Source: an uncultured Synechococcales cyanobacterium (GTDB taxonomy: Bacteria; Cyanobacteriota; Cyanobacteriia; Thermosynechococcales; Thermosynechococcaceae). From it: a stretch of DNA of 64,000 bases. The position numbers and the translations under genes are program-made. The notes under the pieces were generated by a model. It did no database searches, was not told the origin of the DNA, and was given only the letters and a program-made list of their open reading frames with translations. This document shows, in pieces, positions 1 to 64,000 of the stretch (positions within the stretch are counted from its first letter, which is position 1; every line of letters starts with the position of its first letter). The DNA lies in contig CADCWO010000103.1 of the NCBI GenBank assembly GCA_902806435.1, positions 63,308-127,307 on the forward strand. The letters run 5' to 3'.

Positions 1-1
1 G

Positions 2-250
2 CCGCGATCCTTCGACATTGAGGAAATGCGCCGCGACGTGGAACTGTTTCAGGCATTACACCCGATCCTACTATCCTTGACCCAACTGCAAGAGCTACTG
101 GATGATACCTACCTGGCAGTGGGTAGTGACGCCTATACCGCGGGGCTAGTCGTTTACAACTACGCCAAGAATAGTGGTCAAGGCGCAGGTCTAGACGCGG
201 TGGTTGACGAAATGGGCCGCCGGTTTGCCCGCAAATCACGGGGGACGTAG
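2..250 (+). CDS. Unknown protein, 3' part only
   Basis: An open frame runs in from the left edge without a stop and ends at a TAG; the first ATG in it, at 26, is probably internal, because the eight codons upstream also read like protein. About 82 C-terminal residues are visible. They are acidic and helical-looking, with the segments DDTYLAVGSDAYTAGLVVYN and, near the end, VDEMGRRFARKSRGT. I do not recognise a named family. There is no signal peptide or membrane segment in the visible part. The gene ends about 50 bases before the first C/G palindromic repeat of the left accessory region. The function is unknown; that it is a real gene is likely from its composition and uninterrupted frame. 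Confidence 0.6.
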   Translation, partial: PRSFDIEEMRRDVELFQALHPILLSLTQLQELLDDTYLAVGSDAYTAGLVVYNYAKNSGQGAGLDAVVDEMGRRFARKSRGT

Positions 251-299
251 CTTGAGGGGCTAAGTGGGTAGCAGATAGCTGGGTGAATGCACGTTGCAT

Positions 300-332
300 G
301 ATCCCCCCAACCCCCCTTGATAAGGGGGGCTT
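300..332. repeat. C/G palindromic repeat, copy 1
   Basis: GATCCCCCCAACCCCCC followed by TTGATAA and GGGGGGCTT: a short hairpin of C6 against G6 preceded by GATC. The same unit recurs at 457-488 and 1062-1094 and, inverted, at 653-686. The bases after it (TTTGTAGAGCGATGACTTC onwards) resemble those after copy 4, so the copied segment is longer than the hairpin itself. Confidence 0.85.
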
Positions 333-375
333 AATTTTGTAGAGCGATGACTTCACTTGCCCTGATTGCCCCTTG

Positions 376-445
376 GATCTTGAACGTTGGAACTTGGAGC
401 AAAAAGCTCGACACTCCGAGTTCTAAGTTTGAAAGCTGGAGTTCA
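376..445. repeat. Degenerate GGAACTTGGAG / AAAAAGCTCG repeat tract
   Basis: The tract is made of variations on two short words, GGAACTTGGAG or ACTCCGAGTTC and AAAAAGCTCG, in both orientations. The same vocabulary fills 2436-2640. It lies between repeat copies 1 and 2 and has no convincing coding frame: the minus-strand frame across it is built from the repeats. Confidence 0.45.
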
Positions 446-456
446 CCCATTTGACT

Positions 457-488
457 GATCCCCCAACCCCCCTTGATAAGGGGGGCTT
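457..488. repeat. C/G palindromic repeat, copy 2
   Basis: GATCCCCCAACCCCCC, TTGATAA, GGGGGGCTT: nearly identical to copy 1 and in the same orientation, 157 bases downstream of it. Confidence 0.85.
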
Positions 489-652
489 GACTCTCTAAAG
501 GAGCGTTCGCACTAATCATCCTGAGACTAAATATGGCTTGCTATCATCACTACAGAGATTCGCGGGCACCAGTAATCTCTGTTCAGTGCTCTCCCAAATG
601 ATTGCAAGTTGCCGCTGACTTTTTAGCTGTCCTGATAGAGTGTAAACGTCCA

Positions 653-686
653 ATCCCCCTCTTTCTAAGGGGGGCTAGGGGGGATC
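653..686. repeat. C/G palindromic repeat, copy 3 (inverted)
   Basis: ATCCCCCT, CTTTCTAAGGGGGGCT, AGGGGGGATCC. This is the repeat in the opposite orientation to copies 1, 2 and 4, ending with GGATCC four bases before the ATG of the DUF559 gene. With copy 4 it forms an inverted pair bracketing that gene. Confidence 0.8.
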
Positions 687-690
687 CAAG

Positions 691-1104
691 ATGGCTTCTG
701 AAAAGACCTGGGTTAATACAGACTTTCACTTGCCTTACAACCGAGAACTTGTAGAGCGTGCCAAAGTGCTGCGGAAAAATCCAACCCAGGCAGAAAAAAA
801 GCTCTGGAACGACTACCTAAAAACCTTTGAACTCCGTGTTTTAAGACAAAGGCCAATTGACCACTTTATTGTTGACTTTTACTGTCCTCAGTTGAAGTTA
901 GTAATAGAGGTCGATGGCGACAGTCATTTCACAGCCACAGGCCAAGATCGGGATACTGAAAGAACTAGAGTATTGGCAGGTTATGGGCTGAAGGTGCTCA
1001 GGTTTAGCAACGATGAGGTGCTGCACAATTTCGCCAGTGTGTGCCAGCGCATAGGAGATTTGATCCCCCCAACCCCCCTTAAAAAGGGGGGCTTGACTTT
1101 GTAG
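691..1104 (+). CDS. DUF559 (Vsr-like) endonuclease-domain protein
   Basis: A 137-residue protein of the DUF559 family, a compact fold related to very short patch repair (Vsr) and restriction endonucleases. Diagnostic stretches are NPTQAEKKLWNDYL near residues 30-43, LRQRPIDHFIVDFYCPQ, and LVIEVDGDSH, whose acidic residues are the expected metal-binding site. The length is typical for the family. The biochemical activity is not established for most members, so nuclease function is inference. The last 13 codons lie inside palindromic repeat copy 4, giving a C-terminus IPPTPLKKGGL, and the start is just downstream of the inverted copy 3. The gene therefore seems packaged between inverted repeats, which suggests either mobility or repeat insertion at its 3' end. 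Confidence 0.85.
   Translation: MASEKTWVNTDFHLPYNRELVERAKVLRKNPTQAEKKLWNDYLKTFELRVLRQRPIDHFIVDFYCPQLKLVIEVDGDSHFTATGQDRDTERTRVLAGYGLKVLRFSNDEVLHNFASVCQRIGDLIPPTPLKKGGLTL
1062..1094. repeat. C/G palindromic repeat, copy 4, overlapping the DUF559 3' end
   Basis: GATCCCCCCAACCCCCC, TTAAAAA, GGGGGGCTT. It is inverted relative to copy 3 and translated as part of the DUF559 protein tail. Sequence after it (TTTGTAGAGCTATGGCTTC and on) is similar to the flank of copy 1 for roughly 40 more bases and includes the last codons of the convergent acetyltransferase gene. Confidence 0.85.
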
Positions 1105-1117
1105 AGCTATGGCTTCT

Positions 1118-1753
1118 TTACTTGCTCTGATTGCTCGGATCTCGCCCGCTTTCTCGGTGCCAATCTGCTCGGTTCAGGCGATAAACGCAGCAATTGTCCT
1201 TACCGAACCGCCGGTGCTCGACAAATTGGAAGCCAAGACGTTCATAGAAGCGGTGAGCGCGGGTATTGCTGGCTAGCGGATCAATGAGTACAGCCATCAC
1301 AGCCGGGTCAGCGAAACAGCGAGCCAGGGCAAGCTGCATCATTTGCGTTCCATAGCCTTTGCCCAAATCGGTCTCTTCCCCGATCCAGATGTCAATGGCG
1401 CGCAGATCCGCTGGGACATTCCCCCAATAGTGGCTCTCTTCCCGTGCTGGATCGATGATCTGGACAAATCCGATAGGACGAGCATCAATTTCCGCAATCA
1501 ACTGCTCTCGCCAATCGGGGGTACGGTCAAGCTCCACCTCCCAGTTCCAGTCATCATTGGGATCTGAGGTAATCACGTGAGGTTGCTCATCCCAGTGTCG
1601 CAGCAGAGCCAAATCAGCAGCGGTAGCGGAGCCTAGGTGCAGCACAACTGGTTTATACGGCAAACTGACTGGAGTATTGACAATCCTTGGCCTAATAAGA
1701 CACAAGATCAGTTGCCGTGAGCGAGAGAACGGGTGAAGAGCACATGCGAGCAC
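1118..1753 (-). CDS. GNAT acetyltransferase, AAC(6')-like
   Basis: A GCN5-related N-acetyltransferase. The core reads DIWIGEETDLGKGYGTQMM (acetyl-CoA binding motif A with the GKGYGT loop), then IDPLASNTRAHRFYERLGF, which matches the aminoglycoside 6'-N-acetyltransferase branch of the superfamily. The N-terminal half has WDEQPHVI and DDWNWEVEL, also typical of that branch. Whether the substrate is an aminoglycoside cannot be told; many environmental relatives have unknown substrates. The open frame begins at a GTG only five bases after the attC-like element, but the first 30 or so residues do not look like the family; a later GTG or TTG before VVLHLGSATAADLALL may be the real start. The orientation matches the upstream GIY-YIG gene, as in an integron cassette array. 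Confidence 0.75.
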   Translation of the reverse strand: MLACALHPFSRSRQLILCLIRPRIVNTPVSLPYKPVVLHLGSATAADLALLRHWDEQPHVITSDPNDDWNWEVELDRTPDWREQLIAEIDARPIGFVQIIDPAREESHYWGNVPADLRAIDIWIGEETDLGKGYGTQMMQLALARCFADPAVMAVLIDPLASNTRAHRFYERLGFQFVEHRRFGKDNCCVYRLNRADWHRESGRDPSNQSK

Positions 1754-1757
1754 TCTA

Positions 1758-1816
1758 GCGTAACTGCCGCGTAGAGCGGAAGGCTGCTCGCGGTCGGCTT
1801 CATCGCCTGGTTAGGT
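1758..1816 (-). other. attC-like (59-base element) recombination site
   Basis: On the minus strand the segment begins with ACCTAAC (R''-like, consensus RYYYAAC) and ends 59 bases later with GTTACGC (R'-like, consensus GTTRRRY with one mismatch). The inner arms GCGATGAAGCCGA and TCCGCTCTACGC pair imperfectly with each other, as expected for the folded single-stranded attC. The stop codon of the GIY-YIG gene lies in the ACCTAAC core, a frequent arrangement in integron cassettes. The element separates two same-strand genes. No integrase is visible in the window, so this would be a stranded cassette or a decayed array. Confidence 0.5.
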
Positions 1817-2263
1817 CTCTTTCAGAGATGACACCTCATCGGGTGCGTCGGGCAAGGGATCGCGAGTCTGAGTGAGCAACCGCGGAAGTCCGAGATCCTC
1901 CGGCGGAGCAGCGTGTGTCGCGATGTAGTCGAGCAGCTCTTGTGATGTGGTGAACCACTCGTAACCAACGCTCAGATCTATAAGACGCTGTGAGCTAGCA
2001 AACCGCTTGTGCAGCTCTCGCTCGGTCCGCTCTGCCTGCAGTAGCGGCTTCTCACCAGAGTCGAAGCGAATCACGCCGAGTAACTCAACCGGCTCGTGAT
2101 TGGCACTTTGAATTGCTTTGAGGCGTCTTTTCATGCCGTCAGCCTGCGTAACGCCGATCTTGATGGCGACAGGCGGGCGACCAGCGGCGATGAAGTAGAG
2201 CAAGCCCTGTTTCGAGTACCACGGTGACGAGAACTTTTCTGGCTTCGTGGGCGTGAATTCCAT
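1811..2263 (-). CDS. GIY-YIG / T5orf172-type nuclease-domain protein
   Basis: A protein of about 150 residues with the T5orf172/Mug113 version of the GIY-YIG fold: QGLLYFIAAGRPPVAIKIGV carries the paired strands, then MKRRLKAIQSANHEPVELL and ERTERELHKRFASSQR follow in the usual order, ending with WFTTSQELLDYI. Activity is inferred only from the fold. I chose the ATG at 2263 because the longer frame uses a TTG that lies across the GTTAGGT core site at 2287-2293. The stop overlaps the attC-like element at 1758-1816. Core sites at both ends make this look like a single integron gene cassette of about 530 bases. Its codon use appears richer in G and C than the neighbouring htpG region, consistent with transfer. 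Confidence 0.7.
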   Translation of the reverse strand: MEFTPTKPEKFSSPWYSKQGLLYFIAAGRPPVAIKIGVTQADGMKRRLKAIQSANHEPVELLGVIRFDSGEKPLLQAERTERELHKRFASSQRLIDLSVGYEWFTTSQELLDYIATHAAPPEDLGLPRLLTQTRDPLPDAPDEVSSLKET

Positions 2264-2286
2264 ATTTCCATGTGTGTGTGCAAGAG

Positions 2287-2293
2287 ACCTAAC
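2287..2293 (-). other. GTTAGGT core site, upstream end of the cassette
   Basis: Minus-strand GTTAGGT, followed by CTCTTG, lies 24 bases before the chosen start of the GIY-YIG gene. It fits the integron core consensus GTTRRRY and is the mirror of the ACCTAAC at the other end of the gene: the 12 bases AAGAGACCTAAC occur at both ends in opposite orientation. I could not find a convincing R'' partner further upstream. Confidence 0.4.
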
Positions 2294-2435
2294 GATCAAG
2301 CTTATCGGACGCAGATTAGCTCTCGTACTCAGCCAACCAGATTAGCAATCAAGGTAAATCAACTGCAGCTTTCGGTTTATCTTCTAGTATTGCCATGTCT
2401 CTTCTACATGATATGTCTTACTTCAAAACTGAACT

Positions 2436-2640
2436 AAAGAACCTCCAAGCTCCACGCTTCAAGTCTCAAGCTTAGAACCTGAAAGTTCATGCCGGAACTC
2501 GGAAAGCCAAGAAAAAAGCTCCATCATCCGGGAAAAAAGCTCGGAACTTTAACCTCTAAGCTCGGAGTACCAAGAAAAAAGCTTGATGCTTCAGCCTTAG
2601 AACTACAATCTCCGAGACTTAGGGTTGACTTAAAGCAAAG
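2436..2640. repeat. Degenerate AAGCTC/GGAACTCGGA repeat tract
   Basis: About 200 bases built from variants of AAGAAAAAAGCTC, GGGAAAAAAGCTCGGAAC, CTCCAAGCTCC and CTCGGAGTACCAAG. These are the same words, in mixed order and orientation, as at 376-445. A short plus-strand frame (PRKKL, PGKKL, PRKKL) is a by-product of the repeat period and not a gene. The segment from 2300 to 2435 shows nothing recognisable. Confidence 0.5.
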
Positions 2641-2675
2641 GAGGGACAACTCCCCTAACCGAGACGCTACGCGAA

Positions 2676-2741
2676 CGACTTTTGTTGCGCTTGCCCTTCG
2701 CCTCCTCAATTGAGAAGGAGCGATCGCCCGCAACGAAAGCG
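2676..2741. repeat. Long imperfect hairpin containing a HIP1 site
   Basis: The arms run outwards from CTCAATTGAG: the left arm includes CGACTTTTGTTGCG and the right arm CGCAACGAAAGCG, with GCGATCGC in the right arm. Just before it is GAGACGCTACGCGAACG, and a variant GGAGACGCTACACGATC appears again at 2769; words of this kind are dispersed in many cyanobacterial genomes. Confidence 0.45.
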
Positions 2742-2746
2742 ACTGA

Positions 2747-2866
2747 ATGACAAGGGCGATTCTTGTGATGGAGACGCTACACGATCCGCTTGAGATAAGA
2801 GAAGATCGAATGCAAGAAGAGATTGATTCGGTTTCTGCAAGATTTCTGGGGAGCAAACAACGATGA
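2747..2866 (+). CDS. Possible small ORF upstream of hicB remnant
   Basis: A 39-codon frame starting MTRAILVMETLHDPLEIRED and ending SARFLGSKQR. Its TGA overlaps the ATG of the hicB pseudogene by an ATGA, an arrangement typical of translational coupling in toxin-antitoxin pairs. It does not look like a HicA toxin (no double-stranded RNA-binding type motif seen) and I do not recognise it. Its first codons come out of the hairpin region. It may be a small gene, a decayed partner or chance. Confidence 0.3.
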   Translation: MTRAILVMETLHDPLEIREDRMQEEIDSVSARFLGSKQR

Positions 2867-3077
2867 CAAAATGGTGTGTAATTCTTGAGATTGATCTCCC
2901 AACAGGAGATTGGGCTGTTTGGTGCCAGAATTGCCAGGTTGTGCCTCCGGAGAGATAGAGCCAGAGGCTATAGAAAATATTCGTGAGGCAATCAAACTTT
3001 ATCTTGAACCTGAACCCATCGAGCTAGAACCAGGTGCGATCGCACGATTGACTGCCCTGTCAGTCTTCAAAATATGA
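2863..3077 (+). pseudogene. hicB-type antitoxin pseudogene (single-base deletion)
   Basis: The first frame gives MTKWCVILEIDLPTGDWAVW, the standard HicB (UPF0150) N-terminus, and stops at 2956. The continuation is in the next frame: SGEIEPEAIENIREAIKLYL and then EPEPIELEPGAIAR, the standard HicB C-terminus. Adding one C after the TGC codon at 2923-2925 restores CPELPGCASGEIEPEA without a stop, so a single base has been lost near 2925. HicB proteins neutralise the HicA mRNA interferase; no hicA is visible beside it. The repaired gene would be about 70 residues, normal for the family. Confidence 0.75.
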
Positions 3078-3120
3078 GTCACGGTTACAATCGCGGAGCC
3101 TTAGTGCCTAGAGTCCTGAA

Positions 3121-3324
3121 CTAGTACAGCGACTGCCACCAGGTATAGAGCGGACTGATCTTTCGCGCTAGCATTAACCGAACCTTGATCTGCTTTCTAA
3201 TAGCGCGATTAGCGTCTAGGATGGGTATTTCTTGGTGGCAGTGGGCACAAAACCAGTAAACTGCTCCCCCCCGAACATGGCGCAGCAATATTTGAGCACA
3301 GCAAGGGCAGCTGTGGGTAGGCAT
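3121..3324 (-). CDS. Small zinc-ribbon-like protein
   Basis: A 67-residue protein beginning MPTHSCPCCAQILLRHVRGG and continuing with WFCAHCHQEIP: two CxxC-type knuckles (CPCC and CAHC) about 21 residues apart, as in a zinc ribbon. The tail is basic with no motif. A paralogue with the same plan (CPCC...LRHARSG...FCSRC) lies at 21749-21958. No function is known to me; nucleic-acid or protein binding is a guess from the fold. It is transcribed away from htpG, with about 275 bases between the two starts in which I saw no clear regulatory site. Confidence 0.65.
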   Translation of the reverse strand: MPTHSCPCCAQILLRHVRGGAVYWFCAHCHQEIPILDANRAIRKQIKVRLMLARKISPLYTWWQSLY

Positions 3325-3564
3325 GATAACTATTCTCTCTCTGACGGTAGTTGAGGGCTAAAAGCTGTCGATTTCGAGAGAAATTAGCTTGAGCTCAGGT
3401 GAACTATAATTCGCCTTAATAAGTATTCCCTGACGGCCGCACAGGCAAACAAGGCAGGCGATTAGATAACCCCAGGCGTGGATTTTCCGTAGGCACAGAC
3501 CTGATTATTCAATGGCAGTGGTCGAAGCTCCAGCCTTGCAGCACAATATGTAGGATAAAACTAG

Positions 3565-3590
3565 ATCAAGCAACTTAATCAAGCAACTTA
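3565..3590. repeat. Exact 13-base tandem duplication in the htpG leader
   Basis: ATCAAGCAACTTA occurs twice without a gap, ending 10 bases before the htpG ATG. It would sit in the 5' untranslated leader, where it displaces any normal Shine-Dalgarno sequence. Confidence 0.7.
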
Positions 3591-3600
3591 GAACAGACTT

Positions 3601-5583
3601 ATGACGACACTGGAAAAGGGCACGATCAGTATCCACACTGAAAATATCTTTCCGATCATCAAGAAGTCACTGTATTCCGATCACGAGATCTTCCTGCGAG
3701 AGCTTGTTTCCAATGCTGTAGACGCGATCCAGAAACTGAAGACGATCGCTTATTCTGGTGAATTTTCTGGCAACATCGACGAGCCAGAAATTACGATCGC
3801 TGTTGATAAAGAGAACAAAACTCTTTCCGTTACAGATAACGGCATTGGCATGACCGCTGAGGAAGTCAAAAAATACATTAACCAGGTTGCCTTCTCTGGG
3901 GCGGAAGAATTTGTCCAAAAGTACAAAAACAACGCTGACCAGCAGATTATTGGGCACTTTGGCTTAGGATTTTACTCCTCGTTTATGGTGGCTAGACGCG
4001 TGGAGATTGACACGCTGTCTTACCAGTCAGAGGCGCAAGCAGTCCACTGGTCCTGTGAAGGTACGACAGAATTCCAGCTAGAGGATTCCTCGCGCAGCGA
4101 TCGCGGCACGACGATCACGCTCACCCTGCAAGAGGAGGAGTTGGAGTATTTAGAGCCGACTCGGATTAAGCAGTTGATCCGCACTTACTGCGACTTCCTG
4201 CCCATCCCAATCAAGCTGGATGGGGAGCAGATCAACCGTCAGAAAGCCCCTTGGAAGGAGAGCCCCAGTAGTCTAACCAAGGAAGATTACCTAGAGTTCT
4301 ACCGTTACCTCTACCCGTTTCAAGATGAACCCCTGTTGTGGATTCACTTGAACACGGACTATCCCTTTGTGGTCAACGGTATTCTCTACTTCCCCAAACT
4401 CAAGCCGGATATTGATGTTACCAAGGGCCAACTGAAGCTGTTCTGCAACCAGGTGTTTGTCAGTGACAATTGCGAAGAAGTTGTGCCCAAGTTTTTGCTG
4501 CCGTTGCGGGGGGTAATTGACAGTAGTGATATTCCCCTGAATGTCTCACGCAGCTTTCTCCAAAACGATCGCACGGTGCGACGGATTGCAGATTACATTG
4601 CCAAAAAAGTTGGCGATCGACTCAAGGAGCTATACCGGGACGACCGGGCAGAATATATTCGCTGCTGGCAAGATATTGGCACGTTTATCAAGTTTGGCTC
4701 GCTCAACGACGATAAGTTCAAAAAGCAAGTCGAAGATATCTTGATTTATCGCACCACGGTTAATCTAGAAACTCCTGCCAGTACAAATTCAGGTACGGAG
4801 GCAGAGGCAGAAGGGGATGCTTGGCAAGGAACGACTGAGCCAACGCCTCCAACTGAGCCAAGCGCCACTTACACCACGATTAAGGAGTACCTAGAGCGCA
4901 ATAAAGAGCGGCATGCCAACCGGATCTTTTATTGCACAGATGCCGTTAACCAGGCTACCTATGTTGAGCTCCACAAGAGCCAGGGCCTAGAAGTCCTGTT
5001 TATGGACTCCTTCATTGATACTCACTTCATTTCTTTCCTAGAGCAGGAATATTCTGAGGTGAAGTTCTCTCGGGTGGACGCCGACCTCGACGAGACGCTG
5101 ATCGACAAAGATAAAAACACCGAGATTGTTGATCCAGCAACCAATAAGACCCGCACAGAACAAATCAAAACCTTGTTCCAGCAAGCTCTTAGCAAGCCAA
5201 AACTAACCATCCGCACGGAAGCGTTGAAGTCTGACAGCGCTCAAGCCTCTCCGCCAGCGATGATCCTGCTACCAGAAACCGTGCGCCGGATGCAAGAGTT
5301 CACCGCGATGATGCAACAACAAGCGATGCAGTTTCCGGAGGAGCATACCCTGCTGGTCAATACTGCCCATCCACTGATTCAAAACCTGGCTAACCTTAAT
5401 CAAGGAACCATCGTCCAGTCTGGCGGACAGTCGCCTTCGGCGGCCCTATCAGAGTTGATCTGTCACCACGTCTACGATCTGGCCTTGATGGCTCAAAAAG
5501 GCTTTGATGCAGAAGGGATGAAAACCTTTGCAGAGCGCTCTAACCAAGTTCTGACGCGGTTGACGGAACTGGCGACAAGTTGA
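3601..5583 (+). CDS. htpG: Molecular chaperone HtpG (Hsp90)
   Basis: A full-length bacterial Hsp90 of 660 residues. The N-terminal GHKL ATPase domain is clear: FLRELVSNAVDAIQKL near residue 35, DNGIGMT near 80 and GHFGLGFYSSFMV near 118. The middle domain includes NVSRSFLQND. An acidic, low-complexity insert (TEAEAEGDAWQGTTEPTPP, about residue 398) separates the middle part from the rest and is variable in the family. HtpG is a cytosolic ATP-driven chaperone; in cyanobacteria it is known for heat and other stress tolerance. The gene stands alone, with a hairpin terminator behind it, and the leader carries an unusual 13-base tandem repeat. Identification is secure. Confidence 0.98.
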   Translation: MTTLEKGTISIHTENIFPIIKKSLYSDHEIFLRELVSNAVDAIQKLKTIAYSGEFSGNIDEPEITIAVDKENKTLSVTDNGIGMTAEEVKKYINQVAFSGAEEFVQKYKNNADQQIIGHFGLGFYSSFMVARRVEIDTLSYQSEAQAVHWSCEGTTEFQLEDSSRSDRGTTITLTLQEEELEYLEPTRIKQLIRTYCDFLPIPIKLDGEQINRQKAPWKESPSSLTKEDYLEFYRYLYPFQDEPLLWIHLNTDYPFVVNGILYFPKLKPDIDVTKGQLKLFCNQVFVSDNCEEVVPKFLLPLRGVIDSSDIPLNVSRSFLQNDRTVRRIADYIAKKVGDRLKELYRDDRAEYIRCWQDIGTFIKFGSLNDDKFKKQVEDILIYRTTVNLETPASTNSGTEAEAEGDAWQGTTEPTPPTEPSATYTTIKEYLERNKERHANRIFYCTDAVNQATYVELHKSQGLEVLFMDSFIDTHFISFLEQEYSEVKFSRVDADLDETLIDKDKNTEIVDPATNKTRTEQIKTLFQQALSKPKLTIRTEALKSDSAQASPPAMILLPETVRRMQEFTAMMQQQAMQFPEEHTLLVNTAHPLIQNLANLNQGTIVQSGGQSPSAALSELICHHVYDLALMAQKGFDAEGMKTFAERSNQVLTRLTELATS

Positions 5584-5615
5584 TCGCCATTTATTCTGCT
5601 TAATGATTCAAGTTT

Positions 5616-5650
5616 CCCCTCTCCAGCCTTGCTGCCAGAGGGGATTTTCT
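5616..5650 (+). terminator. Rho-independent-like terminator of htpG
   Basis: CCCCTCT, loop, AGAGGGG, then ATTTTCTT: a 7-base-pair GC-rich stem with a T-rich tail 33 bases after the htpG stop. Confidence 0.75.
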
Positions 5651-5726
5651 TGTCAACGTGGGGCTGGTAGATTGCTCGTAGTAATTTAAGACTTGAGGTA
5701 AATCAAAGTAATCGAACGGCATTTTT

Positions 5727-6164
5727 ATGGCACTCAGAAAAAGCAGAGCGGCAACGGGGGGCTTATTAAAAGACTTTCGGGAATTTGCGCTGAAGGGAAA
5801 TGTCGTTGAGCTGGCGATCGCCGTGATCATCGGCACTGCGTTCGGCAAAATTGTCAGTTCTTTTGTCGCTGATGTGATCATGCCGTTGCTTAATCCCCTG
5901 ATTGCTTTTGCTGGCAAAGACTGGAGAACCTTTGAGATTGGTCCAGGCATCAAAGTTGGCAGTTTTCTAGGATCAGTCGTTGACTTTGTGATCATTGCAT
6001 TCGTCTTGTTTCTGGCTATTCAAGCCTTGGAAAGATTCAAGCGCAAAGCAGAACGTCAAGAAGTGACCCCAAAAAACCAGCTAGACCCGGTCCAAGTTCA
6101 GGAAAGGTTGGCTGCTAGCCTAGAACGGCTAAACCAGCTACTGGAATCTCAAAGGAAGAACTAA
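5727..6164 (+). CDS. mscL: Large-conductance mechanosensitive channel MscL
   Basis: A 145-residue inner-membrane protein with the MscL signature: an N-terminal amphipathic segment (LLKDFREFALKGNVVELAIA), first membrane helix VIIGTAFGKIVSSFVADVIMP, a periplasmic loop, and second helix VVDFVIIAFVLFLAIQAL, then a charged C-terminal helix with RLNQLLESQ. The channel is a homopentamer that opens under membrane tension to release osmolytes on hypo-osmotic shock. The length is normal. It follows the htpG terminator by about 80 bases and probably has its own promoter. Confidence 0.97.
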   Translation: MALRKSRAATGGLLKDFREFALKGNVVELAIAVIIGTAFGKIVSSFVADVIMPLLNPLIAFAGKDWRTFEIGPGIKVGSFLGSVVDFVIIAFVLFLAIQALERFKRKAERQEVTPKNQLDPVQVQERLAASLERLNQLLESQRKN

Positions 6165-6322
6165 TGCGAGCGGTTTGAACTACTTTAGAAAATTTTCTTG
6201 ATGCGGTCCAAGTCAAACATTTAACCCGAGGCGTAAGCTAGAGCGCGATCGCTGCTGTGACAATCTCAACAACAGATCAATGCTAAACTCGTCAGAGCAT
6301 CAGGAATGTCTGGAGATGGTTT

Positions 6323-6559
6323 ATGGGCCGCAAATGTCAATTAACGGGTAAGAAAGCAAACAACGCCTACGCGGTTTCGCACTCTCATATCCGTACCAAA
6401 AAGCTACAGGAGCCAAACTTGCAGTGGAAGCGGCTTTGGTGGTCTCAAGGCAAACGCTGGGTTAAGCTTCAGCTTTCCACCAAGGCAATCAAAACCTTGG
6501 AACACAAAGGGCTAGCTGCCTTTGCCAAAGAAGCTGGTCTTAATCTCAACCGCTTTTAG
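6323..6559 (+). CDS. rpmB: 50S ribosomal protein L28
   Basis: A 78-residue basic protein beginning [20 protein letters not shown], the conserved start of L28, followed by [19 protein letters not shown] and a C-terminal [20 protein letters not shown]28 sits on the large ribosomal subunit. The length is normal for cyanobacteria. It is followed at 60 bases by a 2'-5' RNA ligase family gene on the same strand, so the two may be co-transcribed. Confidence 0.97.
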
Positions 6560-6619
6560 GTGATGTAGCTTTGAGTACTGCGAAGTTAAAAGGCTATTTT
6601 CTCAGTTTGGAATCGAGAG

Positions 6620-7168
6620 ATGGCTCGTTACTTCATTGCCCTGCTACCCCCTGCTCAAGTTCAAGCGGCTGTCAATGTAATCAAGCAACACTTTTGCGAT
6701 CGCTATGCCAGCCGCAAAGCCCAGAATTCTCCACCTCACATTACGCTGCAACCGCCTTTTGAGTGGTCAACTCAGCAAATCCCTGCTTTAGAGCAATCCT
6801 TGCAAACTTTTGCTCACAGTTGTAAACCTGTACCTATTCAGTTGTCAGGTTTTGCCGCCTTTGCGCCTCGCGTCATCTATATCAATGTAGTGAAAACTCC
6901 AGAGTTACTGAGTTTGCAAGCAGACTTAACCAGTTATCTGAAGGACAAGCTAACAATTATTGATTCGGCCTCCAAGCGCCGCGCTTACGTGCCTCACCTG
7001 ACAGTTGCATTTCGAGACTTAACGCGCCAGAACTTTGATCTTGCTTGGGCTGAGTTCCAAGATCAAACCTTCGATTTTGTATTTACGGTGCCAGTACTGA
7101 CGCTGCTAGTCCATGATGGTCGTCGCTGGCATATTAGTACTGATTTTGCTTTGCAATCTGGATTTTGA
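6620..7168 (+). CDS. 2'-5' RNA ligase family protein (2H phosphoesterase)
   Basis: A 182-residue protein with the two HxT motifs that define 2H phosphoesterases: PPHITLQPPF near residue 40 and PHLTVAFRDL near 125, each preceded by hydrophobic strands. Relatives (LigT/ThpR, cyclic phosphodiesterases) act on 2',3'-cyclic phosphates or 2'-5' RNA bonds; the actual substrate here is unknown. An overlapping start at 6571 belongs to another frame and is a shadow. The ATG at 6620 gives the usual MARYFIALLPP N-terminus of the family. It lies downstream of rpmB. Confidence 0.85.
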   Translation: MARYFIALLPPAQVQAAVNVIKQHFCDRYASRKAQNSPPHITLQPPFEWSTQQIPALEQSLQTFAHSCKPVPIQLSGFAAFAPRVIYINVVKTPELLSLQADLTSYLKDKLTIIDSASKRRAYVPHLTVAFRDLTRQNFDLAWAEFQDQTFDFVFTVPVLTLLVHDGRRWHISTDFALQSGF

Positions 7169-7294
7169 TCGCTTTAGGCAAAGGCCAAACCCTGCTTCTA
7201 TCTAATCCGCACTTTATCTGGTTCAAGGTAAGCCTAGAGCCTCTACCATAAGGCGTTGGGTAACCAGAAAAAAGGGTTGAGAGTTCCATTTGCG

Positions 7295-7648
7295 CTAGTG
7301 GGTTCTTTGAGCTAATAATTGCTCTTCAAGATTAGCGATTCGGCCGTAGGCAGCAATCAGTTGAGCAGTAAGCCGTTGAATTTGAACTTCCGGCGCTAAG
7401 ACTTTTTGATTAGATTGACCGTTGGGATCGAAGTAGTTTTCGTCAGCTAAAACATGCTTGTGAGCGGTCTCATTGCTCGTATAAACTTCTTGACTTTCCC
7501 TAGTCTCGGACTGAACCTGATTCGTACTTTCAACCAGGATAGGATGAGGTAGTGCTTCAGCAAGCTGGAAACGGATCTGGTCAACTTTTTGGTGAAGCGC
7601 ATCAATCTTATGACTTAAGATGAAAACTTGCTTTTGTAGTGAATCCAT
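7295..7648 (-). CDS. Small coiled-coil protein, function unknown
   Basis: A 117-residue protein with heptad-like helices at both ends: FILSHKIDALHQKVDQIRFQ at the start and VQIQRLTAQLIAAYGRIANL with EEQLL at the end. The middle is polar and poorly structured (STNQVQSETRESQEVYTSNE). There is no signal peptide and no membrane segment. I do not recognise a family; the shape suggests an oligomerising or scaffold protein. It is divergent from the lipoprotein gene at 7749, with about 100 bases for the two promoters. Confidence 0.6.
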   Translation of the reverse strand: MDSLQKQVFILSHKIDALHQKVDQIRFQLAEALPHPILVESTNQVQSETRESQEVYTSNETAHKHVLADENYFDPNGQSNQKVLAPEVQIQRLTAQLIAAYGRIANLEEQLLAQRTH

Positions 7649-7748
7649 TTAACCCCCTGACAGGCTTTTCCTATGCTAAACAATACTGCGAAAACCAAAA
7701 ATGATCCTGATCGCAACTAGCCTTTAACTAATCATTAACTGATGAATT

Positions 7749-8903
7749 ATGGATCGCCGCTCTTTTTTGACTGGAGCTAGCACCTTAGCCCTTAGTCAGG
7801 CGCTAGCTGGTTGTAGCGGATGGGGTAAAGAAACCCTTAGTTTACATTTACTAAAAAACTCAATTCCAGCTCAGCTTATCTCCCAGGTTCGTCAGGCACT
7901 AGGAAATTCCTTGGCGCTGGATCTTAATCCAGAATCTCAACTAGCTGACCTATTTAGCCAGTTACAAACCTCCAAAAATAAACCTGACGCCACTGGCAAA
8001 CGCTGGCTACCTGACTTTCTGAGGTTCAATCAGGAACAGGATCGCTTGGCAACTCGGCAGGTGCTGTTCACTTTAGGTAACTCCTGGTTGGCAGCAGCAA
8101 TTCAGCAAAACCTTATTCAGCCCCTTGAGTCTGATCAGCTAACCCATTGGGCCAATTTGCCGGCGTCCTGGCAAGCTTTTGTCACCCGCGATCGCCAGGG
8201 AAATTTGACCCCCCAAGGCCAGATCTGGGCTGCACCCTACCGCTGGGGGACAACCGCGATCGCCTATCGCAAAGATAAATTTGAGGATCTAGGCTGGACA
8301 CCCTCTAGCTGGGATGATCTGTGGCGGCCACAATTGCAGCGGCGGATTAGTTTGCTGGATCAGCCACGGGAGGTGATTGGTTTAACCCTCAAGAAACTTG
8401 GCAACTCCTACAATACTCAGAATATTAAGGCAGTTCCCAATCTTGAAACGGAGTTACGTTCACTCCACCAACAAACTAAACTTTATAGTTCCCAGGCTTA
8501 TCTTCAGCCCTTATTGTTAGGAGACACCTGGTTAGCAGTTGGCTGGTCTACAGACATCCTGCCGATTGTGCGCCGCAACAACCAGATTGGTGCTGTTGTC
8601 CCCCAAGCTGGCACTGCTCTTTGGGCCGATCTATGGGTGCGTCCTACAGGAGTTACGGCATCCTCACAAGCAGCCAGCAACCAGTGGATTGACTTCTGGT
8701 GGCAGACTGAAATTGCTGCTCAACTCTCTCAACTCAGCAGTGGGGGTTCGCCGCTGCTGACTGGCTCGAAGCTAGAACAATTCCATAATCGCCTTTTACC
8801 CAATCAACAGGTGCTCAGTCACTGTGAATTTATCCAACCTCTATCTAAAGCTGCAATAGAGCAGTACCGTTCCCTGTGGTTAGCGATTCGTCAGGTGAGC
8901 TAG
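7749..8903 (+). CDS. Tat-exported lipoprotein, PotD-like solute-binding protein
   Basis: A 384-residue extracellular solute-binding protein. The N-terminus has a twin-arginine motif (DRRSFLTG, residues 2-9) followed by a hydrophobic stretch and a lipobox LAGC with the modified cysteine at 22, so it is probably a Tat-exported lipoprotein anchored on the periplasmic side. The body resembles spermidine/putrescine-type (PotD) binding proteins of cyanobacteria: IWAAPYRWGTTAIAYRKDKF, WDDLWRPQLQRRISLLDQPR, and DTWLAVGWSTDILPIVRRNN. The ligand cannot be read from the sequence. No ABC permease or ATPase genes are adjacent, so it would work with a transporter encoded elsewhere. Confidence 0.8.
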   Translation: MDRRSFLTGASTLALSQALAGCSGWGKETLSLHLLKNSIPAQLISQVRQALGNSLALDLNPESQLADLFSQLQTSKNKPDATGKRWLPDFLRFNQEQDRLATRQVLFTLGNSWLAAAIQQNLIQPLESDQLTHWANLPASWQAFVTRDRQGNLTPQGQIWAAPYRWGTTAIAYRKDKFEDLGWTPSSWDDLWRPQLQRRISLLDQPREVIGLTLKKLGNSYNTQNIKAVPNLETELRSLHQQTKLYSSQAYLQPLLLGDTWLAVGWSTDILPIVRRNNQIGAVVPQAGTALWADLWVRPTGVTASSQAASNQWIDFWWQTEIAAQLSQLSSGGSPLLTGSKLEQFHNRLLPNQQVLSHCEFIQPLSKAAIEQYRSLWLAIRQVS

Positions 8904-8912
8904 TCTTACAAG

Positions 8913-9500
8913 TCATAGGATGGACGGATTAAGCTGTAACTGGCAAGCTGGCTTGCTGAAGCTTCTCGGGAAGACATAATTGGGAATAGGCTTTTTCGTA
9001 TCTTGTATGCTTGTTATTAGGCGAGGGTTAGCTTGGCTAAAGTCGCAGGTGTAGGCTGCCAAAGAATTTCTTTCCCGGTCTACAACTTGAATGTTATAGC
9101 CATAGTCTCTTGCCACAGTGCCAAAGTGATTGGTAAAAGCGTACCGTTCAACGTAGTCTAGTAGCCTCCAGATTTCACGACGCACAACGATTTGAACTCG
9201 CTGCGGGTTGGTTTTAGTTGTGGGATAAGTTGACCAGTTTACTAACAACTTGTCACCAAATTGTTCTGCTGCCCACCACAAGCTTGGTACTGTTAAGCCG
9301 CTTTGGGATGGCCGATTAACCGTTGTGGGCGATGAATCAGCCTTTAATGGCATTAGCTTAGATTGCGCCATCGCAGGCTGAGCTGCGATCGCTAATAGGC
9401 TAGATGCGATCGCGGCTAAAGCCAGTATCCTGCTCTCTATGCGCACAAAATACCTCAGCCCCAAAATTGGCTGGTAAGATTTGAACTGCCATCTGCTCAT
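8913..9500 (-). CDS. Secreted protein of unknown function
   Basis: A 195-residue protein with a Sec signal peptide: a basic N-terminus, the hydrophobic run ILALAAIASSLLAIAAQ, and the likely cleavage site AMAQSK near residue 46. The mature part has VPSLWWAAEQFGDKLLVNWS and VQIVVRREIWRLLDYVERYA, which looks like a compact periplasmic domain. A CDF and a CQL near the end could form a disulfide. I do not know the family. It is convergent with the binding-protein gene at 7749-8903, with only nine bases between the two stops. Confidence 0.65.
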   Translation of the reverse strand: MSRWQFKSYQPILGLRYFVRIESRILALAAIASSLLAIAAQPAMAQSKLMPLKADSSPTTVNRPSQSGLTVPSLWWAAEQFGDKLLVNWSTYPTTKTNPQRVQIVVRREIWRLLDYVERYAFTNHFGTVARDYGYNIQVVDRERNSLAAYTCDFSQANPRLITSIQDTKKPIPNYVFPRSFSKPACQLQLNPSIL

Positions 9501-9997
9501 TATTTTGCCCAGTAGTAAGGTAAGGCACGATGGGAAATAGACTGCGTTCTACAACTTCTAAGTTGCTTCAAACCTAATTTGAACTTTAAACAACCTCAGT
9601 ATTAAACAAAAGTGACAAACATTGGTGCCTTAACAGGTTGAAAGAACTGCTCAACAGCACTGCTATTTAACAAGCGAACTAATAAAAGCCTTGCTGGCAT
9701 CTCAGGAACAGCGCTTCGCTATCGTTCTATTTCAACATCAACAAAGACAGTAGACTACCATCTCCCCATAACAACTCAACAAAGCTAGTTCCTACCTGGT
9801 GGCGGAAGCTACCTACAGAGGTCATCTTTAAGGAAAAGAAGGGACACATCGCACGGTAACCTGCCAGAGGTCGTCAGTGGGATTTTCTATCTCCAGCGTA
9901 GCGGCTTCTTCTTGGCAGATGCTCTTTCACAATTTAGCACCTGCTTCAACCGTCTACTTCCACTTTTATAAGTGACAGCGGCCAGGGGAATCGAACT
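9501..9997. other. Gene-free stretch between convergent/divergent genes
   Basis: There is no convincing gene in about 500 bases. A short hairpin GGTGGC-GGAA-GCTACC lies near 9800. On the minus strand a 31-codon frame around 9830-9930 reads QEEAATLEIENPTDDLWQVT, which looks protein-like but has no good start and stop codons on both sides, so it may be a gene remnant. No tRNA or known small RNA was recognised. Confidence 0.4.
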
Positions 9998-11383
9998 TCA
10001 TTGATTTGAAGGGTGGTAATGGTGGAGACAAGCTTCAACCAGATTTTCTGCTCCCCCAGCAATTGTATAAACCGGTACCTTAAGGTGCTGGGTCAAGTGC
10101 ATAACACTCATGTCATCCAAAAAGCAAAGTGACTCCTCCCCAAGAGAGCCCTGAGTTACGCGATCGCCTTGCTTTAGCATTAACGAGGGCAAAAGGATGC
10201 CGTCTCCTAAATCCTTTCCTTGCAATGCGTACAGAATGTCCTGCCCTGTCAGTAAGCCTGTGACAGTCATTGTTTGTCCCCAATAGTTGCTGCATAAGGC
10301 AACCATCTCAACTTCTAAGCCCTCTACTTTATTAAGTCGCTTTAAAATTGGCTGGAAGGCTTGCTCAACAGCATTTCCAACCACCCAAATCAACTTGCGG
10401 GATGGCAAAATTTGTTGGGGTAAGTTCTGAGCTGCGGCTTGGAACTGCTTGAGAAATTGGCGAATCGACCCCACCCCATTGCCGATTTGGGGATAGTCTT
10501 CGTAGTGAGCTTCTGGGGGTAATGCCTGTTCTGCTAGCAGAAACCATTCATCGGCCAGCCAGGCAAAGGTAGTCCCTAGCGTTTGGGAAAATTTAGCCTG
10601 GAGGGCTTGGACTTGGCTAATCACTTCCTGGGCTTTGGCGCGCGTTACAGGAACTAGCTCATCCTCTGAGGGACGAAACCGGGTTAGACCGACGGGTACA
10701 ACGGCCACAGAGCCTACAGTTGGCACCTCGCCAGTATGAAACTGGGCCAAATCTATCAGGGTGCGCTCTAAATGCTCAGCATCATTGATGCCGGGGCAGA
10801 GCACAACTTGGGCATGAATTTGTAAGCGTCGGGCTTGGAACCACTGTAATTGTTCGAGCAGCTTACCAGCTCGAGAGTTTTTGAGCAGACGCACTCTTAC
10901 CTCTGGCTCTGTCGCATGAACGGAGACGTAGAGGGGAGATAGCCGCATTTGCTCAATACGCTTCCACTCTGCTGGCGGCAAGTTCGTTAAGGTCAGGTAG
11001 CTACCGTAGAGAAAACTTAGACGGTAGTCATCATCTTTGAGGTACAAGCTTTGCCGCCTTCCCGGCGGCTGCTGATCGATAAAACAAAAGGGACAGCGAT
11101 TATTGCACTGGATTAAGTCGTCAAACAATGCCGTCTCAAATTCCAGTCCCAGGTCGGCATCGTAATCTTTTTCAATCTCAACCTGGTGGGTATCTCCAGC
11201 TTGGTCTAAGACTTCCAGTTCTAGGACTTCATCCGCACATAAAAATTGGTAGTCAATTAAATCACGGGGTAGCTGACCATTGATTGATACTAGGCGATCG
11301 CCCGGTTCAAACCCAAGCTCTGCGCCAATCGAGCCTGGCAAAACTGCTGTAATTAAGGCAGGTTGGACCGAAGGTTTACTCAT
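9998..11383 (-). CDS. TIGR03279 family radical SAM protein (PDZ + radical SAM + DUF512)
   Basis: About 460 residues from the ATG at 11383; an in-frame ATG at 11425 adds 14 residues that do not resemble the family start. The N-terminus is a PDZ-like domain (ELGFEPGDRLVSINGQ), then the iron-sulfur motif CNNRCPFC (cysteines 93, 97 and 100), the unusual CxxxCxxC spacing of radical SAM enzymes, followed by KDDDYRLSFLYGSYLTLTNL, the hallmark of this family. The C-terminal part is the DUF512 domain, ending LKVPVYTIAGGAENLVEA. The family is widespread in cyanobacteria, and no reaction is established. It lies 57 bases behind uppP on the same strand and probably shares its transcript. Confidence 0.92.
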   Translation of the reverse strand: MSKPSVQPALITAVLPGSIGAELGFEPGDRLVSINGQLPRDLIDYQFLCADEVLELEVLDQAGDTHQVEIEKDYDADLGLEFETALFDDLIQCNNRCPFCFIDQQPPGRRQSLYLKDDDYRLSFLYGSYLTLTNLPPAEWKRIEQMRLSPLYVSVHATEPEVRVRLLKNSRAGKLLEQLQWFQARRLQIHAQVVLCPGINDAEHLERTLIDLAQFHTGEVPTVGSVAVVPVGLTRFRPSEDELVPVTRAKAQEVISQVQALQAKFSQTLGTTFAWLADEWFLLAEQALPPEAHYEDYPQIGNGVGSIRQFLKQFQAAAQNLPQQILPSRKLIWVVGNAVEQAFQPILKRLNKVEGLEVEMVALCSNYWGQTMTVTGLLTGQDILYALQGKDLGDGILLPSLMLKQGDRVTQGSLGEESLCFLDDMSVMHLTQHLKVPVYTIAGGAENLVEACLHHYHPSNQ

Positions 11384-11440
11384 ATTGAAAGATGGAACAT
11401 GCCGTGGAAATTGCACCTCCATCATTCTAGAAATTCTGGC

Positions 11441-12433
11441 TTAGCTGTTTGGCAGCAATCCAGTGGCGATCGCGGTTAGAATACCCACTCCGAACACCAG
11501 GCGATACCAGACAAAGATCCAGGTGTTCTGAGTTTGCAAAAAGCGTAGCAGCCATGCGATCGCCGCGTAGGAGAAAATTGCCGCTGAAATTACTCCGACG
11601 GCCAATGAAATCATTCCGTTACTACCCAACTCAGCATTCAAAGCATCCTTGAGCTGAACTAACCCTGCCAAGATAATTGCCGGAATACCCAATAGAAACG
11701 AAAAGCGAGCCGTCGCAGCTCGTTCAATACCCATAAACAGCCCTGCAGTGAGCGTTGAACCAGAACGAGATACACCCGGCAGTAAAGCCAGAGCTTGAGC
11801 TAGCCCCATCCAAATACCATCCCGCACGTCTAGATCATCGAATTTACGTTTACGCTGTCCCAGACGTTCTGCTAATCCCAGCAGCAGCGCCATGCCAATG
11901 GAAAATATGGCGATCGCCACTAGACTTCGCAGCGGAGAGTTGTCATAATCTGGAACCAAAATCTTGAGCAACACACCAAAGAAAACAATTGGCAACGTAC
12001 CGAGAATAATTCCCAGAGCAAGTTGGAAGTCTTTTGAATCGTAGTCTGAGCGAGAAACTGCCTTCCAGGCCCCCGTTGTGATCTGCATCAGATCCTGCCG
12101 AAAATACCAAAGTACAGCGACGATGCTACCGAGTTGAATCACGGCACTAAAAGCTACGCCTGGATCGCCCCAGCCAAGCATCACAGGTACTACTTTCAGG
12201 TGGGCTGTACTACTAATTGGCAAAAACTCAGTCAAGCCTTGAACTGCCCCTAGAACAATCGCTTGAAATAAATTGACCGATACTGACGGTTCACTAACTG
12301 CTGCCTGTGCGATGGGCTGTTGTGTACTCAACACCTTTAAGGGAAAAGCTAGTAACCCCCCCATAACTGCTGCACTGACTAGAACAAATAATCGACGTCT
12401 TGATAAGGCCATGGTCTCTCTCGCGCTATCCAC
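11441..12433 (-). CDS. uppP: Undecaprenyl-diphosphatase UppP (BacA)
   Basis: An integral membrane phosphatase that recycles undecaprenyl pyrophosphate to the monophosphate carrier needed for peptidoglycan and polysaccharide assembly. The conserved motifs are present: AVQGLTEFLPISSTAHL near residue 65 and LPGVSRSGSTLTAGL near 215, on a background of seven to eight membrane helices. The protein is 330 residues, about 55 longer than the standard form. The excess is an N-terminal segment with its own hydrophobic run (LFVLVSAAVMGGLLAFPL), which could be a signal peptide or an extra helix. An in-frame ATG at MALSRRRLF is an alternative start. The TIGR03279 radical SAM gene follows downstream. Confidence 0.95.
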   Translation of the reverse strand: MDSARETMALSRRRLFVLVSAAVMGGLLAFPLKVLSTQQPIAQAAVSEPSVSVNLFQAIVLGAVQGLTEFLPISSTAHLKVVPVMLGWGDPGVAFSAVIQLGSIVAVLWYFRQDLMQITTGAWKAVSRSDYDSKDFQLALGIILGTLPIVFFGVLLKILVPDYDNSPLRSLVAIAIFSIGMALLLGLAERLGQRKRKFDDLDVRDGIWMGLAQALALLPGVSRSGSTLTAGLFMGIERAATARFSFLLGIPAIILAGLVQLKDALNAELGSNGMISLAVGVISAAIFSYAAIAWLLRFLQTQNTWIFVWYRLVFGVGILTAIATGLLPNS

Positions 12434-12661
12434 CGCATACTAAACCCTCACCAGCTCCAGGTTCAATTAATTTTCAGGAGAAGGATTAAGTCCGCTATTG
12501 GATTGGGGACTACGTGCCGATCGCCTCTACTATGCAAGTGATGATAAAGCCTGTCCTTGATGGATAGCACTAGAGGGTAGCTCTTAAGCTAGCCCCAAAT
12601 AGTTGCAATAGAGCCGCTACCTACCTGACTTTCCATAAACCATTCTTAGGTAAGATAGGTT

Positions 12662-12703
12662 ATATGCCCCCCGGGGGGATATAATTATGTTATGTTAAAA
12701 CAT
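12662..12703. promoter_or_regulatory. Stacked palindromes upstream of DUF3120
   Basis: TATAT, G, CCCCCC, GGGGGG, A, TATA forms a near-perfect palindrome centred at 12672, followed 13 bases later by ATGTT-AA-AACAT (12692-12703). Both lie 40-85 bases before the DUF3120 start in the 310-base gap shared with the divergent uppP gene. They could be operators or an RNA hairpin; no known consensus was matched. Confidence 0.4.
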
Positions 12704-12744
12704 GTTACAAAAGATTAAACCAAGTTAGTCCGATTAACAGACCT

Positions 12745-13482
12745 GTGCCCTCTACCTCTATCCCTATGCAAGTATCTGAGTTTAAACAAGCTTTTTCTGG
12801 GGTTGGTTCTGGGACACTTGGTTCAAAAAAGTCTTGGCAGCTGTTTGCAATATCAATTTTTCTAGTCTCTATTCCCGTTTTTATCCAAGCGCCGTTGGTG
12901 CGTTTGTTTCCCTGGCTGAGTTTGATCATGACGGGTGGGTGGTTGATCTTAAGCTGCTGGTTGCTATCGCGTCCCTCTAGCCGCTTGCTGGGTGATGTCC
13001 TCCTAGGCTTTACATTAAGTTGGCTGGCTGGTTCGCTTTACTGGGGCTGGTTGCGTTGGGAACCCTTGCTACATTTACCTGTAGAAGCGCTTGGTCTGCC
13101 TCTGGTTTGGTGGGGCTTCCGGCATAATTGGTACAAGGTTGGAAATTTTTTCTACTTAGGCTCGCTACTGGGTACAGCCGCTACCGACCTCTATTTTTTC
13201 GTGGTTGATTTAATTCCCCACTGGCGGCAGTTAATGCACGTGGATTCCAGCTTAGCTTTGCCGATTTTCCACTCCGCGCTCGCCCAAGTGCAAACGCCTT
13301 GGGGTTTAAGCTGGGCGATTGCTTTAGCTGCTACGTTATTGATTGCTGGTCTACTTCCACTTACCCTGCCAGGGGTCTGGGCGGCTCGCCCTAGTCAACT
13401 CCACTGGTGGACTTTTTCCGGGGCGGTTTTAAGCACAATCCTTGTGGACAGCTTGTTTTGGCTAACTGCGGCTGCGGTATAA
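12745..13482 (+). CDS. DUF3120 integral membrane protein
   Basis: A 245-residue protein with about seven hydrophobic segments, for example LFAISIFLVSIPVFIQAPLV, LSLIMTGGWLILSCWLLSRP and LAATLLIAGLLPLTLPGVWA. The conserved stretches WLAGSLYWGWLRWEPL, VGNFFYLGSLLGTAATDLYF and HWWTFSGAVLSTILVDSLFW match the cyanobacterial DUF3120 family as I know it. No function is established. The frame opens with a GTG at 12745; an ATG at 12766 (MQVSEFK) is an equally possible start. It is divergent from uppP, and the intergenic region contains two palindromes. Confidence 0.85.
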   Translation: MPSTSIPMQVSEFKQAFSGVGSGTLGSKKSWQLFAISIFLVSIPVFIQAPLVRLFPWLSLIMTGGWLILSCWLLSRPSSRLLGDVLLGFTLSWLAGSLYWGWLRWEPLLHLPVEALGLPLVWWGFRHNWYKVGNFFYLGSLLGTAATDLYFFVVDLIPHWRQLMHVDSSLALPIFHSALAQVQTPWGLSWAIALAATLLIAGLLPLTLPGVWAARPSQLHWWTFSGAVLSTILVDSLFWLTAAAV

Positions 13483-13683
13483 GCCGAATAATCCTTACTT
13501 ATAACTAACTTCCGGTATCTATATGCTGGAACCTCCATTCACTGGATGCTGCAATTCACTACCCTCTGAACCTGTGAGGATAGTGAGTCTAGTTTATTTA
13601 AGCTCTTACTCCGCCTTTAGTCATAAGATATGGTGAGGTCTACAGCGATCCTGCTTTAGTTTACTTACTCACTGCATACGATT

Positions 13684-15273
13684 ATGGCTATTGGCTACCT
13701 TGCTCTTGTGCTTCACGCCCACCTACCATTTGTGCGGCATCCTGAGAGTGACTACGTCTTAGAAGAAGAGTGGCTGTTCGAGGCAATTACTGAAACCTAC
13801 GTCCCCTTGCTCCAAGTGTTTGAGGGGTTAAAGCAGGACAACATAGATTTCAAGATGACCATGAGCATGACGCCCCCTTTGGTGTCGATGCTGATGGACC
13901 CCCTACTGCAAGACCGTTACGATGCCCACCTCAAGCAGCTACAGCAACTAGCGGCCATGGAGGTTGAGCGGAATATCCACAACGGTCACCTGCGCTATCT
14001 TGCAGAGCATTATGTTACAGAATTTGAAAAGGTGCGCCAGGTATGGGAGCGCTACGATCGCAACCTGATCACTGGCTTCAAGCAATTCTTAGACAGCAAT
14101 AACCTGGAAATCATTACCTGCGGGGCCACCCACGGTTACCTGCCTCTGATGAAAATGTACCCCCAGGCAGTGTGGGCGCAGATTCAGGTTGCTTGCGAAC
14201 ACTACGAGCAAACCTTTGGCCGCCCTCCCAAAGGCATTTGGCTACCAGAGTGCGCCTACTACGAAGGTGTCGAAAGACTGTTGGCGGATGCCGGTTTACG
14301 GTACTTTCTCACGGATGGGCATGGGATTCTCTACGCTCGTCCTCGGCCCCGGTTTGGCACCTACGCCCCAATTTTTACCGAGACAGGCGTCGCTGCCTTT
14401 GGTCGAGATCACGAGTCTTCGCAGCAGGTGTGGTCCTCGGAAGTTGGCTATCCAGGGGCGGCGGAGTACCGGGAGTTTTATAAAGATTTGGGCTGGGAGG
14501 CGGACTACGAATATATCAAGCCCTACATCATGCCCAACGGCCAGCGCAAAAACACTGGCATTAAATACCATAAAATTACCGGACGCGGCTTGGGTTTAGG
14601 CGATAAAACACTTTACGATCCCTACTGGGCCAGGGAAAGAGCAGCCGGGGATGCCAGCAACTTCATGTTTAACCGAGAGCGCCAGGTTGAGCATCTCTAT
14701 GGCATGATGCAGCGGCCACCAATTATTGTCTCGCCCTACGATGCGGAACTGTTCGGCCACTGGTGGTACGAAGGCCCCTGGTTCCTGGATTACCTATTTC
14801 GCAAGTCATGGCACGACCAGGGTACTTACGAGATGACCCACCTCGCAGATTACCTGCGATCGCAACCGACCCAACAAGTATGCCGTCCTTCCCAGTCCAG
14901 TTGGGGCTTTAAAGGATTTCATGAGTACTGGCTCAACGAAACTAATGCCTGGATCTATCCCCACTTGCATAAAGCAACGGAACGGATGATTGAATTAGCC
15001 TGCCGGGAGCCAGCGGATGAACTAGAGTGGCGAGCTTTAAATCAAGCTGCCCGTGAACTTCTACTGGCGCAATCTTCAGATTGGGCTTTTATTATGCGAA
15101 CCGGTACGATGGTGCCCTATGCGGTCCGCCGGACGCGATCGCACTTAATGCGCTTCCATAAACTCTATGGGGAACTTCATCAAGGTAAAGTTGATGCCGG
15201 TTGGTTAGAAAAAGTGGAAGAGATCGACAATATCTTTCCTCAGATCAACTACCGCACCTATCGACCTCTGTAA
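13684..15273 (+). CDS. Glycoside hydrolase family 57 protein (branching-enzyme type)
   Basis: A 529-residue GH57 protein. The N-terminus GYLALVLHAHLPFVRHPE is the conserved start of the barrel. GIWLPECAYYEG contains the expected nucleophile glutamate, and SPYDAELFGHWWYEG the expected acid/base aspartate. A C-terminal helical domain (WRALNQAARELLLAQSSDWA) matches the DUF1957 region of 1,4-alpha-glucan branching enzymes of this family. The likely role is making or editing alpha-1,6 branches in glycogen. The length is normal, and the identification to family is secure while the precise activity is inferred. It stands alone, with roughly 200 bases on either side in which no other gene is seen. 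Confidence 0.92.
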   Translation: MAIGYLALVLHAHLPFVRHPESDYVLEEEWLFEAITETYVPLLQVFEGLKQDNIDFKMTMSMTPPLVSMLMDPLLQDRYDAHLKQLQQLAAMEVERNIHNGHLRYLAEHYVTEFEKVRQVWERYDRNLITGFKQFLDSNNLEIITCGATHGYLPLMKMYPQAVWAQIQVACEHYEQTFGRPPKGIWLPECAYYEGVERLLADAGLRYFLTDGHGILYARPRPRFGTYAPIFTETGVAAFGRDHESSQQVWSSEVGYPGAAEYREFYKDLGWEADYEYIKPYIMPNGQRKNTGIKYHKITGRGLGLGDKTLYDPYWARERAAGDASNFMFNRERQVEHLYGMMQRPPIIVSPYDAELFGHWWYEGPWFLDYLFRKSWHDQGTYEMTHLADYLRSQPTQQVCRPSQSSWGFKGFHEYWLNETNAWIYPHLHKATERMIELACREPADELEWRALNQAARELLLAQSSDWAFIMRTGTMVPYAVRRTRSHLMRFHKLYGELHQGKVDAGWLEKVEEIDNIFPQINYRTYRPL

Positions 15274-15467
15274 TCCTGTCATGAAAATCACAGCATGCTG
15301 CGGTCCTGTAGGGCTACTGAATACAGGGTTTAGAGGCAACGATTAAACTTAATCTCTGATGATACAACAGCCTATATCGGGTATCAGACCTGATCACTCA
15401 TCAGATCACTCGCTAAGCTAAGTTTGCCGCTAAACTAGCGAAAGTATTTGGAAAAGGAAAGGGTAGG

Positions 15468-16343
15468 ATGGAGCAGGTCAAAATTGGCATCATCGGTGGT
15501 AGTGGACTCTATGTTATGGATGCCCTCAAGGATGTTGAGGAACTTCAGGTTGATACCCCCTTTGGCCCTCCCTCCGATGCCTTTATTCTGGGAACACTAG
15601 AAGGGACACGGGTAGCATTCTTAGCCCGACATGGGCGCAACCATCACTTAACGCCCTCTGAGTTGCCATTCCGGGCAAATATCTATGCCATGAAATCTTT
15701 GGGTGTTGAGTACTTGATCTCAGCTTCTGCGGTCGGTTCTTTAAAAGCAGAGGCAAAGCCTCTAGATATGGTGGTACCAGACCAGTTTATTGACCGCACA
15801 AAGAACCGCGCTTCCACCTTCTTTGAGGAAGGTATTGTTGCCCACATAGGGTTTGGCGATCCGGTATGCCTTAATTTGGCAAAGGTTTTGGCAGATGCGA
15901 TCGCTGGATTGGACCTGCCGGATGTTAATCTCCACCGGGGAGGCACTTACCTTTGTATGGAAGGCCCAGCCTTCTCCACTAAGGCAGAATCTAACCTTTA
16001 CCGCAGCTGGGGCTGTACGGTAATTGGGATGACGAATCTACCAGAGGCAAAGCTAGCACGGGAGGCAGAAATTGCCTACGCCACCTTAGCTTTGGTTACA
16101 GACTTCGACTGTTGGCACCCGGATCACGACAGCGTGACAGTGGATATGATCATTGCTAACCTTAAGCGCAACGCAACGAATGCTCAGAAAGTGATCCAAG
16201 CCACTGTGCGTCAATTGGCATCAGCAGCTCCCCCCTCCACCGCTCATAGTGCTTTGCAGCACGCAATCCTCACCCCTCTAGATAAGGTGCCTGAGTCCAT
16301 CCACGCAAAGTTGAACGTGCTGTTACGTAAGTATGTAAGTTGA
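15468..16343 (+). CDS. mtnP: S-methyl-5'-thioadenosine phosphorylase
   Basis: A 291-residue purine nucleoside phosphorylase family enzyme, MTAP branch. Visible motifs are [10 protein letters not shown] at the start, [20 protein letters not shown] (phosphate binding), [28 protein letters not shown], and [18 protein letters not shown] followed by [10 protein letters not shown]. It cleaves methylthioadenosine, a by-product of polyamine synthesis, to adenine and methylthioribose-1-phosphate, the first step of methionine salvage. A good Shine-Dalgarno sequence (GGAAAGGG) precedes the ATG. Some members of the family accept other 6-oxopurine nucleosides, but the MTAP-type sequence is the better fit. 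Confidence 0.95.
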
Positions 16344-16360
16344 AGAGCACTGATCCTGTC

Positions 16361-16625
16361 TTAGGCGAGCAACGAACTAATTAACCCCTCAACCTGAGCT
16401 TCCAGCGAACCGTTATTCGTTGTGGCACAACAGCGTAGTAGTCGTTTGAGAAAGTGCTCTAGCGGCTGAGAGCGCTCGACCAATTATGTTGATAAAGTTC
16501 GTAGGGGAACTGGGTTCTGAGAGAAAGTTGGGCCCTTGGTGGAGTAACTTCTTGAAGAGACCGTCTTTGCTTTGGGTCGTGGCGTTACCTGCCTCGGAGT
16601 GACCCCAACTGACCTTAGCTTAAGT
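16361..16625 (-). pseudogene. Possible decayed reading frames, minus strand
   Basis: In the 430-base gap behind mtnP two overlapping minus-strand frames look protein-like. One, about 41 codons ending in a TAA at 16361-16363, reads ERSQPLEHFLKRLLRCC and then SLEAQVEGLISSLLA. The other, further upstream, reads KDGLFKKLLHQGPNFLSEPS. Neither has a normal start, and joining them needs a frameshift. I cannot name the parent gene. The rest of the gap up to 16770 shows nothing recognisable. Confidence 0.22.
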
Positions 16626-16770
16626 TAGTAGTAGTAACAAAATCTCTAGAATGTTTGGCTGGCTAAACTGCTGAGGCATGACTGATTTCAGCCTAAAACC
16701 GTTGTAATTGATTTTTGTGGAATTCTTTCCCTAAAGCCTAGGAGACCCATTACTTTAAAGTGAATCACCT

Positions 16771-17793
16771 ATGAAAGTACTTGTTACTGGGGTCGCCGGC
16801 TTCATTGGTTATCATCTAGCACAACGGTTACTAGCAGACGGTGCTCAAGTCTACGGGATTGACAATCTGAATGACTACTATGATGTGAGTCTAAAGGAAG
16901 CTAGATTAGCTCAGCTACATCCCCACGCTGGTTTCGGTTTTGAGTTACTAGATTTAGCTGACCGCCAGGGAATGGCCCAGTTATTTCAATCCGACTTTGA
17001 TTGTGTTGTCAATCTGGCAGCCCAGGCTGGAGTGCGCTACTCACTGCAAAATCCTTTCGCCTATGCAGATAGCAATATGACTGGTTTTGTGAACTTGTTA
17101 GAAGGATGTCGCCATAGACAGATCAAACACCTGGTGTTTGCCTCCTCAAGTTCAGTTTATGGGGCTAACACTAAGGTTCCCTTTGCAGTCAGCGATAACG
17201 TTGATCATCCAGTGTCTTTGTACGCTGCTAGCAAGAAGGCAAACGAACTCATGGCTCATGTTTACAGTCATTTGTACAATTTGCCCACAACTGGGTTGCG
17301 CTTTTTTACTGTGTACGGTCCTTGGGGAAGACCCGATATGGCCTACTTCAAGTTTGTCAAAGCAATTGAAGCAGGTGAAGCGATTGATGTTTATAACTTT
17401 GGCAAGATGAAGCGTGACTTCACCTACATTGATGACGTAATTGAAGGGGTGGTTCGGGTCATGCACAAACCGCCTCAAGCCGGCAATTTCAACCGAATTT
17501 CAACCCCTAGTGCATCTACTAGTCAAGCACCCTATAAAATCTACAACATTGGCAATAACAATCCAGTTGAGCTAATGACTTTTATTCAGGTGATTGAAAA
17601 GATAATGGGTAAGACAACAGAAAAGAACTTCTTACCCATTCAACCAGGTGACATTCCATCTACTTATGCAGATGTCGACGACCTGATTAGAGAGGTGGGC
17701 TTTAAACCGACAACGCCAATTGCTACAGGCCTTGAACGCTTTGTCCACTGGTATCGAGAATACTACAGTGCAGGAGTTAAGCAGCCGCAATAA
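16771..17793 (+). CDS. NAD-dependent epimerase, UDP-glucuronate 4-epimerase type
   Basis: A 340-residue extended short-chain dehydrogenase. The Rossmann glycine motif GVAGFIG is at residues 7-13, followed by YGIDNLNDYYDVSLKEARLA, the signature of UDP-glucuronate/UDP-galacturonate epimerases. The catalytic YAASK is at 151-155, and GLRFFTVYGPWGRPDMA closes the substrate pocket. The soluble enzyme would supply nucleotide-sugar uronic acids for extracellular polysaccharide or lipopolysaccharide. No glycosyltransferase genes are adjacent, so the polymer is unknown. Length and motifs are complete. Confidence 0.92.
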   Translation: MKVLVTGVAGFIGYHLAQRLLADGAQVYGIDNLNDYYDVSLKEARLAQLHPHAGFGFELLDLADRQGMAQLFQSDFDCVVNLAAQAGVRYSLQNPFAYADSNMTGFVNLLEGCRHRQIKHLVFASSSSVYGANTKVPFAVSDNVDHPVSLYAASKKANELMAHVYSHLYNLPTTGLRFFTVYGPWGRPDMAYFKFVKAIEAGEAIDVYNFGKMKRDFTYIDDVIEGVVRVMHKPPQAGNFNRISTPSASTSQAPYKIYNIGNNNPVELMTFIQVIEKIMGKTTEKNFLPIQPGDIPSTYADVDDLIREVGFKPTTPIATGLERFVHWYREYYSAGVKQPQ

Positions 17794-17959
17794 GCTGAGG
17801 ACAAGAGTAGCCTTGACTGCCCACTGATAATAGGCGTAACAGTTCAATACCTTCTCTGTTCACTGTTTCGTCTTCCTATTATCCATTTAGGTCTTGATAT
17901 GAACCCCCGATCGCTTGTAGTGTCATTTTAGACAAGACACACAGCTTGAGGGTAAGCCA

Positions 17960-18880
17960 GTGCAGCCAAAACTGATTATTCATGGCGGAGCTGGTAGCTC
18001 CCCGAAAAGCAAAGAGGGAACTGAGGCGGTACGCCAGTCTCTCTACAAAATTTTGGAGGAAGCCTACGCATTGCTGTGTAAAGGTTCTAGTGCCCAAGCA
18101 GCAGTGGTTCAGGGTTGTCGCCTGTTGGAGGATGAGCCGCGTTTCAATGCCGGCACCGGTTCGGTGTTGCAATCTGACGGTCAGATCCGCATGAGTGCAG
18201 CCCTAATGGATGGTTCAGCGCAGCGATTGAGTGGTGTAATTAACGTTTCCCGGGTGCAGCATCCCATTGAGCTCGCCCAAGCTCTCCAAGCTTCAACTGA
18301 TCGGGTACTATCGGATTATGGAGCAGCAGAACTGCTGCGAGAGCTACAGGTACCGATCTATAACCCACTGACTGAAACTCGTCTGCAAGAGTGGCTGCAA
18401 GAGCGCCAGAGAAATTTTGATACTCCAGCGGCTGGTGTAGTGGCACAGGTGGTCGACAGCCCCCGCAGCGGGACAATTGGGGTTGTGGCGCTTGACCAGC
18501 AAGGACGTCTTGCCGCTGGTACTTCCACGGGGGGTAAAGGTTTGGAGCGAATTGGCCGCGTCAGCGACTCTGCCATGCCTGCGGGGAACTACGCGACTGC
18601 TGAGGCTGCTGTTAGCTGTACGGGGATTGGAGAAGACATTATTGATGAGTGTCTAGCGGCCCGGATTGTAGTGCGCGTCACCGACGGCCTATCATTGCAG
18701 GCTGCCTTTAAGCGCTCTTTAATCGAGGCTCGTCAGCGGCAACGGGACCTCGGAGCGATTGGAATTGATGCTACTGGGGAGATCGCCTGGGGGAAAACAA
18801 GCCAGGTTTTGTTAGCCGCCTACCATGATGGCACAAGAATCGGAGACACTCTGGAACTGGCTGAGGATGCTATCCATTAG
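17960..18880 (+). CDS. Isoaspartyl peptidase / L-asparaginase (plant type)
   Basis: A 306-residue Ntn-hydrolase made as a precursor that cuts itself into two subunits. The start [10 protein letters not shown] is the conserved N-terminus; the cleavage site and catalytic threonine are in [11 protein letters not shown] (Thr at about 172), followed by [20 protein letters not shown] and [12 protein letters not shown]. It removes isoaspartyl residues from damaged peptides and also hydrolyses asparagine. The frame opens with a GTG. Its last four bases overlap the end of the convergent glmU gene, so the two transcripts must run into each other unless terminated inside coding sequence. Confidence 0.93.
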
Positions 18881-20232
18881 TCTTGCTGCGATAACCGCCA
18901 ACCCGTCTTGTTAACTTGCCGGTTTCGGGCGATCGCTAGGGAACTATCAGGCACGTCTTCGGTAATCACTGAACCGGCAGCAATCGTGACATCATTTCCC
19001 AACGTCACAGGGGCAACCAATACGCTATTTGAGCCTGTCTTCGTGCGATCGCCAATCTGGGTTGGATGCTTTCTCACCCCATCATAGTTAGCTGTGATGG
19101 TTCCGGCGCCAATATTGACCTGATCCCCCAAAGTGGCATCCCCCAAGTAAGACAGATGCGCTACGTTATTGTGATTGCCTAAGCTTGTATTTTTCAATTC
19201 CACAAAGTTCCCTACCCGGCAGGCAGTTCCCACCTGAACATGACCCCGCAGGTGGGCATAAGGACCAATGCGCGTTCCGGCTCCAATCGCGCTCTCAGAA
19301 ACAACAGAGTAGAGCACTGTTACATCCTGGCCAATCTGACTATCTTCCACTAAACTACCTGGACCAATTCGGCTGCCTGATTCGACTGAAGTTTTACCCC
19401 GAAGATGGGTATGAGGTTCAATCACCACATCTGGTTGAAGTTGTACCGTATCATCAATTGTGATGCTGTCTGGGCTGACCAACGTCACTCCGGCCGCCAT
19501 CCAGTCATCCTTAACTCGCGTTTGCAAGATCTCATTCGCTGCCGCCAGTTGCTTGCGGTCATTGATGCCTAGGATTTCCTGGTAGTCTTCCACATCGACT
19601 GTCATCACGGGGTTCAAGTAATTGACAGCATCGGTTAAGTAGTATTCCTGCTGGTCATTGCTTGCTCCCAGTTGGGGTAAAACATCAGCCAGGTCAGGCC
19701 AGCGAAAGCAGTAAACCCCGGCATTGATCCGGCGATTTTGCTTCTGGGCATCGGTACAGTCGCGGTCTTCAACAATTTGCTGTAGAAGGTTGCGGCTGTC
19801 AGAAAATACCCGGCCATAGCCCTGCGGATTGGGCAGTTGGGCTGTCAAAATCGTCGCGGCATTCTGGTTTTGCTGGTGCGATCGCAGCAGCCGTTCCAAA
19901 GTTTGCGGTCGCAGCAGCGGTACATCTCCATTTAAGACCAGCAAGTCTCCCTGGAAGTTCTGTAAATGGGGTAGTAACTGTTGGATCGCATGCCCTGTGC
20001 CAAGCTGTTTGGCTTGCTCAACAAACTCCAAGCCTGGAAAGGATCGTAGGGAAGCCTGCACGAGGTCTCCCCGATAACCGACAATCACCATGCACCGGGA
20101 GGGTTCAACAGCAGACAAGCTACCAAGTACTCGCTCCACTAATGATTGTCCACCCAAGGAATGTAAGACCTTAGGAAGGTTAGATTTCATTCGGGTACCC
20201 CGTCCCGCCGCTAAAATCGCTACCGCTACCAT
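18877..20232 (-). CDS. glmU: Bifunctional GlmU: N-acetylglucosamine-1-P uridylyltransferase / glucosamine-1-P acetyltransferase
   Basis: A 451-residue enzyme making UDP-N-acetylglucosamine for peptidoglycan and lipopolysaccharide. The N-terminal nucleotidyltransferase domain starts [32 protein letters not shown] and [10 protein letters not shown] follow in order. The C-terminal left-handed beta helix has hexapeptide repeats, ending with [20 protein letters not shown] and [19 protein letters not shown]. The length is normal for cyanobacteria. It is convergent with the isoaspartyl peptidase gene, overlapping by four bases. Confidence 0.97.
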
Positions 20233-20421
20233 TGCGCTCTCAGCTATAACTCACCGGAGTATATCGTGCTTTTTACCCCTTTATGCCGAGTTCTATCAAG
20301 ATTGCAACCCTAAGTTTGGATAAATCTTAAGTAGCTATAGCTACCTTGCGCTTTTGCTCTATGGTCCTTGAGCTATACCAGCTAGAGCTTCACAAAGTTA
20401 TAGATCAGAAAGGTTCTATTA

Positions 20422-21423
20422 TTAACTGGTAGCACTAGCTAATAAAACCTCTGAGCGCTGAGTCAACCGGATATATTTGATAAACTGCTCCACCAACATC
20501 GGGTTGCGCCAGCCTTTTGCCGTTTCTTCTACCAAAATCTCTAATGCTTTATCGTCTGTAAAAGCCCGCTTATAAGGTCGCTCACTCGTTAAAGCATCAT
20601 AAATATCCAGAATTTGAAAAACCTGGACAAGATAGGGGATTTGATCGCCAACCAGGCCATCCGGATATCCTGACCCATCCCAGCGTTCATGGTGATGGCG
20701 AATAATCGGCAATAAGCCTTGCATCGTGCGTAAGGGACGACAAATCTGTTCCCCAATTAGCACATGTTGCCTCATCGTCTCCTGTTCTGCTAGGGTCAGG
20801 GCACCAGGTTTGAGCAAGACAGCATCAGGGATACCAACTTTACCAATATCATGCAGGTAGCCACTCCACATTAAGTTACGAATCTCAGCATGGGGTAGCC
20901 GCAAGAACTCACCGAAGGCTTTGCCCTGCATCATTAAGCGTTCACAGTGGTCCCCTGTATTAGGGTCGCGGCTTTCAATAGCTTTGGCAATCGAAAAAAG
21001 TGCTTGTTCCGCGTGATCTAAATCTTCATTGGAGCGCTTTTGATAGACTAGGGACTTGATCCGAGCTAACAACTCCAGTGGATCAAAAGGTTTAATCAAA
21101 AATTCATCGCTCCCGGCTTCAATGCCCCTAAGCCGCGATCGTTGGTCTTGACACGACGTAAGAAGGACAACAGGTACCAGTCGTGTCTGCTCGTTTTGCT
21201 TTAAGCGCCGGCACAACTCAAACCCATTCGCTCCCGGCATGAAAAGATCTAGAAGAACTAAGTCAGGATTATCTTCAACAACTTGCTCTAGGATTGTTGC
21301 TGCGCTGCTAACTTCTCCCACATCGTATCCTTCAACCGTCAGCAGGGAATTGAGCAGAAACCGGCTTGACGGGTCAGTATCTAAAACTAAAATTTTCGAC
21401 CTTGTTGAAGTAGACCAAGTCAC
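20422..21423 (-). CDS. Response regulator with HD-GYP domain
   Basis: A 333-residue two-domain signalling protein. The receiver domain (residues 9-130) has the phosphoacceptor in DLVLLDLFMPG, the switch threonine in VVLLTS and the lysine in FLIKPFDP. The HD-GYP domain follows, with YLHDIGKVGIPDAVLLKPG and HHHERWDGSGYPDGL, plus FQILDIYDALTSERPYKRAF, so all key metal-binding residues are present. Active HD-GYP domains hydrolyse cyclic di-GMP. No partner histidine kinase gene is adjacent. The gene stands alone between glmU and the small zinc-ribbon gene. Confidence 0.93.
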   Translation of the reverse strand: MTWSTSTRSKILVLDTDPSSRFLLNSLLTVEGYDVGEVSSAATILEQVVEDNPDLVLLDLFMPGANGFELCRRLKQNEQTRLVPVVLLTSCQDQRSRLRGIEAGSDEFLIKPFDPLELLARIKSLVYQKRSNEDLDHAEQALFSIAKAIESRDPNTGDHCERLMMQGKAFGEFLRLPHAEIRNLMWSGYLHDIGKVGIPDAVLLKPGALTLAEQETMRQHVLIGEQICRPLRTMQGLLPIIRHHHERWDGSGYPDGLVGDQIPYLVQVFQILDIYDALTSERPYKRAFTDDKALEILVEETAKGWRNPMLVEQFIKYIRLTQRSEVLLASATS

Positions 21424-21748
21424 AGGTGAACCTTGAGAAAAAGGCTATTGCTGGTTGACGCAAGAAATAACTATCAACCAGCGCCTCTAGTATCCCTAAT
21501 TCCCCTCTATTTGCAATCAGGTGATCTACGGAAATTTACTGATGCCACTTCCTAAAGGTAGATTACTACTTAAACTACTACCGACTAGGTTTGATCGCCT
21601 ACAAAATCAGATTTAGCTGTCGCCCTAGAAAAGTTGATGGCAAGCCTAGCAAGCGATTAGCTACGGTTCATAATCTCGTTCTAATAAAACACTAAGTTGA
21701 TTAAGACGGTCGTTTAATTGCTTATGACCAGTTTCCGTTAGCTTGTCC
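21424..21748. other. Gene-free stretch
   Basis: About 325 AT-leaning bases between two minus-strand genes. No open frame, tRNA or clear terminator was seen. It probably holds the promoter of the HD-GYP gene at its left end. Confidence 0.4.
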
Positions 21749-21958
21749 CTAAAGTGGAGAAAGCTTGGCGTCAGAACTTACCCTAGCTCTAACTGGAAGG
21801 GTGGCAAGCGGTAGAGGCTGCGCCGGCCTGCTATGCTTTGTTTCCTTATCTGGAGATGCCTCAGGCATCTGGAAGCGACAGCGAGAACAAAATAAATAAG
21901 CCTGGCCAGAACGAGCATGCCGGAGCATCACATCAGAGCAGCAGGGACATGAAGTCAT
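21749..21958 (-). CDS. Small zinc-ribbon-like protein, paralogue of 3121-3324
   Basis: A 69-residue protein beginning MTSCPCCSDVMLRHARSGQA and continuing YLFCSRCRFQMPEAS. The two cysteine pairs CPCC and CSRC and the LRHARSG segment align with the protein at 3121-3324, while the tails (here rich in Pro, Leu and Ala) differ. The arrangement fits a single zinc ribbon. Function is unknown. It lies downstream of the MnmC-like gene on the same strand but 170 bases away, so co-transcription is uncertain. Confidence 0.65.
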   Translation of the reverse strand: MTSCPCCSDVMLRHARSGQAYLFCSRCRFQMPEASPDKETKHSRPAQPLPLATLPVRARVSSDAKLSPL

Positions 21959-22132
21959 GATTAATAATTTTTTTGTAAGAGTCTTATAACTTTAATCATG
22001 GCAATAACTTGATTACGGAAGACCTGTCTGAAGACATAGAAGTATGAGTTATTGTAAAGATAATTGTATTTTATGAGAAATTCGCTTGCCAGCCGTCCCT
22101 TTGTTCTATTTGGGGCTAGCTCGGCAAGGTAA

Positions 22133-23014
22133 TCAGAGAGCTTCAACATTTGCCCTATTCAACCAGCGTTTTTTCCACTGGGTTGTCCGTTCTAAGTCTG
22201 AGGTTTGCTGCTCTGCGCGACGGCGCTGCAAGATTAACTCAGCTGGATCGCTAAGGCTAGGGTCTCGATAAGGAACAGCTGCGCGGGTGAGTAAATGTTC
22301 CTGCTCCTGGGGGGATAAGGGCGGCAAATCAGTTTGAAGTAGGCTAGCAACGGTTCCTGGCGATCGCCGTCCTACTGGGTAAGTGGAACCAATCTGGCAC
22401 CTTGCTGCCAGTAAGGCAGTACGTACGGCTGCTGAACAGGAATAGGTAGCCAGTCTACCTGTAGGTTGAAGACAGCGAACTACCCAGCTCAGAAATTCTA
22501 CTGTCCATAATTGAGGGCAATGGGGAGGTGAGAAGGGATCGAGAAACACACCATCGGCTCGGAATCCGCTTTGATACACCTGTTGGATTGATTGACGCGC
22601 ATCGCCAATCAATAATTTAGCCTCTAGGCGATCAGTCTTGGCGTGGTACTGTGTTGCTAGCAATGTAGTGAGCTGCTGAATATCGGCTGGCCAGATATTC
22701 AGGAATCCCTGCTTCAAGGCAATATCTGGTACGGCGGCATTCAACTCTAAACCCCAGAGCTGCACGTGGCAATTAGGATTGCTTGTCCAAATTGCTGTTA
22801 ATGCTGCTGCTGTGTTGTAACCCAGCCCATAGCAAATATCTAACAGCTTCAAGGATTGATATGGCCGCTTACTAAGGATTGGCTCCACAAACTTCCGTTG
22901 TGCTTCTTGCTGAGCACCGTGAAGGCTATGAAAGGCTTCATTGAACTCGGGTGATAAAAAGGTGAATGAGCCATCAGCCGTTGGGATTGAAACCAGATCT
23001 TGGGAAGAGTTCAT
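22133..23014 (-). CDS. MnmC-like (MnmD) tRNA methyltransferase
   Basis: A 293-residue Rossmann-fold methyltransferase of the DUF752/MnmC N-domain type. SAM-binding LLDICYGLGYNTAAALTA is near residues 57-74, GDARQSIQQVY marks the second strand, and FLDPFSPPHCPQLWTVEFLS is the family signature. SCSAAVRTALLAA and GSTYPVGRRSPGTVAS come later. In E. coli MnmC this domain makes 5-methylaminomethyl uridine at the tRNA wobble position; stand-alone MnmD proteins do the same, so this is the likely role. No MnmC FAD domain is fused to it. The start ATG at 23014 gives a normal N-terminus. Confidence 0.85.
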   Translation of the reverse strand: MNSSQDLVSIPTADGSFTFLSPEFNEAFHSLHGAQQEAQRKFVEPILSKRPYQSLKLLDICYGLGYNTAAALTAIWTSNPNCHVQLWGLELNAAVPDIALKQGFLNIWPADIQQLTTLLATQYHAKTDRLEAKLLIGDARQSIQQVYQSGFRADGVFLDPFSPPHCPQLWTVEFLSWVVRCLQPTGRLATYSCSAAVRTALLAARCQIGSTYPVGRRSPGTVASLLQTDLPPLSPQEQEHLLTRAAVPYRDPSLSDPAELILQRRRAEQQTSDLERTTQWKKRWLNRANVEAL

Positions 23015-23338
23015 GGGGGATAGGGCTCAGGTGCATCATTTTCTGATTTTGACTGATCAAATTTAAGTCGGGCAGGCCTCATTGCTCCTTGGTGGAACTT
23101 CTATTCCCTTGTCCTACTTTGTGGCCTTCTGTAACTCGCTAGATTGGTACTGTACTTCTGCAAGCGGCCAAGTCTTTAAAGGCCTATTTAGACACCTATG
23201 CCTTGATGCTAAATGGTGAGACAGGATGTGACAAAGCATAGATAATCTAACTTCGAGCGCCTCCAGATTGTCTTCTAAACTATGGAAGTGTGTTGTAGAG
23301 GCATACAAGTTCTATCTCCACGGTCGATACCCACTTAA
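23015..23338. other. Divergent intergenic region, possible 64-codon ORF
   Basis: This 324-base gap separates the MnmC-like gene from the ABC exporter and must hold both promoters. On the minus strand a 64-codon frame at 23114-23308 (MYASTTHFHSLEDNLEALEV) is open but has no recognisable domain; I regard it as unproven. Confidence 0.3.
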
Positions 23339-25135
23339 ATGAAGCAAAAATTGCAGCCTTTAGCTTCCGCTAAACAGCATCCTTTGAAGCGGCTAATTAA
23401 GTATGCCCGTGGCTACCGCCGTCAAATTTGGTGGGCAACTCTCTGTTCAATTCTGAACAAAATTTTTGACTTAGCCCCCCCCGCTTTGATTGGCGCAGCA
23501 GTGGATGTTGTTGTGAAGCAGCAAGACTCGCTGATTGCCCGCTGGGGAGTGACTGATGTCTTTAATCAACTGCTAGTTCTCTCTTTTCTGACTCTGATCG
23601 TCTGGTTGTTAGAGTCGGTTTTTCAGTATGCCTACGACTGGCTGTGGCGTAACCTGGCCCAGTCAATTGAGCATGACCTGCGGCTGGATGCCTATAGCCA
23701 CTTACAAGATCTAGATTTGGTCTACTTTGAGGCTCGCAGCACAGGCGGCCTGATGTCAATTCTCAACGACGACATCAATCAACTAGAGCGCTTCTTAGAT
23801 ATCGGAGCCAATGAGCTGCTTCAGGTCAGTACAACGGTGGTGATCATTGGAGGTGCCTTTTTTATTCTGGCTCCGAGTGTGGCCTGGATGTCGATGCTGC
23901 CTATGCCTTTTATTCTGTGGGGTTCAATTATCTTTCAAAGGCGGTTGGCTCCCCGCTACATGGATGTACGAGAAAAGGTAAGTTTGCTCAACGGTAGACT
24001 GTCCAATAATCTGAGTGGAATCACCACAATCAAAAGTTTTACCGCTGAAGCTTATGAGCGATCGCAGATTGAGCGTGATAGTGAAGCCTATCGTCGCAGC
24101 AACCGTCGGGTGATCGCCCTTAGTGCGGCTTTCATTCCGCTGATTCGCATCGTAATTTTGTTGGGCTTTACAGCTACCTTACTTTATGGCGGCCTGGAAG
24201 CAGTAGCCGGGAACTTATCAGTAGGAACCTATAGTGTATTGGTCTTTCTCACCCAACGATTACTCTGGCCCTTGACCCGGTTGGGGGAAACCCTAGATCA
24301 GTATCAGCGGGCAATGGCTTCTACCACCCGTGTGATGAACTTATTGAATACTCCTATAGCGATCCATTCGGGTAACCAGTCCTTACCGCCTGAATTTGTT
24401 CGGGGAGAGTTGATCTTCAGCAACGTCACTTTTGCCTATCCAGAGCGCGCGGCGCTTATCCGACGGCTTAGCCTAGAGATTCCTGCTGGCAAAACGATCG
24501 CAATTGTTGGCCCCACAGGTTCTGGTAAGAGTACCCTAGTCAAATTGCTGTTGCGCTTGTACGAAATTCAAGCCGGCACCATCACCTTGGATGGTATTGA
24601 TCTACGGGAGTTAAAGCTCCAGGATTTACGGGCCTGTATTGGCCTCGTCAGCCAGGATGTATTTCTTTTCCATGGCAGTGTTGCGGAGAATATTGCCTAT
24701 GGTAGCTTTGACGCTAGCCCAGAACAAATAATTGCCGCCGCGCAGATTGCAGAAGCCGACGAGTTCATCCGCCAACTCCCCCAAGGCTACGAAACGATTG
24801 TTGGTGAGCGGGGTCAGAAATTATCAGGGGGCCAGCGACAGCGACTGGCGATTGCCCGTGCTTTATTAAAAAATCCGCCAATTTTAATTTTGGATGAGGC
24901 TACTTCAGCCGTAGACAACGAAACGGAAGCTGCCATCCAGCGATCGCTAGAGCGGATTACGGTGAATCGCACTACTATCGCGATCGCGCACCGCCTTTCT
25001 ACAGTTCGTAACGCCGACTGTATTTACGTCATGGAACAGGGTCAGTTGATTGAACAGGGACGGCACGAGCAACTACTGGCTCAAGGGGGCATGTATGCAA
25101 GCCTTTGGCGCGTCCAAATGGGTCTGAGAGTCTGA
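23339..25135 (+). CDS. ABC exporter, fused permease and ATPase
   Basis: A 598-residue half-transporter of the ABCB/MsbA type that would work as a dimer in the inner membrane. The N-terminal membrane domain has six helices (for example [20 protein letters not shown] and [20 protein letters not shown]). The nucleotide-binding domain has Walker [10 protein letters not shown], the Q-loop [20 protein letters not shown], signature [16 protein letters not shown], Walker [13 protein letters not shown] and the switch histidine in IAIAHRLST. All catalytic residues are present. The substrate is unknown: lipid, peptide or drug export are all possible. It is a single gene with no accessory subunits beside it. 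Confidence 0.93.
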
Positions 25136-25335
25136 GGTGTTGAATGTGGTGAAGTAAATTAAATTGCAGTGCAGGCCTAAATGATCAGAGGTATGGTCCT
25201 GAACTACTATGAGCGCCTTGCACTTCTCTATGATGTCAGCGGACCTTCCGCAGGTGAGCTTTCAGAACCCTAAATCGGTTCGGTTGACTCTCAAAAAAGT
25301 TCGATTTGGCTAGAGATAGCTTGATTTAAAGCTGC

Positions 25336-25857
25336 TTATCCCTCATGAACATTAATATAACCACTGGGAAGCGCATCCCCTTGGACAACCAGTACTGAGC
25401 AGGGTGCATGATGCACTACGTGATTACTAACGCTCCCTAGCCAAGCTTCTGGCAAGCCCTTTAGACCTCTACGACCCAGCACAATCAAATCTGCTCCCCA
25501 ACTTCGAGCTGCACCACAAATGAGTGGGCCTGGCTCACCGACATTGTAATCAAACTCGGCAGAAACACCTTGTTTTGCTGCCTGCTGGCACCAGCCCTCT
25601 AACAAAGTACGAGTCTGATCAGTTTCATCCTGCAAACGCTCTTGTCGATGTTGCCGTAACTCCTCATCTAAAGCGGCGTTATGACTTACATTAGCTCCAA
25701 TCAGCAGGAGAGCGTCTTGGTTGATACCCCGCCACCTAAGGCAGTGAAACAGCTTCAAGCTAGCTTCTTCTTGTTTAGCTAATTTCAAAGCCTGCTCGAA
25801 TACCGTTGTTGTCATCGGTGAAAGGTCGATGGCAGCTAGGATTTTCTTGAATTTCAT
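25336..25857 (-). CDS. Universal stress protein (UspA family)
   Basis: A 173-residue cytosolic protein of the USP fold. KKILAAIDLSPMTTTVFEQA is the conserved N-terminus with the adenine-binding aspartate, and GRRGLKGLPEAWLGSVSNHV fits the ATP-binding pattern G-x2-G-x9-G-S/T, followed by CSVLVVQ. It is therefore likely an ATP-binding member. Compared with the shortest members it has an insertion of about 20 residues (GANVSHNAALDEELRQHRQE). It lies next to the pentapeptide gene on the same strand, about 110 bases downstream of it. Confidence 0.9.
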   Translation of the reverse strand: MKFKKILAAIDLSPMTTTVFEQALKLAKQEEASLKLFHCLRWRGINQDALLLIGANVSHNAALDEELRQHRQERLQDETDQTRTLLEGWCQQAAKQGVSAEFDYNVGEPGPLICGAARSWGADLIVLGRRGLKGLPEAWLGSVSNHVVHHAPCSVLVVQGDALPSGYINVHEG

Positions 25858-25967
25858 AGTTCCTCCTTGTTTAAGGTTTCCTTACCTCTGGTCCTTTGAG
25901 CTTGTGTTGCAATAGCTCCTGCTACCATGACAGGGCCTATGCTTCTCAAGAGCTATCAGCAAAAAAT

Positions 25968-26912
25968 CTAACCATAAAATGTTCCATCAGGCATTACTGC
26001 CCAACTCAGATTTGCCTTAGGCGTATTTAATTCGCCTAGTTTTGCCCCCACCAAGTCAGCCCCGCGCAGGATCACCGAACTTAGGTTGACGTCTATCAAT
26101 ATCGCTTTGTGCAGGGTTGCTCCACTCAGGTTTGTGTTGTTTAGGTGTGACCAACTCAGGTCAGCCTCTGTGAGTATTGCTCCACTTAATTCTGCAGAGT
26201 CCAGGTTAGCCCCTCGCAGTCCGGCAAGAGTTAGTTTTGTGCCAATCAAGTTCGCCCGATGTAAGTTCGCTCCAGTTAGGTTTGCCCCACTTAGGTTGGC
26301 GCCCTCTAGGTTTGCCCCACTTAGGTTGGTCCCCTCTAGGTTCGCCCAGCTCAAGTCTGCCTGTCTCAGATTTGCACCAGTTAGCTCTGCCCGCTCCAGG
26401 TGGGCGCCACTTAAGTTTGCCTGTCTCAGATTTGCTTGCGTCAGATTTGATCGGCACAGATTTGCACCAGTTAGTTCTACCTGTTCCAGATGTGCCCGAC
26501 TCAAGTCTGTCCGGCTCAGGTTAACTCGATTCATGGAAGCCCTATCAAGCTGAACATCATGGAGGTGGGCACCCGTCAACTCTGCCTCAGTCAGAATTGC
26601 TTTCCTTAAATCTGACCGGGACAGATTTACACCACCAAGATCGGCCTCGCTCAGGTCTGCCCCAGTTAATACTGCTCCATTTAGATGAGCTCCAGTTAGG
26701 TGAGCCCCACTCAGGTTTGCTTGCTTCAGATTGGCTCCAACCAGATCTGCTCCAACTAGATTTGTCTTCCTAAGGTCTGCTTCAACTAGGGTAGCTTTCC
26801 TCAGAGTTACACCACTGAGGTCTGTTTCGCTCAGGTAAGCTCCATCCAGATCTGCAGTGTGAAAATCTCGCTCTCCAGCTGTATATTGCCTTAACAGCTC
26901 TTTTGCATCCAT
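25968..26912 (-). CDS. Pentapeptide repeat protein
   Basis: A 314-residue protein made almost wholly of A(D/N)LxX pentapeptides, about 50 of them, for example LSGANLEGANLSGANLTGAN. The repeats would form a right-handed quadrilateral beta helix. The first 20 residues (MDAKELLRQYTAGERDFHTA) form a non-repeat cap. There is no signal peptide, so it should be cytosolic. Cyanobacteria have many such proteins, mostly of unknown function; some mimic DNA and inhibit gyrase, but nothing here points to that. The internal DNA repetition creates long false frames on the opposite strand. Confidence 0.93.
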   Translation of the reverse strand: MDAKELLRQYTAGERDFHTADLDGAYLSETDLSGVTLRKATLVEADLRKTNLVGADLVGANLKQANLSGAHLTGAHLNGAVLTGADLSEADLGGVNLSRSDLRKAILTEAELTGAHLHDVQLDRASMNRVNLSRTDLSRAHLEQVELTGANLCRSNLTQANLRQANLSGAHLERAELTGANLRQADLSWANLEGTNLSGANLEGANLSGANLTGANLHRANLIGTKLTLAGLRGANLDSAELSGAILTEADLSWSHLNNTNLSGATLHKAILIDVNLSSVILRGADLVGAKLGELNTPKANLSWAVMPDGTFYG

Positions 26913-27122
26913 AGTTTTACCTTTGCTTTTTCGGAAGCAGGGTAGGGTTAAGATAGCCAGTGAGGGACATCTCTGTTCAACTTATGGTTGTAAGACAATA
27001 ATGTGAGGAACTTGTGAGGGAAGCAAACGGGTACATTAGTCCCCCATCCTCAGCAGGAGTTCATTACAAAATTCGTTATTGTTTCTTACCGAGATATCCT
27101 TCGGGCGGTCATCACTACACAA

Positions 27123-27770
27123 TCACTGAGCGCGCACCCCTGCCAGAATAAAATTTAGGGCTTCCTGAGAGTGCTGTTCTAGCATTTCTTGACTCAGCAT
27201 CTGTTTGCTTGGCCAAAGATGCTTAATATTGTCTAACGCACCGAAGTAGAACACGCAGGTACCGAGGATGTTGACTGCTGTGTGTCGCGAATCAAGGGGC
27301 CGAAAGCTTCCTGCGGCAATGCCACGCTCTAAAATAGCAATCAGTTTACTAAATAGATTAGCGGTATCCCTGTAGTATTTACCCTTGTTCTGGATTGCCT
27401 CTAAAAACATAATTCGCGGCAGGTTGGGGTTATTTGATGTGTGCAGCAGTAGCTGGCGGACAAATTGCTCTAGAGCTTGCTGTGGAGGTAGCTGCTCCAG
27501 GTTCATCTGTTCGAGGGTGGGCAAGATTGTCGTAGCGCAACGCTCTAGTACTACCCGGTATAAGCCTTCTTTGCTTTGGAAGTAGTAGTAAATCATCGCT
27601 TTGGTGACACCAGTTCGGGCGGCGATCGCTTCGGTGCGGCTAGCTTTAAAACCATGCCTAGCAAATTCCTCCTCTGCCGCATCCAGAATTTGCGATCGCG
27701 TAATCTCTGGATCACGGCACTGGGGAGCATTGTTTAATCGCTTTAATTTTGCTGAGCGGATGCCAGCCAT
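27123..27770 (-). CDS. TetR family transcriptional regulator
   Basis: A 215-residue regulator. The N-terminal helix-turn-helix is typical: ILDAAEEEFARHGFKASRTE, then AIAARTGVTKAMIYYYFQSK and EGLYRVVLE, residues about 25-75. The C-terminal ligand-binding domain is all-helical with LEAIQNKGKYYRDTANLFSK and is not specific enough to name a ligand. The start at MAGIRSAKLKRL carries a basic N-terminal tail. It is divergent from a decayed reductase gene, and a perfect 8-base inverted repeat (27929-27946) lies between them, where TetR proteins usually bind. The RND efflux genes downstream are plausible further targets. Confidence 0.92.
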   Translation of the reverse strand: MAGIRSAKLKRLNNAPQCRDPEITRSQILDAAEEEFARHGFKASRTEAIAARTGVTKAMIYYYFQSKEGLYRVVLERCATTILPTLEQMNLEQLPPQQALEQFVRQLLLHTSNNPNLPRIMFLEAIQNKGKYYRDTANLFSKLIAILERGIAAGSFRPLDSRHTAVNILGTCVFYFGALDNIKHLWPSKQMLSQEMLEQHSQEALNFILAGVRAQ

Positions 27771-27928
27771 ACAGGTTATTTACTCCTTAACCAAGACTTA
27801 ATATACCTTCTACAAAGTGCTTCCTATCAAAGGTTGGGCGAAATCTGCCAAACCGTACTACACATTGGGTGAGGTTCCGGTGGCTTGAACTCCGGCCTAT
27901 TGACGGCAAAGCTGATCCAAAGATACAC

Positions 27929-27946
27929 TAACTAACAAGTTAGTTA
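27929..27946. promoter_or_regulatory. Putative TetR operator
   Basis: TAACTAAC-AA-GTTAGTTA, a perfect 8-base inverted repeat with a 2-base centre. It lies 159 bases upstream of the tetR start and 33 bases upstream of the ATG of the decayed reductase gene, so it was well placed to control the latter. Confidence 0.55.
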
Positions 27947-27978
27947 ATAATATGTTTTCTCAATTCGGAGTGAAAGCG

Positions 27979-28297
27979 ATGACAGCCGACACAATCCAAC
28001 TTATAGGTCTATGTAGCAGCTTGGGTTCAGATTCTCGTACCTAACAGGAATGCCCTCATGGCTTGCCGCTATTAGGCGCTGAGTGCAGAGCGAGGCGATG
28101 CCCAAAACATTACTGTAGGTCAAGCTTGAAAAGTTTTTGGTCCAGATGAAACGATTTTGGTTGCAAACCTGGCCCAGTGCTTTGATGAATTTGCTCATAG
28201 CTTAGTCAAAAGTGTCTATAAGCTGCGTGAGTACAGTGCGGACGATGTCCGTGGTATCAGGGGGGCAAACCTTAATCATGTCCTTGGAGAAGAATAG
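27979..28297 (+). pseudogene. Decayed NAD(P)H-dependent FMN reductase-like gene
   Basis: An ATG at 27979 begins MTADTIQLIGLCSSLGSDSR and stops. IQLIGLCSSL resembles the FMN-binding start (LxGLCGSLRxxS) of NAD(P)H-dependent FMN reductases. The next frame continues with NRNALMACRY and later ITVGQA, and a third stretch at 28133-28297 reads VFGPDETILVANLAQCFDEF and ends GANLNHVLGEE. The total length is little over half of a normal member, so frameshifts and an internal deletion have occurred. The family of the N-terminal piece is a reasonable match; whether the last piece belongs to the same gene is less sure. It sits between its presumed TetR regulator and a Crp-type gene. Confidence 0.4.
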
Positions 28298-28300
28298 TTC

Positions 28301-28909
28301 ATGAATCTCTTGACGCCTGACAGTCTTCCACCAGCTTTGCAGGCTGCAACAACCTACCGGGATCTGACGGCAGAACAGGTGGTTTTTCGCCAAGATGAAC
28401 AGGCCTTAGCGATCTTTATTGTTGAAACGGGCCGGGTGAGGCTTGATCGCTATACCAAAGAAGGGAAAACAACAGTTTTCCAGGTAGCACGAGTAGGGGA
28501 AAGTTTCGCTGAATCAGCTCTATTCTTAGATGTCCACAGCTGTGATGCTCTTGCTGAGGTTCCATCTCGCGTCATTATTTATCCCAAGCAGCCCTTACTT
28601 AGCGCGCTCCGTAATTGTCCAGATTTAGCTGAGGACTTTCTAGAACGGCTAGTCAGAAAAAGTCAGTCCTTGAAAGCCCGGTTGGAACTGCGTAGCATCC
28701 GATCTGCCCGCAATCGGGTGCTTCATTACTTGTTAGTTGAAGCTCAGCCTGGAGAAACAACTGTAAACTTCGACCGACCGCTTAAGGATGTTGCGGGCGA
28801 TCTGGGTCTCACCCCTGAGGTGCTCTACCGAACCCTGGCTCGCTTGGAACGTGAAGGCATGATCACCCGCACTAACCAACAAATCACATTGCATCCCTCT
28901 GCAGCATGA
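28301..28909 (+). CDS. Crp/Fnr family transcriptional regulator
   Basis: A 202-residue regulator with an N-terminal cyclic-nucleotide-type beta barrel (VVFRQDEQALAIFIVETGRV, then VARVGESFAESALFL) and a C-terminal winged helix (PLKDVAGDLGLTPEVLYRTL and ARLEREGMITRTNQ). No cysteine cluster for an Fnr-like iron-sulfur centre is seen in the N-terminal part, so it is not an obvious Fnr. The effector is unknown. It begins three bases after the decayed reductase frame and lies upstream of the DUF5519 and RND efflux genes on the same strand, so control of those genes is plausible. Confidence 0.9.
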   Translation: MNLLTPDSLPPALQAATTYRDLTAEQVVFRQDEQALAIFIVETGRVRLDRYTKEGKTTVFQVARVGESFAESALFLDVHSCDALAEVPSRVIIYPKQPLLSALRNCPDLAEDFLERLVRKSQSLKARLELRSIRSARNRVLHYLLVEAQPGETTVNFDRPLKDVAGDLGLTPEVLYRTLARLEREGMITRTNQQITLHPSAA

Positions 28910-29016
28910 TTCAAATCATATGAATAAGGCGGCAATCAGTGTATACCCTGATTATGCTGTAACTAACAAAATTTTTAATTATTTGGCTTATCAGAAAACA
29001 GATTTAGAGAAGAATC

Positions 29017-29367
29017 ATGAAAACAGTACATAAACTAGACAATATTGATCGAACTATTGAACACGAGCTGTTAAGGTGGCCTGGTGTCACGGCAGGGCCT
29101 CATCGCTTTGGCGGTATTGAGTTTCGGGTTAACAATCGCGAGATCGCTCACCTACACGGAGACTATCAGGCTGACATTCCTTTCTCTGCTCGACTGCGGA
29201 AGCAACTTTTAGCCGAGGGATGGGCGGAACCGCATCACCTCTATCCGAACTCTGGCTGGGTTAGCTACTACATTCACAGTATTGAGGACGTCCCCCCCTT
29301 ACGAGAGTTGCTGCGCTTGAACTATGAGCGTCTCAGGCAGCTTTCAGCATTGCCAGACCCAAGATAG
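29017..29367 (+). CDS. DUF5519 (luciferase-domain) protein
   Basis: A 116-residue protein with IEHELLRWPGVTAGPHRFGG, IEFRVNNREIAHLHGDYQAD and GWAEPHHLYPNSGWVSYYIH, the hallmarks of the DUF5519 or luciferase-domain family. It is a small single-domain protein of unknown biochemical function that is widespread in bacteria; the family name comes from a domain in luciferase-like proteins and does not imply light production. There is no signal peptide. It stands between the Crp regulator and the RND adaptor gene on the same strand. Confidence 0.8.
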   Translation: MKTVHKLDNIDRTIEHELLRWPGVTAGPHRFGGIEFRVNNREIAHLHGDYQADIPFSARLRKQLLAEGWAEPHHLYPNSGWVSYYIHSIEDVPPLRELLRLNYERLRQLSALPDPR

Positions 29368-29489
29368 ACGTAATTTCTGCCTGAGCTACTGCTTACAGAT
29401 TGAAAAGCTGCAACGTGAAAACCTCGCTTCCTATCAGTAGTCCGCAAACTGATTTGTAGCCCGAATGAGACTACCTACAGGCTAGAACT

Positions 29490-30875
29490 ATGAAACATTC
29501 AGAACCCTCTCAGGACACGACTCAAGGCGGTGCAGAGCAGCTTGATGGTAGCACTCCTCAGCCTAGCGCTATAGCGTCACCTGACGAGGGTGTAATGGAG
29601 GAAGCTGTTGCTAGGGAATCCAACCTCTCCGGGGGACAGCGGAAATGGCTAATGATTGTCGCGGCGATCGCGCTACTAATCACGGCGGGTCTTGGTTGGC
29701 GCTGGTGGCAAGGTAGAAGTGCCCAGTCATCCGCTGCTGCGGGTGGGCCGCCAGTGCCCCGCGTCAAGTTATCTGAAGTGCGTTCCGTCACCGTTGATGA
29801 AACCTCAGAATATGTTGCGAGACTGGATTCCCCGCGCTCTGTAACGCTGCGGCCTCAGATCGAAGGTCGAGTCAGCCAGATCTTTGCTGAAGAAGGCGAT
29901 CGCGTTGCTGCAGGGACCCCAATTCTGCAAGTAAACCCGGAGGAACAAGCCGCAGCAGTTAGTGGCGTCACTGCCGCTGCTGACGCGGCACGCTCAGAAG
30001 TCGAAAATGCTAGGGGAACGCTTGCTTCCCTGGAAGCTGAGCGAGTTTCTAAACTGGCTGATGTGCAATTCAACCAGCGGGAATACGAGCGCTATGCTAG
30101 CCTTGCCGCGCAAGGAGCTGTCTCTCGCCAAATTCGCGACCAGTACACCAACAGAATCCAGACTGCCCGCGCCAGTCTTACTGCCACCAATAAACAGATT
30201 CAAGCCCAGCGGGCTACAGTCGCTCGATCTGAGAAAGCTGTACGGCAAGCGCAGGCGAATACTCAGGAGCAACAGGTTCAGCTCCGGTACTTCAAAATTG
30301 CTGCCCCCTTTAGTGGCATCGTGGGTGATATTCCGGTCAAGATCGGTGACTTGGTAGACAATTCGACTCAACTGGCTACCGTTACTCAGAATCAATCCCT
30401 GAATGTGGACATCTCTGTGCCGATTGAGCGAGCGCCGCAGTTACGCCTAGGAATGCCCGTGGAATTGCTCGTCCAAGGCCGACGGGTTGGTACTAGCCAA
30501 GTCTTCTTCATCTCTCCTAACACTAACAGCGAGACTCAATCTGTCTTGGTTAAATCTCGTTTTGATAATGCGAAAGGTCAACTACGGGCTGATTCTTTCG
30601 TCCAGGCTAGGGTGATCTGGAACAAACGCCCTGGTGTTTTAGTCCCGGCTACAGCTGTGACTCGCCTAGGTGGAGAAGCTTTTGTCTATGTGGCTCAAAG
30701 AAAGCAATCTCCACAGGGAGAAGCTCAACTAATAGCGCAGCAAAAGTCGATTGAGTTGGGCCAAGCCCGGGGCAATAACTATCAAGTTATCAAAGGACTT
30801 CAACCGGGAGAGGAGATTATCACTTCCGGTCTACTCAACCTCAGAAACGGTGCTCCGATTGTGCCGGAATCATAG
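29490..30875 (+). CDS. RND efflux periplasmic adaptor (membrane fusion protein)
   Basis: A 461-residue adaptor. A cytosolic, poorly ordered start of 50 residues is followed by one membrane helix, WLMIVAAIALLITAGLGWRW. The mature part has the lipoyl-type half motif VTLRPQIEGRVSQIFAEEGD, a long helical hairpin (residues about 155-260) and the second half RYFKIAAPFSGIVGDIPVKI. The C-terminal beta-barrel and membrane-proximal domains end with GLQPGEEIITSGLLNLRNGA. It links the inner-membrane pump at 31085 to an outer-membrane channel. It lacks a lipobox and is anchored by the helix. Confidence 0.94.
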   Translation: MKHSEPSQDTTQGGAEQLDGSTPQPSAIASPDEGVMEEAVARESNLSGGQRKWLMIVAAIALLITAGLGWRWWQGRSAQSSAAAGGPPVPRVKLSEVRSVTVDETSEYVARLDSPRSVTLRPQIEGRVSQIFAEEGDRVAAGTPILQVNPEEQAAAVSGVTAAADAARSEVENARGTLASLEAERVSKLADVQFNQREYERYASLAAQGAVSRQIRDQYTNRIQTARASLTATNKQIQAQRATVARSEKAVRQAQANTQEQQVQLRYFKIAAPFSGIVGDIPVKIGDLVDNSTQLATVTQNQSLNVDISVPIERAPQLRLGMPVELLVQGRRVGTSQVFFISPNTNSETQSVLVKSRFDNAKGQLRADSFVQARVIWNKRPGVLVPATAVTRLGGEAFVYVAQRKQSPQGEAQLIAQQKSIELGQARGNNYQVIKGLQPGEEIITSGLLNLRNGAPIVPES

Positions 30876-31084
30876 GTGGAAAAATTATGAGTTTTGAACT
30901 TTGAGTGAGAAGTGACTAATAACTGAGAGTGTAATTGATCAAAAGTTTGCCGCATCGTCAGATAACTTTTAGAGCATCAAAACTTTTCTGCTGAATCAAT
31001 CTCTCAACCTCCTACAACTTAATACTCAATCCTCAACCCTATCTTTCCCTACCTCAACCCTCTCTCACCCCTCGAGGCCAGCCT

Positions 31085-34000
31085 ATGTTTGTTGACTTCT
31101 TTATTAAGCGACCGGTCTTCACAAGCGTCTGTGCCGTGGTCATCCTATTAGTGGGAGCAATTAGTATTCCAACGCTACCCACGGCCCAGTATCCAGAAAT
31201 CGCCCCAACTCAAATTAATGTTGTTTCCAACTACAACGGAGCTAGTGCGGAAGTTGTAGAAAACACCGTTACAACGATCATCGAACGGGAGATTAACGGA
31301 GTCGAGGGCATGAGGTACATGACCTCGAGCAGTAGCAATAATGGTACCAGTCAGATTACGGTCACCTTTGACCCTTCGCGTAACAAGGATATTGCCGCAG
31401 TCGATGTCCAGAATCGGGTATCGCTGGCAGAACCGCTATTGCCACAACCCGTTCAACAGACAGGGGTTACGGTTTCCAAGCAATCCAGCAATATCCTCTT
31501 GGCCATGGGCCTGTACACGGATAATCAAGAGTATGACAATGTCTTTTTAAGTAACTACGCGGATCTCTACCTGGTAGATGCTCTACAACGGCTAAACGGC
31601 GTTAGCGAGGCGCGAATTTTTGGAGAACGTCGATACGCCATGCGCCTATGGCTAGACCCCAACCGGCTCGCCAGTCGTAGCCTCACGGCCCAGGACGTGG
31701 TCAATGCCCTGAACGAGCAAAACTTGCAGGTTGGGGCTGGGCAGATCGGCCAGCCACCAACGATGGATGGGCAGATGTATCAAATTGACCTACGGGCTGT
31801 CGGTAGGCTGGTTGAGCCTTCTGAATTTGAGGATATTGTCCTGCGAACGAGTACAGATGGCACGTTGGTGAAGTTGAGAGATGTCGGCCGGGCCGAACTA
31901 GGAGCAGAAAATTACAGCTCATTTCTACGATTTCGGGCTCAAGAAGCTGTAGGGATCGGGATATTCCCAATTCCAGGCAGCAACGCCTTGCAGGTTGCTG
32001 AGGAAGTTAAAACCGAAATGGCGCGACTTGCTGAGGAGTTTCCCCCGGGCCTGAAGTACTCGGTGGCCTTCGACACAACTTTGTTTGTGGAAGAGTCGCT
32101 CCGGGAAGTGTTCAAGACGCTCCTCGAGGCGATCGCCCTAGTGATCCTGGTGATTTTTGTTTTTCTACAGGACTGGCGGACTGTACTGATTCCGGCGATC
32201 ACCATTCCCCTTTCGCTGATTGGCACCTTTGCCTTTATCAAAGTTTTTGGGTTTTCGATCAACAGCCTCACTCTATTTGGCCTCACACTAGCGACCGGAT
32301 TGGTGGTGGATGACGCGATCATTGTGGTCGAGGATATTTCTCGCCTGATCCAAGATGAAGGCATACCGCCGCGCCAGGCTGCTTCTGAATCCATGCGGGA
32401 GCTGTTTGGAGCCGTGCTTGCCACGTCACTGGTGCTAATGGCAGTGTTTGTACCGGTTGCATTTTTTCCGGGAACAACCGGGCAGTTGTATAAGCAGTTT
32501 GCACTGACCATTGCCTTCTCTATTGCCCTGTCTACCTTCTTGGCCTTGACGCTTACTCCCTCTCTTTCCGCTTTATTGTTGCGTCCCGGACAACGACCCA
32601 GTGGCTGGATTGGCCGGATTTTTGATCAGATTAATCGATTCCTTGACTGGAGCCGTCGGGGGTACCAGCGATCGCTCTCAGGCCTGACTCACTTTAAGGG
32701 CATCGTAGTGCTCCTGTTTATTGCGTCCTTGGGGCTAACAGGCTTACTTTACCTGCGTGTACCCACGGGATTTGTGCCAGACGAAGACCAGGGGTATTTC
32801 ATTACGATTATTCAAGGCCCAGAGGGCGTTTCGCTGAACTACACCAGCGATGTCATGAGTCGAGTGGAAAAAGAAATTCTCCAAATTCCAGAGGTTTTGG
32901 GAACCTTCGCCTTGGGGGGTTTTGGGTTTAGTGGCAGCACGGCCAATAATGGCGTCATCTTCACCACCCTAAAGCCCTGGGAAGAACGAACTGGGGAGGG
33001 CCAGTCAGCGGCAGCACTGATCAACAAGTTGCAGGGGACACTATCGGGGATTACAGAAGCAAGAGTCATACCCACAAATCCCCCGTCGATTCAGGGTATA
33101 GGCAGTTTTAGCGGGTTCCAATTTGAGCTGGAAGACCGTAGAGGTAACAGTGGCCTAGACACCCTGGTCCAAACCATGGGCCGGTTAATTCAGCAAGGCA
33201 ATCAGACTCCCGGATTACAGGCAGTATTCAGCACCTTTGCCGCCAACACGCCTCAACTCCTAATCGAAGTAGACCGCGACAGAGCCAAGGCGTTGGGAGT
33301 CTCAGTAGATGATATTTTTAACACCCTGCAAACGTTCATGGGCTCGCGCTATGTGAACGACTTCAACTTGCAGCAGCGGTCTTATCGGGTGTATGTCCAG
33401 GCGGATAAGCAATTTCGTTCCAACCCTGATGATATTAACCGGCTGTATGTGCGCTCTCAACCAGGCCCGAACAATCAACCAGGGCAGATGATTCCCCTGA
33501 GCAATTTGGTGAAGGTGACCCCCACCACTTCAGCCCAAACGATCAATCACTATAACTTGTTCCGGGCGATTGAAATTAATGGCTCACCTGCCCCCGGCTC
33601 TAGCTCTGGACAAGCCATTGCCGCGATGGAGCAGCTAGCCAGCGAGGTGCTGCCGGCAAGTCTAGGTTACGAATGGTCTGGGCTCTCGGCCGAAGAACAA
33701 GCTTCTGGGGGTCAAGCTCCCTTAATTTTTGGACTAGGACTTATTTTTGTCTTCTTAGTGCTGGCGGCCCAGTATGAAAACTATGTTGACCCGATCATTA
33801 TTATGCTGTCCGTCCCCTTGGCGATCTTCGGTGCCTTATTAGCTCAGTCATTCCGGGGGCTGCCCAACGACGTTTATTGCCAAATTGGCCTGGTAATGCT
33901 GATTGGTTTAGCTAGTAAGAATGCGATTCTAATTGTAGAATTTGCTAATCAAATGCGGGACAAAGGTGCTTCCATCACAAAGGCAGCGGTAGAAGCGGCG

Positions 34001-34282
34001 CAAGAGCGTTTAAGGCCAATCCTGATGACTGCGCTTTCCTTTATTCTGGGAATTGTGCCGCTGGTAACTGCCGAAGGTGCCGGGGCAGCCAGCCGTCAAT
34101 CCTTGGGTACTGCAGTGTTTGGGGGAATGATTGTCTCCACGTTCTTGAGTTTGTTCGTAGTGCCAATTTTGTACATTGTGATTGGTACCGTACGCGATCG
34201 CCTAACCCGACGGCATCAACTTAAGCAACCAGAGCGTCAACTAGAGGCCGTCAGTACTACAAGCCATTCCATTAAAAGGTAA
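31085..34282 (+). CDS. RND efflux permease, HAE1 (AcrB) type
   Basis: A 1065-residue proton-driven inner-membrane pump, full length, with the two-fold repeat of six helices plus periplasmic domain. The first residues MFVDFFIKRPVFTSVCAVVI are typical. The proton relay is present: paired aspartates in GLVVDDAIIVVED (about 409-410) and the lysine in GLASKNAILIVEF (about 945). ALTLTPSLSALLL and FVPDEDQGYF are family signatures. Substrates may be drugs, metabolites or lipids; HAE1 pumps are mainly exporters of hydrophobic compounds. It works with the adaptor upstream. No outer-membrane TolC-type gene is in the window. Confidence 0.96.
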   Translation: MFVDFFIKRPVFTSVCAVVILLVGAISIPTLPTAQYPEIAPTQINVVSNYNGASAEVVENTVTTIIEREINGVEGMRYMTSSSSNNGTSQITVTFDPSRNKDIAAVDVQNRVSLAEPLLPQPVQQTGVTVSKQSSNILLAMGLYTDNQEYDNVFLSNYADLYLVDALQRLNGVSEARIFGERRYAMRLWLDPNRLASRSLTAQDVVNALNEQNLQVGAGQIGQPPTMDGQMYQIDLRAVGRLVEPSEFEDIVLRTSTDGTLVKLRDVGRAELGAENYSSFLRFRAQEAVGIGIFPIPGSNALQVAEEVKTEMARLAEEFPPGLKYSVAFDTTLFVEESLREVFKTLLEAIALVILVIFVFLQDWRTVLIPAITIPLSLIGTFAFIKVFGFSINSLTLFGLTLATGLVVDDAIIVVEDISRLIQDEGIPPRQAASESMRELFGAVLATSLVLMAVFVPVAFFPGTTGQLYKQFALTIAFSIALSTFLALTLTPSLSALLLRPGQRPSGWIGRIFDQINRFLDWSRRGYQRSLSGLTHFKGIVVLLFIASLGLTGLLYLRVPTGFVPDEDQGYFITIIQGPEGVSLNYTSDVMSRVEKEILQIPEVLGTFALGGFGFSGSTANNGVIFTTLKPWEERTGEGQSAAALINKLQGTLSGITEARVIPTNPPSIQGIGSFSGFQFELEDRRGNSGLDTLVQTMGRLIQQGNQTPGLQAVFSTFAANTPQLLIEVDRDRAKALGVSVDDIFNTLQTFMGSRYVNDFNLQQRSYRVYVQADKQFRSNPDDINRLYVRSQPGPNNQPGQMIPLSNLVKVTPTTSAQTINHYNLFRAIEINGSPAPGSSSGQAIAAMEQLASEVLPASLGYEWSGLSAEEQASGGQAPLIFGLGLIFVFLVLAAQYENYVDPIIIMLSVPLAIFGALLAQSFRGLPNDVYCQIGLVMLIGLASKNAILIVEFANQMRDKGASITKAAVEAAQERLRPILMTALSFILGIVPLVTAEGAGAASRQSLGTAVFGGMIVSTFLSLFVVPILYIVIGTVRDRLTRRHQLKQPERQLEAVSTTSHSIKR

Positions 34283-34288
34283 TGTGCC

Positions 34289-34660
34289 ATGCCTGAACTA
34301 GCCAAAATAGAAAACTCTCACCTCGTAGAACAGCTTTTTCTGGAAATTTGCGACGCTGATACCAGAGCGTTATTAAATCTTGCTGATGTGGGGCTGTGGC
34401 CCTGTGGGTGCCCTGCTAAGCCAACCTTGACTATCAAGTGTAAAAGTCGGGAAGTCGCGGAAGCGATTGGAGTAAGGCAAACCTACATCAAGGCGAAGCT
34501 ACAGCAAGTAGCCGGTTGTAGAGTAACCATGGCTGTACATTACACCATTCCAGAGGGTCTGGTTTATTTTGACACTGAAGGCGAAGTAGCCCCTGCCAGA
34601 TGGTATCTCTGCAATCGAAAAGACATTGGCAAAGACAGAGTTATTCCGCTGCCTGGCTAA
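34289..34660 (+). CDS. Unknown protein encoded just behind the RND pump
   Basis: A 123-residue soluble protein starting seven bases after the pump gene stop, hence almost certainly co-transcribed. It has a cysteine cluster WPCGCPAKPTLTIKCKS and further cysteines at AGCRV and YLCNRK. A helical stretch SREVAEAIGVRQTYIKAKLQ could be helix-turn-helix-like. The end, TEGEVAPARWYLCNRKDIGK, is basic. I do not recognise a family. Possible roles include a metal-binding or regulatory partner of the pump, but that is inference from position only. The frame and codon use look real. Confidence 0.6.
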   Translation: MPELAKIENSHLVEQLFLEICDADTRALLNLADVGLWPCGCPAKPTLTIKCKSREVAEAIGVRQTYIKAKLQQVAGCRVTMAVHYTIPEGLVYFDTEGEVAPARWYLCNRKDIGKDRVIPLPG

Positions 34661-34713
34661 GCGGTTTAAAAAGGCCAAAGCGATAAGTTCAGACTCAGCA
34701 TCAGGTATCTATA

Positions 34714-35376
34714 ATGCCCACGATTGCCAAGAACAACCATGTCCTCACCGTAATTATCATCTTCTCTGTAGAACCGGAACGGCAGCAGCAACTGGTGGAT
34801 ACGATTATTGAATTTCTGGAAACAGCGGTGAAGCACCAGCCTGGTTTCGTCTCATCCAGCATTCACAAGAGTTTGGATGGGGTCCGGGTGATGAACTATG
34901 CCCAGTGGCAAAGCCAGTCAGACTACAACGCCTTTATCAGCAATTCCCAGGTGCAGTCACTGGGCGCAAAGCTCTCCAAGTTCCAGATGCTAGATGCCCA
35001 TGTTTTTGAGGTTGTCGTCTCTCAGCCGGAGGATGCCACCCTGAATATTGCCCCAGGGGATCTGATTCACCTGGCGGAATTTAGGGTAAAGCCAGAAAAC
35101 CAGCAACGCCTGGTGGAGCTGGAGCGGGAATACGTCAAGGTAGGGTTGCAGCATCCAGACTTAATTTCTGCCAACTTCCATCGCTCCCTCGACGGTACTC
35201 GCACGATGAACTACGGGCAGTGGCAGAGTCTTGCTGATTTTGAGGAGCTGGTAAAAGATCCAAAGTACGCACCCCTGAATCAGTACTGGCGAGGTCTGGC
35301 TGAGAACGAGTTTCATCTTTACGAGGTGGTGTTCACAGCTAGCGGAGCGGCGACGGAATCCCTTTCTGCTGGCTAA
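34714..35376 (+). CDS. Tandem antibiotic biosynthesis monooxygenase (ABM) domain protein
   Basis: A 220-residue protein with two copies of the ABM fold: residues about 10-100 (VKHQPGFVSSSIHKSLDGVR, VMNYAQWQSQSDYNAFI) and 115-210 (LQHPDLISANFHRSLDGTRT, MNYGQWQSLADFEELV). The repeated FHxSLDGxRxMNYxQWQS pattern shows internal duplication. ABM-like proteins are cofactor-free oxygenases or heme-degrading enzymes, but many have unknown substrates. It is followed by an SDR gene, with 33 bases between the two, so these may act on the same compound, perhaps one handled by the efflux pump upstream. Confidence 0.82.
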   Translation: MPTIAKNNHVLTVIIIFSVEPERQQQLVDTIIEFLETAVKHQPGFVSSSIHKSLDGVRVMNYAQWQSQSDYNAFISNSQVQSLGAKLSKFQMLDAHVFEVVVSQPEDATLNIAPGDLIHLAEFRVKPENQQRLVELEREYVKVGLQHPDLISANFHRSLDGTRTMNYGQWQSLADFEELVKDPKYAPLNQYWRGLAENEFHLYEVVFTASGAATESLSAG

Positions 35377-35409
35377 ATAAAGCTGGGTAAATAAAGAGAA
35401 GGTAATTGA

Positions 35410-36144
35410 ATGGCATCTCTCAGTGGAAAAGTTGCGATTGTGACTGGCGCGTCCCGCGGCATTGGCCGGGCGATCGCCGAACGCTTAGCCAAGGAGGGTG
35501 CCTCTGTTGTGATTAACTATGCCCATAGCGCTGATGAAGCCCAAAAAGTGGTGCAGGCGATCGCATCCACTGGTGGAAGGGCTTTAGCCGTGCAAGCCAA
35601 TGTAAGCCAACTTGAAGATATCCGTCGTTTGTTTCAAGTAACCGTGGCTCAGTTCGGCAAGTTGGATATCGTTGTCAATAATGCCGGAGTCGCCATCTAC
35701 AAACCGCTGGCTGACGCAACAGAGCAAGACTTTGATACCACGTTTGGCCTCAACGCTAGGGGTACTTTCTTTTCGCTACAAGAAGCGGCACAGCAACTAG
35801 GGGAGGGAGGGCGGATTGTCAGTATCTCGACAGCCGCTACAGCTATGGGCAGTCCTGGCGGTTCTTTCTACGCCGGCAGCAAAGCAGCAGTGGAGCAGTT
35901 TAGCAAATCCCTGGCCAGGGAAATCGGCGATCGCGGCATCACGGTTAACGTGGTTTCACCAGGCTTCACGGATACAGAGATGCTGGCTAGCAATCCGCAA
36001 TACAAAGAAATTGGAGCAAAAATGTCTCCCTTGGGCCGCTTGGGACAACCTCAAGATATTGCTGATGTTGTGGCGTTTCTAGTTAGTGACCAGGGGCGTT
36101 GGATCACCGGACAAAATATTGAAGCTGGAGGCGGTGTAGTCTGA
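35410..36144 (+). CDS. Short-chain dehydrogenase/reductase
   Basis: A 244-residue classical SDR. The cofactor motif TGASRGIG is at residues 12-19, NNAGVA around 92, a serine in VSISTAATAMG, and the catalytic YAGSK near 154-158. The C-terminal WITGQNIEAGGGV is typical of 3-oxoacyl-ACP reductase-like members. The presence of NYAHSADEAQ after the second strand suggests NADP(H). The substrate is unknown; the ABM gene 33 bases upstream may be a partner. The gene is intact. Confidence 0.92.
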   Translation: MASLSGKVAIVTGASRGIGRAIAERLAKEGASVVINYAHSADEAQKVVQAIASTGGRALAVQANVSQLEDIRRLFQVTVAQFGKLDIVVNNAGVAIYKPLADATEQDFDTTFGLNARGTFFSLQEAAQQLGEGGRIVSISTAATAMGSPGGSFYAGSKAAVEQFSKSLAREIGDRGITVNVVSPGFTDTEMLASNPQYKEIGAKMSPLGRLGQPQDIADVVAFLVSDQGRWITGQNIEAGGGVV

Positions 36145-36226
36145 GGCGAAGTGCAAGAGGCAAGTTAAAGCAAATTTGCTCGCTATTCCACAGGGTCGAA
36201 CTCAGCGCGGATGAATTGATACAACT

Positions 36227-36640
36227 CAGCCAATCTTGATTCTTGGAGGCTTCACGGAACTGTTTACAGCCTTGCACCTAAATTATCATCGCTGCTCTTG
36301 GCCGACTACCCTGATTGAGCAGGCGTGGAGCTTTATCTTTAAGCCCTGGCGCTACGAGTTCCTCAGCGGGGAGATGAACCTCGAACGGGTCTGGCCCCAC
36401 TACGATAAGCTCCTGCACAACAGCGGCGTTAAGGTCGTTGGCGATCCGGTGCCAGCGATCAGCTTGGCAGCGGCGCAGGTCAGCTTAGCCTCTGGTTTAC
36501 ACTACACCTACAGCCACCTCCAGCTTGACGCAGCACCACTGGCTATTTCGGTAGCGAGGGAGCCTAAGAAAATTCCTTCCCCTACGGCACTAAAGAAGAG
36601 GCAATGGCCATGGCGAACACCTGCGGGAACTAAGTTTCTG
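36227..36640 (+). pseudogene. NDH-2-type FAD/NAD(P) oxidoreductase pseudogene
   Basis: One frame reads PILILGGFTELFTALHLNYH, then SFIFKPWRYEFLSGEMNLER and VWPHYDKLLHNSGVKVV, ending SLASGLHYTYSHLQL. This is the order seen in type II NADH dehydrogenases: a degraded GGGFGGL FAD motif, DRFxFKPLLYELLSGE, and the TGVRFV and V-LASG-TYSHLVLALG segments. After a frameshift near 36537 the next frame continues TGYFGSEGA, stop, ENSFPYGTKEEAMAMAN, again as in the family, and then breaks off. Only about 130 codons of some 400 remain. It separates the SDR from the MFS transporter. The full-length frame at 36236-36727 is an accident of this decay. Confidence 0.65.
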
Positions 36641-36683
36641 TTTAATGACCTCGACCTAAAGTCCATAAAAGGAAAACAACTTC

Positions 36684-37877
36684 ATGCAACCAGCAAGAGC
36701 CCGGGGTCAGCGGAACAACCCAAATAAAGTTTATCAGGACAAGAATCTACAGATCATTTTTGGGGTTGCTTTAGTTTCTGTCTTGGGTGTTGCTAGTATT
36801 ACCCCTGCCTTTCCCAAGCTAGCAGAGGCATTGGATGTCCCTCCAGAAAGTATTGGCCTGCTAGTTACTGTTTTCACCTTTCCAACAATGGTTTTAGGCC
36901 CAGTACTGGGTGTGCTGGCCGATCGCTGGGGTCGCAAGAAAATTTTGGTTCCATCCCTACTCCTATTTGGCATTGCTGGAACTGCCTGTGCCTTTGCGCG
37001 CGACTTTAACTTGTTGCTGCTGATGCGCTTTGTGCAAGGGGTTGGGGCTGCCTCCTTGCTTTCGCTGAGCGTGACGCTGATTGGTGATTTGTACGTGGGT
37101 GAAAGACGAACAGCCGCGATGGGCTACAACGCCAGTGTTAGCAGTATTGGCACCGCTACCTATCCCATTCTGGGCGGTACCCTAGCAGTGCTGGGCTGGA
37201 ATTATCCTTTTATGATCTCTTTAGCCGCCATCCCGATCGCGCTGCTGGTGTCGTTTGCCCTCAAAAATCCGGAGCCAAAGGGTGAGCAGAACCTCAAAGT
37301 TTATTTGGGCAATGCTTGGAAAAGTCTGAGGAATCGTCAAATTGTCGGTCTGTTTATTGCCAGTGCTGCCAATTTCGTTCTCTTGTACGGTGCTTATGTC
37401 ACTTATTTGCCTTTGCTGATTGCCGACTCTTTTGGGGCATCAAGTTTTGTGATTGGGCTGGTGCTTTCCACTGTATCGGTGGCAATTGCTCTCACTTCTT
37501 CCCAGTTAAGTAGGCTGACTAGAGCTTTCTCAGCCAGCACCCTGATTCGCGCTTCCTTTGTTCTTTATGCTTTGGCTCTGGTGATCGTGCCCTTTGTCCC
37601 TAATCTCTGGCTCCTCTTCATCCCAACGACAATATTTGGCATTGGCCTAGGAATTGGTTTTCCCAGTATCCAAACCCTGTTGGCGGAGCTAGCGCCAAAG
37701 GAGTACCTGGGAGCGGTGATGTCAGTCAATGGCACCTTCTTTGGCTTGGGCCAAACCCTGGGACCACTATTGATGGGTATTACTTTTGGCCTAGGCGGCA
37801 TTAATGCTGTGTTTTATGCCGGCGTGGGGGTCGCGATCGCAACACTTGTCGTATTTCGCTACTGCACCTGCCTTTAA
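36684..37877 (+). CDS. MFS transporter
   Basis: A 397-residue inner-membrane carrier with about twelve hydrophobic segments. The signature loop between helices 2 and 3, GVLADRWGRKKILVPSLLL, is clear, and LMRFVQGVGAASLLSLSVTL marks helix 4-5. The C-terminal half has LWLLFIPTTIFGIGLGIGFP. It belongs to the drug/sugar-efflux side of the MFS by general appearance, but the substrate cannot be assigned. The first 20 residues after the ATG at 36684 are basic and come from the end of the NDH-2 remnant, so a later start is possible. Near the C-terminus the tail is short (FRYCTCL). Confidence 0.88.
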   Translation: MQPARARGQRNNPNKVYQDKNLQIIFGVALVSVLGVASITPAFPKLAEALDVPPESIGLLVTVFTFPTMVLGPVLGVLADRWGRKKILVPSLLLFGIAGTACAFARDFNLLLLMRFVQGVGAASLLSLSVTLIGDLYVGERRTAAMGYNASVSSIGTATYPILGGTLAVLGWNYPFMISLAAIPIALLVSFALKNPEPKGEQNLKVYLGNAWKSLRNRQIVGLFIASAANFVLLYGAYVTYLPLLIADSFGASSFVIGLVLSTVSVAIALTSSQLSRLTRAFSASTLIRASFVLYALALVIVPFVPNLWLLFIPTTIFGIGLGIGFPSIQTLLAELAPKEYLGAVMSVNGTFFGLGQTLGPLLMGITFGLGGINAVFYAGVGVAIATLVVFRYCTCL

Positions 37878-37900
37878 CTGCCTTTAACAATCATCTGTCA

Positions 37901-38404
37901 TTACCGACATCCCAAAGAATTGCGTGTACGAACGCCAGTAACCGAATTAACACCACTAGCAGACTTGCACAGTTCTAGAATCTGTTGACGATCTAACACG
38001 GCAAAGCTAAAGTCTGCTCCCGTTACATTTGCACCCCGAAAATTCGACCTCAGCAGCATTGCAGAATCGAGAACTGCATCACTGAGATCCGCACCCGACA
38101 AGTCGCTAAGGTAGGCAATGCCATCACTGAAGTTGGCTCCGTGAAAGTTAGCGTTATGTAGGGATGAACCGTTAAAAACGGCACCTCGTAAGTCGGCACT
38201 GCTAAAGTTGGCATCTTCTAGCTTGGCATTGCTAAATTCTGCTTTCATTAAACCTTGCCCGGAGTAGTCTTTAGTGGCGTTGTTCACATCATCATAAGCC
38301 CGGACAGCCGCAGAACTAGCAGCATGGGCAGGTAATGGTAAAACAGTGACCAGCGCTAGTAAAGTAATCAATAAAATTTCTAGAAGTGGCCGAAGTATCC
38401 GCAT
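37901..38404 (-). CDS. Exported pentapeptide repeat protein
   Basis: A 167-residue protein with a signal peptide ([20 protein letters not shown], cleavage near residue 29) and about 15 pentapeptides, such as [20 protein letters not shown]. Two cysteines near the end (ELCKSAS and NSLGCR) may form a disulfide. It resembles thylakoid-lumen pentapeptide proteins of cyanobacteria and plants; the actual role is not known. It is convergent with the MFS gene, 24 bases away. The paralogue at 25968 has no signal peptide. Confidence 0.85.
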
Positions 38405-38619
38405 AGTAGACTAAATGACCCAGTCGCTTGATGTCATTAAACTTAACATTTAATGGGTGGCTGATCTTTAGGTGCTTTTGCAGCTAACGCCCTAATGGTA
38501 GGCTAAGACTCGTAAACTCAATCGGCAACAAATTCATAAAGGCTCATTCACGATTCTGGCTCTTCCTTTGCTGGCTTACCTCTGAGCTTAATTGGTTGGA
38601 ACTTAAATCATTAAGGACG

Positions 38620-39810
38620 CTAGATTGGGTTTTCTGCTGGAAAAAGTTTTTGAAAATTGCTGTCCTGGTTCCCTAATGTTTCGTAGTAGAAAAGGGCAAC
38701 TCCAGCAAACTTGCGATTACGAACTGCCTGCACTTGCGCTTTAACTTGGGTGATTGGCACTGGGCGCCGCTTCAGTCCCAGCAGAATACCAACGCTGACC
38801 GGAATGTGACGCTGCGCCGCCTGGACTTCTGGACGGTCTAATTCTACGGTAAACTTCTGCAGATTCTGCCGGTACACTTGCAAGACCAGTTCTTCGACTA
38901 AACCTCGCTGTACCCAAGTGTGCCAATCCAGCAGTAGGTGGCGGTAGGAGGAGCTTTGCGGGTTGGGAGAAAGCGCCACCACACAGTTAGGCTTACGGGC
39001 TTTAATGGTTTGAAATATCCGCTTCATGAACCCAGTGATTTTCTCAGCTCGCCAGCGCATCCACTCTGGGTCGCGGAGATTGTTTGGCGGACGTCGTCCT
39101 TGATGTTCTTGCTGATAAAGCTGAACCGTAAAAGAGTCATAACCTAATTCCACAGGGAGCCCGAAGTGATCATCAAACTGGATACCGTCGATATTGTAAT
39201 TAGCAACAATTTCGACAATCAGATCCAGAATAAATTGCTGCACTTGCGGCTGTAAGGGATTTAGCCAAACCCGTTTGTCTTCACCTTGCTGGACAATCTG
39301 ACTGCCATTACGGCGGTGGGTAATCCAGTCGGGGTGACGCCGTGCCAGCTCAGAGCTGGCGGGAGCCATGAAGCCAAACTCAAACCAGGGGACGACCTTT
39401 AATCCTAGGCGATGCCCCTGACTGATAACTTCTGCTAGCATATCTCGGTTCTGTAGCCCTGGTTCTGGAGTCAGCGATCGCCCTACGATCTTTTCAGCCG
39501 TCATACTAGGGTAGAGGGTGTATCCCCAATTCCAAACTGTGGGATAGACCGCGTTGAAGTGAAGCTGACTCAACCGCAGCAAGGCCCGGCTCAGGCGTTG
39601 GCGCTCAAACAAAACATCGCTGTCAATGTTCGTCAACCAAATTCCCCGCACCTCCCTGACTGGATAGGCGGGTCTTCCCACCAGAGGTGCTTCTGTTAAA
39701 GGTGGCACCACTGATTGCCAATTCGCAACCAGAGGGAGTTGCCCTGCCAGAAGAAATGCTAGTCCTAAACCTAATAGAGCTAACAAGGCAGCTTGGTACT
39801 TGCGCCTCAC
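38620..39810 (-). CDS. GHL10 (DUF187) family glycoside-hydrolase-like protein
   Basis: About 396 residues. The N-terminus has a membrane anchor or signal (YQAALLALLGLGLAFLLAGQ), followed by the GHL10 domain: VREVRGIWLTNIDSDVLFER, FNAVYPTVWNWGYTLYPS, DGIQFDDHFG with likely catalytic acids, and VVALSPNPQS. Relatives act on cell-wall or extracellular sugars in the periplasm; the substrate is unknown. I chose the GTG at 39810, because the longer frame to 39921 overlaps the PHP gene by 115 bases, whereas this GTG overlaps the PHP stop as GTGA, a common coupling arrangement. The protein then starts directly with the basic residues before the hydrophobic run. Confidence 0.85.
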   Translation of the reverse strand: MRRKYQAALLALLGLGLAFLLAGQLPLVANWQSVVPPLTEAPLVGRPAYPVREVRGIWLTNIDSDVLFERQRLSRALLRLSQLHFNAVYPTVWNWGYTLYPSMTAEKIVGRSLTPEPGLQNRDMLAEVISQGHRLGLKVVPWFEFGFMAPASSELARRHPDWITHRRNGSQIVQQGEDKRVWLNPLQPQVQQFILDLIVEIVANYNIDGIQFDDHFGLPVELGYDSFTVQLYQQEHQGRRPPNNLRDPEWMRWRAEKITGFMKRIFQTIKARKPNCVVALSPNPQSSSYRHLLLDWHTWVQRGLVEELVLQVYRQNLQKFTVELDRPEVQAAQRHIPVSVGILLGLKRRPVPITQVKAQVQAVRNRKFAGVALFYYETLGNQDSNFQKLFPAENPI

Positions 39811-40490
39811 AACCTTTGAAGTAGATTGGTGCCGTGGGTATCCGTCCCGCAGGTATTCAAGAGCCCATAGTGATTTCCCAGCTCCTGTACCACTGCTGTT
39901 TGCTGAGGGCTGGGTTGCCAAACTGAAGGATTGTTATAGCAGTAGTAGGTTTCAACCCCATCAATTCCTAACTTTGCCGCGGCGGGAATTAATTCGGTTG
40001 GCGATCGCCGGTAGCGAACTGGATGCGCTAAAACAGCTAAACCGCCAGCTGAGTGAAGTGCTCCAATTACGCTCTCGGCAACCGCTGCTGCACCCACCGG
40101 CGCTTGCCCTTGCAAGTAGGGAACAATGGCACCGTGTTCCGGATCAAAGGCATATCCTAAAATATGTACTTCCGTTGATAGCAGCTCTGAGGTGATTTCC
40201 ACTCCTGTCCAAAATGTAGGGCCAGTATCCGTCCCTAGCTCCTGCTGCCAAGAGTTCAAATAGTCCCGCGCCGCTTGCGATCCATCCACTGTATGGTGAT
40301 CGGTAATGGCAAATCCTTGCAGGCCGAGAGCGATCGCTTGGTGCATCAGAGTCTCAGGCTGCAGCTGTCCATCCGAGTACACGGTATGCATATGAAAGTT
40401 AAAGAACCGGGGACAGCTACCGGCATCAATGGTTTGGAAAACGGCCTTAAGTTTGGACCGAGTATCCTGTCGTACTGGATTCACAACCAT
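39807..40490 (-). CDS. PHP-domain phosphoesterase
   Basis: A 227-residue metal-dependent phosphoesterase. The metal-binding motifs are present: FHMHTVYSDGQLQPE near residue 33, ITDHHTVDGS, AVLAHPVRY, and CGTDTHGTNLLQR at the end. Proteins of this size include the YciV/RNase AM type, which removes nucleotides from 5' phosphorylated RNA or hydrolyses 3',5'-bisphosphates; the exact reaction here is inference. The stop codon overlaps the GTG start of the GHL10 gene, so the two are probably translated together. A decayed relative lies at 43444-43665. Confidence 0.88.
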   Translation of the reverse strand: MVVNPVRQDTRSKLKAVFQTIDAGSCPRFFNFHMHTVYSDGQLQPETLMHQAIALGLQGFAITDHHTVDGSQAARDYLNSWQQELGTDTGPTFWTGVEITSELLSTEVHILGYAFDPEHGAIVPYLQGQAPVGAAAVAESVIGALHSAGGLAVLAHPVRYRRSPTELIPAAAKLGIDGVETYYCYNNPSVWQPSPQQTAVVQELGNHYGLLNTCGTDTHGTNLLQRL

Positions 40491-40603
40491 AACTGCCTCA
40501 AGAATCAGAAGGGCACGGGTCTACTATATCGAAATCTGGCTTGCCCCTGACTTTAAGAAATTGCTGGTTTCATACCCATTATTTGATGACTCTGGAAGAG
40601 GCC

Positions 40604-42079
40604 TTAGCCGGCTAGATCGACCATCTCACGTACATTACCCCGTACACCACCCACCCCTTGAGCAAACTGGCGGTCTTGCTTGTGGACTAGCATTGACATC
40701 CCATCCTTTGGTGCCATAACAATCACTCCATAGCGATCGATCTTCTGAGGAATAAATTGCAGGCGGTAGCGTTGTAATAACATTGCCAGCACTATCTTCA
40801 TCTCCATCATGGCAAATCCGACCCCGATGCACATCCGGGGGCCGGCACTAAATGGATTGTATTCAAAGATGGTAGGTTCAATAGTCTCCCAGCGCCGAGG
40901 GTTAAAAAGCTCTGGACGTGGATACAGCTCGGGCATATGGTGGGTTTGATAAATGCTGACAAGTACCTCTGTTCCCTGCGGGAGGGCATAGCCACCGAGC
41001 TGAGTAGGTTGTGCGGTAACGCGTCCATTCCACGGCACCGGCGGTAACACCCGCATGCTTTCTTTAATAACTTTCTCCAAGAGCGGCAGCCGTGGCAACT
41101 GCTCCACCTTTGGAGCCTCACCCTGAAGCACGCCCTGTAGTTCATCGAGCAGGTCGGCAGCTACCTGCGGATGCTGTGAGAGCAAGAACAGCGTCCAGGT
41201 CAAGGCATTAGAGCTGGTCTCGTGACCAGCGGCGAAGATCACGCCGGCATGTCCTAGCAGTTCATCTTCATTCAGTACGGCACCAGTCTCATCACACGCC
41301 TGGATTAGCATAGATAAAACATCTTTATCACCACCGCCTGCCGCTCGCTTATGCGCTATCATTCCCCGCATCTCCTCATCAAGTCGGGTAATCAAATTCA
41401 GGAACCGATGATAGGGCAGTCCCGGCAAATCAAGGGGTAACAAAGCGATCAGCGGCGACGAGAGTAGAGCCAGGGCATCCTGTAAAAGCCTCCCGGTACA
41501 ACCACCACCTTCGCCAATATCTTCGCCAAATAGGGTTTTAGTGGCAACTCGCAGAGTGAGCAGTCGCATTACTTCGGCAATATTACTTGGTTCCCCGATC
41601 TGCCAATGATCCAAAACTGATTGCGTAATCGCAACAATATCGTTGCAGTAGGACTCGACCTGTTGTTTATGGAACGCAGGCATCAGAAGCTGGCGATGTT
41701 GCCGATGCTGATCGCTATTAACGCCGAATAGCCCCACTACAAAATGCTTGAGTGGCTCAGTGCGCTCAGAATCAGTTCCCTTGCGGTACAGCTTTCCTGA
41801 CAGAGGATGCTTGTAGTAAATTTCGTGCTGGGTCGCAACTTGGCGCACAAGTTCTGGCCCATAGGCAAACACAGTCCCAGGACAGTTGAGCAGGGGCGAG
41901 TAAATATTAGTGCCCCCACCGTAGGATAGGGAGACAATCGGCCCATAGTTTTGAAACAGTTGACGTGTATAGCCAATTGAGTCTTTGGCAAAGCGAAAAG
42001 CATTAGTTGCGCGCCCAAAGACTTTTACAGGGCTAGGACCAGGTACGTCCAGAGCAGGCTTATGTGCAATCGTTTTCAT
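40604..42079 (-). CDS. Cytochrome P450
   Basis: A 491-residue P450. The oxygen-binding helix reads LGHAGVIFAAGHETSSNALT, the ExxR motif is in VIKESMRVLPPVPWNG, and the heme ligand cysteine is in FSAGPRMCIGVGFAMMEMK (about residue 418). The start DVPGPSPVKVFGRATNAFR resembles cyanobacterial P450s of the CYP110 kind, which hydroxylate fatty acids or terpenes; that assignment is tentative. The enzyme is likely membrane-associated or soluble, needing ferredoxin. The leader has an AGCAGCTCTTC hairpin motif that recurs before the DUF4383 gene. Confidence 0.93.
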   Translation of the reverse strand: MKTIAHKPALDVPGPSPVKVFGRATNAFRFAKDSIGYTRQLFQNYGPIVSLSYGGGTNIYSPLLNCPGTVFAYGPELVRQVATQHEIYYKHPLSGKLYRKGTDSERTEPLKHFVVGLFGVNSDQHRQHRQLLMPAFHKQQVESYCNDIVAITQSVLDHWQIGEPSNIAEVMRLLTLRVATKTLFGEDIGEGGGCTGRLLQDALALLSSPLIALLPLDLPGLPYHRFLNLITRLDEEMRGMIAHKRAAGGGDKDVLSMLIQACDETGAVLNEDELLGHAGVIFAAGHETSSNALTWTLFLLSQHPQVAADLLDELQGVLQGEAPKVEQLPRLPLLEKVIKESMRVLPPVPWNGRVTAQPTQLGGYALPQGTEVLVSIYQTHHMPELYPRPELFNPRRWETIEPTIFEYNPFSAGPRMCIGVGFAMMEMKIVLAMLLQRYRLQFIPQKIDRYGVIVMAPKDGMSMLVHKQDRQFAQGVGGVRGNVREMVDLAG

Positions 42080-42231
42080 CAGCTACTTGAGGGTCAACAC
42101 AAAAGAGTTAAGGCACAATACCCAGAAGATCCAAGATTAAACAGGAAAGCGGGGGTTCCACCCGCCAAATTTAAACCTACTGAGGTTTTCAGTTCAATCT
42201 ACCGTCGGAGCGCCTACAGCAGCTAGTTCAG

Positions 42232-42252
42232 CTTCCAAACGGGAAGAGCTGC
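42232..42252 (-). promoter_or_regulatory. Leader motif upstream of P450, shared with DUF4383
   Basis: Minus strand AGCAGCTCTTCCCGTTTGG, then AAG, about 150-175 bases before the P450 ATG. CTTC-CCGTTTGG-AAG could form a small hairpin. Nearly the same string is found at 43227-43250 before the DUF4383 gene. Confidence 0.4.
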
Positions 42253-42608
42253 TATGACTAGATCTGAGAGAGGTAGTACCTTCTAGCTTAACTATGATGT
42301 CTCAGCTTTAGAAAGCAAACTCATCTTGAGATAAACAGTCTTCTCATCTACCAATTCCTACTAATCTATGGGGCTAATGATGTTGACCATCGGGGGAATC
42401 ACGCTTGGTTAACTTGATGTACTTCTCACCATCCATGTGATTCATGGTGCCCCTATGCACACCAGTTACTCCTTGCCTTCTATCTTCATGCTTTAGCGTG
42501 GACCATTAAGCGAAGCACCTTTTAATCTCGGATGTGTTCATAGAAGACCGCTTGAGTATTACTGAATTGAGACATCAATTAACTGTAATTGTTAGGAAAA
42601 CCATTTTA

Positions 42609-42635
42609 CTGAGCGCCTAACCGTTAGGCGCTCAG
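42609..42635. repeat. Perfect 13-base inverted repeat
   Basis: CTGAGCGCCTAAC, C, GTTAGGCGCTCAG: an exact palindrome of 27 bases with a single central base, about 100 bases behind the DUF4383 stop. There is no T-run on either side, so terminator function is unproven. Confidence 0.7.
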
Positions 42636-42736
42636 TTTGCAGCAGTTGTCTTGCAGCTTGGGGAATTAGGCCTTGGAAGACCTTGATGTCAATTCACAAG
42701 AGATTTTTTCCCCATGGCACGAGCTGGAAGCTTCTC

Positions 42737-43162
42737 CTACACGGCTCGAGGACCGATGTCCCTAGTTCTAGGTGTAGCGTATCCAAAGTAGGCCGAGACC
42801 AATGCCGTTAACCCATGGAGCCAGACTTCGTTGCCGAAGAGCGGGATGAAGCCGAAGGTTGTGTCCATACTCGGAATCAAACCTAAAACTGCTAATACTG
42901 CAAAGAAAATGGTCAAACCACGGGCAAATAGCTGCGCACTGCTAACGCTACGATAGGCAAGGATACCTAAGATCCCAACCGTCAGGTGCACAAGATTATG
43001 CAACAGATTGACGGGGAAGAGGCCGAACAAGTAGCCATAGCCAGCATCAACTGTGAGAATAGGTGCGCCGATAGGGAGTGAAACTAGGTTTGGCACAAGC
43101 CCCAGCATGCCTAAAAGCACGAAGAAAATACCAATGGTCAGGGCGAAATAGCGAGTAGTCAT
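42737..43162 (-). CDS. DUF4383 small membrane protein
   Basis: A 141-residue protein with four membrane segments: LTIGIFFVLLGMLGLVPNLV, LLHNLVHLTVGILGILAYR, GLTIFFAVLAVLGLIPSM and LHGLTALVSAYFGYA. NLLHNLVHLTVGI and the repeated GLIP/GLVP loops are typical of DUF4383. Function is unknown; related genes are common in cyanobacteria and actinobacteria, often in stress contexts. The gene stands alone on the minus strand, and its leader shares a motif with the P450 gene. Confidence 0.85.
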   Translation of the reverse strand: MTTRYFALTIGIFFVLLGMLGLVPNLVSLPIGAPILTVDAGYGYLFGLFPVNLLHNLVHLTVGILGILAYRSVSSAQLFARGLTIFFAVLAVLGLIPSMDTTFGFIPLFGNEVWLHGLTALVSAYFGYATPRTRDIGPRAV

Positions 43163-43226
43163 ACAAGTACCTCTTCTCTCTAAGCTTTACTCAGAAATTC
43201 CCTTACGAAGCTTCCTCTAACTGGGC

Positions 43227-43250
43227 ACTTCGCAAGCGAGAAGAGCTGCT
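43227..43250 (-). promoter_or_regulatory. Leader motif upstream of DUF4383, shared with P450
   Basis: Minus strand AGCAGCTCTTCTCGCTTGCG, then AAG, about 65-90 bases before the ATG. CTTCTCG and CGAAG can pair around CTTG. It differs from the copy at 42232-42252 at only a few positions. Confidence 0.4.
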
Positions 43251-43443
43251 GAAATAGGTGGGTCAAATCAAAATTAATTCTCTCAACCCAGACTAGTCTG
43301 TTGAGCTGGGTATTGGCTGAACAACAGGTTCAGTTGATCTAGGCTCACCTACTGAATCTAGCAGGCTTCCTACTTCTATTATCCAAACAATCAGAGGGTT
43401 AGGGTGGATAATGCAAACTATTGCAACAGTTGACTGCTTGAAG

Positions 43444-43665
43444 TTAAGACCTGCCTAAATAGCTTCTCCAACCAGCTACCGCTTGTGATCTGTGCACGGT
43501 ATGGTGCTCGATCATGTTAAGTCCTTTTAGGCCTGAGGCGATCGCTAGCTCGTTTCTCTTTTTTTCGTATTCAGTTCCTGCGATGAGCGTGCTCCTCGGC
43601 ATCAGGAATGCTGGCATCAAGACCAATAGCAGTACGCTTAGAAAGTTGAGTATGTAAATGCCCTG
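43444..43665 (-). pseudogene. Remnant of a second PHP-domain gene
   Basis: One frame reads GHLHTQLSKRTAIGLD, resembling the HxH start of PHP proteins, and stops. After a frameshift the next frame reads ELAIASGLKGLNMIEHHTVH and RSQAV, aligned with AIALGLQGFAITDHHTVDGS of the intact protein at 39807-40490. The DNA also aligns around the GCGATCGC site in both. Only the first third of the domain is left. It lies directly upstream of the EamA transporter gene on the opposite strand. Confidence 0.6.
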
Positions 43666-43710
43666 TAGAGATCTTCTTTGAACGGGGATTAAGGAGGGTT
43701 AGGTCAAATC

Positions 43711-44616
43711 GTGGAGGACGATAAAGCCTTTGGTTGGCACTCACGGGAAGGACTAGCCCTAATTGCCTTACTCACGGGTGCGGTTGGCATTGCTTTCGCA
43801 CCAATTTTTGTGCGCTTAAGCGAGGTTGGACCGATCTCTACGGCGTTGTACCGCCTTGCCTTTGCCCTACCACTCTTAGTCGGATGGATGCAGATAGAGG
43901 CACGGCGAACAGGCGTACACCCGCCTACGGGACTTCGCGATTATCTTCAACTTGCAACTGCTGGACTGTTTTTTGCTGCCGATCTTGCCGTCTGGCATTG
44001 GTCTATCGCGTTCACCTCTGTTGCCAATGCAACACTTTTAGCTAACTTTGCCCCCGTCTTTGTTGCTTGGGGAGGAAGGTTTTTCTTCGGCGATCGCTTC
44101 ACCAAAATTTTCCTACTGGGTATGGCAACCGCGCTTTTAGGTGCTCTTTTGCTGATGAGTGAGAGCTTAAGTCTCAGCCATCAGCACCTGTTTGGGGATG
44201 CTCTTGGCCTGTTGACAGCAGTATTCTACGCCGGATATATCCTCTCAGTATCTCGCCTCCGCCTGAGGTTTGCAACTGTCACTATTATGAGCTGGAGTAG
44301 CCTCGTCTCCTCCACTGTGCTGCTACCTGTAGCCCTGATGTCTGGGGAAAGCTTAATGGCCGAAACCGCCTATGGCTGGTCTATTCTGATTGCCTTGGCC
44401 CTGATTTCACAAGTTGTTAGCCAAAGCTTGATTGCCTATGCCTTAGCCCATCTACCGGCTGCTTTCTCCTCCTTGGGGTTGCTTCTACAACCAGCCGTTG
44501 CTGCGGTGCTAGCCTGGATTATTTTTAACGAAACCCTCAGCCCCTGGCAAGGGTTAGGAGGTTTAATCGTTCTAGCTGGCATCTTCCTGGCTCGGCTGGG
44601 TAGCGGGCGGGTTTAA
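43711..44616 (+). CDS. EamA/DMT family transporter
   Basis: A 301-residue carrier with ten hydrophobic segments in two EamA halves: ALIALLTGAVGIAFAPIFVR and GPISTALYRLAFALPLLVGW in the first, DALGLLTAVFYAGYILSVSR and AFSSLGLLLQPAVAAVLAWI in the second. The ending LGGLIVLAGIFLARLGS is typical. It probably exports amino acids or other small metabolites, but the substrate is unknown. The frame opens with a GTG; AAGGAGG lies 13 bases upstream, which is somewhat far but supports it. Confidence 0.88.
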   Translation: MEDDKAFGWHSREGLALIALLTGAVGIAFAPIFVRLSEVGPISTALYRLAFALPLLVGWMQIEARRTGVHPPTGLRDYLQLATAGLFFAADLAVWHWSIAFTSVANATLLANFAPVFVAWGGRFFFGDRFTKIFLLGMATALLGALLLMSESLSLSHQHLFGDALGLLTAVFYAGYILSVSRLRLRFATVTIMSWSSLVSSTVLLPVALMSGESLMAETAYGWSILIALALISQVVSQSLIAYALAHLPAAFSSLGLLLQPAVAAVLAWIIFNETLSPWQGLGGLIVLAGIFLARLGSGRV

Positions 44617-45033
44617 GAGTCGGCGAATCAATGCATTATTCAGTGATAGGGGGAACGGAGGAAGCAGCGTAATACGCTAGTACACTAAATGGCTGGTTCA
44701 ACGATTTATTTTGATTGGTTGAAGTTCTATGCAGCGGCTTATCACGTTGATTCATTGACCAGCTCAGCCGGCTCACCAGGGTAAAAGTCATTATCCAGGA
44801 GCTCCCTCATACTATAGAAGCACTTTAGGGGAAAGGTGAGACCAGAGACTGTTTCCCCAACAGCCGATGAATACCTTTTTGATAGGCTTTCGGGAGCGTT
44901 TCTGCTAAGTAGGATCTTAGACTGAGATTCTCTTCGAGAATTCAGAAATATCTAGATGTCGGATACGAATCGTTGCTAGCCAACTGCGGCTGTGCTGTTG
45001 CGGCTAGTAGTTGCATTTCAGTAAATGCTCAAT

Positions 45034-45150
45034 TACTAATGAGAGCAAGTTTGATGAACACTTTTTGCCACATGGTGTTTCCACGAAGCAACGTTCGAGA
45101 AAGTCTTTCAGGAAATTGAAGGTGTTAACTATACCCCGCTCTCAGTAGTA
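45034..45150. repeat. 117-base direct repeat, left copy
   Basis: It begins TACTAATGAGAGCAAGTTTG and ends CAGTAGTA. The right copy at 47060-47176 has the same length and differs at only three positions by my reading. It lies 88 bases before the SWIM gene. The preceding stretch from 44617 to 45033 shows no gene that I can support. Confidence 0.92.
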
Positions 45151-45237
45151 TGAATAGCTCGTCAAAAAAACCACAGTGGAAATATCTTGTGGTTGATATA
45201 TTGACTCATTAGCCCTAATGAGATCGCCCTTGCTCTG

Positions 45238-47049
45238 ATGTCTATTCCCTACTTGAGTGAATCTACTATCCGTCACCATGCTACGTCCCAATCCTGCCAA
45301 CGGGGTGAAGACTACTACCGACGGGGAGCTGTTGTTGATGTGTGCCAACGGGGAAACCAGTTTCAAGCCACTGTTGAAGGCAATGAAGTCGAACCTTACT
45401 GTGTACAGATCGCTTTTGATGCGGGCGGCATTATCCGGGTGAGCTGCACTTGTTCCTATGATTTTGAAGGTTGGTGCAAACACATTATTGCTACCGCATT
45501 GGTTTGTCTGCGACAGCCAGAGCGCATCAACCAGCGTCCATCCTTAAACCAACTGCTGGATCAACTCAACTTGGTTCAGATCCAACGCCTCCTGCAGGCT
45601 CTGGTGGAAGATCAACCTACCTTGATAAATCGGATCGATCACTTGGTCAGGCAGATGGCCCAACCCAAGCCACCCTCCACAGTCAAAATCAAGAGACAAA
45701 CAGCGGTCGATCCCAAACCCTATCGCTATCAGGCTCAGCGCTTGATGCGTGAAACCTTGCGTTACTGGGAAGAGGGAGAAGAATACGATCCGATTGATAA
45801 TGAACTGCCTAACCTGCTAGCGCCTGCCCAAGCCTATACGGAGCAGGGAGATGGCAACAGTGCACTGGTGATTCTAGAAGCCATCACTCAAGTGTCTGCC
45901 GAAGATTGGGAGGAGATTGCTGATTATGGAGGCGATGGAGATAGCTTGATTGAACTCCTCGATCCGATTTGGGCCGAAGCGATTTTGAGCGCGGAATTTC
46001 AATCTGGGGAACAGAGGGATATCCAGGTCAATCTGGAAGACTGGCAAGACCGATTGGGAGGGTGTTTTGAACTGAGTGCTGCTGCATTGCGGCAGGGATG
46101 GGACGATCCATTGCTGGTGGCCGTGTTGCAGGGGGAATGTGTGAACCTATGGGATGATGGTCGTCCAGACTATGCTAACCAACTCGTCCAAGTGCGGTTA
46201 CGTGTTCTGGAACGTCAAGGTCGGCAGGAAGAATACCTGAACCTTGCCCATGCCGAAGGTCAGGTTCAGGAGTACTTGACGATGCTAATCCAACTGGGGC
46301 GAATTGCTGATGTTATGGCAGCCTGCAGGCAGCTCACTTGCGCCAAACAAGCTCTAGAAGTCGCAAAGGCACTCCGGGGGCAGGGGGCTTTAACCGAAGC
46401 ATTAGCGATCGCCCAGCAGGGATTGACCCTGCCGGAAGCGGAATGTTGGCAGCCGCGCTGGTACACGATTGACCAGTTTGAAACCCTTGGTTTTGGTCGC
46501 TATCAACTTGCAGACTGGACGAGTGAGCTAGCAGAAGGATTGGGTAATCAGTCTGTGGCACTATCCTCGCGAATTGAGGCTTTCAAAGCCCGTCCCTCCT
46601 TTCGGGACTACCAAAAGGTAGAGGCGCTGGCTGGAGAGCACTGGTCTACTCTGAAGTCAGAGTTGCTCCAGAATCTACACCAGCGAGACAATTGGAGTGT
46701 AGCCGAGGCAAAGGTAGCTGTCTTTCTTCACGAAGGATTGATTGACAATGCGATCACGGCGGTTGAACCCTACGGGAGCCGTCAAATCGTTCAGCAAGTT
46801 ATGGAGGCTGCCATTCCCCACCGACCGGAATGGGTAATTAAAAAGGCGCGTCGCCGAGCGGAAGAAATTATGGATCGGGGTAAATCGGAGGCTTATCAGG
46901 AAGCCGTGAATTGGTTACGCAAGGCGCGGGAAGCTTATCTTCAGAATGGCCAGCAAACTGAGTGGCAGTGCTATCGTGCTCAGTTGATGACCAGCCATGC
47001 TCGAAAATACAAACTGATGGGATTACTCAAACAACGAGATTTAGAATAG
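45238..47049 (+). CDS. SWIM zinc-finger protein
   Basis: A 603-residue soluble protein. The SWIM motif is CTCSYDFEGWCKH: cysteines 70, 72 and 80 and histidine 82, the CxCxnCxH pattern. The rest is helical and repeat-like (for example RLRVLERQGRQEEYLNLAHA and LEVAKALRGQGALTEALAIA), resembling a TPR-type solenoid. Such proteins are found in many bacteria; the domain is thought to bind DNA or proteins, but no function is established for this form. No helicase or nuclease partner is adjacent. The gene sits between two 117-base direct repeats, which makes it look like a unit gained or duplicated as a block. Confidence 0.88.
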   Translation: MSIPYLSESTIRHHATSQSCQRGEDYYRRGAVVDVCQRGNQFQATVEGNEVEPYCVQIAFDAGGIIRVSCTCSYDFEGWCKHIIATALVCLRQPERINQRPSLNQLLDQLNLVQIQRLLQALVEDQPTLINRIDHLVRQMAQPKPPSTVKIKRQTAVDPKPYRYQAQRLMRETLRYWEEGEEYDPIDNELPNLLAPAQAYTEQGDGNSALVILEAITQVSAEDWEEIADYGGDGDSLIELLDPIWAEAILSAEFQSGEQRDIQVNLEDWQDRLGGCFELSAAALRQGWDDPLLVAVLQGECVNLWDDGRPDYANQLVQVRLRVLERQGRQEEYLNLAHAEGQVQEYLTMLIQLGRIADVMAACRQLTCAKQALEVAKALRGQGALTEALAIAQQGLTLPEAECWQPRWYTIDQFETLGFGRYQLADWTSELAEGLGNQSVALSSRIEAFKARPSFRDYQKVEALAGEHWSTLKSELLQNLHQRDNWSVAEAKVAVFLHEGLIDNAITAVEPYGSRQIVQQVMEAAIPHRPEWVIKKARRRAEEIMDRGKSEAYQEAVNWLRKAREAYLQNGQQTEWQCYRAQLMTSHARKYKLMGLLKQRDLE

Positions 47050-47059
47050 TACTCTGAAA

Positions 47060-47176
47060 TACTAATGAGAGCAAGTTTGATGAACACTTTTTGCCACATG
47101 GTGTTTCCATGAAGCAACCTTCGAGAAAGTCTTTCAGGAAATTGAAGGTGTTAACTATACCCCGCTCCCAGTAGTA
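47060..47176. repeat. 117-base direct repeat, right copy
   Basis: It starts 11 bases after the SWIM stop. Relative to the left copy there is T for C in CCATGAAG, C for G in CAACCTTC and C for T in GCTCCCAG. Neither copy encodes more than a chance 26-codon frame, and no inverted ends were seen. Confidence 0.92.
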
Positions 47177-47476
47177 GCATGCTCAAATGGTTTTGCGCTC
47201 CTGGTGTTGCTGCTTCCCTAAGAATTCAATCTCTTCAATTGATTCTGTAAGTCAAATCGGTTCCGCTGGTGTTTCCGGAGTAAAGCTGCTTGCTCCCACA
47301 CGTCCAGGTACAGAGATCTGTTTTGTCGAGGCTGACTGCGGATATCGCTTTTCCTGGGTTCGGTCCCGCCACGGGTATGAACCCAACCTCAATTTCTCCG
47401 ATGGTAGAAGCGCTCCCCTTTAATCAGGGGTGAGAAGAGTTGCTTGTATTCTGGGTGTAAAAAATTCACTTAGATG
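47177..47476. other. 300-base stretch without a supported gene
   Basis: A 78-codon plus-strand frame (47187-47423) crosses it, but it is cysteine-rich and irregular and I do not believe it. A small hairpin CCCCT-TTAATC-AGGGG lies at 47415-47430, close to the end of rpiA. It could act as a terminator for the minus-strand rpiA transcript, but a T-run is missing. Confidence 0.35.
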
Positions 47477-48187
47477 TCACATTTGGCGCACTTTAGGCTG
47501 CTCATTCTCAATTTCACCCACCAGCACCAGATCCGCCAGCCCGACAAATAACCCATTTTCCAGAACGCCCGGAATGTTGTTCAGTGTTTTTTCTAGCTCT
47601 GCCGGGTTATCAATCGCTTCAAACTTGACATCCAAAACCATATTGCCCTGGTCGGTAATCACCGGGCCATCCTTCTTCACGCCCATCCGCAGTTCCGGTT
47701 GACCGCCCAACTTTTGCACCGCTCGGGTCACAGGAGCGATCGCCATTGGTAGTACTTCCACCGGCACTGCAAAGGTAGAGCCTAAGCGGTCCACTATTTT
47801 AGAGCTATCTACAACCACAATAAATTGAGCAGCTAAGGAATCTACTACCTTCTCTCGGGTATGAGCGGCCCCGCCACCTTTAATCAAGTTGTGTTGCGGA
47901 TCGACTTCATCAGCGCCATCGATCGCAATATCGATGTGGTCAATCTCATCCAGTGTGGTTAAGGGAATGCCATATTGCTTCGCCAGCACCGAGGCCTGAA
48001 ACGAGGTAGGCACACCTTTAATATCTTTTAGCTCCCCTGACTTGAGGCGATCGCCTAAAAACTGAATTGCATAAGCTGTTGTAGACCCCGTGCCCAACCC
48101 GACAATTGAACCTGACTGCACTCGCTCCGCTGCTGCCTTGCCGACTTGCTGCTTCATCAGCTTGACGGGATCATCGCCTGTGGTCAT
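47477..48187 (-). CDS. rpiA: Ribose-5-phosphate isomerase A
   Basis: A 236-residue enzyme interconverting ribose-5-phosphate and ribulose-5-phosphate in the pentose phosphate and Calvin cycles. [20 protein letters not shown] near residues 30-49, [15 protein letters not shown] and [20 protein letters not shown] are the conserved substrate-binding and catalytic segments (DGADEVD and KGGGAA). The length is normal. It stands alone, with about 100 bases before the methyltransferase gene on the same strand. Confidence 0.97.
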
Positions 48188-48289
48188 TTCGAAAACTCCT
48201 GCGTGACTGGTTGAGAGAGGACGGGAAACTCTGACAATTCACGATAGAACTGCGTGAATTGCCTATGCGTTATGTACCCAGTATTAAGA

Positions 48290-49510
48290 TTACCGCAACC
48301 CTGGTGACAGACCCTTGAGTGGATAAGCTTTTTCTAGCCCCTTCACTTGGATCAACACCCCAAAACCACCTAGACCCATCGGGTTAATTAATAAATGCAG
48401 TGCCTCCCGGCGACGCATCGTGTCGGAGAGGGTCAAGCCACTATTGCCCAAGTTATTGGCGGCCAAGCGATCGCCCAATCCCAATGCCATTAGAAATAAT
48501 GCTTGCTGCGTAAACCCTAGGGTTTTCATTCCGCACAGCGTACCCTGGCGTTCTAGGGCCGTAAAGTCCACATGGGCCGTTAGATCCTGCTGTCCAATAT
48601 GACTATAAGGATCATAGTTAATACTGTGGCGGTAGTGACATTGCAATGTTCCATCTCGCCGCGCTGGACTGTAGTACTGAGCAGTAGTATAGCCGTAGTC
48701 AATCGTCAGGAGGTAGCCGCGTTTGAGGCGCGTGGCAATCGCACCCATCCAGTCTAAGGCGACCAAATTGACTTCCGTGCGATAACCGTCTGGGTAGGTA
48801 TTGGAGGTTAAGTCTACTTCAACCAAATCAAAGTATTCTCCTAGCCTAGGCGTAGAGGGTTCAGCCATCACCTCTTGAAAGGAAGAGGGAGTGGGAGATT
48901 TCTCGGGTGCTGTAACGTAAATTTCTTGTAGTTGACCGTTGGCGATCGCCACCCGATGCACGGGAAAGGCATCGACCAATTCATTAGAAAAGCAACACCC
49001 GACAATTGAATCCGGCTCAATCTTCTCTAAGCTCTGCCAGCGCAGGCGTTCCCACTTTTTAGCAAACTCTTGTAACCGTTGTTGCTGTTCTGTAATCAGG
49101 GCTGTTGCTTTCTCAACAATGATGTACTCTAGTGCCTCAAAAAATTCTGGATGTTGGAGCTGCACATAGCGGAGTAAATCTGCGGCAATAATCCCCTGGC
49201 CTGCTCCCATCTCAACCAACGTAAAGGAACTGGGTCGCTCCATCACCTGCCACATCTCGACAAACTGCTCTGCCAACAACTCAGCAAAATCACGACCAAG
49301 ATGCGGTGAAGTAAAGAAGTCGCCAGCCGCCCCAATTTTTGCAACATTCGTGGCGTAATACCCCTGCTGCGGGTCATATAACACCAAGTCCATGTACTCA
49401 GCAAAGGAGATTCGCTGGTAAGGACTTGCTGTAATTCTTTGGCCAATTAGATGACGTAGAATTTGGTTGCTGTTATTGGTATCTAGCTGCTGGGCTGCCA
49501 TATCCACCAC
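48290..49510 (-). CDS. MidA/NDUFAF7 family class I SAM methyltransferase
   Basis: A 406-residue protein of the DUF185 (MidA, NDUFAF7) family. Typical segments are ISFAEYMDLVLYDPQQGYYA, DFFTSPHLGRDFAELLAEQ, LVEMGAGQGIIAADLLRY (SAM binding, about residue 100), and FSNELVDAFPVHRV. In mitochondria the homologue methylates an arginine of the complex I subunit NDUFS2; cyanobacteria have a related NDH-1 complex, so a similar role is an attractive inference. The frame opens at ATG 49510 or four residues later. No related genes are adjacent. Confidence 0.9.
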   Translation of the reverse strand: MVDMAAQQLDTNNSNQILRHLIGQRITASPYQRISFAEYMDLVLYDPQQGYYATNVAKIGAAGDFFTSPHLGRDFAELLAEQFVEMWQVMERPSSFTLVEMGAGQGIIAADLLRYVQLQHPEFFEALEYIIVEKATALITEQQQRLQEFAKKWERLRWQSLEKIEPDSIVGCCFSNELVDAFPVHRVAIANGQLQEIYVTAPEKSPTPSSFQEVMAEPSTPRLGEYFDLVEVDLTSNTYPDGYRTEVNLVALDWMGAIATRLKRGYLLTIDYGYTTAQYYSPARRDGTLQCHYRHSINYDPYSHIGQQDLTAHVDFTALERQGTLCGMKTLGFTQQALFLMALGLGDRLAANNLGNSGLTLSDTMRRREALHLLINPMGLGGFGVLIQVKGLEKAYPLKGLSPGLR

Positions 49511-49574
49511 GCTAAGGGTTCTCTCACTTATGCTATCTAGATCAGGCAGCCGGATTAAGCTGTAGGTGAAGGGT

Positions 49575-49721
49575 GTGATCGCGCAACTAAATTATTCCAA
49601 TAGCAGTCAAGAATTGGCAGTTGGTTCAAGGGCGGGTGATGATCGAGCCTGGCACTGGTTAGCTAAGCATCTTTGGATTCTGTGGCAACGGTATCAAAAT
49701 CGTCAGCTCAATCGCTTATGA
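49575..49721 (+). CDS. Possible 48-residue protein
   Basis: A GTG at 49575 starts a 48-codon frame with a tryptophan-rich C-terminal half (RAWHWLAKHLWILWQRYQNR). AGGTGAAGG, a fair Shine-Dalgarno sequence, lies just upstream. The segment looks like an amphipathic helix. I do not recognise it and it is shorter than most annotation cut-offs. The rest of the gap between 49511 and 49903 shows nothing. Confidence 0.35.
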   Translation: MIAQLNYSNSSQELAVGSRAGDDRAWHWLAKHLWILWQRYQNRQLNRL

Positions 49722-49903
49722 GGATTTGACTTGATTGCCAGACTTATAGCGATGAGTTGGCTCTGGCTTGCTGACTTGCAAGAATTCTAAGGAAGTTGCT
49801 GTAGCGGCCCAAGCATTTAAAGCTCTAAGCCTTGAGGTTACATCCCTCCCACCTCAGATCGGCAGTATGCTCATAGTAGAGCCTCAGCAATTACCTTGAA
49901 CTG

Positions 49904-51379
49904 ATGACATCAATCACCACGCAGCAAATCCACGGCACACCGAAGATTGTGCTCAAACAATTTGAAGCAATTGTTGGTAAAAGCGGTGTACTCTCGACGC
50001 CAGAAGAGTTAATTGTCTTTGAATGTGATGGTTTAGCCAGCTACCGTAACCCTCCGGCTCTGGTGGTTTTTCCTAAAACAACGACTGAGGTTTCAGAGAT
50101 TATTAAAGTCTGCGATCGCGAAGGTATACCATTTGTCGCCCGTGGCTCAGGGACTGGCTTATCTGGTGGCGCTTTGCCAACCGATGGTTGCGTTTTAATT
50201 GTCACCTCAAGAATGCAGCAAATCCTTGAGGTCGATCTAGATAATCAGCGTATGGTGGTACAGCCAGGGGTGATCAACACTTGGGTGACCCAAGCTGTGA
50301 GTCAAGCTGGCTTCTACTATGCCCCAGATCCCTCCAGCCAGACTGTTTGTTCGCTTGGCGGGAATGTGGCTGAGAACTCCGGTGGCGTGCACTGCCTTAA
50401 GTATGGGGTGACGGCGAACCATGTGCTTGGCCTTAAACTGGTTTTGCCAGATGGATCAATTGTTGATACTGGGGACAAAATTCCAGAAACCCCGGGCTAC
50501 GACTTGACTGGGCTATTTGTTGGCTCAGAGGGGACACTGGGTATTGCCACTGAGATTACCCTGCGGATTCTTCACTCTCCAGAAGCAATCCAAGTCTTGT
50601 TAGCTGACTTCACCAATATTGAAGCAGCGGGTGCGACAGTGTCTGACATTATCAGTGCTGGTATCATTCCGGCTGGCATGGAAATCATGGACAACCTCAG
50701 CATCAATGCTGTGGAAGATGCGGTTGGCACCAACTGCTACCCGCGAGATGCCGGAGCGATTTTGCTGATTGAATTAGATGGCTTAGCTGTAGAAGTATCA
50801 GCTTGTAGTCAACAGGTGGAAGCAATCTGCTTCCGCAATGGAGCACGTAACATCACGGCTGCAACTGATCCAGAAGCACGGCTGAAGTTGTGGAAGGGGC
50901 GCAAGGCAGCTTTTGCCGCCGCCGGCAAGCTTAGCCCCGATTATTTTGTTCAAGATGGTGTGATTCCCCGCACCCAACTTCCCTTAGTCCTGGCAGAAGT
51001 AGAAGCTTTAAGCCAGAAGTATGGCTATCAAATTGCCAACGTGTTTCACGCCGGAGATGGCAATTTACATCCTTTAATTCTCTACGACAATGCTGTGCCT
51101 GGCGCTCTGGCAAAAGTGGAAGAGCTAGGGGGTGAAATCTTAAAGCTCTGCGTGCGAGTTGGAGGAAGCATTTCTGGGGAGCACGGGATTGGGGCGGATA
51201 AGCGCTGTTTTATGCCGGACATGTTCACTGCTGCTGATTTAGAGACTATGCAGTGGGTGCGTCACGCTTTTAATCCTAAAGAGCTGGCAAATCCTGGCAA
51301 GATCTTTCCCACCCCGCGCACCTGCGGGGAAGCTGCTCATGCCCATAGCCCAGCATTTGAGCATATCGAGCAATTTTAA
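49904..51379 (+). CDS. glcD: Glycolate dehydrogenase/oxidase subunit GlcD
   Basis: A 491-residue FAD-linked oxidoreductase. The FAD (PCMH-type) domain is visible: ALVVFPKTTTEVSEIIKVCD, VARGSGTGLSGGALPTDGCV, and GGNVAENSGGVHCLKYGVTA. The C-terminal domain has VFHAGDGNLHPLI (metal and substrate histidines) and GGSISGEHGIGADK, characteristic of the GlcD branch. Cyanobacteria use it in photorespiration to turn 2-phosphoglycolate-derived glycolate into glyoxylate; D-lactate is also possible. The GlcE and GlcF subunits are not in this window. Convergent with the unknown gene at 51387, seven bases apart. Confidence 0.94.
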   Translation: MTSITTQQIHGTPKIVLKQFEAIVGKSGVLSTPEELIVFECDGLASYRNPPALVVFPKTTTEVSEIIKVCDREGIPFVARGSGTGLSGGALPTDGCVLIVTSRMQQILEVDLDNQRMVVQPGVINTWVTQAVSQAGFYYAPDPSSQTVCSLGGNVAENSGGVHCLKYGVTANHVLGLKLVLPDGSIVDTGDKIPETPGYDLTGLFVGSEGTLGIATEITLRILHSPEAIQVLLADFTNIEAAGATVSDIISAGIIPAGMEIMDNLSINAVEDAVGTNCYPRDAGAILLIELDGLAVEVSACSQQVEAICFRNGARNITAATDPEARLKLWKGRKAAFAAAGKLSPDYFVQDGVIPRTQLPLVLAEVEALSQKYGYQIANVFHAGDGNLHPLILYDNAVPGALAKVEELGGEILKLCVRVGGSISGEHGIGADKRCFMPDMFTAADLETMQWVRHAFNPKELANPGKIFPTPRTCGEAAHAHSPAFEHIEQF

Positions 51380-51386
51380 GCCCTAC

Positions 51387-51968
51387 TTACTCCCCACCAG
51401 ATGGGTTTACCTGTGGCCATAGCTCCTGTAGCCGCCGCTGCCAGGCAGCTAACACTGCTTCACGATCAGCTGTTCCTTGCTCTAAGTCACCGAGTAGTCC
51501 TTCCTGGTAAAAACGGTCAAGAGTTTGCAATGTAGCTTCTAAGGATTGGCCCTGCGCCTTCGCCACCTGAACAATTTGGCGGACACGCTGCTCAACTAAC
51601 CCGTCAAAGAACTTATTTAGCCCCGCTTGGCGCAGTGCCAGTAGTTGTGCCAACGCTGCGGAGAAATCAGGTACGGTTAGACTTTCTAAGCTATGCTGAA
51701 AAACGCCCCACAACGCACCTTCGTACAGTGCATAACGCGCTTCTTGGGTGTAATCAAAGTTGGCTGCTAAAATTTGCTCTATAAATGGCTGCGCCTCTTG
51801 AAATGGCGCGATCGGCACTAAGGTTCTTACCCAGGAACGATCCTCAGAAAGCAGAACAAGTAGCCGGCAATCCGGCGTTTCCACCTGCCAAGACTCCGGT
51901 GGTAGCACTTGCACCTCAGAGGAGTTAAAGAGTTCAATCAAGGTATTTGTAATATCTTCGGGTGTCAT
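51387..51968 (-). CDS. Conserved-looking protein of unknown function
   Basis: A 193-residue soluble protein. The N-terminal half alternates strands and helices (WQVETPDCRLLVLLSEDRSW, VRTLVPIAPFQEAQPFIEQI), a pattern like type III secretion chaperone folds, and the C-terminal half is helical (QRVRQIVQVAKAQGQSLEAT). The frame has no oddities, and similar proteins are familiar from cyanobacterial genomes, but I cannot name a family. The chaperone resemblance is structural guesswork. Divergent from the SirB1 gene, with about 140 bases between them. Confidence 0.6.
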   Translation of the reverse strand: MTPEDITNTLIELFNSSEVQVLPPESWQVETPDCRLLVLLSEDRSWVRTLVPIAPFQEAQPFIEQILAANFDYTQEARYALYEGALWGVFQHSLESLTVPDFSAALAQLLALRQAGLNKFFDGLVEQRVRQIVQVAKAQGQSLEATLQTLDRFYQEGLLGDLEQGTADREAVLAAWQRRLQELWPQVNPSGGE

Positions 51969-52105
51969 AATTTATGAGGCATCTAAGCCTATCCCGGTTT
52001 TTAGGAGTAACAATAAGACCAGCCTTAGCAAGGAGAAGTTTAGCAAACATGCTCCTTGGCAAACTTAGACCGCTAGACGGATCTAGAGTGTGTTAGAAGA
52101 TCAAT

Positions 52106-52930
52106 ATGGACTTTTCCCTTGCCCGTCAACGCTTCTACCAAGCTGTTCGTCAACCTGAAGCTGAGATTAATCTAGCAGCGGTTGCCCTCTATATCGCTCA
52201 AGAAGAGTACCCGGATTTAGAAGTAGACAGTTATCTGAATGCTCTTGATACAATGGCTGCTGAAGTTCAGGAGCGATTGCCAGCCGAAGCCTATCCTCTG
52301 CGGATCATTGGGGCAATCAACCAGTACCTTTACCAAGATTTAGGGTTTGCCGGCAACACAGTCGATTACTATAACCCCCGCAATAGCTTTTTGAATGAGG
52401 TAATTGAGCGACGCATAGGTATTCCGATTACCTTGTCACTGGTCTACCTGGAGATTGCCCAACGCATTGATTTCCCCATGGTTGGGGTTGGCATGCCAGG
52501 CCATCTCTTAATTCGTCCTACCCAAGGAGAAATGGCGGTCTATATTGATGCCTTCGAGAAAGGTGAGATTCTATTTAGTCAAGACTGCCAAGACCGACTG
52601 GCTCAGCTTTATGGTCACCCGATGGAGATGCTACCGCAATTCATTCAACCCGTGAGTTCCCACCAGTTCCTAGTCAGGCTACTGACAAACCTGAAGCATA
52701 TCTACTTAAGTCAGAGCCAGTGGTCAAAGAGTCTAGCTGCAGTTGAGCGGATTCTGATAATTGATCCAAATGCAGTTGGGGAACTACGCGATCGCGGTAT
52801 TCTCTACTATCAATTAGGCCGTTGGCCAGAAGCTTGCCAAGATCTTGAGACCTATCTTGCCCATCGCCCTGCACTAGAGGATATTGGCCCTATTCGCCAA
52901 TTGCTCAACCGGATGGGTAGAAAAGTTTAA
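52106..52930 (+). CDS. SirB1/transglutaminase-like family protein with TPR tail
   Basis: A 274-residue protein. The N-terminal SirB1 domain includes YYNPRNSFLNEVIERRIGIP and ITLSLVYLEIAQRIDFPMVG, then VGMPGHLLIRPTQGE and IYIDAFEKGEILF. The C-terminal 90 residues form two TPR-like repeats (WSKSLAAVERILIIDPNAVG and ELRDRGILYYQLGRWPEACQ). Members are usually not active transglutaminases and their molecular function is not settled; in some bacteria they are linked to regulation. A soluble cytosolic protein with a full-length domain order. Confidence 0.87.
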   Translation: MDFSLARQRFYQAVRQPEAEINLAAVALYIAQEEYPDLEVDSYLNALDTMAAEVQERLPAEAYPLRIIGAINQYLYQDLGFAGNTVDYYNPRNSFLNEVIERRIGIPITLSLVYLEIAQRIDFPMVGVGMPGHLLIRPTQGEMAVYIDAFEKGEILFSQDCQDRLAQLYGHPMEMLPQFIQPVSSHQFLVRLLTNLKHIYLSQSQWSKSLAAVERILIIDPNAVGELRDRGILYYQLGRWPEACQDLETYLAHRPALEDIGPIRQLLNRMGRKV

Positions 52931-53093
52931 TCCGCAGTAGCAGTGATGGTTGAAGGTCCGAATCACAGTAACTCTGAATGGCTAGTTCAAGATCCCCAGC
53001 TCTGAGGCAGCCTGCGTCTCTCAGCATCAATTTACCAACGCTAGAAATCTAGGCACATTCAATCTGAGGATTAAGCTAAAAAACTAGCAGCAC

Positions 53094-53432
53094 TTAGGCT
53101 GAGTAAGACTTTAAGCTCATAAGCTGCTCTAAAGATGCCCTCAGCTCGTCTTTAGCCTGAAAACCATCTAGGCGATGACGGAGTTGACCATTTTCAAACA
53201 TCAGCAAGGTGGGCAGCGTCGTCAAACGGTAATCTTTAGCTAGCTTAAAGTTTTCATCAGCGTTGATCCGGACCAGCTTAATGGGTTCTTCCCACTCAGC
53301 TTGAAATCGTGATAGCAATGGCTCAACGATCTGGCACAACCGGCACCAAGGTGCCCAAAAAGTGACTACAACTAAGGTTGAAGATTCTAGTACCTCTTTC
53401 GTGAATGTCCGTTCACCAACTGACACCACCAT
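53094..53432 (-). CDS. Thioredoxin family protein
   Basis: A 112-residue thioredoxin fold. The active site is WAPWCRLC (Cys 30 and 33), an atypical variant of WCGPC, and the cis-proline loop is in LTTLPTLLMFENGQ. I chose the ATG at 53432, preceded by GAGAGGG; the longer frame to 53525 overlaps the NnrU gene by 26 bases and adds residues unlike the family. Function is a general dithiol-disulfide exchange; the WCRLC site suggests a specialised partner. It follows the NnrU gene on the same strand, 67 bases behind it. Confidence 0.88.
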   Translation of the reverse strand: MVVSVGERTFTKEVLESSTLVVVTFWAPWCRLCQIVEPLLSRFQAEWEEPIKLVRINADENFKLAKDYRLTTLPTLLMFENGQLRHRLDGFQAKDELRASLEQLMSLKSYSA

Positions 53433-53499
53433 GAACCCTCTCAAGATAGATACTTTTAGTGTTCCCAAAATTGAAAAAGCTATTTCGCTTGGGATCATG

Positions 53500-54219
53500 T
53501 TACCAGGCAATGCTTGAAGATGCACGGATTAAAAAGGGATGAGCCCACCAGGTTAGGAGGACAAAAGCGGTAACGCCTAAGTAAGCAGGGCGGATAAACT
53601 CCCGCCAGTCTAGAGTTTGCTGCTTTTGAACTACCGCCCAAAAGGGAATCACTGAGGTATGGTGTTTGAGAATTTCAAAGGCTTCACCGTAACGGGCTTG
53701 AAGACGGCGATCGCCATGCCAAACCCCAAATAAGTGGTAGACCACCAAGCCAATTGATGTTACCAGGGTAAATGAGGTACCAATCCAGACACTGTGGGCC
53801 AGACACCAAATAATTTGCCCGACCATTTGGGGGTGGCGAGTAATGCGGATAATCCCCGTTTCAAACAAATGAACTTGAGGTTTTTGGATCGCCGCAATTT
53901 CTAACAAGTTAAAGGTGGCTGGGTAGAGAAAGAGAAAAGATAGGGCTGAAAGTATCCACACTGTCTCCTGCACACCAGGGATACCTTGCACCTGCCAAAG
54001 CTGCGCTCCGTCATAGTGGTGGTTAAAAAAGTAGATCAGCATTGGTACTGCTAAACCAATGCTGACTAAGGCAAACCCGACCCGGTAAAGCCGCGGCCCT
54101 AGGTGCTTTTCTGCCCAAGGCCGTAGGGCCGCTAAACCACTGTGGGCGATCGCAAATCCAAAAAGCTGTCCCAGCATAATCAACTGGGAAGGTGCCAGCC
54201 AAGAATAAGATGCAGGCAT
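53500..54219 (-). CDS. NnrU family membrane protein (Z-ISO-like)
   Basis: A 239-residue protein with about six membrane helices. FGFAIAHSGLAALRPWAEKH carries a conserved histidine, IIRITRHPQMVGQIIWCLAH a second HP motif, and FGVWHGDRRLQARYGEAFEI the C-terminal signature of the NnrU family. Plant Z-ISO, a heme-dependent 15-cis-zeta-carotene isomerase, is the best known relative, so carotenoid isomerisation is a plausible role here, but unproven. It lies between the YaaW gene and the thioredoxin gene in a minus-strand series that starts with ctaA and ctaB. Confidence 0.87.
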   Translation of the reverse strand: MPASYSWLAPSQLIMLGQLFGFAIAHSGLAALRPWAEKHLGPRLYRVGFALVSIGLAVPMLIYFFNHHYDGAQLWQVQGIPGVQETVWILSALSFLFLYPATFNLLEIAAIQKPQVHLFETGIIRITRHPQMVGQIIWCLAHSVWIGTSFTLVTSIGLVVYHLFGVWHGDRRLQARYGEAFEILKHHTSVIPFWAVVQKQQTLDWREFIRPAYLGVTAFVLLTWWAHPFLIRASSSIAW

Positions 54220-54280
54220 ACGAGAAGTCTAAAGCAAATTTGTTTTGAAGAGTCCAAACCTCTTTCCAAGAGGTTTGGGA

Positions 54281-55117
54281 TCAAGCGGGAGAGAACTCAA
54301 CATGGGTCAAGCGAATTTGGGCCAAAGCAAATACTGTTGGGATCACGCGACCATAATTTGTCGCGATCGCTCGCCATCCTAGATCGCCAAAAAACCAAAC
54401 CCAGAGGGCAGGCCCTAGAAAGGTAAAAACGCCTTTGATTGCTCCATAACGAGCAGCACTAAATGCCATTCCGCGTTGAGCTGTTTGGAGGGCCGCCTGA
54501 CCTTGCAACTGCAGTAGTGCGGCCCCACCCCGCACTGCAGCTTGTTCGGCGGCTTGATAGGTAGCAAAGTGCAGGGCAAACTGGTAAGCAACCTGTTGCA
54601 AGAGGATAGGCCGGATTACGGCATTGACAGCCAAGGCGCTACCACCTTCTAGGATTAGACGAAGCGGGTCTTGGGGCAATTTTCTCAGTAAGGGTTCAGC
54701 TGTCGTTGCTTCGGCTATCGAGTGATTAATACGCTGCTTCAAAGTTTTCTGATCTCGCACTGGCAGTTTTCGCCAAGCCCGATTGAGAAGATTTAAGAAA
54801 ATTTCTGCTTCCAAATCTGTGGTTGAGAGCGATGGGGAGTAAGGTAACTTCAGATGGCGACACACCTGGAGTAAGACGTGACGGTAGCTGACCTGACTGG
54901 TCTTACCTTTTAGCACAGTGATACCATCTGCTGCCAAAAAACGAAATCTATCCTCAAGGGCATCTAACCAGGCATCACGATGTTGATTTTGAACCCTAAC
55001 CGGATCAGGCACCTGAAGATAATCTAAGGGATTAAACTTCCGGCAGAAAAGAATTTCAGTTAAATCTAGCAGTTCTTCTTCCGTTGCCAGTTCTAAGGCT
55101 GTTCTTAGCTCATCCAC
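54281..55117 (-). CDS. YaaW family protein
   Basis: A 278-residue protein. The N-terminus MDELRTALELATEEELLDLT and the middle GKTSQVSYRHVLLQVCRHLK match the UPF0174/YaaW family (compare the GHGKLYRAILLDVSKRLKLK part of E. coli YaaW). The C-terminal half has Ala-rich hydrophobic stretches (YQAAEQAAVRGGAALLQLQG, TFLGPALWVWFFGDLGW) that may associate with membranes. No function is known. It stands 61 bases upstream of the NnrU gene on the same strand, about 130 bases behind the ABC permease. Confidence 0.7.
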   Translation of the reverse strand: MDELRTALELATEEELLDLTEILFCRKFNPLDYLQVPDPVRVQNQHRDAWLDALEDRFRFLAADGITVLKGKTSQVSYRHVLLQVCRHLKLPYSPSLSTTDLEAEIFLNLLNRAWRKLPVRDQKTLKQRINHSIAEATTAEPLLRKLPQDPLRLILEGGSALAVNAVIRPILLQQVAYQFALHFATYQAAEQAAVRGGAALLQLQGQAALQTAQRGMAFSAARYGAIKGVFTFLGPALWVWFFGDLGWRAIATNYGRVIPTVFALAQIRLTHVEFSPA

Positions 55118-55247
55118 GCTTGGCTTCCTCTACCCTTACAGCTTTAAGTTTAGTCTGCTTGTAAGAAGTCTAGTTTGAGGATAGCTTATTCACTGCTGTC
55201 TGCGATTTCTCGATGAGTATTTGCGGCCCAAGAGTAATAATACAGGG

Positions 55248-56141
55248 TTAAGCCAAACTGCGGCGGAGTAGACGTTGCACACTTACTAATGCCAGAACGT
55301 CAAACCCCAAAAGCACTAACAAAGCTGTCCCCATAGTGACGCTGCTCCAAGGCGCTTGCAAAACAATGCTGCCGAGGGACCAGTCACTATGTAGATAGAT
55401 ATATCGGATGGGTTCGATCGCGTAACTCAGTGGATTCAGTGATGCAATTACCCGAAGCCAGGTAGGCATAAAGGAGAGTGGCACTAAGGCAGTGCTGGCA
55501 AACAGCAAAGGTAAGTTAGTGACAAAAATAACAGCAATCAGTTCAATATGACCGGGTAAGGCAAACGCCAGGCCTAAACTGAGGGCGGTTACCCCAAGAA
55601 CCAATAGCAGTACAATCGACACAACGATACCAAGTCCGAAAAGACCTGGTAGCCCTGCTCCCAAAAGAGCGCTAACAGCGACAATTGCAGCGGTTTGAAT
55701 CAGACTCAAAGTTGCAATGAAGATAGCCGAAGCCAGTACGATCGAAAACCGTGAAGCTAGAGGGGCAACCAGTAAGCGATTCAAGAAGCCAAACTCGCGG
55801 TCAAACATTACAGGCAGACCAGCGTTCAACGCTCCACTAAACGCCGTAAACACAATTACCCCTGCCCCCAGGAACTGACCATAGGTTTGGTTGGTGCCAA
55901 AAAGCCCTTCGGGAATATTTTTGAACAAGGCTCCGAATAAAACTAACCACATCAAAGGCTGGATGATCCCGGCAATCAAGGTAGAAGGTCGGCGCTGGAG
56001 TTGAATAAACAAGCGACGGGCCAGGGCCAAGGTTTCTTGCAAAAACTCTTTAGAAAGCAAGCCCGGAGTGTCCAAATTCAAAATAGGACTGCCTGCTAGA
56101 GATTGGGAACTGAGATCAGGTTTAACTGGAGTAGTTGTCAT
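55248..56141 (-). CDS. ABC-2 type transporter permease
   Basis: A 297-residue permease of the DrrB type with six hydrophobic segments, such as PSTLIAGIIQPLMWLVLFGA and YGQFLGAGVIVFTAFSGALN. LFASTALVPLSFMPTWLRVI and ASLNPLSYAIEPIRYIY are the family signature. It is 54 bases downstream of the ATPase gene 56196-57215 and forms a transporter with it. DrrAB-type systems export drugs or lipids. Here the position directly behind heme O/A synthesis genes, found in several cyanobacteria, suggests a role in cofactor or membrane assembly, but no substrate is known. Confidence 0.92.
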   Translation of the reverse strand: MTTTPVKPDLSSQSLAGSPILNLDTPGLLSKEFLQETLALARRLFIQLQRRPSTLIAGIIQPLMWLVLFGALFKNIPEGLFGTNQTYGQFLGAGVIVFTAFSGALNAGLPVMFDREFGFLNRLLVAPLASRFSIVLASAIFIATLSLIQTAAIVAVSALLGAGLPGLFGLGIVVSIVLLLVLGVTALSLGLAFALPGHIELIAVIFVTNLPLLFASTALVPLSFMPTWLRVIASLNPLSYAIEPIRYIYLHSDWSLGSIVLQAPWSSVTMGTALLVLLGFDVLALVSVQRLLRRSLA

Positions 56142-56195
56142 GGCAGTAGTTCTAAATTAGGGCAAAGGGATAACAGAAATTTCCGAGGAAAGCCC

Positions 56196-57215
56196 CTAGC
56201 GCATATTCTGTTTACGTTCTGCCTTAGGGTCTCGCTTACTAAAGGCAGCGACCTCTGCATCCATCAAGGTTTGACCTGTAGCAGCTAGGTAGACATCATC
56301 CAGGCTAGGTCGTGCTTGGGCAATGCCAAAGGTTGGTAAACCTACTTCTTTTAGAGCTTGCTGGATAGTAGCTAAGGCTTCGCTCTGTGACGCTACCACC
56401 AGGTTTAGAGAATTTCCCTGAGCGGTATTAATCAATACATCTTCAACAAATGGCAGAGCCTGAAGCAGTAATTTTGCTTTCTCTGCCTCTTCCCAGGGCG
56501 CAAATTCCCGGATCCGCAAGGTAACGCGATCTCCCCCCACCTGATCTTTGAGCTGCGAAGGCGTACCTTCAGCAATTACCTTGCCCCGATCAACGATCGC
56601 AACGCGATCAGCGAGAGCATCAATTTCTTCTAAGTAGTGACTGGTCAACAATACTGTTGTGCCGCTATCGCGCAACTGGCGCAAAAAATCCCAAATCACC
56701 TTGCGACTTTCGATATCTAGACCAACGGTTGGCTCATCCAAGACTAGAATCTGTGGTTGATGGAGTAAGCCAGCCGCTAAATCTAGGCGCTTACGTAACC
56801 CTCCAGAGTAAGTGCCAGTTTTTTGATCAGCGTAGGCTTCCAAATCGAGTAGCGCCAGCATGGCCTGAATCCGTTCTTTGATAGTCCCTAGAGGCAAGTG
56901 ATAAAGAGCTGCCTGAAGTTGAAGCAGCTCCCGTCCAGTCAACACCTTATCTAAGGCTACTTCTTGGGCCACATATCCCAAGAGTTGTCGTGCCGCCTTG
57001 GGATTCTTTAAAACGGAAACGCCTGCCACCTCAAGTTTGCCACTATCTGGTTGGGTTAGGGTACACAAGCAGCGCAAAGTCGTTGTTTTACCAGCACCAT
57101 TTGGGCCCAAAAGACCAAATATCTGACCTGGTTCAACTTGGAGGGAAACATCCTGCACAGCCTCTACCTGGCCGTAGTGCTTCCGAAGATTTTGAATTAG
57201 TACAGCGGGAGCCAT
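56196..57215 (-). CDS. ABC transporter ATP-binding protein, DrrA type
   Basis: About 339 residues from the ATG at 57215 (an upstream TTG would add five more). Walker A is GPNGAGKTT (residues 37-45), the signature YSGGLRKRLDLAAGLLHQPQ, Walker B ILVLDEPTVGLD and the switch histidine in LLTSHYLEE. The C-terminal extension of about 100 residues (DRVTLRIREFAPWEEAEKAK, then RPSLDDVYLAATG) is typical of DrrA-like subunits. A cytosolic ATPase pairing with the permease at 55248. The gene follows ctaB by 157 bases on the same strand. Confidence 0.94.
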   Translation of the reverse strand: MAPAVLIQNLRKHYGQVEAVQDVSLQVEPGQIFGLLGPNGAGKTTTLRCLCTLTQPDSGKLEVAGVSVLKNPKAARQLLGYVAQEVALDKVLTGRELLQLQAALYHLPLGTIKERIQAMLALLDLEAYADQKTGTYSGGLRKRLDLAAGLLHQPQILVLDEPTVGLDIESRKVIWDFLRQLRDSGTTVLLTSHYLEEIDALADRVAIVDRGKVIAEGTPSQLKDQVGGDRVTLRIREFAPWEEAEKAKLLLQALPFVEDVLINTAQGNSLNLVVASQSEALATIQQALKEVGLPTFGIAQARPSLDDVYLAATGQTLMDAEVAAFSKRDPKAERKQNMR

Positions 57216-57371
57216 TGACACCCTTCTCAATAAATCTCAACACTTCATCTATTGTACCGAGCCAACCCACTTTAAAATCGAGGTGCCTGCTGGCAGATCG
57301 CCCAATTTTTAATCGCTTTACAGAGATTGGAGAGGTGATGGCTAGAAAGAAGGGAGATAAACTCTCACCCC

Positions 57372-58328
57372 TTAGAGTCCAAAATAGCCGGCTAGATGAT
57401 TAACTAAGGTGTGAGTGATAGGCAAGCTATCAACTCCCATACTGGCGCTCAACAGCATCATATAAAGAATTGAGTAGAAAAAGAGCGATCGCGCCCGCTG
57501 GCGATCAGTGGGAGCTGCCAGGACTAACCAAGCTTTGCGGATAAATAGTGACCAGAGAACGACAGCAGTCCCCCCATAAATAACCCCCAAAATTCCTAGG
57601 GGATAAATCAGTAGAAGGGTTACAGGTAAGAGAGCCAACGTGTAAGCAAAGATCTGGCGGGCCGTTGCCGTTTCTCCAGCGACAACCGGCAGCATCGGCA
57701 CCCCGACTTTGGCGTAGTCGTCCTGAATCATCAATGCTAAGGCCCAAAAGTGAGGTGGTGTCCAAATAAAGATGATGGCAAACAACACCCAGGCAGGCCA
57801 GTCTAAGCCACCGGTGACCGCCGCCCAGCCAACGAGAGGAGGAATTGCGCCTGCCGCGCCGCCAATCACAATATTATGGGCCGTAGACCGCTTAAGCCAG
57901 AAGGTATAGATGCCAACGTAGAAGGCGATCCCAGACATTGCTAGCAAGGCACTCAGCAGATTGGCAAAAACGGCTAGCAGGGCAAAGGAAACTACGGCCA
58001 AGGCGATCGCAAACAGTAGCGCATCACGAGGCTTGATCCGCCCAGAGGGCAGAGGCCGGTGGCGGGTGCGCTCCATCGCAAAGTCAATGTCTTGGTCGTA
58101 GATACAGTTAATTGTCTGGGCCGCTGCGGCGGCTAAAGTTCCCCCTGCCAAAGTAACTAGTAGTAGCCGAGGCTCAACTTGGCCGGAGGCAGCAATCCAC
58201 ATACTGGCGGCCGTAGTAATCAACAGTAATGGAATAATCCGGGGCTTAGTAAGTTGGAAGTAGCTTTGAATAATCTGGAAAAAACTTTGATGGTGACGAG
58301 GGACGGTGTTCCAAGTCGTTTCGCGCAT
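57372..58328 (-). CDS. ctaB: Heme O synthase (protoheme IX farnesyltransferase)
   Basis: A 318-residue UbiA-type prenyltransferase with about nine membrane helices. The first Asp-rich motif is [20 protein letters not shown] and the second [20 protein letters not shown]. The enzyme adds a farnesyl chain to heme b, giving heme O, the precursor of heme A for the aa3 oxidase encoded by ctaCDE nearby. It lies 61 bases downstream of ctaA. A frame at 57505-57765 on the same strand is a shadow. Confidence 0.96.
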
Positions 58329-58389
58329 GAATTTCCCTCACAACTAAGAAAGTAAAATGCGGTTAACTTAGGCTTAGCACGATTGCCAA

Positions 58390-59370
58390 CTAAGGTGTGG
58401 CAGCCTGAGGACGATCAACGTCTAATGCTTGGAGCAAGCCTTGGCTGACGGCTAAGGAACGGGCACCCACCTGATCTCGCAAAGCAATAATACTAAAAGC
58501 CACTAGCGTCCCCAAAAGAGCAGCACCAACCGCCTGATGAGCCACTGTCAGCACCGCAACCTGAAGATGAAGCCGAAAGGTTGTAATGCCCAAAACAATT
58601 TGCAGACCAAGTAAGCCACCTGCAAGATTTGCCAGCTGCCGCAAGGTAGGGTGTAAAGCTGGGGTGCGCCAGGCTAGAAAAACTAGAGCTAGGGTTGCTA
58701 AGGTAGCGGGAACCACACCCAATAGATGGCTGTTCATCACACTACAAAGCTGAGATGCGCTCAAGCACTTGTGTAATGCCCACTGGGAGGCAACTAGACC
58801 GCCCAGAATACTTTGAAAGTAAACCAGGGCAGCAGCACTTGTGCTTACCCAAAGCAACTTGCCAGCCACTCCTGTTCCTCGGTAGGGCACGAGTGCCATC
58901 CCGGTGGCTAATAACGTACTGAAAAAAAGTAAGCCAGTTCCCAAGTGTGCCGTCACGATGTCAAACCGTAGCAACTGAGTAACCGTTAGCCCGCCTAACA
59001 ACCCTTGGATAATGACTAAACCCAAGGCAAGCGTTGCAGCCCATGGTAACCAAGCAGGTAAGGAGCGCCGGTACCACCAAGTCAAGCTTGTCAGCAAGAT
59101 CACCAGTAGTCCCAATCCAGAAGCGACTAAGCGATGGAACCACTCTAGAAACACCTGTAAGTTCATCTGCTGGCGAGGCACTAGCTCACCGTAGCAAAGA
59201 GGCCAGTCGGGGCAAGACAGCCCAGCATTCATCACGCGGGTTGCGCTTCCTAAGGCCATTAAAAATAGGGTAGCAGTTGCCATACCTAACACAAGGTAAC
59301 GGATCAACGAGATTGGGCTGAAGTGGTTGGTCAAGCTAGCTGTGGATTTGCTTAGGAAAGAATCAGCCAT
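58390..59370 (-). CDS. ctaA: Heme A synthase (COX15/CtaA)
   Basis: About 326 residues from the ATG at 59370; a GTG three codons earlier is also in frame. Eight membrane segments and conserved histidines are present: LGSATRVMNAGLSCPDWPLC, FLEWFHRLVASGLGLLVILL, FDIVTAHLGTGLLFFSTLLA, MNSHLLGVVPAT and VLTVAHQAVGAALLGTLVAF. The enzyme oxidises the methyl group of heme O to a formyl, giving heme A. It is the first gene of the minus-strand series ctaA-ctaB-ABC. The divergent ctaC gene starts about 560 bases away. Confidence 0.94.
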   Translation of the reverse strand: MADSFLSKSTASLTNHFSPISLIRYLVLGMATATLFLMALGSATRVMNAGLSCPDWPLCYGELVPRQQMNLQVFLEWFHRLVASGLGLLVILLTSLTWWYRRSLPAWLPWAATLALGLVIIQGLLGGLTVTQLLRFDIVTAHLGTGLLFFSTLLATGMALVPYRGTGVAGKLLWVSTSAAALVYFQSILGGLVASQWALHKCLSASQLCSVMNSHLLGVVPATLATLALVFLAWRTPALHPTLRQLANLAGGLLGLQIVLGITTFRLHLQVAVLTVAHQAVGAALLGTLVAFSIIALRDQVGARSLAVSQGLLQALDVDRPQAATP

Positions 59371-59934
59371 GAGTTGCACAATAACAGTAACTTCAGAATT
59401 GCCAAACTTTTAAGAGAGGACTTACTACTACTTTAGTCAGATTGAACCGCAATTGGCTTCAGTTCATTCTAGCTGTAGCCTGTTTGCGCCAATCGTTTTA
59501 TGGAATTGCCCTACTGTTTTACATGAGTGCCGAACTAGGAAGTGTTTGACGTGAACAGCTTAAGTGACTGGTTAACTCTCTTTGCTGAAGCAGCTTGTCC
59601 TATGGCTCGAAGTAGCAACCTGTCACTATTCATGTTAGGACAGACAGGGATAGAGCTAGAACCCAGTATTGCCCAAATAGCATTCAAAGCTGAACTGGTA
59701 GCTTTAGGATTAGAAAAAATCTTGAGCTGAAAAGAGCCAAATATGTATAGTATTAGCCGCTTTATTCCCTTGACCTGATTTACCTTAGAAATAGGTGCAG
59801 CGAATTGCACTCGTGGGATCTCGTTAAAACGGCATGACCAGCCAGATTATCTTCAAAGTACAGATCTAAAGTACAGAAAACCCGTTTCCAATGAGTTTGT
59901 TCTCTATCGCTGTTCAAGGAAGCTAAGACAAGCT
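59371..59934. other. 564-base region between ctaA and ctaC
   Basis: The divergent promoters of the heme A and oxidase operons must lie here. A 62-codon plus-strand frame (59542-59730, start GTG, ending ALGLEKILS) is open and protein-like, but has no recognised domain and no clear Shine-Dalgarno sequence. I leave it unannotated as a gene. No other structure was seen. Confidence 0.4.
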
Positions 59935-61077
59935 GTGAAACAAGTTCCGAATAGTATTACAACCCTGATTGTCGGGGTGACAATCACCCTCGTTAGCATC
60001 TGGTATGCCCAAAACCATGGTCTACTCCCTACGGCTGCTTCAAAAGAGGCTTCGCTAATTGATGGGCTGTTCAACGCAATGTTGGGCATTTCTACAGGTC
60101 TTTTTTTGCTAATTCAGGGTGCTCTGGTTGTCTCTGCGTTTAAGTTTCGTCGCCGTAAGGGGGATGACACCGATGCTGCACCCGTTCATGGCAATGTTCC
60201 TCTAGAAATTGTTTGGACAGCAATACCAGCAGTAATTGTCTTATGGCTGTCTGTCTATAGTTTTGATGTTTATAAAGCAGTGGATAGCGGCAGTTTGCAC
60301 TCCATGCACGCTATGCCTAAGACTGCCCAAACCGCTCAGCCAGGGCGAGTTGCTACCCTAGCAGGTGCGGCGATCGCTGCACCCTTGCCGCAACTAACTG
60401 AGACAGCACCTCAGCCAGAGACTCGCAATCAACAGCAGCAAGATGCGGCAATGCAAGACCCAGCCACAGCCAACGTTCGCAATGATCAAGTTCCTCAGCG
60501 GCGTGAGGCTCCAGGAGCCGGGGTTACTTCCCCTCAGTTTGGGCCCGATTCTAGTGAGACAGGGCAACCGCCAGAGTTTGTCGTCAATGTAACCGGCCTG
60601 CGGTACGCTTGGATCTTTACCTATCCAGACAGTGGGGTAACAGCCGGTGAGTTACACCTGCCGACGGGTCAAGAAGTTGAACTCAATATTTCCGCCAACG
60701 ATGTTATTCATGCCTTTTGGGTACCAGCATTCCGTCTCAAACAAGACGCAATTCCTGGCCGCCAAAGCCGCCTGCGGTTTACACCAACAACAATTGGGAC
60801 TTATCCATTGATCTGCGCAGAGCTGTGTGGACCCTATCACGGGGCGATGAATACACAGGTGATTGTCCAAACGCCTGAAGAATACCGTAGTTGGGTACAA
60901 GAGCAGACAGAGACTGCCAGCAGTTCAAGTTCAACGATAGCTAGCAATCCGGCGGAACAATCAGCCTCAGAGTTTCTAGCTCCTTACGCTGAGCAGTTTG
61001 GGGCACTACCTCAATTATCGGCTGACGCTCAGACTATGGCCTCATCTAGCAATAGTGCTTTACTAGCGAGACGCTGA
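59935..61077 (+). CDS. ctaC: Cytochrome c oxidase subunit II
   Basis: A 380-residue subunit with two membrane helices (ITTLIVGVTITLVSIWYAQ and MLGISTGLFLLIQGALVVSA) and a C-terminal cupredoxin domain. The CuA ligands are in ICAELCGPYHGAM (about 292-304) with the first histidine in VIHAFWVP. Between helix 2 and the cupredoxin is an insert of about 90 residues rich in Ala, Pro and Gln (for example TAPQPETRNQQQQDAAMQDP), absent from typical subunits. The frame opens with GTG. It accepts electrons from cytochrome c6 or plastocyanin. Confidence 0.96.
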   Translation: MKQVPNSITTLIVGVTITLVSIWYAQNHGLLPTAASKEASLIDGLFNAMLGISTGLFLLIQGALVVSAFKFRRRKGDDTDAAPVHGNVPLEIVWTAIPAVIVLWLSVYSFDVYKAVDSGSLHSMHAMPKTAQTAQPGRVATLAGAAIAAPLPQLTETAPQPETRNQQQQDAAMQDPATANVRNDQVPQRREAPGAGVTSPQFGPDSSETGQPPEFVVNVTGLRYAWIFTYPDSGVTAGELHLPTGQEVELNISANDVIHAFWVPAFRLKQDAIPGRQSRLRFTPTTIGTYPLICAELCGPYHGAMNTQVIVQTPEEYRSWVQEQTETASSSSSTIASNPAEQSASEFLAPYAEQFGALPQLSADAQTMASSSNSALLARR

Positions 61078-61156
61078 CCATTTAGTTTGCAATTAGCTCT
61101 GATGGCGTAACAGTTAATTCAACTGAACTAAGAATACATCCCATGAGGATTTGGAT

Positions 61157-62935
61157 ATGACGCAACTGCAGCTTCAAAAAGATGCCAATGCTGCTGCCCA
61201 CGGCTCAGAACCAGCTCACACTCACTGGCGCGAGTATTTCAGCTTTAGCACTGACCATAAGGTGATTGGGATTCAATACCTGGTTACCTCCTTTATGTTT
61301 TATTTGGTTGGTGGGGTGTTGGCTGATTTGGTGCGGACTGAGCTGAAGACTCCGGAATCTGATTTTGTTTCTCCAGAAGTTTATAACAGCCTGTTTACCC
61401 TCCACGGGACGATCATGATTTTCCTGTGGATTATCCCTTGTTTGGTAGGAGGGTTTGGCAACTATCTGGTGCCTTTGTTAATTGGGGCACAGGATATGGC
61501 ATTTCCGAGGCTGAATGCGATCGCCTTCTGGATTATCCCCCCAGCTGGTTTGCTATTGTGCAGTAGTTTTTTTGTGGGTCCACCGCAAGCTGGTTGGACC
61601 TCTTACCCACCCCTGAGTTTGATTGATGCCAAGGGAGGAGAGGCGATCTGGATTCTCAGCGTCCTCTTGCTGGGAACTTCTTCGATCATGGCCGCGATCA
61701 ACTTCCTCGTCACACTGCTGAAGATGCGGATACCGGGGATGGGCTTCAATCAGATGCCTTTGTTTTGCTGGTCAATGATGGCGACCTCAGCAATTACGTT
61801 GATTGCCACACCCGTTCTAACTGGAGCACTGGTACTTTTGGCCTTTGACTTGCTTCTGGGCACTGCCTTCTTCAATCCGACGGGCGGAGGTGATCCAGTG
61901 GTTTACCAGCATATGTTCTGGTTTTACTCCCACCCTGCTGTCTACATCATGATTCTCCCAGCCTTTGGGATGATCTCAGAAATTCTGCCTGTTCATGCTC
62001 GTAAGCCAATTTTTGGTTACCGGGCGATCGCTTACTCCAGTATTGCAATTAGCTTTTTGGGCCTGATTGTTTGGGCGCACCATATGTTCACCAGTGGCAC
62101 CCCCGACTGGTTACGCATGTTCTTTATGGTCTCCACGATGGTAATTGCTGTTCCCACCGGGATCAAAGTCTTAAGTTGGACAGCAACAGTCTGGGGCGGC
62201 AAACTACGCTTGACGAGTGCAATGCTGTTTGCGATGGCTTTTGTCTCGATGTTTTTGATCGGGGGTTTAAGTGGGGTGATGCTAGCGGCAGTGCCGTTTG
62301 ATATCCACGTGCATGACACTTACTTTGTGGTTGCTCACCTGCACTACGTCCTATTTGGGGGCAGCGTTTTTGGTATTTATGCCGGTCTATATCACTGGTT
62401 TCCTAAAATGACTGGGCGGATGTTGAATGAAACTTGGGGCAAAATCCACTTCGTTCTAATGTTTGTCGGCTTCAACCTAGCTTTCTTACCGATGCACAAG
62501 CTGGGTTTGGAGGGCATGAACCGGCGGATTGCTATATACGATCCTAAGTTCGAGACGCTGAACTTTATTTGTACAATGGGGGCTTACCTGCTCGCCATCT
62601 CTACCCTGCCTTTTATTGGCAACGCTGTCTGGAGTTGGTTATATGGTCCTAAGGCCGTTGATAATCCCTGGCAAGCTTTGACTTTGGAGTGGATGACAAC
62701 TTCCCCTCCACCTGTAGAAAATTTTGAGAGAGTCCCAGTTTTAGCCACAGGCCCGTATGACTACGGCATGTCTGATCTGAATGGTGAGGATGACGCCAAT
62801 CAAGAGGTTCCTTTTGGCAAGGATTTTGACCCAGCTTTATCCGCCGGGCCCGATTCGAGCTTGCGAGCTGGTCCCGATCCTGCTGTCGCTGCCCGTCCTG
62901 AAGATCGTCAAGGCGAAAGCCAAAACCGAGACTAG
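61157..62935 (+). CDS. ctaD: Cytochrome c oxidase subunit I
   Basis: A 592-residue catalytic subunit with twelve membrane helices. The CuB histidine and cross-linked tyrosine are in FWFYSHPAVYIMILPAFG, two more histidines in IVWAHHMFTSG, and the heme ligands in VVAHLHYVLFGGS. TLHGTIMIFLWIIP carries the low-spin heme ligand. The ATG at 61157 is preferred over a TTG two codons earlier. The C-terminal tail of about 60 residues is acidic and polar (NGEDDANQEVPFGKDFDPAL) and looks dispensable. It is the second gene of the ctaCDE operon. Confidence 0.97.
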   Translation: MTQLQLQKDANAAAHGSEPAHTHWREYFSFSTDHKVIGIQYLVTSFMFYLVGGVLADLVRTELKTPESDFVSPEVYNSLFTLHGTIMIFLWIIPCLVGGFGNYLVPLLIGAQDMAFPRLNAIAFWIIPPAGLLLCSSFFVGPPQAGWTSYPPLSLIDAKGGEAIWILSVLLLGTSSIMAAINFLVTLLKMRIPGMGFNQMPLFCWSMMATSAITLIATPVLTGALVLLAFDLLLGTAFFNPTGGGDPVVYQHMFWFYSHPAVYIMILPAFGMISEILPVHARKPIFGYRAIAYSSIAISFLGLIVWAHHMFTSGTPDWLRMFFMVSTMVIAVPTGIKVLSWTATVWGGKLRLTSAMLFAMAFVSMFLIGGLSGVMLAAVPFDIHVHDTYFVVAHLHYVLFGGSVFGIYAGLYHWFPKMTGRMLNETWGKIHFVLMFVGFNLAFLPMHKLGLEGMNRRIAIYDPKFETLNFICTMGAYLLAISTLPFIGNAVWSWLYGPKAVDNPWQALTLEWMTTSPPPVENFERVPVLATGPYDYGMSDLNGEDDANQEVPFGKDFDPALSAGPDSSLRAGPDPAVAARPEDRQGESQNRD

Positions 62936-62973
62936 CTTGCCTACCTATTGTTTCATCGGCATCTAAGAGACTT

Positions 62974-63603
62974 ATGCAAAGTTCAACCATTGATTCAACT
63001 CAAGCTGCCCGTAACGCCCATGGGAGCCAGGAGGCTTCAGCTACTCACCACGCAGAGCACCCAGATCACCGCCTATTTGGGTTTATTGTCTTTCTGATTT
63101 CAGAAAGTATGCTTTTTGTCGGCCTATTTTTGGCCTATTTCACGTTTCGTTTGGTTGCGCCTGAGTGGCCACCTGTAGGCACGCCGCAGTTGGAGAGACT
63201 ACTACCAGGGATCAACACGGTGATTTTGCTCTCCAGTAGTTTTGTGATTCACCAAGCGGATGTAGCGATCAAACGGAACAACGTCGCCGGTCTCCGTGGT
63301 TGGTTCTTGGCAACAATGCTCATGGGAGGCACCTTCCTGGCCGGTCAGATCTATGAGTACAAACACTTGGAATTTGGTTTGAAGTCGAACTTGTTTGGCA
63401 GTACCTTTTACGTGCTGACTGGGTTCCACGGATTGCATGTCTTGGCTGGGCTGATTTTGATGGCAATCGTGCTTTGGCGATCGCGCAAGGCAGGTCACTA
63501 CTCTGATCAGCAGCATTTCGGCGTCGAGGCAGCGGAAATCTACTGGCACTTTGTCGATGGCGTTTGGATAGTCTTATTTGGCCTGCTTTATCTTTGGCGG
63601 TAA
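62974..63603 (+). CDS. ctaE: Cytochrome c oxidase subunit III
   Basis: A 209-residue membrane subunit with five helices. FGFIVFLISESMLFVGLFLA near residue 32, TFYVLTGFHGLHVLAGLILM and EAAEIYWHFVDGVWIVLFGL are the conserved segments. It supports proton uptake and stability of the oxidase. The start lies 38 bases after ctaD, completing the operon. Length is normal for the five-helix form. Confidence 0.96.
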   Translation: MQSSTIDSTQAARNAHGSQEASATHHAEHPDHRLFGFIVFLISESMLFVGLFLAYFTFRLVAPEWPPVGTPQLERLLPGINTVILLSSSFVIHQADVAIKRNNVAGLRGWFLATMLMGGTFLAGQIYEYKHLEFGLKSNLFGSTFYVLTGFHGLHVLAGLILMAIVLWRSRKAGHYSDQQHFGVEAAEIYWHFVDGVWIVLFGLLYLWR

Positions 63604-63636
63604 TTGACTTGCTGGCTAGCGGTCAGGAGCGCTATA

Positions 63637-63663
63637 TTAGCACTCGGTGCTAGAGAGTGCTAA
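63637..63663 (+). promoter_or_regulatory. CIRCE element (HrcA operator)
   Basis: TTAGCACTC-N9-GAGTGCTAA, an exact match to the consensus, 109 bases upstream of groEL. HrcA binds it to repress chaperonin genes until heat shock. Confidence 0.95.
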
Positions 63664-63753
63664 ATCTAGCTTTTGACAACCGTTGAGTCCTCCTTGAAGG
63701 TTTGTTCAACTGCAAACCAATGGTTTGCTCGCTCAAAGCTCAGCACTCCGTAA

Positions 63754-64000
<247 letters not shown>

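Follow-up and report, generated by a model that had tools for sequence, protein, structure and literature searches.

How does a gene for a zinc-finger protein come to lie between two nearly identical direct repeats, and does such a bracket mark a new kind of mobile system? These questions are raised by a locus in a 64,000-nucleotide stretch of DNA from an uncultured Synechococcales cyanobacterium (the whole stretch is called the window below), in which repeat copies A and B flank a SWIM zinc-finger gene. A preliminary description of this locus reported two 117-base direct repeats with three mismatches around the gene, and its coordinates and spacing hold: the mismatches are exactly three, at positions 51, 60, and 109 of 117, and the spacers between the gene and the repeats are 87 bases on the A side and 10 bases on the B side. 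The direct-repeat match stretches to 123 nucleotides at 96% identity, and the pair is far above chance. The features of the locus are as follows.

45034..47176, plus strand: whole inserted unit, 2143 bp, consisting of MITE A, the SWIM gene, and MITE B; delimited by the empty site in four relatives
45034..45150, plus strand: MITE copy A, 117 bp, with imperfect terminal inverted repeats TACTAATGAGAGC.../...GCTCTCAGTAGTA
47060..47176, plus strand: MITE copy B, 117 bp, in the same orientation as A and with 3 mismatches to it
45238..47049, plus strand: SWIM zinc-finger protein gene, intact, 603 aa, PF04434 above cut-off
45034..45035 (left copy) and 47175-47176 (right copy): TA target duplication, based on homologs with exactly 2 bases here
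47177..47348, minus strand: DUF29 pseudogene, 5' part, from tblastn of DUF29 homologs on the joined flanks
44750..45033, minus strand: DUF29 pseudogene, 3' part, with further stops and a frameshift

What kind of repeat is this? The preliminary description saw no inverted ends, but the repeat starts with TACTAATGAGAGC and ends with GCTC(C/T)CAGTAGTA, forming imperfect terminal inverted repeats (TIRs) of about 29 bases with TA at the tips, and it folds as a hairpin (z of -3.6 to -3.8 on the minus strand). A search for the repeat elsewhere in the genome, as that description had proposed, revealed a dispersed family in unrelated flanks: the 4.79-Mb draft genome contains about 13 noncoding copies of 117 to 119 bp (12 full and 1 truncated), a number that comes from a genome sequence search and depends on its sensitivity. 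All full copies carry the TIRs and have sharp TACTA...TAGTA boundaries, one of them slightly altered (contig C149), and the outer pairs of the TIRs are almost invariant in 15 copies. A lone TIR-like match on contig C264 falls in coding sequence and seems to be due to chance. We also considered the repeat as a structured RNA and rejected this idea, given that the TIRs account for the hairpin and that there is minimal covariation, in 2 of 29 pairs; an Rfam search of the region gave no match.

Copies A and B make up a subfamily of their own, 71 to 76% identical to the other family members. Members of the family are also present in the Thermosynechococcaceae MAG YX3bin19 (which gave hits identical to those in G003 and appears to be that same genome), in a Coleofasciculus MAG, and in Nostoc and Rhizonema; a plasmid search found none. 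YX3bin19 has a solo MITE that is 96% identical, and the internal variants of copy A (positions 51 and 60) are common to a MITE copy in that MAG. Copy B is identical at 110 of 110 positions to a MITE at a contig end of the Coleofasciculus MAG (L069:1-110), an identity that could mean either that the element recently passed between distant cyanobacteria or that the bin is contaminated. The SWIM gene was found neither with the solo MITE of YX3bin19 nor with the identical one of the Coleofasciculus MAG.

Copies that interrupt genes allow the target of the element to be read. A solo copy at L016:1503-1621 (G000:C124) interrupts a GAF/PAS sensor kinase gene; when the element is taken out and one TA is kept, 602 aa become open, and the PAS domain crosses the join. 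The same removal, again with one TA kept, opens 298 aa in a second gene of the window genome and 207 aa in a gene of YX3bin19. Because these reading frames reopen upon removal of the element with a single TA left behind, we conclude that the element inserts at TA and duplicates this target. The repeat is a MITE: it is short (under about 600 bp), has no coding sequence, carries TIRs, duplicates its TA target, and is dispersed in the window genome and in other cyanobacterial genomes. Another copy of the family, at L004:1501-1619 (C211), breaks an open reading frame that is relaxase-like by eye only.

Which transposase might recognize such ends? The resident IS630 element L079 (1121 bp, with a 343-aa transposase at L079:994-2022 that matches NF033545 at 1e-64) has termini TACTAACC(A/G)GAGC...GTGAACACT, which resemble the end pattern of the MITE and have about 21 of 30 end bases in common with it. 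Based on these similar ends and the TA target, the repeat is an IS630-type MITE, with TIRs akin to IS630 termini, as in MITEs derived from the IS630/Tc1-mariner group. The window genome carries a heavy load of such elements, with 60 DDE_3 (IS630) matches, many of them truncated, in 4.8 Mb (loci L074-L083). A TIR-pattern search of the 278-contig draft found no autonomous element with exactly the TIRs of the MITE about 1 kb apart, which is a weak absence in such a draft, and the parent element is therefore named at the family level only. An end match in Rhizonema (L065) has no transposase alongside.

Did the SWIM gene arrive at this site, or did the repeats arrive around it? In a DNA search of relatives, the left flank of A and the right flank of B matched adjacent stretches of one contig of genome G013, where the homolog encodes a complete DUF29 protein (PF01724, 2.5e-51). 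With the unit left out, the joined flanks align continuously to four genomes (G017, G013, G045, and G044) at 64 to 65% nucleotide identity, a level at which the homologs are perhaps not strict orthologs, so that the argument rests on the continuity of the gene. At the position of the unit, these relatives have two bases. One TA kept at the join restores a Leu codon (CTA), and the frame over the join reads SMLIEHLLK in the window and SILIGHLLK in G013; G044 itself has TA at the target position, and it is precisely at this position that the MITE tips meet DUF29 in the window. The junction was judged by this ungapped codon-level match; an offset scan is uninformative for longer offsets, at which the longer query gains chance matches. 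The 2143-bp unit thus interrupts, at a single TA target, a DUF29 gene that relatives have in one piece, and the whole of the unit is absent from the homologous site there. Since the flanks are one uninterrupted gene in the relatives, the unit, SWIM gene included, arrived at the DUF29 site. The extra stops and the frameshift in the window copy of DUF29 mean either that the insertion dates back some time or that the DUF29 gene was already decaying.

The preliminary description was therefore right that the SWIM gene is part of a movable unit, as the empty site attests, but wrong about the nature of the repeats, which are not private to a cassette and belong to a dispersed MITE family. The empty site also bears on the idea that the SWIM gene is an old resident on either side of which two MITEs inserted independently. 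The MITE is indeed a common dispersed element, and SWIM is an old cyanobacterial family; yet residence is contradicted by the outer flanks, which together make up a single DUF29 gene found without interruption in four genomes, and by a hand calculation from 13 copies in 4.79 Mb, chance would place only about 0.07 pairs of MITEs within 2 kb of each other. We consider this the least probable of all the readings discussed here.

How, then, did the unit arrive? We posit that it is probably a composite, non-autonomous transposon, in which a host-type SWIM gene is held between two directly repeated IS630-type MITEs. The cargo lies between two MITEs, and the outer ends of the unit, the left TIR at 45034 and the right TIR at 47176, with TA at both tips, form a usable left/right TIR pair. 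In the proposed mechanism, two MITE copies would have come to flank the SWIM gene at an earlier locus; an IS630-family transposase acting in trans would have used the outermost ends, that is, the left TIR of A and the right TIR of B; and the whole segment, behaving like a single oversized MITE, would have moved into a TA of the DUF29 gene, with the SWIM gene as passenger cargo that has stayed open. Recombination between A and B could in principle delete the unit and leave one MITE. Some observations weigh against this reading, in addition to the lack of a matching autonomous element in the draft. The two copies differ at three positions, and two of the variants are common to MITEs elsewhere; thus, A and B are not a fresh duplicate pair. 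The window genome has a single SWIM copy, and neither a second location nor a donor copy of the composite was found in the sample of genomes searched.

The main rival to composite transposition is a capture in two steps, in which a solo MITE first occupied the DUF29 TA and the SWIM gene with one MITE, carried on a circle or other DNA, was then integrated by homologous recombination. Both routes lead to the same final sequence, with the SWIM gene as a passenger, and the TA duplication fits both a composite insertion and a MITE insertion followed by recombination, so that it cannot by itself separate the two. Capture has several points in its favor: direct repeats are its expected product, solo copies of the A/B subfamily occur in related genomes, and the differences between A and B are compatible with recombination between two alleles. 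It needs, however, two events and recombination over 117 bp of homology at 97%, and it predicts an intermediate with one MITE at the site. The preliminary description had likewise supposed that one repeat copy was there beforehand and expected a single copy at the empty site in relatives lacking the SWIM gene; none of the four empty sites has one, each holding the two-base target only, and no relative was seen with a solo MITE there. An intermediate solo-MITE state may have existed at the DUF29 site before the SWIM gene arrived, but we regard the two-step route as unlikely overall. One caution applies to the locus as a whole: in a draft of 278 contigs in which several MITE copies fall at the ends of contigs, there is some residual chance of a misjoin at the repeats.

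Is there anything about the cargo that would make the unit more than a transposon with a passenger? The protein has an N-terminal SWIM finger with CxC...CxH zinc ligands, followed by a C-terminal TPR-like alpha-solenoid, and residues C70, C72, C80, and H82 are invariant in an alignment of 19 homologous sequences. An AlphaFold2 model (pLDDT 86.8) has the same two parts, and the best structural matches in Foldseek are ZSWIM8 and TPR/IFT solenoids, at low global TM. NCBIfam offers no name for the protein, which may serve as a zinc-finger plus solenoid binding or scaffold protein.

Homologs of the SWIM protein are distributed patchily: among 390 genomes sampled from the class, 68 carry them (E up to 1e-20). 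Some lie on plasmids, including those of Nostoc and haloarchaea; none was found in phage records. Flanking direct repeats are absent at 32 of 32 other loci, one of which has a short inverted match. In the Nostocales, the surroundings of the homologs are conserved and ordinary, and the neighboring gene is one that we read from its sequence as dihydrolipoamide-dehydrogenase-like. No synteny of the SWIM gene with EamA/rpiA was found in relatives, and in G003 rpiA adjoins a methyltransferase gene, without SWIM; the neighbors of the gene in the window are ordinary metabolic genes. The window gene groups with that of G002, a member of the same family, in which the context is different and MITEs are lacking, and with a second copy in G318, a member of another family. 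This grouping makes some horizontal movement of the window SWIM clade likely. On both sides, the DNA homology of the gene has its limit no more than a few bases from the coding sequence. Between the window gene and that of G002, dN is 0.25 and dS is saturated near 2.5, values that indicate long-term purifying selection but say nothing about the time after insertion. The second SWIM copy of G318 (L137, G318:C271) is broken and is 69 to 72% identical to the window protein. Several relatives have only broken or partial SWIM genes (L025 and L035 in G052; L112 in G035:C8; L023 and L033 in G045:C338), which suggests that the family is often being lost.

The preliminary description had seen in the SWIM gene a candidate for a new system, and one version of that idea is a dedicated mobile cassette for defense or DNA maintenance, with the repeats as its own recombination sites. 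The N-terminal part of the protein (residues 8-148; window 45238-45684) does have a partial match to the PADLOC phage-defense candidate PDC-S62 (2.2e-22), and the patchy distribution and the plasmid homologs noted above would suit a mobile function. Against this idea, the repeats move without SWIM and SWIM occurs without the repeats, the Nostocales homologs keep their ordinary context, no phage homolog was found, and there is no integrase within the unit; a dedicated cassette is thus very improbable. SWIM is a widespread, ordinary cyanobacterial family, for which the PDC-S62 match is the sole hint of defense, and the proposal of a new system is unsupported.

If composite transposition by MITE ends is the correct reading, what does it mean beyond this locus? 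Most of what is known of composites bounded by MITEs comes from clinical resistance genes, on which strong selection has acted recently. In the present case, the cargo of such a composite is an ordinary chromosomal gene, its host is a free-living cyanobacterium, and the empty site can be read, which suggests that pairs of MITEs provide a general route by which genes relocate. A bolder proposal, that MITE pairs in cyanobacteria regularly capture and relocate host genes and that the SWIM-solenoid gene is a selectively favored, possibly defensive, cargo spread in this manner between lineages, strikes us as improbable. The unit is compact enough to let the transposase requirement be tested, and a striking direct-repeat bracket is explained without a new system.

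The closest known counterparts are the composite units of Acinetobacter, bounded by 439-bp MITEs, that carry integrons with blaPER-1, blaIMP-5, and blaVIM-2 (PMC3934969; reviewed in PMC10969869). In both cases, two directly repeated MITEs surround cargo other than a transposase, and a gene is interrupted with duplication of the target. The Acinetobacter units have 5-bp target repeats, resistance integrons as cargo, several independent known locations, and MITE ends not assigned to any known IS family, whereas the window unit targets TA, has an IS630-like end, carries one host-type gene, and is known from one location. For IR148/mcr-5 and E622, movement of cargo by MITE ends with the transposase in trans is reported as demonstrated (as cited in PMC10969869). 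The movement proposed here is similar in that the transposase would come from elsewhere; the window unit is known from sequence alone, and IR148/mcr-5 and E622 use other transposase families. Among cyanobacteria, Nezha is a described MITE (Zhou et al. 2008, as cited in PMC10969869). Like Nezha and other cyanobacterial MITEs, the window MITE is short, noncoding, and TIR-bearing, a likeness drawn from the description of these elements. Nezha is IS630-like in character, and to our knowledge, no cargo pair has been reported for it or for other cyanobacterial MITEs. The cargo itself recalls eukaryotic ZSWIM8, its best match by sequence as well as by Foldseek, in having an N-terminal SWIM finger followed by helical repeats, but the sequence similarity is limited to the SWIM region (residues 16-130) and the global TM is 0.32. 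In total, the unit is not a new kind of system; it follows the known plan of a MITE-bounded composite, with a different type of MITE, a TA target, and a host gene as cargo.
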